DNA of 29,118 bases from a virus: positions 1 to 29,118 of IMG/VR virus record IMGVR_UViG_3300031659_000059; one strand, written 5' to 3'. The first letter of the stretch is position 1, and each line of letters starts with the position of its first letter. Shown here in pieces: positions 1-29,118 of the stretch. A model generated the notes under the pieces. The model searched no databases, was not told the origin of the DNA, and was given only the letters and a program-made list of their open reading frames with translations. A program made the translations under genes and the position numbers.

Positions 1-920
1 AATTCTGAAGGTAGCTTGTTGCATATTTTTAGTATGTTTTCCATCTTGGCTTCTTCTGCTCTGGTAGCAATAGAAGTAGATAGTGCGTACAAGATAGCTG
101 GATTGTCATCTTTCTTGTACTTACCAGGATCTTTGATAAGCTCGTCAACATCTTGTAGTTGGTCAGCTATTTGCTTGTAAGCAATGAACTCACCAGCTGG
201 GCCATCGCCGACAGTCGCTGCAACACCAAAGAACAAAGTATCTAAGGTATCGGTCGACGGTCGATTGCTGATTTTCTTACTTACAAAAGACCAGGACCTA
301 GGTGTAGGGAATGCATACTCGTCAGCTTTGAAGCTGTTAAGTAAGCCAGGTCTGTAGCGTAAGAAACCAATGATGTCTGAGTTGATGCCGGCTTTGAAAG
401 CCCACTCTACCCAGTCAGCCAGGTTGGTTTCAAGTTCGTAATGCAACAAACGATTACGTACGGGAGATGGCATTTGGAACACAGCAGCAGCGTCAGTTAA
501 TCTATTACCTGCGGCAATGATTGACCAGCCAGCTGGCATTTTGTAGTCGCCTATCTCTCTACTAAGCAAGAGCTGCAGGAAAGCATTCTGCGTCGCTGGG
601 GGTGCAGTAGGCAATTCGTCAATAAAGAGAATGCCCGTATCCCCGTCACGTGATGCAATAGGAAACACATCAGGCACAGCCCAACGTGTAAAACGCTTTC
701 CTGAGTCTTTTTCTTGCATGATGTGTGGAATACCACGTACATCAACTGGGTCGAATAAGTTAGCTCGGAAGTCAAGTAACGAAACACCAAGGTCTTTAGC
801 TACTTGTTGTGGTATGTCAGACTTACCGATACCCGGTCCGCCCCATATCATTGTGTTACATCCAACACGGATGTTATCTTTGATCTCTGTTTTGAGATCG
901 TTTGGGTTAATGCTTTTCAT
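1..920 (-). CDS. MoxR-type AAA+ ATPase, 3' end beyond window
   Basis: Reads leftward from an ATG at 918-920 with a strong AGGAGG site just upstream and stays open for all 306 visible codons to the left edge, so the C-terminus is missing. I see a Walker A motif GGPGIGKS at residues 27-34, the MoxR-like DPVDVRGIP at 57-65, Walker B ILFIDE at 97-102, a sensor-1 Asn in AAGNR near 139 and a candidate arginine finger in SPVRNR near 155. In this family such ATPases remodel partner proteins and are usually paired with a von Willebrand factor A domain protein. The next leftward gene, outside the window, may be that partner. It is the last visible gene of the leftward unit. The AAA+ assignment is firm, but the phage role is unknown. 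Confidence 0.88.
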   Translation of the reverse strand, partial: MKSINPNDLKTEIKDNIRVGCNTMIWGGPGIGKSDIPQQVAKDLGVSLLDFRANLFDPVDVRGIPHIMQEKDSGKRFTRWAVPDVFPIASRDGDTGILFIDELPTAPPATQNAFLQLLLSREIGDYKMPAGWSIIAAGNRLTDAAAVFQMPSPVRNRLLHYELETNLADWVEWAFKAGINSDIIGFLRYRPGLLNSFKADEYAFPTPRSWSFVSKKISNRPSTDTLDTLFFGVAATVGDGPAGEFIAYKQIADQLQDVDELIKDPGKYKKDDNPAILYALSTSIATRAEEAKMENILKICNKLPSE

Positions 921-946
921 AAATCCTCCTATAGATTTTTATAAGC

Positions 947-1138
947 CTATTGTTCAACAGGCTCGACATTAGTTATTTTTACTTTAGAGCCAAACTCTGA
1001 AAGCACATTTACAAAATTTACTCGCGCAAGGTGAGCATAATTTATGTTTTGGTTATATTGAGGTGCGTTAAACTCAATAGTAATTTGTTGGTTTTGATAA
1101 TTAAAAGTAGCACGCCACTTAATCAGTTTTGTTGTCAT
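947..1138 (-). CDS. small hypothetical protein (63 aa)
   Basis: Start ATG at 1136-1138 has an AGGAGGA ribosome site immediately upstream, and the frame overlaps the end of the preceding gene by 20 bases, suggesting translational coupling. The product is polar and Asn/Gln-rich with alternating hydrophobic residues, consistent with a small beta-rich fold. No motif, signal peptide or membrane segment is visible and I do not recognise the family. It lies 26 bases before the MoxR-type ATPase gene and is probably co-transcribed with it. Confidence 0.72.
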   Translation of the reverse strand: MTTKLIKWRATFNYQNQQITIEFNAPQYNQNINYAHLARVNFVNVLSEFGSKVKITNVEPVEQ

Positions 1139-1475
1139 TTTTTCCTCCTTTAATAACAGTTAGTTTTGGTTTTTCAAAGATATCTTTTAAAGTTTCCATA
1201 GGATCCCATTGTTCCCATTCAACTGTTGGGTCTGGTATTGGAGTTACAAACCACACGCCTACTTCTAGTTCGTGTGTTGAATCTAAATTATTATGATCTC
1301 TGTAAGTAGCTAATACTGAAGCAATTTGATCTTCTAAAGTTTTCTCTTCTAGCACACTGTTTTTCCAACCAATGCAATAAGTAGTTACTTCTGCTAATAC
1401 TTCAAAGTCGTTTTCTCGGCACGCTACTTCGTCAGCATCTACAGATACTTGTATATGTATGTCTGCCATTTCCAT
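1119..1475 (-). CDS. hypothetical acidic protein (118 aa)
   Basis: I place the start at ATG 1473-1475, seven bases behind a perfect AGGAGG. An in-frame GTG at 1479-1481 lies too close to that site, and another ATG at 1467-1469 is more distant. The protein is acidic, with a Trp-rich stretch (VEWEQWDP) near residue 85 and a short basic tail ending KGGKNDNKTD. No known domain is recognised. It is the first gene downstream of the structured non-coding stretch at 1490-1774, so that stretch is its likely 5' leader in the leftward transcript. Confidence 0.7.
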   Translation of the reverse strand: MEMADIHIQVSVDADEVACRENDFEVLAEVTTYCIGWKNSVLEEKTLEDQIASVLATYRDHNNLDSTHELEVGVWFVTPIPDPTVEWEQWDPMETLKDIFEKPKLTVIKGGKNDNKTD

Positions 1476-1489
1476 AATCACACCTCCTG

Positions 1490-1774
1490 TGTGTTAAAAA
1501 GCGGGGGAACATGATTCATGGCCAGCGCGACTGGCTTTGACAATTTGATTATGCACGCTGGTCAAAATATTATTTTGGTGCAACCCCCTATCCCGCGAGG
1601 AATTAGGTAATGTTAGGTGAAGTGCTTTCTGGCAATGCCTGCACTTCAAAGGCACGGGGGTAGTGGTGTTTATCCACTACTGCCGGTAAAGAATAGTATC
1701 TGAACATGTGAAATGTCTCGGCTCTTCTAGATTAGGACATCGTATAGCGCGCGCATAGGCCCCGAGTTGGTCAA
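1490..1774 (-). ncRNA. structured non-coding stretch, possible RNA element
   Basis: 285 bases without a plausible gene, between two leftward genes. Several inverted repeats can be read directly. Arms 1687-1697 and 1774-1784 are 11 bp and perfect. They enclose small stems 1704-1707/1713-1716 and 1717-1721/1762-1766. Further stems are 1660-1666/1674-1680 (7 bp), 1619-1625/1641-1647 (7 bp, with an inner GGC/GCC), 1563-1568/1572-1577, and two mutually exclusive pairings, 1521-1525/1531-1535 and 1522-1527/1556-1561. The outer arm at 1774-1784 overlaps the stop codon of the upstream gene. This could be a processed small RNA, a leader regulator of the downstream genes or DNA-level structure. The strand is inferred from gene direction only. 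Confidence 0.4.
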
Positions 1775-1945
1775 CTATTCTTTATCTTTTAAATCAGTAG
1801 TAACAACTCTGCCGCTGGCATAAGTTATTTTTCTAAAGTGCACATCAGCACCTCTTTGGTACTCGTAGTTAACAACGGTTTCGTTTAGTTTTTCTTTGTC
1901 CATTTCTATTTTTCGTTGTTTTACTTTATCTTTATGTTGTGTCAT
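1775..1945 (-). CDS. small charged hypothetical protein (56 aa)
   Basis: Short gene reading from ATG 1943-1945 to TAG 1775-1777. It begins three bases after the stop of the upstream gene and has a GTGGAG ribosome site that overlaps the end of that gene. The product starts MTQHKDKVKQRKIEMDKEK, a Lys-rich probable helix, and continues with a short beta-like half (VHFRKITYASGRVVTTDLKD). No family is recognised. The tight spacing, the ribosome site and protein-like composition support it as real. Its last codons form one arm of an 11-bp inverted repeat with the gap that follows. Confidence 0.62.
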   Translation of the reverse strand: MTQHKDKVKQRKIEMDKEKLNETVVNYEYQRGADVHFRKITYASGRVVTTDLKDKE

Positions 1946-1948
1946 AAG

Positions 1949-2353
1949 TTACTCCACTAATTGTACATCAACAGGTGATTCGCCTGTTTCCCATGATGTT
2001 ACTGTAAATTCAGATACCCCCACCCCCGGGTGTGTGTCAGTGTAAACCACTGGTAAGAAATCTTCAGGGTAGGCGGGGGTGGTTGAGTGTCCGTCTTCGT
2101 TGGGCGCGCCCACGATCAACGCCCGACCAGCAAATACTTTGTCTTCTATAACAAAGAACTTTTGGTCTTCTACAAACAACCCTTCATCATCAATATACAC
2201 ATCAGTGTCTTTTGTTAATGAGTAGACATCAAAGGTTGAGCAATTGCACAACTCGTATATTGTAGTTAGTTCAAGCACATCCCCCGGTAGTGTTTCAACA
2301 GTAACTTGTTGTTTAAAAGGGTCAATTAGGTATACAAATTTGACTTGGTTCAT
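1949..2353 (-). CDS. DUF3846-like phage protein (134 aa)
   Basis: The start is placed at ATG 2351-2353, seven bases behind AGGAG. A longer form beginning at 2383 would place that ribosome site inside the gene. The N-terminal half reads VYLIDPFKQQVTVETL, then YELCNCSTFDVYSL, then VYIDDEGLFV and FAGRALIVGA. This order (a Y-L-I-D-P opening, a central cysteine segment, a D-D-E-G-L turn and a glycine-ending hydrophobic strand) resembles small phage and plasmid proteins annotated DUF3846, whose function is unknown. The tail is acidic and Pro/Thr-rich. The family call is from memory of the pattern and is moderately uncertain. Confidence 0.68.
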   Translation of the reverse strand: MNQVKFVYLIDPFKQQVTVETLPGDVLELTTIYELCNCSTFDVYSLTKDTDVYIDDEGLFVEDQKFFVIEDKVFAGRALIVGAPNEDGHSTTPAYPEDFLPVVYTDTHPGVGVSEFTVTSWETGESPVDVQLVE

Positions 2354-2383
2354 AGCACATCTCCTATTAGTATGAAAAAACAT

Positions 2384-2440
2384 AAGGTTGCATGCTTTTG
2401 TTAGTAAAGTGCATGCAAAACTTTAGTATTTATTATAGAC
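2384..2440 (-). other. intergenic GCATGC hairpin
   Basis: Between two leftward genes, arms 2388-2395 and 2411-2418 form a perfect 8-bp stem (TTGCATGC/GCATGCAA) with a 15-base loop. In the leftward direction a run of six T follows at 2380-2375, but it is separated from the stem by about seven bases. It is therefore at best a weak terminator or attenuator. It could also be an operator. Confidence 0.4.
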
Positions 2441-2971
2441 CTAACAATCTTTTGATTCACCTGGATCATCATCCTCTATAAAATCATAAAGACTAGAATA
2501 CTCATCAGCTAGTTTTTGTTCTCTACCTACTAATATTTGAGTTATCTCGTCGTCAAGATTGTCGCAAGCAGCTTTGATGTAAAAGTAAACTTTATCTTTT
2601 TCAATAGTTTTAAAAGAATCGTGAGATCTTATACTTTCAATTGCGTCACCTTTTAAACGGTCAATTATTTCTTGATAATTGTCGTAAGTAGGCCTAGGTA
2701 CATCTTGTGTTAGAACAATCTCGCCAGTTTCGTTCATGCCACTATTTGACATAGACATAACTTGTTGTTTTAAATGAGACATTTCATTAACTAGTATATC
2801 TGTTCTGTTAACTTCATATGCCAAATCAGTTCTAAGTCGTCTGTTACTGCGTAACAACAAACTAAGTTTTTCGTCACTAGTTCGTAGTCCGTCAACTGAC
2901 GGGGGAACAACTTTAGTAAATACACTTTTGACTCTGTCTTTGACTGAGTAGTAATTAGCCATAATATCCAT
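2441..2971 (-). CDS. hypothetical coiled-coil-like protein (176 aa)
   Basis: Start ATG 2969-2971 lies five bases behind AGGAGG. A second ATG three codons later is less well spaced. Residues about 30-75 (LRSNRRLRTDLAYEVNRTDI and onward to LKQQVMSMSN) look like an amphipathic helix or coiled coil. The C-terminus is very acidic (FIEDDDPGES) and ends in Cys. No catalytic motif, membrane segment or known family is recognised. It follows the hairpin-rich gap at 2972-3115 and is probably transcribed with its neighbours. Confidence 0.75.
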   Translation of the reverse strand: MDIMANYYSVKDRVKSVFTKVVPPSVDGLRTSDEKLSLLLRSNRRLRTDLAYEVNRTDILVNEMSHLKQQVMSMSNSGMNETGEIVLTQDVPRPTYDNYQEIIDRLKGDAIESIRSHDSFKTIEKDKVYFYIKAACDNLDDEITQILVGREQKLADEYSSLYDFIEDDDPGESKDC

Positions 2972-3115
2972 AATTTCCTCCTAAAGAAATTGATAGGGTT
3001 AATAAAAGACAGGGCTTTTCATCCCTGCGTGGCTGTTAGGTCAGCAACCTTCCATGGATAACGTTCCACGGACGACGGGCGGTAGAGGAATTAACAAGAA
3101 CCTCTACCCCTTAGC
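2972..3115 (-). other. intergenic stretch with hairpins
   Basis: 144 bases without a gene. Arms 3081-3088 and 3101-3108 form a perfect 8-bp stem (GGTAGAGG/CCTCTACC) eight bases downstream of the stop of the leftward gene ending at 3116, with no T-run after it. A weaker CCATGG/CCACGG pairing lies at about 3053-3070. This may be an mRNA 3' stabiliser, a processing site or a leader for the next gene. Confidence 0.42.
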
Positions 3116-3877
3116 TTACATATTAGCGAAGTTTGTTTTGATAAACTCATTGTTCGCATCATTTAGCTTAGTAGATACTCTACCGCTAGAATCAGCGTGT
3201 TTGTCAAAAGTCCACTGAGCTAAGCCTTGTAAACCGCGTTGAACAGCAGATCTAACATTCTTAGGTGTTATTACTGCATTCTTAAGCTTGAACTCATCAG
3301 ACAATGTATTAAGTACATCTCTAACTAGTCTAGCTTTACGGCCAAGACCATACGCATTGTCTTCGCGTGTAATCAACCAGTCTGGCATTTCCTTGTCGCC
3401 AAGTTTAGCGGCTGAGTCAGCAAACTCTACTAAAGCAGTAAGATACTTACCCCATGTAGCATTTGCAAACATCATAAAGTTAAAGCCAGTGTCGCCAGCT
3501 TCGTACTGAAGCAATGGACGATAAGCTGCAACTAATGCTGCAACATCATCTGCATATGCTTTAGCAAGTGCTTTGCTTTTTGCTTCGCTTCCACTAAAGA
3601 AAGGAACAGTATCAAGCTTTTGCGGTAACACAGCCATAATAGCATTTACATGTGCAATGCTTGGTATAGGCTTACCGTTGCCATCAAGGTCAAACTTATC
3701 AAAATACCATGCAGGCATTTTAATAGGATCGGCTTTTGCTCTTTCTTCAGAGCCTTCTGGATCACCGTTGGTATCAGGCGAAGCATCATCTAGCGATGAC
3801 TCTTGCTTGTATTCCATTGGCGATGCCTCTTGGATATCGTCAGGGTCGACGAAAGTTTCATTAATTCTTTTACTCAT
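3116..3877 (-). CDS. hypothetical protein with acidic N-terminus (253 aa)
   Basis: Start ATG 3875-3877 is six bases behind AGGAGG and overlaps the stop of the upstream gene as ATGA. The first 50 residues are acidic and low-complexity (Asp, Ser, Glu, Pro). Then comes a folded, helix-rich domain of about 200 residues. The segment FDLDGNGKPIP near residues 60-70 resembles an EF-hand calcium loop by chance or design, but the flanking helices of an EF-hand are not evident. Many Ala/Leu/Lys helices follow (KSKALAKAYADDVAALVAAY). No family is recognised, so function is unassigned. Confidence 0.8.
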   Translation of the reverse strand: MSKRINETFVDPDDIQEASPMEYKQESSLDDASPDTNGDPEGSEERAKADPIKMPAWYFDKFDLDGNGKPIPSIAHVNAIMAVLPQKLDTVPFFSGSEAKSKALAKAYADDVAALVAAYRPLLQYEAGDTGFNFMMFANATWGKYLTALVEFADSAAKLGDKEMPDWLITREDNAYGLGRKARLVRDVLNTLSDEFKLKNAVITPKNVRSAVQRGLQGLAQWTFDKHADSSGRVSTKLNDANNEFIKTNFANM

Positions 3878-4041
3878 GATGTGCCTCCTATAGCGTTTAG
3901 AGTAGGTATATCTAACAGTGATAATTCACTATTAGGATTTCTTTTAATAACCAGTAGTTTTAAACTAGAGATAGTCTCAGGTATAAAGCTATAGTTATTG
4001 GCTTGTTGACGAATATCTTCGTCGATTCTATGTTCTTCCAT
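3874..4041 (-). CDS. small hypothetical protein (55 aa)
   Basis: The start is placed at ATG 4039-4041 with AGGAG about five bases upstream. The same frame stays open to 4143, but that extension is hydrophobic, lacks a ribosome site and runs into the promoter region. The product begins MEEHRIDEDIRQQANNYSF. It ends in an ATGA overlap with the next gene, so the pair is likely coupled. It is the first gene after the promoter at 4148-4174. No motif is recognised. Confidence 0.66.
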   Translation of the reverse strand: MEEHRIDEDIRQQANNYSFIPETISSLKLLVIKRNPNSELSLLDIPTLNAIGGTS

Positions 4042-4147
4042 ATAAACTCCTATATTTAATGGATTAGTAAAATACACAACCCCCAGTAGTGGTGATTGTG
4101 TGGTTAAGTGATTTACAAGTAATTTGAAACTAAAGAGTAACAAATAC

Positions 4148-4174
4148 TTAATAAATACAATTTAGTAATGTAAA
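4148..4174 (-). promoter_or_regulatory. leftward sigma70-like promoter (second unit)
   Basis: Read on the minus strand, a TTTACA -35 (4174-4169) and a TATTAA -10 (4153-4148) are 15 bp apart. The region shares 20 bases with the promoter at 5614-5641: TAATAAATACA and TAGTAATGT occur in both, separated by three and four bases. It lies about 107 bases upstream of the first gene of its unit and abuts the palindrome at 4173-4197. The match is by eye. Confidence 0.5.
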
Positions 4175-4197
4175 CAGCCAATTTTATATTGGCTGTT
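4173..4197. promoter_or_regulatory. perfect 10-bp palindrome, operator or terminator
   Basis: AACAGCCAAT (4173-4182) and ATTGGCTGTT (4188-4197) are perfect inverted copies around TTTAT. The element touches the -35 of the leftward promoter at 4148-4174 and lies ten bases left of the first iteron. No clean T-run follows on either strand, so an operator for a dimeric regulator is at least as likely as a terminator. Confidence 0.5.
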
Positions 4198-4206
4198 ATT
4201 GAGCTT

Positions 4207-4506
4207 TGGAACAAAATGTTCCACGTGTTCCACAATGTTCCACGTAAAATGGGCCTCGTGGAACACGGGAAAGGTGCGTGGTTATAGGTCAGATGATGAA
4301 TGTTCCAGATGTTCCAGTACTTTTTGGTTAGTAAAATAACAACAACAAATAACAACGGTCGACGTTCGATGTAAACATAAACCTGAATTTGCTGGAACAA
4401 TGGAACATTGATCGGCAAGACCGACCACATCGTGCGCTACGACGCACAAATCTGTGTTCCACGTAAATGTTCCATAAGGTGCTTAGACCATGGAACACGT
4501 GGAACA
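4207..4506. repeat. iteron cluster: 13 copies of TGTTCCA
   Basis: Direct-orientation copies start at 4217, 4226, 4236, 4301, 4310, 4455 and 4468. Reverse copies (TGGAACA) start at 4207, 4259, 4393, 4401, 4491 and 4500. Many are in tandem pairs with an 8-10 base period. The 16-mer TGTTCCACGTGTTCCA at 4217-4232 recurs as its exact reverse complement at 4491-4506. A 4321-4390 spacer is AT-rich with AAC repeats. About 0.04 copies would be expected by chance in 300 bp. Such fields are typical of replication origins bound by an initiator, or of partition or operator sites. No gene is credible here. Frames on either strand simply translate the repeats. Confidence 0.85.
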
Positions 4507-4679
4507 TATTACGCGCACACAGCGCGCTCCACACGTACCCATCCACATCACTTCGTGATGATAGTAGTTGGCACACCTCCGTCCACAGTGGAAAGAAAAA
4601 ATAGCCGACGCCTTGCGTCGACATTTTCTTTCCTTCGGAGAAGGGGGTGCGGGGGAAGGCCCCCGCGAGATATCTAAGA
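4507..4679. other. gene-free stretch with stacked hairpins
   Basis: No gene is seen. Perfect stems are 4512-4516/4522-4526, 4546-4551/4555-4560, 4606-4611/4615-4620 nested inside 4590-4599/4624-4633 and again inside 4577-4581/4636-4640, then 4649-4655/4660-4666 (GCGGGGG, loop AAGG). The nested set forms one long interrupted hairpin of about 64 bases. It lies between the right iteron half and the end of the first leftward unit. Confidence 0.55.
4596..4620 (-). terminator. Rho-independent terminator of first leftward unit
   Basis: On the minus strand a CGACGC/GCGTCG stem with loop AAG is followed by GCTA and a run of six T. It lies about 60 bases after the stop of the 38-residue gene. On the plus strand the same stem is followed by four T after three bases, so weak bidirectional action is possible. 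Confidence 0.55.
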
Positions 4680-4796
4680 CTATAGAAGTTTATATTGTCT
4701 ACGAATGTAAACAATTCCGCCGATGATGATGGCGTAGAAGGTGATAGCATTGAAGATTATCATTGCTAAGGCGATACATGATAGTAGTTCTAACAT
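4680..4796 (-). CDS. small single-span membrane peptide (38 aa)
   Basis: Reads from ATG 4794-4796 to TAG 4680-4682 and overlaps the stop of the upstream gene by seven bases, with a CGGAGA ribosome site seven bases before the start. The product is one long hydrophobic helix (ALAMIIFNAITFYAIIIGGI at residues 9-28) followed by a basic tail, RRQYKLL. By the positive-inside rule the C-terminus would be cytoplasmic. It is the last gene of its unit. It could modulate the host membrane or an ion or lysis function. It is too short, and lacks a lysin neighbour, to be called a holin. Confidence 0.6.
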   Translation of the reverse strand: MLELLSCIALAMIIFNAITFYAIIIGGIVYIRRQYKLL

Positions 4797-5008
4797 ATGG
4801 TTCTCCGTTTATAATAGGGAGTTCTTCCCTGTAGTTTAATGCGACGAATTTTGTCATTCGCCAGTTCTAGCGTTCGGTAACTAGCCCAAAGCCGTTCTCC
4901 GCCCGTATGGTGGTTGTATGAATACACATCGTACATATAAGTAGTGATAGTATCCCCGATAGAATGGGAGGCCGAAGCCCCCCAAGGTTTGTATTCAAGA
5001 AGCATCAT
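4790..5008 (-). CDS. small Arg/Tyr-rich hypothetical protein (72 aa)
   Basis: The start is ATG 5006-5008, or the adjacent ATG at 5005. The frame begins inside the end of the previous gene and ends overlapping the next by seven bases, so four genes are chained by overlaps. The product has a Tyr-rich middle (TTYMYDVYSYNHHTGGERLW) and a strongly basic C-terminal third (NDKIRRIKLQGRTPYYKRRT) that could bind nucleic acid. No family is recognised. Confidence 0.6.
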   Translation of the reverse strand: MMLLEYKPWGASASHSIGDTITTYMYDVYSYNHHTGGERLWASYRTLELANDKIRRIKLQGRTPYYKRRTIC

Positions 5009-5198
5009 CAAATGGTAACTCTTCTTGCTTAGGTAAACGCTGTGCTCGATAACCAGCTTTGGTATAAGTGGTTATTTTGTCAACAGCTGTATGCGCCACC
5101 CCCACTGTTTTACCAGTGAGGACGAATGCAAGCGAAAATACTTTGCCACCAAGGCTAGCTATTTCGCGTGCAGTGGAAGTGATAGTAGGTTTATCCAT
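4995..5198 (-). CDS. small hypothetical protein (67 aa)
   Basis: The start ATG overlaps the stop of the previous gene by eight bases (ATGGATAA), with only a G-rich stretch as ribosome site, so translation is probably coupled. Residues about 15-40 are Gly/Val/Ala-rich and moderately hydrophobic, not clearly a membrane span. The C-terminus is acidic (EELPFDDAS). No family is recognised. Confidence 0.62.
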   Translation of the reverse strand: MDKPTITSTAREIASLGGKVFSLAFVLTGKTVGVAHTAVDKITTYTKAGYRAQRLPKQEELPFDDAS

Positions 5199-5589
5199 TA
5201 TCCATTACCCCCGCAACTAAGTCAGCGACTGATGGCGTATCAGCTTTGACTGCTTTATCAGCTTTATCAGCCTTCGGAGGCATAAAAGTGATAGGTTGAG
5301 CAAACTGCGTTAAAACAGACACTTTGCCTTTTCCATCTACCCAGGTCTCAGCTGATGTAGTATAGGTCGAAGGACGGAAGGTAGGATTAATACCGACTTT
5401 GCCATTGGAGATACATGATAGTATCAAGGCTTTTTGCTCCTCAGTCGTCCCTTTCTTAAGAAAGAGTTTGACGAAGCCAGTCTCGGTAGTAAGTGCTATG
5501 GTCTCACCGTTCTCGTTAACGAAACTAGAAGTCTCGTGGAATGCCGGCATCACAATGGGTGCAAGCGATTTAATTGTATTTTTAGACAT
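5191..5589 (-). CDS. hypothetical protein, first gene of leftward unit (132 aa)
   Basis: Start ATG 5587-5589 is preceded by a strong AGGAGG and, about 25 bases further, by a sigma70-like promoter. The body is beta-rich (FVNENGETIALTTETGFVKL) followed by a helix (TEEQKALILSCISNG). A charged linker made of KAD repeats (PPKADKADKAVKADTP, about residues 104-119) leads to a short C-terminal helix. The promoter-proximal position suggests high early expression. Function is unassigned; a DNA-binding or host-takeover role would be a guess. Confidence 0.75.
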   Translation of the reverse strand: MSKNTIKSLAPIVMPAFHETSSFVNENGETIALTTETGFVKLFLKKGTTEEQKALILSCISNGKVGINPTFRPSTYTTSAETWVDGKGKVSVLTQFAQPITFMPPKADKADKAVKADTPSVADLVAGVMDNG

Positions 5590-5818
5590 AAGGTCCTCCT
5601 GCTAATCAAAGCAATAATAAATACACTGATAGTAATGTCTACGGGAAATCTATTGATTTGCCGAATGTTTTTCGGGACAAGGTTCCAAAGCTCGAAAACT
5701 TAGAAGTACTTTCCAGAAACCCGGATCGGGGGGTGGGTGGTGAAATACAGAAGCAAGGAGAAGAGGAGTACGTGGTATGTTATAGTTTTTTTACTAAAAA
5801 ATTTTTTCACTAAAAATT
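5590..5818. promoter_or_regulatory. divergent control region
   Basis: 229 bases separate the leftward and rightward halves. It holds the leftward promoter at 5614-5641, stems AAATC/GATTT (about 5646-5659) and CCGAA/TTCGG (about 5660-5674), a G-rich run at 5728-5740, a purine-rich stretch, and an AT-rich end with an extended -10-like TGTTATAGT at about 5778-5786. The last may be a rightward promoter, but no good -35 is seen. Two ACTAAAAA copies (5793, 5809) precede the HNH gene. Being next to the terminase genes, it may also hold a packaging start site. Confidence 0.45.
5614..5641 (-). promoter_or_regulatory. leftward sigma70-like promoter (first unit)
   Basis: On the minus strand, -35 TAGACA (5641-5636) and -10 TATTAT (5619-5614) are separated by 16 bp, each matching consensus at five of six positions. 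Transcription would begin near 5607, giving a leader under 20 bases that includes AGGAGG. It shares two blocks with the promoter at 4148-4174. Confidence 0.6.
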
Positions 5819-6274
5819 ATGGCGAATAAAATATGTGAGCGGTGTAAGAAAGACTTACCAAAAGCTGACTTTGAAAAACAAAGACTGCATTGCCGACAGT
5901 GTGTTTTAGCTGAACGTAATATAAGTAAATCTTCTAGTCCGTATAAATATTTAAAAAATTTATGGAGCCAGTTAAAGTACTCGAGGGAGAAAGAAGAAGG
6001 AATGCTATTTGAAATAACACCGGAACAACTTAGTGAATTGTGGGACAAACAAGGCGGACGTTGCGCGTTGTCCGGGGCCTTCATGACGTGGCACAAGGGT
6101 GGAGAAAAACGGAACACGAACGTGTCAGTTGACAGAATTGATCCTAACTTAGAATACTTGTTGACAAACATTCAACTAGTATGTTGGCGTGTTAACTTAA
6201 TTAAGCATACAATGACGGAAGATGAACTATATTGGTGGTGTAAGAATATAGTTAGCCACAAAGAAATTTTTTGA
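5819..6274 (+). CDS. HNH-family endonuclease with N-terminal zinc ribbon
   Basis: 151 residues. The N-terminus has CxxC pairs at C6/C9 and C25/C28, a likely zinc ribbon. The core has GGRCALSG near residue 82, then VSVDRIDPN at 102-110 and TNIQLVCWRVN at 116-126. This matches phage HNH proteins of the S-x-D-R-I-D ... N-x-Q-L-V-C type. Such nucleases often lie beside terminase genes and help cleave DNA during packaging, which fits the context. The start lacks a clear Shine-Dalgarno site: the 26 bases before it are almost all A and T, so initiation may be leaderless or weak. Homing activity is an alternative. Confidence 0.8.
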   Translation: MANKICERCKKDLPKADFEKQRLHCRQCVLAERNISKSSSPYKYLKNLWSQLKYSREKEEGMLFEITPEQLSELWDKQGGRCALSGAFMTWHKGGEKRNTNVSVDRIDPNLEYLLTNIQLVCWRVNLIKHTMTEDELYWWCKNIVSHKEIF

Positions 6275-6288
6275 GACAATTCACAAAC

Positions 6289-6810
6289 ATGCGATTATTG
6301 GACGAGGATAGACCAACCGACGTAAGTGAACAGGATAGAGTAGAGATGCAATCTCACTTACCTTACGCCGGACTACAACTAAACGAACTTTCCGTACAAG
6401 AGGAACGCCTGGTCCTGTTTCACCTACGTGGTATGAGTAAAGCGGCCGCGGGCCGTGCTGCGGGGTACAAGGATATGGACCGCGTTTACCAAATATTTAA
6501 GACTCCTAAAATGCAAACCGCTCTGACCTACTTCCGTAATGAAATGCGCGAAGAGATAAAGTTTGACAAGAACACAGCAACGGGCATGTACCTGGAAGCT
6601 CATTCAAAGGCAGCGAATTCTACAGAAGAAAAAAACGTAGTTGATTCGTTATGCAAGTTACATGGTTTGCATATACCCGAACAAGCAACGCTTATTAATA
6701 TAAACGTTGAGAAAGTAGAGCAGCTAGAAAAATTAAGCGACAGCGACCTATTAAAGTTAGCGGGCGAAAGTCTTACATATTTGGAACCAGATGGACATAG
6801 CGAAGACTGA
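6289..6810 (+). CDS. terS: terminase small subunit
   Basis: 173 residues from ATG 6289. A TTG at 6271 that overlaps the HNH stop would give 179, and neither has a strong ribosome site. The central segment (LSVQEERLVLFHLRGMSKAAAGRAAGY, then RVYQIFKTPKMQTALTYFRNEM) reads as a helix-turn-helix typical of small terminases, which bind the packaging site and load the large subunit. The rest is helical, ending in a charged tail. It overlaps the large-subunit gene by 20 bases. Assignment rests on motif pattern plus position. Confidence 0.78.
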   Translation: MRLLDEDRPTDVSEQDRVEMQSHLPYAGLQLNELSVQEERLVLFHLRGMSKAAAGRAAGYKDMDRVYQIFKTPKMQTALTYFRNEMREEIKFDKNTATGMYLEAHSKAANSTEEKNVVDSLCKLHGLHIPEQATLININVEKVEQLEKLSDSDLLKLAGESLTYLEPDGHSED

Positions 6811-8437
6811 ATGTAAAAGATGCAGAGGCATCTACCCAGAAAACCTAGTTCTTATTGACGAGGTTTGTGTATATTGTCGAGCTGACGAAGTAGAAGCAAC
6901 GCCCGAGCCCCAAAAGAAGATTGATCAGAAGTTAGAAAAAGCTCAACTTTCTGCTCAAGCAAAAGCAGAACAAGAATTAGCGAAAAGAATTTTAGCACGT
7001 AAGCGGTTACTCCCATTTGTTGAACGTTTCAATCCAGACTACGTAGCAGGTTGGGTGCACAAAGATATATGCCAACGGCTAGAAAAGTTCAGTGAACAAG
7101 TAGCGAATAAAGAATCACCAAGATTGATGCTCTTTATGCCGCCTCGACATGGTAAATCTACATTGGCTAGTATTGCATTTCCCGCTTGGCATCTAGGAAG
7201 ACATCCGGAACACGAGTTTATAAGTTGTTCTTATTCGGGGTCTTTGGCTATGAGTTTTTCAAGAAAAGTGCGTCAACTGCTAAGAGAACCAGTATACAAA
7301 AATGTGTTCGAAAAATCTAGACTAGATAAGGATTCTCAGTCAGTAGAATCATGGCAAACAACAGAAGGCGGCGGTTATGTAGCAGCGGGTGTTGGTGGTG
7401 GTATTACTGGTAAGGGTGCGCACGTTATGGTTATTGATGATCCAGTAAAAAACAGAGAGGATGCAGAATCCGATAACAACCGAGATGCGACTTGGGATTG
7501 GTATACATCCACAGCTTATACAAGGTTATCCCCAGGTGGAGGAATCTTAGTTATTCTTACGCGTTGGCACGACGACGACTTGGCCGGGCGCTTGTTAACA
7601 CAAGCAGAAGAAGGCGCAGATAAATGGGAAGTGATTCGTTACCCAGCAATTGCAGAAGAAGACGAAAAGTTTAGAAAAACAGGTGAAAGTTTGCACCCGG
7701 CGCGTTACAATGTGGACGCTCTCGAGCAGATAAGGAAAGCCATCGGCCCGCGCGATTGGTCTGCTTTGTATCAACAAAATCCCGTGTCCGACGAAGGCGA
7801 CTATTTTAACCGCGATATGATCGCTTATTATAATTTCAATGAGATTGATACTTCTAAACTTAAATACTATTGCGCGTGGGATCTCGCGATCGGACAGCGT
7901 GACCGGAATGATTTTTCAGTTGGTATTGTTGTCGGGGTCGATGAATATGATAATTTATTCATTGTTGACGTGGTCCGCGGCAAGTATGACGGGTTCGAGT
8001 TAGTAGAACAGATATTAGACTTGTACGAATTATGGCGCCCAGGTATAGTGGGGATAGAAAGAGGTCATATTGAGATGGCCCTGGGTCCGTTCTTAGAAAA
8101 AAGAACACGCGAACGCGGCCTTAACGAAGCTTACTTTAAAGACTTAAAAGTTGGTAGGCGCGATAAGGAGTTACGTGCTCGAGCAATCCAGGGTAGAATG
8201 CAACAAGGTATGGTATACTTTCCAGAAGACGCCGCTTGGACAGGAACAATGGTTGCAGAACTATTACGTTTTCCAAATGGTACGCACGATGACCAGGTAG
8301 ATGCCTTGGCGTGGATTGGTTTAATGATGACAGAGTTTGCTACGTTTTATGAAAGACCCGAGCATATTCCGTCATGGAGAGATGGGTTAAAACACTTAGT
8401 AAAAGATGGCAAACGTAAATCATCAATGAGCGCTTAA
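6791..8437 (+). CDS. terL: terminase large subunit
   Basis: 548 residues, the usual length for the family. ATPase: Walker A PPRHGKST at 117-124, Walker B VMVIDD at 212-217, coupling motif near ILTRWHDDD. Nuclease (RNase H fold): AWDLA with D364, GIERG with E423 and DDQVDAL with D500/D501/D504. It translocates DNA into the procapsid through the portal and cuts the concatemer. Unusually, the N-terminus carries CxxC pairs (C8/C11, C26/C29), a small zinc ribbon before a Lys/Glu-rich helix. The start overlaps the small-subunit gene and the stop overlaps the portal start as TAATG. Confidence 0.95.
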   Translation: MDIAKTECKRCRGIYPENLVLIDEVCVYCRADEVEATPEPQKKIDQKLEKAQLSAQAKAEQELAKRILARKRLLPFVERFNPDYVAGWVHKDICQRLEKFSEQVANKESPRLMLFMPPRHGKSTLASIAFPAWHLGRHPEHEFISCSYSGSLAMSFSRKVRQLLREPVYKNVFEKSRLDKDSQSVESWQTTEGGGYVAAGVGGGITGKGAHVMVIDDPVKNREDAESDNNRDATWDWYTSTAYTRLSPGGGILVILTRWHDDDLAGRLLTQAEEGADKWEVIRYPAIAEEDEKFRKTGESLHPARYNVDALEQIRKAIGPRDWSALYQQNPVSDEGDYFNRDMIAYYNFNEIDTSKLKYYCAWDLAIGQRDRNDFSVGIVVGVDEYDNLFIVDVVRGKYDGFELVEQILDLYELWRPGIVGIERGHIEMALGPFLEKRTRERGLNEAYFKDLKVGRRDKELRARAIQGRMQQGMVYFPEDAAWTGTMVAELLRFPNGTHDDQVDALAWIGLMMTEFATFYERPEHIPSWRDGLKHLVKDGKRKSSMSA

Positions 8438-10560
8438 TGGCAGAGTATAAAAAAACAAAAAAGAAGCTAAGCGCAGCCGAAGAGCTTACCCTTGCGAAAC
8501 GACAGTGGGAATGCTACACACGTGCACGGGACAGTGGCCACGATGATTACATTGAAATGGCAAAAAAATGTGACGCGTTTTATCGCGGCGAACAGTGGGA
8601 CGAATCTGATATGGCAGCGCTCGACGACCAGGGCCGACCGGCTCTTACTATCAACACAATTTTACCTACTGTTAATACCGTTATTGGTGAGCAAAGTACA
8701 AGAAGGGCCGATATTCATTTTAAACCTAGGGGTTCTGGCGACCAAGAAATTGCGGATATTCTTACAAAGTTGTACATGCAAATTTCAGACAACAACAAAT
8801 TAGAATGGGTTGAAGGGCAAGTTTTTGCTGATGGTTTAATTCAAGACAGGGGTTGGTTTGATGTACGTATAGATTTTTCTGATCATATAAATGGCGAAGT
8901 AAAAATAGAAACTAAAGATCCTTTAGATATTTTAATTGACCCAGACGCAAAACAATATGACCCAAAAACTTGGAACGAAATATTTGAAAGCAAATGGATG
9001 AGCATTGACGAGATAGAAGAAGTTTACGGGGAAGACAAAGCTGACAAACTAAGAATGATTGCTGAAGTAGGAACTACACTTGGCGCAGATTCAATAGAGT
9101 ACGAAGACGAAACTTATGGTGACACGCGAGGCGATTACCAAGATGCGGCTACTCAATATCCAAACGACCCAGACGAAGCGCGAACCCTTAGATCTATTCG
9201 CGTTATTGAACGTCAGCATTACAAATTAAAAAAATGTATGTTTTATGTTGATCCAGTAACTGGAGACAAAAGACACGTGCCTTACAATTGGGGCGAACGC
9301 AAAAAGAAAAAATTTGCAGATGACTACGGCTTATATATAACTGAACAAATGGTTAGAAAAGTTCGTTGGACAGTAACAGCAGACACAGTCGTGTTGTTTG
9401 ATGATTGGTCCCCTTACGAACATTTTACTTTAGTTCCTTATTTTCCATATTGGAGAAGAGGTAAACCTTTTGGGATGGTACGGAATTTAATTTCTCCGCA
9501 AGAGCAGTTAAACAAAATTTCATCCCAAGAGTTGCACATAGTTAATACAACCGCTAACAGTGGTTGGATTGTAGAATCTGGTTCTTTAACCGGAATGAAT
9601 GCAGATGACTTAGAAGAGCACGGTGCGGAAACTGGTTTAGTCCTAGAGTTTAACCGCGGTAGTACGCCCCCTGGTAAGATACCGCCAAATCAGATACCCA
9701 CCGGCCTAGACAGAATTGCACAAAAAGCGGCTAATAATATTAAAACTATTAGTGGCATAAGTGACGCTATGTTAGGTACTGATGGCGCAGAAGTTTCTGG
9801 TGTTGCTATACAACAAAAACAAACTCGTGGCGCGTTGATGATTCAAGTGCCGCTAGACAATTTAAGAAAAACTAGACACCATCTAGCAGAACGCATTTTA
9901 AATCTTGTTCAAACGTACTATACAGAAGAAAGAGTTATTCAAATTACAGATGAAAATAATCCACTAAAACCTCAACAACCTTTAAGAGTTAATCAAGTTA
10001 CTCCCGAAGGTCAAATTATTAATAATTTAACTCTTGGTGAGTACGATGTTGTTGTAGGTACTGCTCCTTCTAGAGATACTTTTGAAGAGACACAGTTTGC
10101 GGAAGCCATTGAACTTAGAAAAGTAGGTGTTCCTATTCCAGATGATTTAATTGTTGAGTATTCACATCTAGCACGTAAAGGTGAAATTGCAGAAAGAATT
10201 AGAATTATGCAAGGAATGAATCCACCAAGTGAAGAAGAACTTGCTTTACAACAGTTCCAACAAGAGTCCGCAATACGTTCTACACAATTAGAAGTTGCAA
10301 AACTAGAAGCAGAAGTAAGTAGATTACAATCAGAAGCAGCATTAAATGTGGCTAAAACTCAAACACAAACAAATATAGAACCGCAAATGAAAGTTGCGGA
10401 ACTACAAAGCAAACTTCAAATGAAGCGCGAAGAGCTCGAATTACGTGAAAGGTTGTCAGGGATGACTAATCAAGTAAGAAGCGAGCAAACACAAACCTCA
10501 GCGGCTGCAAAAATTGCAACTGCTGCTATGAAACCTACAGGAGGTAATTCAAATGGCTAA
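8437..10560 (+). CDS. portal protein (P22-like)
   Basis: 707 residues. The N-terminus (RQWECYTRARDSGHDDYIEM then CDAFYRGEQWDESDMAALDDQGRPALTINTILPTVNTVIGEQ) is typical of the P22-type portal family. The dodecameric ring at one capsid vertex is the DNA channel and docking site for the terminase. The middle contains DPLDILIDPDAKQYD and a wing-like beta region. Residues about 595-690 form a long heptad-like helix rich in Glu, Gln, Lys and Leu, matching the barrel extension seen in large podoviral portals. It is followed by the scaffold-like gene with an 8-base overlap. Confidence 0.9.
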   Translation: MAEYKKTKKKLSAAEELTLAKRQWECYTRARDSGHDDYIEMAKKCDAFYRGEQWDESDMAALDDQGRPALTINTILPTVNTVIGEQSTRRADIHFKPRGSGDQEIADILTKLYMQISDNNKLEWVEGQVFADGLIQDRGWFDVRIDFSDHINGEVKIETKDPLDILIDPDAKQYDPKTWNEIFESKWMSIDEIEEVYGEDKADKLRMIAEVGTTLGADSIEYEDETYGDTRGDYQDAATQYPNDPDEARTLRSIRVIERQHYKLKKCMFYVDPVTGDKRHVPYNWGERKKKKFADDYGLYITEQMVRKVRWTVTADTVVLFDDWSPYEHFTLVPYFPYWRRGKPFGMVRNLISPQEQLNKISSQELHIVNTTANSGWIVESGSLTGMNADDLEEHGAETGLVLEFNRGSTPPGKIPPNQIPTGLDRIAQKAANNIKTISGISDAMLGTDGAEVSGVAIQQKQTRGALMIQVPLDNLRKTRHHLAERILNLVQTYYTEERVIQITDENNPLKPQQPLRVNQVTPEGQIINNLTLGEYDVVVGTAPSRDTFEETQFAEAIELRKVGVPIPDDLIVEYSHLARKGEIAERIRIMQGMNPPSEEELALQQFQQESAIRSTQLEVAKLEAEVSRLQSEAALNVAKTQTQTNIEPQMKVAELQSKLQMKREELELRERLSGMTNQVRSEQTQTSAAAKIATAAMKPTGGNSNG

Positions 10561-11617
10561 AACTAAAGAAAAAAATAACGCCGAGAAAATGGATGATTTA
10601 ATTATGGACGGCATGCCGGGGGCTGATACTGTTTCTGACGAAGAAGCACAACCCTTTGGAGTAGATCTTAATTTTGAAGACGTTCAGGAGGACGAAAATG
10701 AAGAAGTCGAAACCGAAACTAACGCCGCTCCAGAAGAAGAGGTTGTTGAAAAAGAACCAGAACCAGAAGTTGAAGCAGAAACAGAAGCAGAGCCAGAAAC
10801 TGATAGCGAAGAAGGAGTGGTTCAAGACAGCGAGCCTGTTGCACAACCAGATCTTCAGCCAATTGAAGGAAGCGAGCAAGGCCTTGACCAACAAACTCAA
10901 GTAAAAGAACCAAAAGCACCCATGGTGCCTAAGTCCAGACTTGATGAAGTGTTGGCTAAAAACAAAGCCATGCAAAAAAGATTAAATGACGCTGAACAAG
11001 TTGAACAAACAGCTTTAGAAAACGCTCCAGAATACGCATTTGACGAAAACGAAGCTAAATATCAAGACCACGTGTTAAACGGGGAAACTGCAGAAGCTAC
11101 TGCGTTAAGAAATGAGATAAGAAACGCCGAAAAAGAACAATTTATGTTTGAAGTTCAAGCAAAAATGGGAAAAACGGTGCAAGAAAACCAAGACATGACA
11201 GAGCTACACCAAAAAGCTGCTGAAATTGAGGCTACATTTCCTGTATTAAGTGAAAATAGTGAAACTTTTGACCAAGAATTGCAAAATGAGGTTGTAGAGT
11301 TAAGAAATGCCTTTATAACACAAGGTTATACTCCTGCAGACTCCTTAGCAAAAGCAACAGAGTATACTTTAGCGGTTAAAAAGCCCGATTTGTTGCGCAC
11401 TACAGCTGATTCAACATCTAACGTTAGTAAAGCACTACAACAGAAAACACAAACTGCTAATATTAATAAAAAACTGCAAGCCGCAGACTCTCAACCACCT
11501 AAAATGAAAGGTGAAAGCAAAACGGAGAAAAAAATAGATTTATCTTTATTGTCTGGAGAAGAGTTTGATGCTCTTCCCGCCGAAACATTGCGCAGAATGC
11601 GTGGTGACTTTGGTTAA
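10553..11617 (+). CDS. scaffold-like procapsid assembly protein
   Basis: 354 residues, with start ATG 10553 behind AGGAGG. The first 120 residues are extremely acidic and low-complexity (runs of EPEPEVEAETEAEPE). Then come VPKSRLDEVLAKNKAMQKRL and long charged helices, and a C-terminal LSLLSGEEFDALPAETLRRMRGD. This composition and the place between portal and capsid genes are those of scaffolding proteins, which guide coat assembly and then leave. No protease gene is seen nearby. A basic reading frame continues in frame after the stop (see the separate entry). Confidence 0.78.
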   Translation: MAKTKEKNNAEKMDDLIMDGMPGADTVSDEEAQPFGVDLNFEDVQEDENEEVETETNAAPEEEVVEKEPEPEVEAETEAEPETDSEEGVVQDSEPVAQPDLQPIEGSEQGLDQQTQVKEPKAPMVPKSRLDEVLAKNKAMQKRLNDAEQVEQTALENAPEYAFDENEAKYQDHVLNGETAEATALRNEIRNAEKEQFMFEVQAKMGKTVQENQDMTELHQKAAEIEATFPVLSENSETFDQELQNEVVELRNAFITQGYTPADSLAKATEYTLAVKKPDLLRTTADSTSNVSKALQQKTQTANINKKLQAADSQPPKMKGESKTEKKIDLSLLSGEEFDALPAETLRRMRGDFG

Positions 11618-11779
11618 GCCTTAGTATAAGATATAAGTATTCGGTCGCTAGTCCGATATCTAGCACGAGTCGTTACGGTAAAAAAACGTATTCGCCTATC
11701 ACGGCGTAAAACTGGTCGACGTCATGTTCGTAAAATTATGAGAACGTTTCCCAACGAAAAAGGGTATACGGACAAATGA
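11618..11779 (+). other. basic reading frame after scaffold stop, no start codon
   Basis: After the scaffold TAA and a second TAA four codons on, the same frame stays open to TGA 11777-11779. It encodes a strikingly basic stretch (VKKRIRLSRRKTGRRHVRKI, then MRTFPNEKGYTDK). No ATG, GTG or TTG precedes the basic part; the only ATG comes 13 residues before the end. It could be a stop-codon readthrough tail, a decayed gene end or non-coding leader that happens to be Arg/Lys-coding. Coding status is unproven. Confidence 0.3.
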
Positions 11780-11830
11780 GCCGCTCCATAAGTCGGCTGG
11801 TTATTTTAATTTTATTTGGAGGATAGCCCA
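11780..11830 (+). promoter_or_regulatory. leader of capsid gene with hairpin and strong RBS
   Basis: AGCCG and CGGCT pair around a nine-base loop (about 11779-11798), followed by a T-rich stretch that could weakly terminate readthrough. TTTGGAGG then lies eight bases before the capsid ATG at 11831. Confidence 0.4.
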
Positions 11831-12976
11831 ATGGCTAACACAAACTTTAGCGCGTTGACCAGCGAACAATTAACGATCTGGTCTCGTGATTTTTGGCGTG
11901 TCGCAAGAAATATGTCTTTCATTAACCAATTCGCAGGTAGCGGATCTAATGCAATGGTTCAGAGAATATCTGAGCTTACTCAATCAGAAAAAGGAACAAG
12001 AGCGGTTTTAACGCTTCTTGCCGATATGTCTGGTGACGGTATCATTGGAGACAACACCTTAGAAGGTAATGAAGAGACTTTAAGAGCTTTCGACATAGTC
12101 GTACAACTGGATCAATTGAGATTCGCAAACAGACTTTCGGGTCGTCTTGCTGATCAAAAATCAGTTGTTAATTTCCGTGAGAATTCACGTGACGCACTTG
12201 CTTATGCAATGGCAGATCGTATTGACCAATTAGCGTTCTTAACGCTTTCTGGTATTTCTTACACCCTCAAAAACAGTGGTGCTTTAAGACCAGTTCTGAA
12301 TTCAGGACAAAATCTTGGCGACATGGTTTTTGGTGGAGACGTAACAGCCCCAACTGCCAACAGGCACAGAAGATGGGATGCTACAAACAAACTTGTTGCT
12401 GGTGATGTAACTGCTACTATTGCAGCTGACACCATCACTTACGAATGCTTAGTTGCTCTAAAAGCTTATGCTAAAGACAACTACATCCGTGGAGTAAGAA
12501 GCGCAGGTGGAGAAGAGGTGTATCATTTATTTGTATCACCTCAAGTAATGGCTGACCTTAAACTTGATTCAGATTTCTTGACTAACGTCAGAAATGCTGG
12601 AGTCAGAGGACCAGGCAATAGCTTGTTCTCCGGTTCTTCAAGTCTAATGGTTGATGGCATTATGGTCCATGAGTTCAGACACGTATTCAATACAGCGAAT
12701 GCGACGACTGGAGCTTCTGGTAATGCTGGTTCTGCTGGATACAAATGGGGGGCTGACGCAGACGTCGAAGGTTCCGCTTGTTTGTTCTGTGGAGCTCAAG
12801 CTCTTGCTATGGCCGATATCGGTTTACCACAAATAGTTGAAGACACCTTCGACTACGGTAACCAAAATGGTATCTCCATTGGTAAAATCTTTGGTCTTAA
12901 GAAGCCTAAGTTCAACAGCGACTACAATGGCGCAGTTGAAGACTTTGGTGTTATTAGATTGGATGTTGCATACTAA
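11831..12976 (+). CDS. major capsid protein, N4-gp56 family
   Basis: 381 residues. The start is ATG 11831; an in-frame TTG at 11816 would put the GGAGG ribosome site inside the gene. The sequence opens LTIWSRDFWRVARNMSFINQF, has the conserved GDGIIGDNTLEGNEE loop near residues 65-80 and ends VIRLDVAY. This pattern is characteristic of the N4-gp56 major capsid family (HK97 fold), which forms the icosahedral shell. A terminator follows, consistent with an abundant separate transcript. Confidence 0.88.
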   Translation: MANTNFSALTSEQLTIWSRDFWRVARNMSFINQFAGSGSNAMVQRISELTQSEKGTRAVLTLLADMSGDGIIGDNTLEGNEETLRAFDIVVQLDQLRFANRLSGRLADQKSVVNFRENSRDALAYAMADRIDQLAFLTLSGISYTLKNSGALRPVLNSGQNLGDMVFGGDVTAPTANRHRRWDATNKLVAGDVTATIAADTITYECLVALKAYAKDNYIRGVRSAGGEEVYHLFVSPQVMADLKLDSDFLTNVRNAGVRGPGNSLFSGSSSLMVDGIMVHEFRHVFNTANATTGASGNAGSAGYKWGADADVEGSACLFCGAQALAMADIGLPQIVEDTFDYGNQNGISIGKIFGLKKPKFNSDYNGAVEDFGVIRLDVAY

Positions 12977-12989
12977 GTATGTTTTTTGT

Positions 12990-13019
12990 GGGTGGCTCAT
13001 GTTGGGCCACCCCCTTTTT
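12990..13019 (+). terminator. Rho-independent terminator after capsid gene
   Basis: Stem GGGTGGC (12990-12996) pairs with GCCACCC (13006-13012) around a nine-base loop, followed by CC and five T at 13015-13019. Partial termination here would raise capsid mRNA relative to downstream genes. Confidence 0.78.
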
Positions 13020-13031
13020 AAGGAGTAAATT

Positions 13032-13304
13032 ATGATAGTAATATCAAAAGACGACAAGTACATTTCAACCACTTGGGGCGCATCTATTAGATTAGAAGCA
13101 GGCGTACCGAAAGAAGTTGGAGACGACCTAGGTTATTTCTGTTTGCAAGAAGGTTGCACAGAACATAAACCAGATATGATTAAAGACAAAAAACCTTCAG
13201 AACCGATGAACGTAAAAGTTGCTGAGGTAGTTGAAGTAGAAACTACTTTTGAAGGTGTAGAAACACCTAAGAAAAAAACGGTTAAAAAAACGACTAAAAA
13301 ATAA
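13032..13304 (+). CDS. small head-region protein with Lys-rich tail (90 aa)
   Basis: AAGGAG lies seven bases before ATG 13032. The N-terminal half (ISTTWGASIRLEAGVPKEVGDDLGYFCLQEGCTE) resembles small conserved proteins often found right after phage capsid genes, with a L-E-A-G-V-P-K-E turn. The C-terminal third is almost only Lys and Thr (KKKTVKKTTKK) and may contact DNA or an acidic partner. Its stop overlaps the next start as TAATG. A decoration or head-completion role is inferred from position only. Confidence 0.68.
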   Translation: MIVISKDDKYISTTWGASIRLEAGVPKEVGDDLGYFCLQEGCTEHKPDMIKDKKPSEPMNVKVAEVVEVETTFEGVETPKKKTVKKTTKK

Positions 13305-13999
13305 TGGCACTATCGGGCGCAAATTTAATATTGAGAGTACAAGATACTTTACAAGATACAACAGGCGTTCGTTGGACTTCGGCTGAGTTGCTTCGTTACA
13401 TTAACGATGCACAAAGAGAAGTAGTTAATTTTAGACCAGAATCAACCGCTAAACACGTTAATAACTCACTTGCTACTGGGACAGAACAAACTGTACCGGG
13501 CTTAACTTTAATTAAAGTAGTGCGTAACATGTCTAGCAACCAAACCGGCGCAACAGGCGGCCGGACTATTAGGTTAGTAGATTCTGATGTTTTAAATTCT
13601 ATAGAACCCGATTGGCATAACCCAACCGTTACAGGTGATGCTGCGCATGGGTCTATAATAAAACATTATATATTTGACCCAGATGATCCTAAAAAGTTTT
13701 ACGTATACCCCGGAGTTAAATCTGGACTCAATGCTTACATAGAAATTGTTTATTCTGATGTGCCTACGGACTTAAGTTCCGCAAGTAGTACCATAGGAAT
13801 AGATGATGTATATGGTAATGCCATTATAGATTATGTTTTATATAGGTGTTATATGAAAGATGCAGAATTTGCTGGAAACCAACAAAGAGCTGGTTCTCAT
13901 TATCAATTATTTATGTCTAGTATAACTGGAGGTGGGGCATCAAAAAATATTTTTGATCCAAACAATGACAAATCTTCCGCAACCCAGGTACCTAGATAA
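13304..13999 (+). CDS. head-tail adaptor-like protein (DUF6682-like)
   Basis: 231 residues. The opening VRWTSAELLRYINDAQREVVNFRPES, followed by a G-T-E-Q-T-V-P-G segment and then VRNMSSN, matches the pattern of a phage structural family I associate with DUF6682, placed next to portal/capsid genes. Helices at both ends with a central beta region resemble adaptors (gp4 or gp6 type) that sit below the portal. The family name is from memory and should be tested by profile search. It is linked to both neighbours by TAATG overlaps. Confidence 0.66.
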   Translation: MALSGANLILRVQDTLQDTTGVRWTSAELLRYINDAQREVVNFRPESTAKHVNNSLATGTEQTVPGLTLIKVVRNMSSNQTGATGGRTIRLVDSDVLNSIEPDWHNPTVTGDAAHGSIIKHYIFDPDDPKKFYVYPGVKSGLNAYIEIVYSDVPTDLSSASSTIGIDDVYGNAIIDYVLYRCYMKDAEFAGNQQRAGSHYQLFMSSITGGGASKNIFDPNNDKSSATQVPR

Positions 14000-14682
14000 T
14001 GGCTGCTTTTGATTCCCTTGTAAAAGACATACTTCCATATGTTCCAAATTGCCCAGATTCTTTAATTGAATCAACTTTAAGATCTTCTTGCATAGAATTT
14101 GCAGAGCGATCTAAAGCTTACACTTTTGATTTAGATGCTATTACTAGTATCCCTGGAGTGTATGAATATGAGTTTGATCAACCTAGTGGCACTGATGTCC
14201 ATCAGATACTTTGGATGACTTATGATGGTAATGATTTAGATCCTATAAGTCCAAGAAGCCTTGAACTTAATTACTCCGATTGGAGAAACAAAACATCCGT
14301 ACCACAAGTGTACTTACAAAAAACTCCAGATGCTTTTTGGGTTATACCAATTCCTGGAAGTGCTGTAGCTAATGGCATTCAATTAGCTGTTGCATTAAAA
14401 CCAAGTAGAACTACTAGCAATATAGATACTACTTTCTCTAACAGTTATAGAGATGGTATAGTTTATGGGACGCTGTACAGACTTCTTAGAATTCCAGCAA
14501 AAGATTGGACAGACTTACGAGCTGCCGCAGATTACTTAGGTTTGTTTAACCAAGAAATTGTGCAAGCAGAACTTAAAGCAAGAGGCGGGGATTTAGGAGT
14601 TAAAAGAACAGTTAAGTATAGGGGAGCAGGATTAAGCCCCCGTAAAAGGTATAAGAAGTATGGTTCAGAGACTGACTATTGA
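13999..14682 (+). CDS. head-tail connector or adaptor-like protein (227 aa)
   Basis: The N-terminal helical part (ILPYVPNCPDSLIESTLRSSCIEFAERSKAYTFDLD) and the following VYEYEFDQPSGTDVHQILW are typical of phage adaptor or tubular-type proteins that begin with a bundle packing against the portal. A PDAFWVIPIPG strand and a basic C-terminus (KRTVKYRGAGLSPRKRYKK) follow. No enzyme motif is seen. It starts in a TAATG overlap with the preceding adaptor gene and overlaps the next gene by 23 bases. A tail-tube role is possible but unproven. Confidence 0.66.
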   Translation: MAAFDSLVKDILPYVPNCPDSLIESTLRSSCIEFAERSKAYTFDLDAITSIPGVYEYEFDQPSGTDVHQILWMTYDGNDLDPISPRSLELNYSDWRNKTSVPQVYLQKTPDAFWVIPIPGSAVANGIQLAVALKPSRTTSNIDTTFSNSYRDGIVYGTLYRLLRIPAKDWTDLRAAADYLGLFNQEIVQAELKARGGDLGVKRTVKYRGAGLSPRKRYKKYGSETDY

Positions 14683-15103
14683 TGGCATATCTATAGAAGA
14701 AATTCCGCAAGCGGAAGTAAAATACTCTTTTGAAACAATAGAGCCAGATTTAAAAAAAATAATAAAAAAATCTTACTCAGACTGGATACCCTCAGATGTA
14801 TATTTGTCCTTAGTCGAAGAACAGTCTAGACTTTATATGTTTTATCAAGAAGATACTTATATAGGGTTTATAATTACCCAAGTTTTAAAGAACAGAAGCA
14901 ATGAAAGCACTTTGTTTATATGGGCAAGTTACCAAAAACCAGAGTATAATTACAGAGATATAGGGTTTTTGTTTGTAGAAAAACTTGCAGAGCAATTAAA
15001 AGTTGTAGCAATAGAATTTGAAACAAGCAGAGAGGGGTGGAAAAAAACAGCCCCTAAAGCAGGGTATGACCTAATAAGTTATACTTTTAGGAAAGAATTA
15101 TGA
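14660..15103 (+). CDS. GNAT-like protein in head-tail cluster (147 aa)
   Basis: The strand-helix order and the segment STLFIWASYQKPEYNYRDIGFLFVEKLAEQLKVVAIEFETSREGWKKTAPKAGYDL resemble the second half of a GNAT acetyltransferase: a beta strand, the acetyl-CoA helix, a strand, then a W-x(5)-A-G-Y end. The usual R/Q-x-x-G-x-G/A pyrophosphate loop is not clear, replaced by YNYRDIG. Similar small GNAT-like proteins sit among phage structural genes, where the substrate is unknown. It may be an inactive structural derivative. The start lies 23 bases inside the previous gene. Confidence 0.55.
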   Translation: MVQRLTIDGISIEEIPQAEVKYSFETIEPDLKKIIKKSYSDWIPSDVYLSLVEEQSRLYMFYQEDTYIGFIITQVLKNRSNESTLFIWASYQKPEYNYRDIGFLFVEKLAEQLKVVAIEFETSREGWKKTAPKAGYDLISYTFRKEL

Positions 15104-15888
15104 GTAAAGGAAAAGGCAACGTAAATTCCAAAAATTATACTACTATGTCAGCAGAAGAAAGGTCTGCGTTTGATCGTATTAATCCGCAAGTAGATAGCAG
15201 TCGAGAAGCTTTACAACAAAATATTAGTGATTCTTTAAGCAAAGCAGCTGTTGAAAAAACCGGAGAACAAACCGGCATATTAAACGCTGATGCTATGCAA
15301 AGAAGTTTTAGTGGCAACAGTTACGAAGCTTCTAAATCAGTTAACAATTCGGCGCAAATAGCGTCTCTTGCCAGCCGAGCTTTCTATGCAGGAACTGACA
15401 AAGGACAAAGAGAAAAAGCACAACAAGAAATGGGTGCTTTGAAAGCACAAATGGGGCTAACACAAATAGACAGTGGGGCTAGCGTTAAAAGAGCTGGTAA
15501 CCAAGTAAGTGAAGATCTTACTCGAACAATGTCAGACGCAGCGGTAGACAGAGCTAAAATGGGGGCGTTGTATTCTACAGCCGCATCTGCTATTAAAGCT
15601 ACTAGTGGTCCTGATTCTACAACAAATAAAAACAGCGGAGATTCAACAAAACCAGATAATTCTATAACTACAGACCAACGTTTTATGGGAGTAAAACTAC
15701 CGGGTTTAAGTTCAACTAAACTACCAGATACTCTTGGAGGCATGTCAAGCGTGTCAAGACTAGCAGGGAATAACCCAGGTTTTGGTGGCGGTAAAATGGG
15801 CGAGTTCTTTAGAAATTCAGCTGCTGAAGTAACTTACGCGGGCGGTACTAGCAAAACAGAAAGCCCTTTCGTTCCAATTTCATTTTAA
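15100..15888 (+). CDS. probable internal virion (ejection) protein (262 aa)
   Basis: Overlaps the previous stop as ATGA, with AGGAAAG upstream. The product is rich in Ser, Ala, Gly, Gln and Lys, with long amphipathic helices (SREALQQNISDSLSKAAVEK; IASLASRAFYAG). A low-complexity Ser/Thr/Asp linker near residues 165-190 precedes a Gly-rich end. No known motif is seen. Position before a gp14-like gene and the transglycosylase gene suggests an ejection protein stored in the capsid. A minor tail role cannot be excluded. Confidence 0.58.
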   Translation: MSKGKGNVNSKNYTTMSAEERSAFDRINPQVDSSREALQQNISDSLSKAAVEKTGEQTGILNADAMQRSFSGNSYEASKSVNNSAQIASLASRAFYAGTDKGQREKAQQEMGALKAQMGLTQIDSGASVKRAGNQVSEDLTRTMSDAAVDRAKMGALYSTAASAIKATSGPDSTTNKNSGDSTKPDNSITTDQRFMGVKLPGLSSTKLPDTLGGMSSVSRLAGNNPGFGGGKMGEFFRNSAAEVTYAGGTSKTESPFVPISF

Positions 15889-15894
15889 CAAACT

Positions 15895-16413
15895 ATGGAA
15901 GACTATCAAGCATCCCCTTACCTTAGTCGCTTAGCAGGCAATGACTTGTACAAAAAACAAGAGCCCGTCGATACCTACGACGATTTAGAATTTAATGTTA
16001 CCTCTTTAAACAATGAAAAAGTAGATACGGTTGACGACTCTGTAGCTTATGCGGAAGATTCTAACGAACGCGCAATGGCAATGCAAAAAAGAAACCAAGG
16101 GCGATATGGAATTACATTAACCGGCGCAGAACAAAAAGAAGAAAGCAGATTAAGTCAGCTCGGAGGCCAATCTAATGTTGCAGGCGCTAGTACAAATGCT
16201 ATGAGATCAGATGCTGATATAAACAGCAAAAAAACAGACGCAATGACAGGTTTGTTATCTAACTTCTATAATTCCTCTCTTAGCAATCTTTTAGGTTTAG
16301 AAGGCTTTCAAACTGCGCGACAAAATGCTTTTCAAAAAGATCGAGGCGCGGCTAGGTCTCAATACTATGGTTTTCTTGGAAAAGTTGGATCAACTTTAGG
16401 GAGTTTATTATAA
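15895..16413 (+). CDS. internal virion protein, T7 gp14-like in character (172 aa)
   Basis: Six bases after the previous stop, with no good Shine-Dalgarno site (AACAAACT before ATG), so translation may depend on coupling. Residues about 58-165 (AMAMQKRNQGRYGITLTGAEQKEESRLSQLGGQ, then ADINSKKTDAMTGLLSNFYN, NLLGLEG, ARQNAF) resemble the helical core of small podoviral ejection proteins such as T7 gp14, which forms an outer-membrane channel. Homology is by style rather than firm motif. It ends in a TAATG overlap with the transglycosylase gene. Confidence 0.6.
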   Translation: MEDYQASPYLSRLAGNDLYKKQEPVDTYDDLEFNVTSLNNEKVDTVDDSVAYAEDSNERAMAMQKRNQGRYGITLTGAEQKEESRLSQLGGQSNVAGASTNAMRSDADINSKKTDAMTGLLSNFYNSSLSNLLGLEGFQTARQNAFQKDRGAARSQYYGFLGKVGSTLGSLL

Positions 16414-19118
16414 TGGCGTTGTTTCAAAGACCAAACCAAATGAACGCACTTCAGGCAGCGCAAGTTAATTCTTATCAAAGAGATCTCCAAAAAAAAGACC
16501 TTTTAACCTTAAACAAAAATCTTCAATACGAAGAAAGTGCTTTTAACAAATCGTTAAATAACGCCACTACAATAGCTGACCTTCCAAAAGGCCATTTGTT
16601 TGCAAGTGATGAAGAATTAATTAATTTTAAAAATAACCATGATCCAAGCACGGTAGGTTTTGATTCTTATTTAAAGATGTATGGGCAAGACGAAGCAATG
16701 AAAAGAATTATGAACAACTCCAACGCCGCTTCTGCTATTTTAGGATATGGCAAAACCATAGATTTAGAGAACACAAACTGGAATGCCGATACAAAGTCAT
16801 TTGACGTAATGGTAAGAACCGAAGACCAAGAAAAAGGTCAAGCTAGAACCAACCCAATGACCGCAGCAGGAACAACTGTACAAGGGTTGCTTGCTGAAGG
16901 CGGTAGAGCCGCAGTAGAAGAAAACACACTTCCAGGTGTTGGAATTGATGAAGTTAATTTCTTTTTAGAACAAATAAAAAGCCAAGGGCAAAACGCAGCA
17001 GGAGGATTTTCTGCACTTGAAAACCTTGGTGGGATGGATAAGAAAGGCGCTAATATTGATTTTTTTCAAGGCGATACTAGAGAACAACTTGCAAACCTTA
17101 TGGTAGGTGGCGCACCAGGAGCAGAAGCAGGAACAGGAACAGGCGAAGCACCGGTAGCAGGAGCAGGAACAACAACGCAAATGTCAGGCGGAATAACTGT
17201 AGACAACATAGATAGTTTAGGTATAACTACTAATATAGCTATTTCTGATCGAAATATTATTAATAAAATAATAGAAGTAGAAAGTGGAGGTAAGCCAGAC
17301 GCAGACAGTGGTCATGCAAAAGGTTTAATGCAGTTAAAAGATTCAACTGCAGATAAACCCGGCTTAGGGGTTAAACCCGTAGTTCGTTCAGGTCCAAACG
17401 GAGAAATTTCAGCAGAAGAAAATGTAAGGTTTGGTACAGACTATTTTGATGCATTGACTGAAAAATATGATGGAGACTTAGTGACTGCAGCTATGGCTTA
17501 CAACGCTGGCACTGGAGCCATTGATAAGTGGATAGAGGGTGGAAGAAAATATGAAGACTTGCGAGAAGAAACTCAAAATTACGTAGCTAAAATTTTTGGT
17601 GAAGATGTACGAGAACAAGTTAAGAATGGTGCATATGGGCAAGGTGATAGTACTCCAGCAGCTTCAACTCAAGTTTTAGATCAAGGCGTTATAGATTCTG
17701 CTTCAGAAACAACACAAAAAGCGTCGCCAGTTGGACGTATATCTGGTGATTCAACAGCAATAGCTAATGCTGTAAGAGGAGGTGAAAATCAACGAGCCCT
17801 AAATGAGATGCTAGGAGACGATTTTTATCTTGAACCCGGTTTTCAATTTACTGACGAGCAAAATAAAAATCTTTCAAATAATGAAAAAAAGTTAATTAGA
17901 CAACGCCTGGTAAAAAAATCTACAGATAACATTGCAGCTAACCTTACCGAAGTTGAAAAAAACACTTCAAGGATAGCTTCTAGTGTAGACGATGTTGCAG
18001 GAGCAACTGAAGAAACAACAGCAGCAGCTAAAGATACTTACAGTTTTTACAACACTAAAAACAAAGAACTAAAAGAAATTTTTGCTGCATCCCCAGCTTT
18101 ATACGAGGAGTTTCAAGAAGACCCTGAAGCTTTTGCTCTTAAATACAAAGACAACTTGGAAGATATTGCGCCTAAAAAAGTATCAGCAGCTGTAATAAAT
18201 GATGTAGTAAATGATTCTCCTTTTAAATTTAAAGGAGACGATGCAAAGTCTTTTTTAAACAGTGTAGAAAGCGGGGATGTGCAAACGTTTGCAAATACTT
18301 TAACAACTCTTGCTGAAAAGTATGTAGGTGACGATGAAGTTCCTTTAGAGTTCCAAAACAAAATAGTTGCTTTGCTAGGGGGCGCAAACAATTTCCTTGC
18401 AAACTCGGGGCAACGAAGACTAGACCAACACATTATGGTGGGCATGTGGGCTACATTAAGTGATGACCAACGTAAGACTTATGCTCCTTATATGATGAGG
18501 TTTGCTGAAACTGGCAAATTCTCATTTGAAGGTATAACAGCAGCTAATCAAACTCGTCAAGTTAATGTTAATGAAAGAAATGTTTCTGTTAATGAATCTA
18601 ACTCACAGAAGATAAGTGATGCGGGTAAAAACCTAAACGTCATAAGAGAAAGAATGCTAGCAGACGGTTATGTGTTTAACTCAAACGATATTACCGCTGC
18701 TATTTCTTTTATAAACCAAGCCGACATAGGGGGTAATCCAATAGATTTGCAAGCAGGAAGAGACACTATTGGTGTGGGAATGAAACAGTGGGTAGGCAGC
18801 CAGAAAAAAGGTTGGTGGAATTCAATTGTAAGTAATTTCCCTATTTTTGGTACTAGTGGCACAAGAACTCCAAACGCTGCTTTTTCTACACAACCAGACC
18901 TTTTAGCTTACACTCAACAAGGTGAATTAGTTACTAGACCAGATCAAGAAGTAGGATATTTTACAAGAACAGCGCCTGGTAACCCTCAGATTAAATTACC
19001 ACAAAGCGAAATATCTGCTTACTGGTCTAACAACGAGCTAGCTCCGGAAGGACTTCAGTATTTAACAACCCTTGCTATAGCAAACTCTAAAGTTAAAGCC
19101 TCAAAACAGGGGGGCTAA
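16413..19118 (+). CDS. internal virion protein with lytic transglycosylase domain
   Basis: 901 residues. A Gly/Ala/Thr-rich linker at about 231-260 leads to an SLT domain at about 278-395. Motifs are IIEVESGG with catalytic E290, HAKGLMQLKDST and VTAAMAYNAGTGAIDKW, with a final NYVAKIFG helix. It would open a gap in peptidoglycan for DNA entry, like T7 gp16 or P22 gp4. The remaining 500 residues are helix-rich and lack named motifs; near residue 530 is a coiled region (ATEETTAAAKDTYSFYNTKNKELKEIF). It ends directly before the giant protein gene, probably a partner in the ejection apparatus. Confidence 0.85.
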   Translation: MALFQRPNQMNALQAAQVNSYQRDLQKKDLLTLNKNLQYEESAFNKSLNNATTIADLPKGHLFASDEELINFKNNHDPSTVGFDSYLKMYGQDEAMKRIMNNSNAASAILGYGKTIDLENTNWNADTKSFDVMVRTEDQEKGQARTNPMTAAGTTVQGLLAEGGRAAVEENTLPGVGIDEVNFFLEQIKSQGQNAAGGFSALENLGGMDKKGANIDFFQGDTREQLANLMVGGAPGAEAGTGTGEAPVAGAGTTTQMSGGITVDNIDSLGITTNIAISDRNIINKIIEVESGGKPDADSGHAKGLMQLKDSTADKPGLGVKPVVRSGPNGEISAEENVRFGTDYFDALTEKYDGDLVTAAMAYNAGTGAIDKWIEGGRKYEDLREETQNYVAKIFGEDVREQVKNGAYGQGDSTPAASTQVLDQGVIDSASETTQKASPVGRISGDSTAIANAVRGGENQRALNEMLGDDFYLEPGFQFTDEQNKNLSNNEKKLIRQRLVKKSTDNIAANLTEVEKNTSRIASSVDDVAGATEETTAAAKDTYSFYNTKNKELKEIFAASPALYEEFQEDPEAFALKYKDNLEDIAPKKVSAAVINDVVNDSPFKFKGDDAKSFLNSVESGDVQTFANTLTTLAEKYVGDDEVPLEFQNKIVALLGGANNFLANSGQRRLDQHIMVGMWATLSDDQRKTYAPYMMRFAETGKFSFEGITAANQTRQVNVNERNVSVNESNSQKISDAGKNLNVIRERMLADGYVFNSNDITAAISFINQADIGGNPIDLQAGRDTIGVGMKQWVGSQKKGWWNSIVSNFPIFGTSGTRTPNAAFSTQPDLLAYTQQGELVTRPDQEVGYFTRTAPGNPQIKLPQSEISAYWSNNELAPEGLQYLTTLAIANSKVKASKQGG

Positions 19119-22100
19119 ATGGCCGCTAAAGATCCACTTGCAATGATGTTGGAAGAAAAACGTCGTCTTGGTATGGATCAAGCGGCTGGGGAAGCATTAT
19201 CTCCAGAAAGCCGGTCAGCAGCGCGAAATCAAATATTTAACCCAGCCCCTATAACTTTTGGTGAGAAAGTTTCAACCGCTGTTACAGCTGGAACCCAACA
19301 AGTAGCCTCTGATATTTCATCTTTTAAATCTATTTTTCAAACTATTGCGGGTGACACAAAAGGCGCAGAAGCTAGCATGAACTGGTCCGAGGTTTTAGAC
19401 CAAAGTTATTCTGCAATGGTAGAACCAATGGGTAGTTTTGAAGAGTTCTTAGACCAACCAACGTGGTCTAAATTTATAGATCAAGTTATAAAAGGCGTTG
19501 GAATGACTGCTCCGCAAGCTATTTTTTCTGTTGCTTCTGGTGGAACCGGTGCTATTGCAGGGTTTGCTGGAAAGGCGGCTATAACACACACGGGTAAAGC
19601 TTATACCAAAAGAAAATTAATAGAGATACAAAAAAAGAAACTAAGAAAAGAAGTTTTAACACCCGCAGAAACTAATATGTTAGAAATGGCATTTCAGGGT
19701 ATTCGTTCTGCAAAATACTCAAAAGGTGGACAAGAAGCGGCTGCAGCTGCCTATAGACGTAGCATAGCAGAAGGCTTAAATTTACCGACCATGGGGTTTT
19801 GGGCAGGGTCATTTGCACAGGGTGAAGTAGTAGGGGCTTCTCAATCTTTTAAAGAGTTTAAAGATGCTGGGTATGAGCTAACAAAAGACGAAGCTTATGC
19901 TGCCCTTGCGTTAGGTGTGCCACAAGCCGCGCTTGATGTGTTAGGTGAAAAAGTTTTTTATGATGTCTTATTAAAAAATGCCGCTGGAGATTTAGTAAAA
20001 GCACCCGCAGCTAGGGCACTTTTAAACAAAGCAAAAAAACGAGGTGCTTCCTCTTTAACAAAAGCCGAACAAAAAGTTTTAGCTAGGGCTGCTCAACAAC
20101 AACCCGCGGGTCAGTTTATATTAGATCTAGCTAAAGCCGGAGTAACAGGTTTTGCAGTAAGTGGAGTAGCTGAAGGAGTAACAGAGACCCTCCAAGAAGA
20201 AATCCTTATCCAACAGCGTAAAGCTATAGATCCCGAATTTACAAATCAAGAAGCCAATCTGCGTAGAGCAGAATCCGCTTTTGTTGGGTTTTTTGCTGGT
20301 GCTGCAAGGGGTGCGCCTGGGGGCGTTATAACAGAAGCTTACAAACTTTTAGAGACTGGAAACGAACAAGCACAAGAGGTTAGAGATCAAATAAAAGAAT
20401 TTCAAGCTCCTGGTTACTCAGGAGATGTTGTGGGGTCCCCAGTTAAAGAAGGTGCTAGGGCTATTAAAGCCCAAGTACAAGACCTGTTTGACCCAACAAG
20501 GGCAAGAAAGGTAGTTTTAGTTACCGAAGCAAATGCAGCTGAAACACTAAATATGTTGCAAGGAATACCAGAAGACCAAGCAAGCACAATTAAAGCTAGA
20601 GAAACTAACGGGGGAGTTGTTTTAATTAACACTGCAGACCCTGAAAGTGTAGCTGAAGGTAATAGACTCCTTAAATTAGATTTAGCCGATGGCCAAGTTT
20701 TAGCAGATGCTTTAGGGTTTACTGAAGTTCAAAAACCAGAACACGAAAGAGCTGTAGTTGTTAATGATAAAGATGGAAACCTTCTATTTAGGCACACTAT
20801 AGGGAACTCCCAAAATTCAGAAGATGCAGCGTTAGCAAACGCACAACGTCGTTACCCAGATCTTACCCCGGTTATTCAAAACAAAAAAGAAGCTACACAG
20901 GAAAGCCTTTCTAAAATTATAGAAGAAGAAAGTGAGGTTGATGATAGTACAGAAGAAAGCCTTTCTAAAGTTATGGATTACGAAAATAGGTATTTAGATG
21001 ATCCAGAAGAAAGCACTGCGGAACAGGCTGACAGGTTGCGAGACGAACAAGCTAACCAACCAAACGTTACTCCTGACGGAGAAACTATTCCTGATTCTCA
21101 AGAAAGCCTTGACGCAGCAATTATACGAGAAAAAGCTAGAAAAAACGTAGGCAAGCGTATTATGCCCCAGAGTCTTCAGCCTTTAGATGCTGACCCTATA
21201 CTTCGAAATTTTGGTGTTGAAGGACTAAGAACTTATATCCAAGAAACTTTTAAAGTTGCACAAGAGAACGTAGCAAACTCCGATAAAACCCCAGAACAAA
21301 AAGCAAAGGTTAAGAAAACGCTTGAAGATCGACTTAAAACTGTATTAGAAGATGATGTACTATTTAAATCAGAAAAACCTAAACCTAAACCTAAACCTAA
21401 ACCTAAAGCTCGACCAAAAGCGTCTAAATTAAGAGCAGAACAATCTAAACCCGCTAAGAAAAAAGCTAAAAAATCAGATCCAAAACAACCAGAACTTAAA
21501 GGATTTGACAGTGTACTTCCGAAGACTCAAGAACAATCTCAAGAAGAAAGCACCCAAGAACTATTTGAAAGACTAAGAGATGAAAATGCTAATCCACCAA
21601 ACGTTACTCCTGACGGAGAAACTATTGTTGACGATAACGTAGATGTTTTTAAAGAAAACATAGCTTCTATGGATCAATCGGACTTTGAAAGTTTAATTCA
21701 AAGCATGAACGTAGACTTTGATACTAAAGACATGTCAGAAGTAACAGGGCCAGATGATCCTAGAACTCGTAAGAAAACACTAGCTGAAGAGTTTGTACCA
21801 GATGCCCCACAACAAGAAGGCCCGGTACAAATGGCGTCTTCAGGAAAACAAGTTAGATTAGTTCTCCCATTAAACAAGTTAAGACCTACTCCAAAATCTA
21901 CAGAAGTTGTGTATGACCGCCTTACTTACTTCATGAAACAAGTGCTAGACAGAGCACGAATAAATAGAGGAGGTGTAGCTATTTACACACCCTATGAAGG
22001 GAGAAACACAGACATAAAAGAGGCACAGACGAACCTTTTAAAAAGAGACCGTGGGGTAAGGCACGAAGACATACAAACTAAATTAAAAGGAATTACCCCA

Positions 22101-25100
22101 GACTTGTATGCGAAATACAATACAATCACTGAAAATCTACATAAAAGTAACCCTTTCTTGCCAGCCACATTTGATGAACTTTTAGAAAGTGTGTTTGGAA
22201 CGTCCTATATTGAATCAATAGATTTTGATACTTTTGAAGCAGCTCAAGCATCACTTCAACAAGAAGCATTAATAATTGACGCTATAGACTATGGTACTGA
22301 TAGTGATATTAAAATTAGCGAACCTGTACAGGGAGAATTTATTCTAGATGGAGATGGCGAACCTGTTGTTATATATAAACTACCTTATTATGCCCCAGGG
22401 AAAAGTATAGAAACTAATACTCCTTCACCAGAAATAATAAAAAAAGCAGCAGCGATTTTATACCCTTTGTTAACAACCAAAGAAGCAATTGCTGCAGTTT
22501 TAACCTTTGAACCTTCTGCTGGTACTTTAAAAAGAGTTATTGCTTTTAATAGAACTGATCCACTAGGTGGCATAGAGATAGTAGATAAAGACGCATATGG
22601 CCAACCTTTAGTATCTTTAAGAAAATTACGAAAAGAACAAGACGAAAGCGACGCGGATTATAAAGAAAGAACTGAGGGAAAAGGTGTACCCGCAAATGCA
22701 ATACGAGTTATACGAACAGCAAAAGGAAATGAGTTAGCTGCACAAATATTAATACACAGCGACCAAAAAACTTTAGACCCTAAAGCAAACAAAGATCGAC
22801 AAAGACTACCCAGGTTTAATACAAACAAGTTAAATGCTGATGGAACTTTAGGGGATCTTTACGCAAATGGGTTAAATATAACGGGGCTGTTAAATTATAT
22901 TATCACTACAGAAGGCATTCCTCTGACTTTAGAAAAATCACTTAGATACACGCAAGCTTTAACAATGCTGGTATCGGACATGCAAAACATGACGCCCCCT
23001 CGAAGTTTAACTTATGGCTACAAAGGCAATGAAATAGACATTATTGCTTACATACAACAAACAAAACTAGGGCTTCCAAACCCTTTTAAAAAATTAACTA
23101 AAGAACAATCAGATGAGCTAAGCATACCAATTACTTTAAGGCAGTACGAAACTAAAGATCAGGGAAACACCTATCAGGTAGTTAAAAAAACAGTTAAGGG
23201 GGTTTCTGTTGAACAAAAAATTATTATAAACCCAAAAACTGTAGCCGCTGCTGCGCGTCAAGGCGATTTTGCTGGTAAAAGTACCAACGATATTAACATT
23301 CTTATTGAAAAAGCGTGGTCTTTGGAAAACACCACTAAAGACTTTACTATAGGATTAGATGATTCAACAAAAGTTAATAAGCTCTTAATTAGGGGTTTAA
23401 AAAACGTAAGAGACCTTGTTATTTTTAAAAGCTTATTTGAGGAAAAACTAAAAGCAAATAAGATCCTTAAAAAAGGAGCTAAACAAAAACCCGGTGATAT
23501 AGCTCTAGACACATTAGATGAATTGGTCGAGAACAAAACTATAGAAAAAATTAACTTTGATAACACTAATTTCTTAAAGCTAAAACTCGCAACAGCAGAA
23601 GAACCAGAAGGAACTATTAAAGACCCTTTTACTGCTTTGCAAGAAACTCTTTTTGAAATTACTGGCATGAATGGTATAGACCACAGCTTTGACTATCGAG
23701 CTAGAGACGTTACTGAAAAGTACACCATAGCTCAAAAACGGGCTTTGTTTAAAGTATTAATAAATACAGAAGAAAACGCTAAACGGGCACAAAGAAAAAA
23801 TGAAAACCCATTTAAAAACAAACGAGAATACAGCATAACAACAGAAAAAAGTAATTATCAAAAAACCTATAGGGGCGGGAAAACTGCAATTGAAAAATTC
23901 AATAACAAATATGGCTTAACAGGAGACAACGCAGTTACAGAAGAATTTGGAGCTAGTTCAACAGCTAAAGCACAAAGAGATATGCTAGAGATATTAAATA
24001 GCGATACATACGAATCGATGGACACAGACCAGGAACGGCTAGAAAGCAGCATAGCTGAAAACGCTGCTAAGGATGGTTCTGGTTATAACTCGTTACCTTT
24101 CTCTCGTTTAAATGTTGAAGAAAAAGACGCACTTAATTCCCCTTTTATAGCTTCTATACAAGGAGACAAAAAACCAGGGCGTGAAAAAAGAACCCCTGCC
24201 AAAGTTACAATTAGCAAAAATATTAACGAAGCCTTTACGGGCCCTGAAAGATCAAATTTCTTTTTAAATGAAAAATCTAGAGGAGGGCAAAGAAACTTTA
24301 CACTTCCAAACGTTATTAATGGCATAAAAAATGTTTTAAGCAAATTAGGATACCAAAGAAATTTACGAATTTTTACACCCGCAGAATTAAAAGAGTTTAT
24401 AACTTCTCCAGACAACCCCTTATTTATTTCGCAAGGTGGAACTCTAGAGCAATCACAGAGAAAAGGAATAGAAAATAAATTTTTTCAGGTTTTAGAAGAA
24501 ATGCAAACCAACAAAGAGTTTGCAAAATACATCGGGTTAAATGATACCGACATAATTGTATTAGACCCAGATCTAGCAAAAAGTTTATATGGAATAACTA
24601 GTTATCCGGCGTTAGTGTTCGCATTAGGACACGAAATGGGCCATGCTTTTTATAAAGACCAGCTTGCTAAATTACTTGATAATCCTGCTTTACGAAATAG
24701 TATGTATAGTGATTTTGAAAAAGCAAAAACAGAATTACAGGCTAAAGGCAGCAAAAAATATGATGGTAAAGACGGGTTTGAAGAATGGTTTGCAGACCAA
24801 ACGGCAACATGGTTTGCAAAACTTGTACAAAAGCAACGCGCTTCAAACGCAAGCGAATCTTTTTTTAAAAGAACCGCCGAGAATATTAAGTTTGTATTTG
24901 ACTTCGTAAGCAATACTTTCTTTAAAGGTCGATTTACAGAAGGCACAGCTCCTTCTTTTGAATCGTTCTATACAAAAGTTTTACAAATAGTTAACAGAGT
25001 TGATGAAACAAGTTCAACATCACCCAATCTAACGTGGACAGAAGAACTAATAGTAAGAAATTTAGCGGATGAAATTGTTAAAGAAAACAACGTTCCTCTT

Positions 25101-27281
25101 GGAAAAAAACAAGCCAATCAACTTAAAAACACAATACTACGTCTTTTACGGGCTACTGTTCCAGGTATTTCTGCTGATAAATCATTTTGGTCTGCTGATT
25201 ATGTATTTAGAACAGCTGATGGGTATTTACGAAGTTTAGGAAAAGAAGCAAAAGAGATTGCAAAATTGTTTTATTCTAGATCAAGTTCGCAAGATAACCC
25301 TGGTTACATGAATTTAAGAACAAAAGCAGTAAATCAAAAACTAAACAGTTTATATGATACGCAAGACTCAACTGGAAAATATGTATTTAGAGATGATAAA
25401 GGAGAATTAAATACAGAACTAGTTCAAACAGCAGCATTATTAGCTGAGTCGAGTCAATCTACTGAAAGTTTACCTGCCGCAGCAAAAGCCATGAGAAAGT
25501 TTTTAGAAGACTTTCATAAAACTTATATAGGCCCCCGCAATGAATCAATTGCTTTCTTAAAGAACTTCTTTCCTAGAAAGTGGTTAAAAGCTGAACTTGC
25601 TTCAAATCCTAATAAACAAAAAGAATTAGCTTCACTTTTACGCAAATACAACCCAGCAGTTAAAATGAATTTTGGTTTTGCTAGTTGGGAAGATTTTGTT
25701 GCAGACTGGGCAACAAAAGACGAAGACAGCGATTCCAACGGTTTAGGAGTTGATGTTCCAGACTCTTTATCAGGTCTTTCTATTGGTATGGCACAAGACA
25801 GGCAAGCTTTTTTTAACAAAATACCAACGGAAGCGGCAAGACGAGGTTTAGACGAAAACGGACAAATAAATTCCAAAGACTCTGACGTTGGGCTTTTGGC
25901 TCCCGCAGATTATGCTTTAAAAGGGTATGTTGAAGACATGGTAAAAAAACTAGAATATGAAGACATATTTAAATTAGTTCCTACTGCAGAAGACAGAATA
26001 AACTTATCTGCTATTTATCCAGAAGCAGAGGTTAACAAGATTTTAGGAGTGGGTCCTCAAAACCCTCGTCAACCTATTTTAAAAGGGTGGCAAGCTATGG
26101 AAGTATTGATTGCAAGAATTCCTAACGAGTCCAACCGTAGAGGCGCAAGAAAAGCTGTAGAAGCGCAATTAGGGAAAGTTGGACAAAACATGAGTCCGTT
26201 TGCACGAAAAGTAAACAGTGCCCTTTTATTTGGTAACATGGTAACGCTTTTGACTTTTGCTGCTGTTGCTTCTTTGCCGGATGTTGCTGGGCCAATTCTT
26301 AGATCGAGAGACATGAACAATAAAATAAGTGTAATAGTGCAAGAGTTAAAACACACTATAAAAAACAAAGCCCAAGCAGAACAATTTGCGCGAGATCTCG
26401 GAGTAGTAACACATGATTCTATAGAAACAATGTATATAAATGCAGCGGAACTAGGATTTATGACTGATACTACAAAAAAGTGGGCAAGAACTTTTTTCCA
26501 AATTACTTTATTAGAGCAATTTACAAAGTTCACACGCGTCTTTGCTGCAGGTATGGGAGAACAATATTTAATTAGAACCGCTGAACAAGCAAAAGCAGGC
26601 GACAAAACTGCAATTAGACATTTAAAAGAACTAAATAAAAATCTTACACCAGAAGAAGTTTTAGCGTGGGCAAATGATAACCAAACGGGGAGAAAAGACT
26701 TTAGTACTGAAGCTGGAGAAAAAGTTAACGGAGCCATAAGTAGGTTTGTAGAAGAGTCTATTGTTAGACCAAATGCAGCAGAACGACCTGTTTGGGCCTC
26801 TAATCCTTATTTTGCTCTTGTGTGGCAATTAAAATCTTTCTTCTACGCTTTCGGTAAAAACATTGTGGGTGGTGCAATTAGAGAAGGAAGAAACAAATAC
26901 AAAGCAGATGGGCAATTAACAAGTAGAATATTGCCACTTCTTGTTATGGCAGGGTTTCTTTTACCATTAACAGCTATAGGACTAGAGTTAAGAGAGTTTA
27001 TTAAATATTTAGGTAGAAGTGCTATAGGAGACCAAGAAGGGGCGGCGGCGGCTTTTAGATCAGACGAAATGCCGTGGGGAGAATGGTTCTTAGAGCTGTT
27101 TGACCGGTCTGGATTTTTTGGTCCTTTTGGTTTAGTTTTTCCAATGGCGCAAGCTTCTAAGTTTGGAGACCCCGCTGTTCTTCCTTTGTTAGGACCTACT
27201 GTTGAAAGGGGTTACACGATTGCTGTTGAGGGAACTTTTAACAGTAAAGATTATATCCCTTTTGCAGGGCCAATTATTTAG
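19119..27281 (+). CDS. giant internal polyvalent protein with metallopeptidase motif (2720 aa)
   Basis: Single uninterrupted frame, directly adjacent to the previous stop. Residues 127-155 and about 340-410 are Gly/Ala-rich and hydrophobic, possibly membrane-active. Residues 590-860 are acidic low-complexity, with a Lys-Pro repeat and a duplicated 20-residue segment (640-659 and 819-838). At 1838-1842 is HEMGH, with E1888/E1889 in FEEWFADQTATW as third-ligand candidates, a gluzincin pattern. A membrane-like span lies at about 2368-2390. Residues 2540-2600 (VRPNAAERPVWASNPYFALVWQLKSFF) resemble the LPD38 domain of large polyvalent proteins, followed by a second span at 2604-2624. It is likely packaged and delivered into the host. 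LPD38 is recalled, not searched. Confidence 0.85.
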   Translation: MAAKDPLAMMLEEKRRLGMDQAAGEALSPESRSAARNQIFNPAPITFGEKVSTAVTAGTQQVASDISSFKSIFQTIAGDTKGAEASMNWSEVLDQSYSAMVEPMGSFEEFLDQPTWSKFIDQVIKGVGMTAPQAIFSVASGGTGAIAGFAGKAAITHTGKAYTKRKLIEIQKKKLRKEVLTPAETNMLEMAFQGIRSAKYSKGGQEAAAAAYRRSIAEGLNLPTMGFWAGSFAQGEVVGASQSFKEFKDAGYELTKDEAYAALALGVPQAALDVLGEKVFYDVLLKNAAGDLVKAPAARALLNKAKKRGASSLTKAEQKVLARAAQQQPAGQFILDLAKAGVTGFAVSGVAEGVTETLQEEILIQQRKAIDPEFTNQEANLRRAESAFVGFFAGAARGAPGGVITEAYKLLETGNEQAQEVRDQIKEFQAPGYSGDVVGSPVKEGARAIKAQVQDLFDPTRARKVVLVTEANAAETLNMLQGIPEDQASTIKARETNGGVVLINTADPESVAEGNRLLKLDLADGQVLADALGFTEVQKPEHERAVVVNDKDGNLLFRHTIGNSQNSEDAALANAQRRYPDLTPVIQNKKEATQESLSKIIEEESEVDDSTEESLSKVMDYENRYLDDPEESTAEQADRLRDEQANQPNVTPDGETIPDSQESLDAAIIREKARKNVGKRIMPQSLQPLDADPILRNFGVEGLRTYIQETFKVAQENVANSDKTPEQKAKVKKTLEDRLKTVLEDDVLFKSEKPKPKPKPKPKARPKASKLRAEQSKPAKKKAKKSDPKQPELKGFDSVLPKTQEQSQEESTQELFERLRDENANPPNVTPDGETIVDDNVDVFKENIASMDQSDFESLIQSMNVDFDTKDMSEVTGPDDPRTRKKTLAEEFVPDAPQQEGPVQMASSGKQVRLVLPLNKLRPTPKSTEVVYDRLTYFMKQVLDRARINRGGVAIYTPYEGRNTDIKEAQTNLLKRDRGVRHEDIQTKLKGITPDLYAKYNTITENLHKSNPFLPATFDELLESVFGTSYIESIDFDTFEAAQASLQQEALIIDAIDYGTDSDIKISEPVQGEFILDGDGEPVVIYKLPYYAPGKSIETNTPSPEIIKKAAAILYPLLTTKEAIAAVLTFEPSAGTLKRVIAFNRTDPLGGIEIVDKDAYGQPLVSLRKLRKEQDESDADYKERTEGKGVPANAIRVIRTAKGNELAAQILIHSDQKTLDPKANKDRQRLPRFNTNKLNADGTLGDLYANGLNITGLLNYIITTEGIPLTLEKSLRYTQALTMLVSDMQNMTPPRSLTYGYKGNEIDIIAYIQQTKLGLPNPFKKLTKEQSDELSIPITLRQYETKDQGNTYQVVKKTVKGVSVEQKIIINPKTVAAAARQGDFAGKSTNDINILIEKAWSLENTTKDFTIGLDDSTKVNKLLIRGLKNVRDLVIFKSLFEEKLKANKILKKGAKQKPGDIALDTLDELVENKTIEKINFDNTNFLKLKLATAEEPEGTIKDPFTALQETLFEITGMNGIDHSFDYRARDVTEKYTIAQKRALFKVLINTEENAKRAQRKNENPFKNKREYSITTEKSNYQKTYRGGKTAIEKFNNKYGLTGDNAVTEEFGASSTAKAQRDMLEILNSDTYESMDTDQERLESSIAENAAKDGSGYNSLPFSRLNVEEKDALNSPFIASIQGDKKPGREKRTPAKVTISKNINEAFTGPERSNFFLNEKSRGGQRNFTLPNVINGIKNVLSKLGYQRNLRIFTPAELKEFITSPDNPLFISQGGTLEQSQRKGIENKFFQVLEEMQTNKEFAKYIGLNDTDIIVLDPDLAKSLYGITSYPALVFALGHEMGHAFYKDQLAKLLDNPALRNSMYSDFEKAKTELQAKGSKKYDGKDGFEEWFADQTATWFAKLVQKQRASNASESFFKRTAENIKFVFDFVSNTFFKGRFTEGTAPSFESFYTKVLQIVNRVDETSSTSPNLTWTEELIVRNLADEIVKENNVPLGKKQANQLKNTILRLLRATVPGISADKSFWSADYVFRTADGYLRSLGKEAKEIAKLFYSRSSSQDNPGYMNLRTKAVNQKLNSLYDTQDSTGKYVFRDDKGELNTELVQTAALLAESSQSTESLPAAAKAMRKFLEDFHKTYIGPRNESIAFLKNFFPRKWLKAELASNPNKQKELASLLRKYNPAVKMNFGFASWEDFVADWATKDEDSDSNGLGVDVPDSLSGLSIGMAQDRQAFFNKIPTEAARRGLDENGQINSKDSDVGLLAPADYALKGYVEDMVKKLEYEDIFKLVPTAEDRINLSAIYPEAEVNKILGVGPQNPRQPILKGWQAMEVLIARIPNESNRRGARKAVEAQLGKVGQNMSPFARKVNSALLFGNMVTLLTFAAVASLPDVAGPILRSRDMNNKISVIVQELKHTIKNKAQAEQFARDLGVVTHDSIETMYINAAELGFMTDTTKKWARTFFQITLLEQFTKFTRVFAAGMGEQYLIRTAEQAKAGDKTAIRHLKELNKNLTPEEVLAWANDNQTGRKDFSTEAGEKVNGAISRFVEESIVRPNAAERPVWASNPYFALVWQLKSFFYAFGKNIVGGAIREGRNKYKADGQLTSRILPLLVMAGFLLPLTAIGLELREFIKYLGRSAIGDQEGAAAAFRSDEMPWGEWFLELFDRSGFFGPFGLVFPMAQASKFGDPAVLPLLGPTVERGYTIAVEGTFNSKDYIPFAGPII
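21378..21407 (+). repeat. (CCTAAA)5 tract coding Lys-Pro repeats
   Basis: Five perfect tandem hexamers inside the giant gene encode a KPKPKPKPKPK linker. The tract can expand or contract without changing the frame. It resembles a telomere hexamer only by coincidence. Confidence 0.9.
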
Positions 27282-27300
27282 GTATACTAAGAGGTAATTT

Positions 27301-27678
27301 ATGGCATATTCAAATACATTAAAACTAGTAGTGGGGGACACTCTTCCGCAGTTAAACTTTACATTAAAAGACAGTAATGCTGCGGCATCTGGTTTTACAC
27401 TAGATGCTGATGATAGTACTACGTGGGAAGCTGTTAGTTTATCAAGCGGGGTTGTTAAACTGCGCATACGCAAAGTGGGATCCACTGTAATTACCAAAAC
27501 TATTACAGCTACTTTGATAAGTGGCGGGTCTGGGGGGCAGTGTTCCATTAGTTTTCCTACGGGAACGTGGACTGAAGCGGGGACCTTTGAGGGTGAACTT
27601 GAGTACACAACAAGTGGTGGCGGCATTCAGACAGTGCAAGATTTAGTTAAATTCAAAGTTAGAGAAGACTTTGATTAA
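27301..27678 (+). CDS. tail/receptor-side protein, BppU-N-like (125 aa)
   Basis: AGAGG precedes ATG 27301. The opening LKLVVGDTLPQLNFTLKDSN, followed by VVKLRIRKVGSTVITKT, SISFPTGTWTEAGTFEGELEYT and VQDLVKFKVREDF, is an all-beta pattern seen in N-terminal domains of phage baseplate or fibre proteins (BppU-like, DUF2479). Here it stands alone and may attach fibres to the tail. It ends in a TAATG overlap with the next gene. The family call is moderate. Confidence 0.62.
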   Translation: MAYSNTLKLVVGDTLPQLNFTLKDSNAAASGFTLDADDSTTWEAVSLSSGVVKLRIRKVGSTVITKTITATLISGGSGGQCSISFPTGTWTEAGTFEGELEYTTSGGGIQTVQDLVKFKVREDFD

Positions 27679-28346
27679 TGGCATTCAAACAAACAGTTAG
27701 TTTCCTTGACTTAAAGTCAACTGTTACATTTACAGACATCAATGGTCTTGTACAGTATGTAAATTTGTCGGCTGTAGATGTAATACTAGATGCTTTTTCT
27801 AAAGATTTATTCTTTGTTGTTGGGCATCCAAACGCTTTAATTCTTTCTATTACAGACTCTGTAGACGTTATAACTTTCTCTAAAGTACTTGCTGATACCC
27901 CTGTGTTAGAAGAACAAGCCGCTATAGGCTTTACTTTAGCAACACAAACAGAATCGGTAAGCGTAAGCGAAAGCTTTAGTAAAGTAACAAGTTTTGTAAG
28001 GGCTTTTACTGAGTCAGTAAGCTTAGTTGACACTGCAAGCAACGACGATCCTTTAACCACCGACGTATCTACTGGTCTTGGACATTCAACTACCCTAAGT
28101 GAGCTTGCAACTTTAGCGTATTCTTCTACTTTAACTGATACCCCTGCTATGTCAGACGCCATAACAGCAACGGCTCTTGCAAAAGCACTTACAGAAACCC
28201 CTTCCCTAGCGGAAGCCCTGGCTTATAGTTTTAGCACATCCGCTGCAGATAGTGCTACAATATCCGAATCGATAAGTGTTCTACATATTTCCGGTGCAAA
28301 CAGCGTTTTGAATGCATCCGTACTGGGCACTTTTGCATTTAATTAG
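27678..28346 (+). CDS. repeat-containing tail fibre protein (222 aa)
   Basis: Starts in a TAATG overlap. From about residue 60 on, it is built of degenerate units of about 19-20 residues with the pattern L-x-D/E-T-P/V-x-x-S/E-E-A/S, for example KVLADTPVLEEQ, QTESVSVSES, FTESVSLVDT, TLTDTPAMSDA, ALTETPSLAEA and AADSATISES. Such Ser/Thr-rich repeats are common in phage fibre shafts. There is no enzymatic motif. It probably extends from the tail toward the receptor. Confidence 0.66.
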   Translation: MAFKQTVSFLDLKSTVTFTDINGLVQYVNLSAVDVILDAFSKDLFFVVGHPNALILSITDSVDVITFSKVLADTPVLEEQAAIGFTLATQTESVSVSESFSKVTSFVRAFTESVSLVDTASNDDPLTTDVSTGLGHSTTLSELATLAYSSTLTDTPAMSDAITATALAKALTETPSLAEALAYSFSTSAADSATISESISVLHISGANSVLNASVLGTFAFN

Positions 28347-28354
28347 GAGAAAAC

Positions 28355-28792
28355 ATGATTAATGATGGTTTTAATATAAAAGGTAGATTACAAATTGAGC
28401 TAAACGGTGAAGTTGTACGCGATATTGATAATTTAGTTGTTAATACGGGTAAAGCTTTTGTAGCAGCAAGTATGTTAAAAACTACTTCAAACAGTCCAGC
28501 AGCTATGACTCACATGGCGCTTGGAACTAACACAACCAACCCAGCAGCAGGTGATACTGCTTTAGGAACAGAACTTAGTGGTAGAGTATCTCTTACTAGT
28601 GCCGCTGTTTCTGGCGCTGTAGTAACTTACATAGCTACATTTGCAGCGGGTGTGTCAACAGGTGCCATAGTAGAAGCAGGTATTTTTAATGCTTCTTCCG
28701 GCGGAACTCTGTTATGCCATACTGAATTTGCAGTAGTTAATAAAGGTTCAGCTGACGCAATTACAATCACTTGGACTGTTACTGTCAGTTAA
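28355..28792 (+). CDS. tail fibre or tail-associated beta protein (145 aa)
   Basis: AGGAGAAAAC precedes ATG 28355. The N-terminus NIKGRLQIELNGEVVRDIDNLVVNTGKAFVA and the later MTHMALGTNTTNPAAGDTALGTEL and IVEAGIFNASSGGTLLCHTEFAVVNK are features of a small phage structural family with conserved turns and mostly beta strands. Its length, 145 residues, suits a single domain. It is grouped with the fibre genes. The exact location in the particle is unknown. Confidence 0.65.
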   Translation: MINDGFNIKGRLQIELNGEVVRDIDNLVVNTGKAFVAASMLKTTSNSPAAMTHMALGTNTTNPAAGDTALGTELSGRVSLTSAAVSGAVVTYIATFAAGVSTGAIVEAGIFNASSGGTLLCHTEFAVVNKGSADAITITWTVTVS

Positions 28793-28809
28793 TTTTTAGG
28801 AGTTTCTAA

Positions 28810-29118
28810 ATGGCGAGTATTAAATATACTAACAATGCCAAGACAACTCTCGCGGCAAACTTATCAAACAGCGCTACAAGCGCTACGGTAGTTAACGGGA
28901 ATTTATTTCCATCCTTGAGTTCTGGCGAACATTTTTATTGTACATTTGACGATGGAACTAATACTGAAATAGTAAAAGTTACCGCCCGTAGCACGCATGT
29001 TTTAACCATTGTTAGAGCGCAAGATAACACCTCAGCGCGTGCATTTACTTCTGGTCATAAAGCAGAACTAAGAATTTCAGCAGTTGTACTTGAAGAAGTA
29101 AGCAGCAGCACCTCTTCT
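28810..29118 (+). CDS. tail fibre protein N-terminus, cut by right edge
   Basis: AGGAG lies seven bases before ATG 28810, and all 103 visible codons are open to the right edge. The sequence (TTLAANLSNSATSATVVNGN, then FPSLSSGEHFYCTFDDG, IVKVTARSTHVLTIVRAQD and ARAFTSGHKAEL) is the common N-terminal attachment domain of marine-type phage fibres. The receptor-binding part would lie further right. The function is inferred from this pattern. Confidence 0.72.
   Translation, partial: MASIKYTNNAKTTLAANLSNSATSATVVNGNLFPSLSSGEHFYCTFDDGTNTEIVKVTARSTHVLTIVRAQDNTSARAFTSGHKAELRISAVVLEEVSSSTSS

Follow-up and report, generated by a model that had tools for sequence, protein, structure and literature searches.

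Gene context and layout of the repeat field

The window, by which we mean the whole analysed stretch of 29,118 nucleotides, is a fragment of 29 kb from the genome of a tailed phage. Genes for terminase, portal and capsid proteins point rightward, beginning at about 5.8 kb, while small genes and an AAA ATPase gene run leftward. A dense field of the heptamer TGTTCCA lies at positions 4207-4506, with the nearest leftward open reading frame beginning at about 4143 and the small-terminase gene starting 1.8 kb from the field. Comparison of the window DNA with annotated phages returned no near matches, and an Rfam search gave no match. A first-pass annotation, made from the sequence alone, had reported thirteen heptamers in 300 bp, and our recount of exact copies on both strands gave the same 13 between 4207 and 4506. 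The window as a whole holds 18 copies against 4.1 expected, a count reached by no shuffled sequence, and in 100 Markov sequences no heptamer exceeded 5 copies per 300 bp, compared with 13 here.

The copies, referred to below as iterons, form two half-fields on either side of an AT-rich core, an arrangement that the first-pass annotation had described correctly, together with the AAC repeats of the spacer. Iterons in the left half are ordered - + + + - + +, starting with iteron 1 (4207-4213, - strand), which is found in the nearest relatives only, and continuing with iterons 2 (4217-4223, +), 3 (4226-4232, +) and 4 (4236-4242, +), the inverted iteron 5 (4259-4265, -) 23 bp past iteron 4, and an inner pair formed by iterons 6 (4301-4307, +) and 7 (4310-4316, +). 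The right half reads - - + + - -, with iterons 8 (4393-4399, -) and 9 (4401-4407, -) as its inner pair, followed by iterons 10 (4455-4461, +), 11 (4468-4474, +), 12 (4491-4497, -) and 13 (4500-4506, -), so that the inner pair of each half faces the core. Tandem steps between iterons are 8-10 bp, the period originally proposed, except for one of 13 bp. The 16-mer TGTTCCACGTGTTCCA at 4217-4232 (+) recurs as an exact inverted copy at 4491-4506 (-), again as first noted.

The core itself (4317-4392), a likely melting region, has about 32% G+C, compared with 45-53% in the flanking clusters. It contains TTTGGTTA (4323-4330, +), a candidate priming site, and at its centre a ACGGTCGACGTTCGA block (4355-4369), with GGTCGAC-like blocks occurring in most alleles of the field (see below). 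On the other side of the core, GGTTTA (4378-4383, -) is the counterpart of GGTTA, a purely descriptive correspondence.

The window has 11 copies of the octamer TGATAGTA where 0.96 would be expected, and 10 of them are on the + strand. The first to the right of the field lies at 4559-4566 (+), 53 bp from the field, and opens a plus-strand array (4559-5634) with further copies at 4779, 4945, 5180, 5416 and 5627. Across eight genomes carrying two of the iteron alleles, the first octamer is always 43-82 bp from the field edge on the terminase side; the copies within 1.4 kb, 24 in total, all have + orientation, and in seven of the eight genomes there is none left of the field. Going by these positions, TGATAGTA is a polar element on one side of the predicted origin and makes the region asymmetric. 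Another motif, ACAAGGTTCCAA (window ~5676-5690), occurs once or twice at ~21-27 bp and is then followed by a G-rich tract; it is found 0.4-1.5 kb right of the predicted origin in 8/8 genomes, whatever the iteron allele, and is perhaps a promoter or packaging element.

Conservation of the field and its heptamer alleles

Viral contigs were scanned with the 16-mer and also with proteins of the same phages, the latter because a search by the repeats themselves was to be avoided. All 35 relatives that were found through their terminase and that extend at least 2.6 kb upstream of it carry the field, about 1.7-2.9 kb upstream of the terminase; one of them (L258) has its field cut by the contig end, leaving 3 copies. 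Records found through a primase-helicase (see below) likewise have the field wherever the place is covered. The field is thus syntenic in every relative covering the locus, with the heptamer letters varying: TGTTCCA, TGTTACA, TGGTTCCA and, in one record, TGTGTACC. Iteron orientation and steps are similar across these four alleles and the layout is largely kept, including a step across the core of 78-91 bp in most of them. In an alignment of TGTTCCA fields the iterons (2 to 13 of the window) stand out as invariant blocks and most of the intervening sequence drifts. Invariant iterons, a kept layout and drifting spacers together indicate that selection appears to act on letters and layout at once.

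TGTTCCA also occurs in other settings. Twelve contigs (L016, L026, L051, L055, L068, L086, L092, L097, L099, L110, L111 and L119) have 5-7 copies in another layout, and five TGTTCCA contigs (L016, L068, L111, L053 and L092) gave no match to DUF5906, VapE or DUF927; another TGTTCCA-binding protein may be present in these other-layout contigs. In L129 (G005; 7590-8006) and L094 (G044), a TGTTCCA field of different layout lies within the same ATPase-origin-terminase order, and the primase-helicase is of DUF927 type. Four isolate-derived, prophage-like records (L057, L038, L098 and L107) carry TGTTCCACG tandem repeats about 2 kb from a 468-aa VapE/DUF5906 gene. We considered TGTTCCA as a marker for D5-family helicases and rejected it, with matches in 7 of 17 dense-field records (one weak) versus 2 of 17 controls (one weak), a difference that is not decisive; since some TGTTCCA fields in unrelated contigs occur without a D5, VapE or DUF927 match, presence of the heptamer is not enough to infer this helicase.

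GC skew around the field

All 14 sequences analysed, two of which come from one contig, have negative GC skew to the left of the field and positive skew to its right. In 13 of the 14, the stretch from the field to the endoVII/TerL genes is already positive, and in the window the genes of this stretch run leftward; the skew therefore switches at the field and not where transcription changes direction. The minimum of cumulative skew, which the first-pass annotation had proposed to look for near the core, falls about 0.6 kb from the field centre for the window and 0.4 kb from it for G001, a 58.9-kb relative with the same gene order; G031 and G036 resemble G001 in having it no more than about 1 kb from the field. 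For the other contigs the global minimum is little informative because they start elsewhere on a possibly permuted genome.

These features bear on whether the field could be a multi-site operator for a transcription regulator of the flanking leftward units. The local setting would allow it: a strong terminator (4604-4622, - strand; z = -4.5) ends a leftward unit beside the predicted origin, so that the field has a terminator on one side and the start of another leftward gene on the other. The terminator was part of the original description and stands, as opposed to the promoter claimed for the next leftward unit, where shuffled sequences gave promoter-like matches at least as often. Thirteen sites in mirrored half-fields around an AT-rich core at a skew switch would be unusual for an operator, however, and the flanking small genes have diverged or been lost in relatives that retain the field. 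We consider this explanation quite unlikely.

Candidate initiator encoded by relatives

The window fragment lacks an initiator gene, as first reported, and relatives with longer contigs encode a D5/SF3-like primase-helicase. In G001 this is an 818-aa protein with DUF5906 and VapE-like helicase domains, encoded about 12 kb from the field and adjoined by a PolA polymerase gene. Judged from these relatives, the initiator gene of the present phage probably lies beyond the left end of the fragment. The model of the N-terminal part of the 818-aa protein has an AEP primase-polymerase fold (Foldseek match to 6zp9, E = 4.7e-4) and the C-terminal model is a winged helix. By sequence, the helicase part matches NrS-1 primase in the PDB (4e-29), and the best structural match of the C-terminal model is the C-terminal region of NrS-1 polymerase (Z 7.0); Foldseek by itself found nothing significant for this model. 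Of the isolated phages, Aeromonas phage phiA008 and Pseudomonas phage KPP25 are closest in both the 818-aa protein and the terminase; their version of the protein is 30-32% identical, and the same scan found no such heptamer cluster in either.

Partition was the other function that the first-pass annotation had put forward, with the field acting as a centromere for a phage or host ParB-like protein. Dense sites close to a skew switch would fit such a role, and the 16-mer resembles Pseudomonas-type parS half-sites. No ParB_N family protein was found in any of 11 records, most of them 56-64 kb long, and no parS-like palindrome is present at up to 2 mismatches. A host ParB would moreover leave unexplained the clade-wise change of letters together with a helicase domain described in the next section, and we regard a partition site as extremely improbable.

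Co-variation of iteron letters and the C-terminal domain

Iteron allele and primase-helicase were both known for 23 records. On the tree of the C-terminal part, the alleles require 3 changes, the minimum for four alleles, whereas the N-terminal tree needs 5 and that of the terminase (TerL) needs 6, and AU tests indicated different histories for the N-terminal and C-terminal parts. The N-terminal part groups L172 (TGTTACA) with L162 (TGGTTCCA) and L164 (TGTTCCA), and on this part a TGTTACA clade is rejected (p = 1e-80); the C-terminal part groups L172 with the TGTTACA phages, and here a grouping of L172 with L162 is rejected (p = 2e-4).

The alignment columns that separate TGTTCCA from TGTTACA phages are concentrated in the wing of the winged helix (about 11 of 16 columns, versus 36 of 691 in the N-terminal part). 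The wing reads approximately SADKNASIPRG in TGTTCCA phages and SKDRxAGIPRG in TGGTTCCA phages, and about four residues are missing from it in TGTTACA phages. L162 combines a TGTTCCA-like backbone with a KDR wing and TGGTTCCA iterons, and in L226 a TGTTACA-type wing was seen before the contig end revealed TGTTACA iterons. At the level of sequence, then, the iteron letters change together with the winged-helix C-terminal domain of the primase-helicase, in two or three independent allele switches, all within one lineage. This co-variation and the incongruence between trees support the C-terminal domain as the putative determinant of iteron recognition.

The same trees weigh on the idea that the field is a packaging (pac) site read by the small terminase, which would be in keeping with the field preceding the terminase genes in every relative. 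The letters nevertheless differ between near-identical terminases, the sisters L259 and L261 carrying different alleles; on the TerL tree, with its 6 changes, monophyly of the CCA and of the ACA alleles is rejected in both cases, and small-terminase identity does not track the allele. A pac site is accordingly a very unlikely explanation.

Predicted origin and proposed mechanism

Taken together, the synteny, the skew minimum near the field and the relatives' C-terminal domain that tracks the iteron letters point to the field being a replication origin, as the first-pass annotation had suggested, with the primase-helicase as its likely initiator, in a lineage of marine podophages that has Pseudomonas phage KPP25 as a distant relative. 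We put the probability of this reading at roughly 0.85. Its sequence organisation is best read as that of a P4/PICI/SaPI-type iteron origin.

The mechanism that we propose is modelled on known satellite origins (PICI and SaPI). PICI origins are described as always having two iteron sets around an AT-rich region that is a possible melting site (PMC6092414), and the SaPI Rep helicase recognises iterons through its C-terminal domain (PMC7581432). By analogy, the C-terminal winged helix of the phage protein would bind the iterons, and each half-field would assemble a helicase ring, the two rings facing each other. Melting of the AT-rich core would follow, and the helicases could load themselves and depart in opposite directions. 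Synthesis would be started by the AEP primase domain, possibly at core motifs of GGTTA type, after which the phage's PolA would presumably take over. The priming motif of NrS-1 polymerase is the same TTTGGTTA (PMC8718748). Most TGTTCCA origins and G018 retain this motif, which is absent from G002 and from the other alleles; because these alleles lack the exact motif, we give modest weight to TTTGGTTA in the core as a priming site. As a universal priming site it was rejected, being confined to part of the TGTTCCA clade and G018 and overlapping the tandem repeats in NrS-1.

A broader proposal, which we hold tentatively and at less than even odds, is that the lineage represents a set of natural orthogonal origin-initiator pairs, in which a fixed layout is retained as the letters are swapped whole with a winged helix encoded about 12 kb away, with priming motifs built into the core and, on one side, a polar TGATAGTA array that maybe sets fork direction or priming. 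If the origin reading is right, uncultured marine phages hold an experimentally tractable origin with a recognition code that could be read from sequence, in the form of the four alleles and the wing residues that match them, and they would make it possible to test how an initiator domain and about twelve scattered sites come to change together. A limited literature search, with many journals outside its coverage, found no description of this field, and a text search for the heptamer strings returned nothing relevant.

Comparison with known systems

P4 is alike in several respects. The P4 alpha protein binds through a C-terminal winged helix and, like the candidate initiator here, is a fused primase-helicase; the P4 ori and crr consist of short tandem and inverted iterons with nearly the same letters (TGTTCACC vs TGTTCCAC). 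Unlike the present phages, P4 has a separate ori and crr, with crr beside the alpha gene, in contrast to one two-half field about 12 kb from the gene. P4 thereby raises the possibility that our field is only an auxiliary cis site for the same primase-helicase, a crr without an ori, and that the true origin lies elsewhere, given that both P4 elements are built of type 1 repeats. One such field was found per stretch inspected, however, and the skew switches at that field, which makes an auxiliary site improbable. Six P4 type 1 repeats at the ori (L348, 9310-9413) are spaced nearly like window positions 4217-4316, with polarity reversed. Compared in true polarity, the P4 ori spacing (10, 11, 22, 43, 10) and that of the window (9, 10, 23, 42, 9) agree at only 4 of 6 sites, a level common in random fields; a 6/6 match is obtained only with polarity reversed (1 in 2000 under a crude null). 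Because the true-polarity match is no better than chance, the spacing was left out as evidence for an origin.

Returning to the field as an origin, SaPI and Gram-negative PICI origins differ in lying directly downstream of rep in satellites, whereas here the phage has its own PolA and the field is about 12 kb from the initiator gene (G001) and so not beside rep. In SCCmec, the isolated C-terminal domain of the D5-type helicase Cch2 binds short direct repeats, AAGTG (PMC7581432), although that staphylococcal mobile element has only three iterons, beside the helicase gene. Among solved structures, the polymerase of Nitratiruptor phage NrS-1 is the closest relative of the helicase and C-terminal domain. 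Directly after its primase gene, NrS-1 has 11 copies of GTTACAC in about 320 bp with TTTGGTTA inside (L329, 7063-7379; record ~17062-17378), a field that, going by its sequence, is likely to be the NrS-1 origin and of which we found no description in the passages of the NrS-1 literature that we consulted. It differs from the present field in that the repeats adjoin the primase gene. The kind of origin predicted here is therefore known, and what would be new is its distance from the initiator gene, the single two-half field, the letters changing as a set and the polar octamer. If this is right, it would extend the satellite-type, self-loading helicase origin to phages with their own DNA polymerase.
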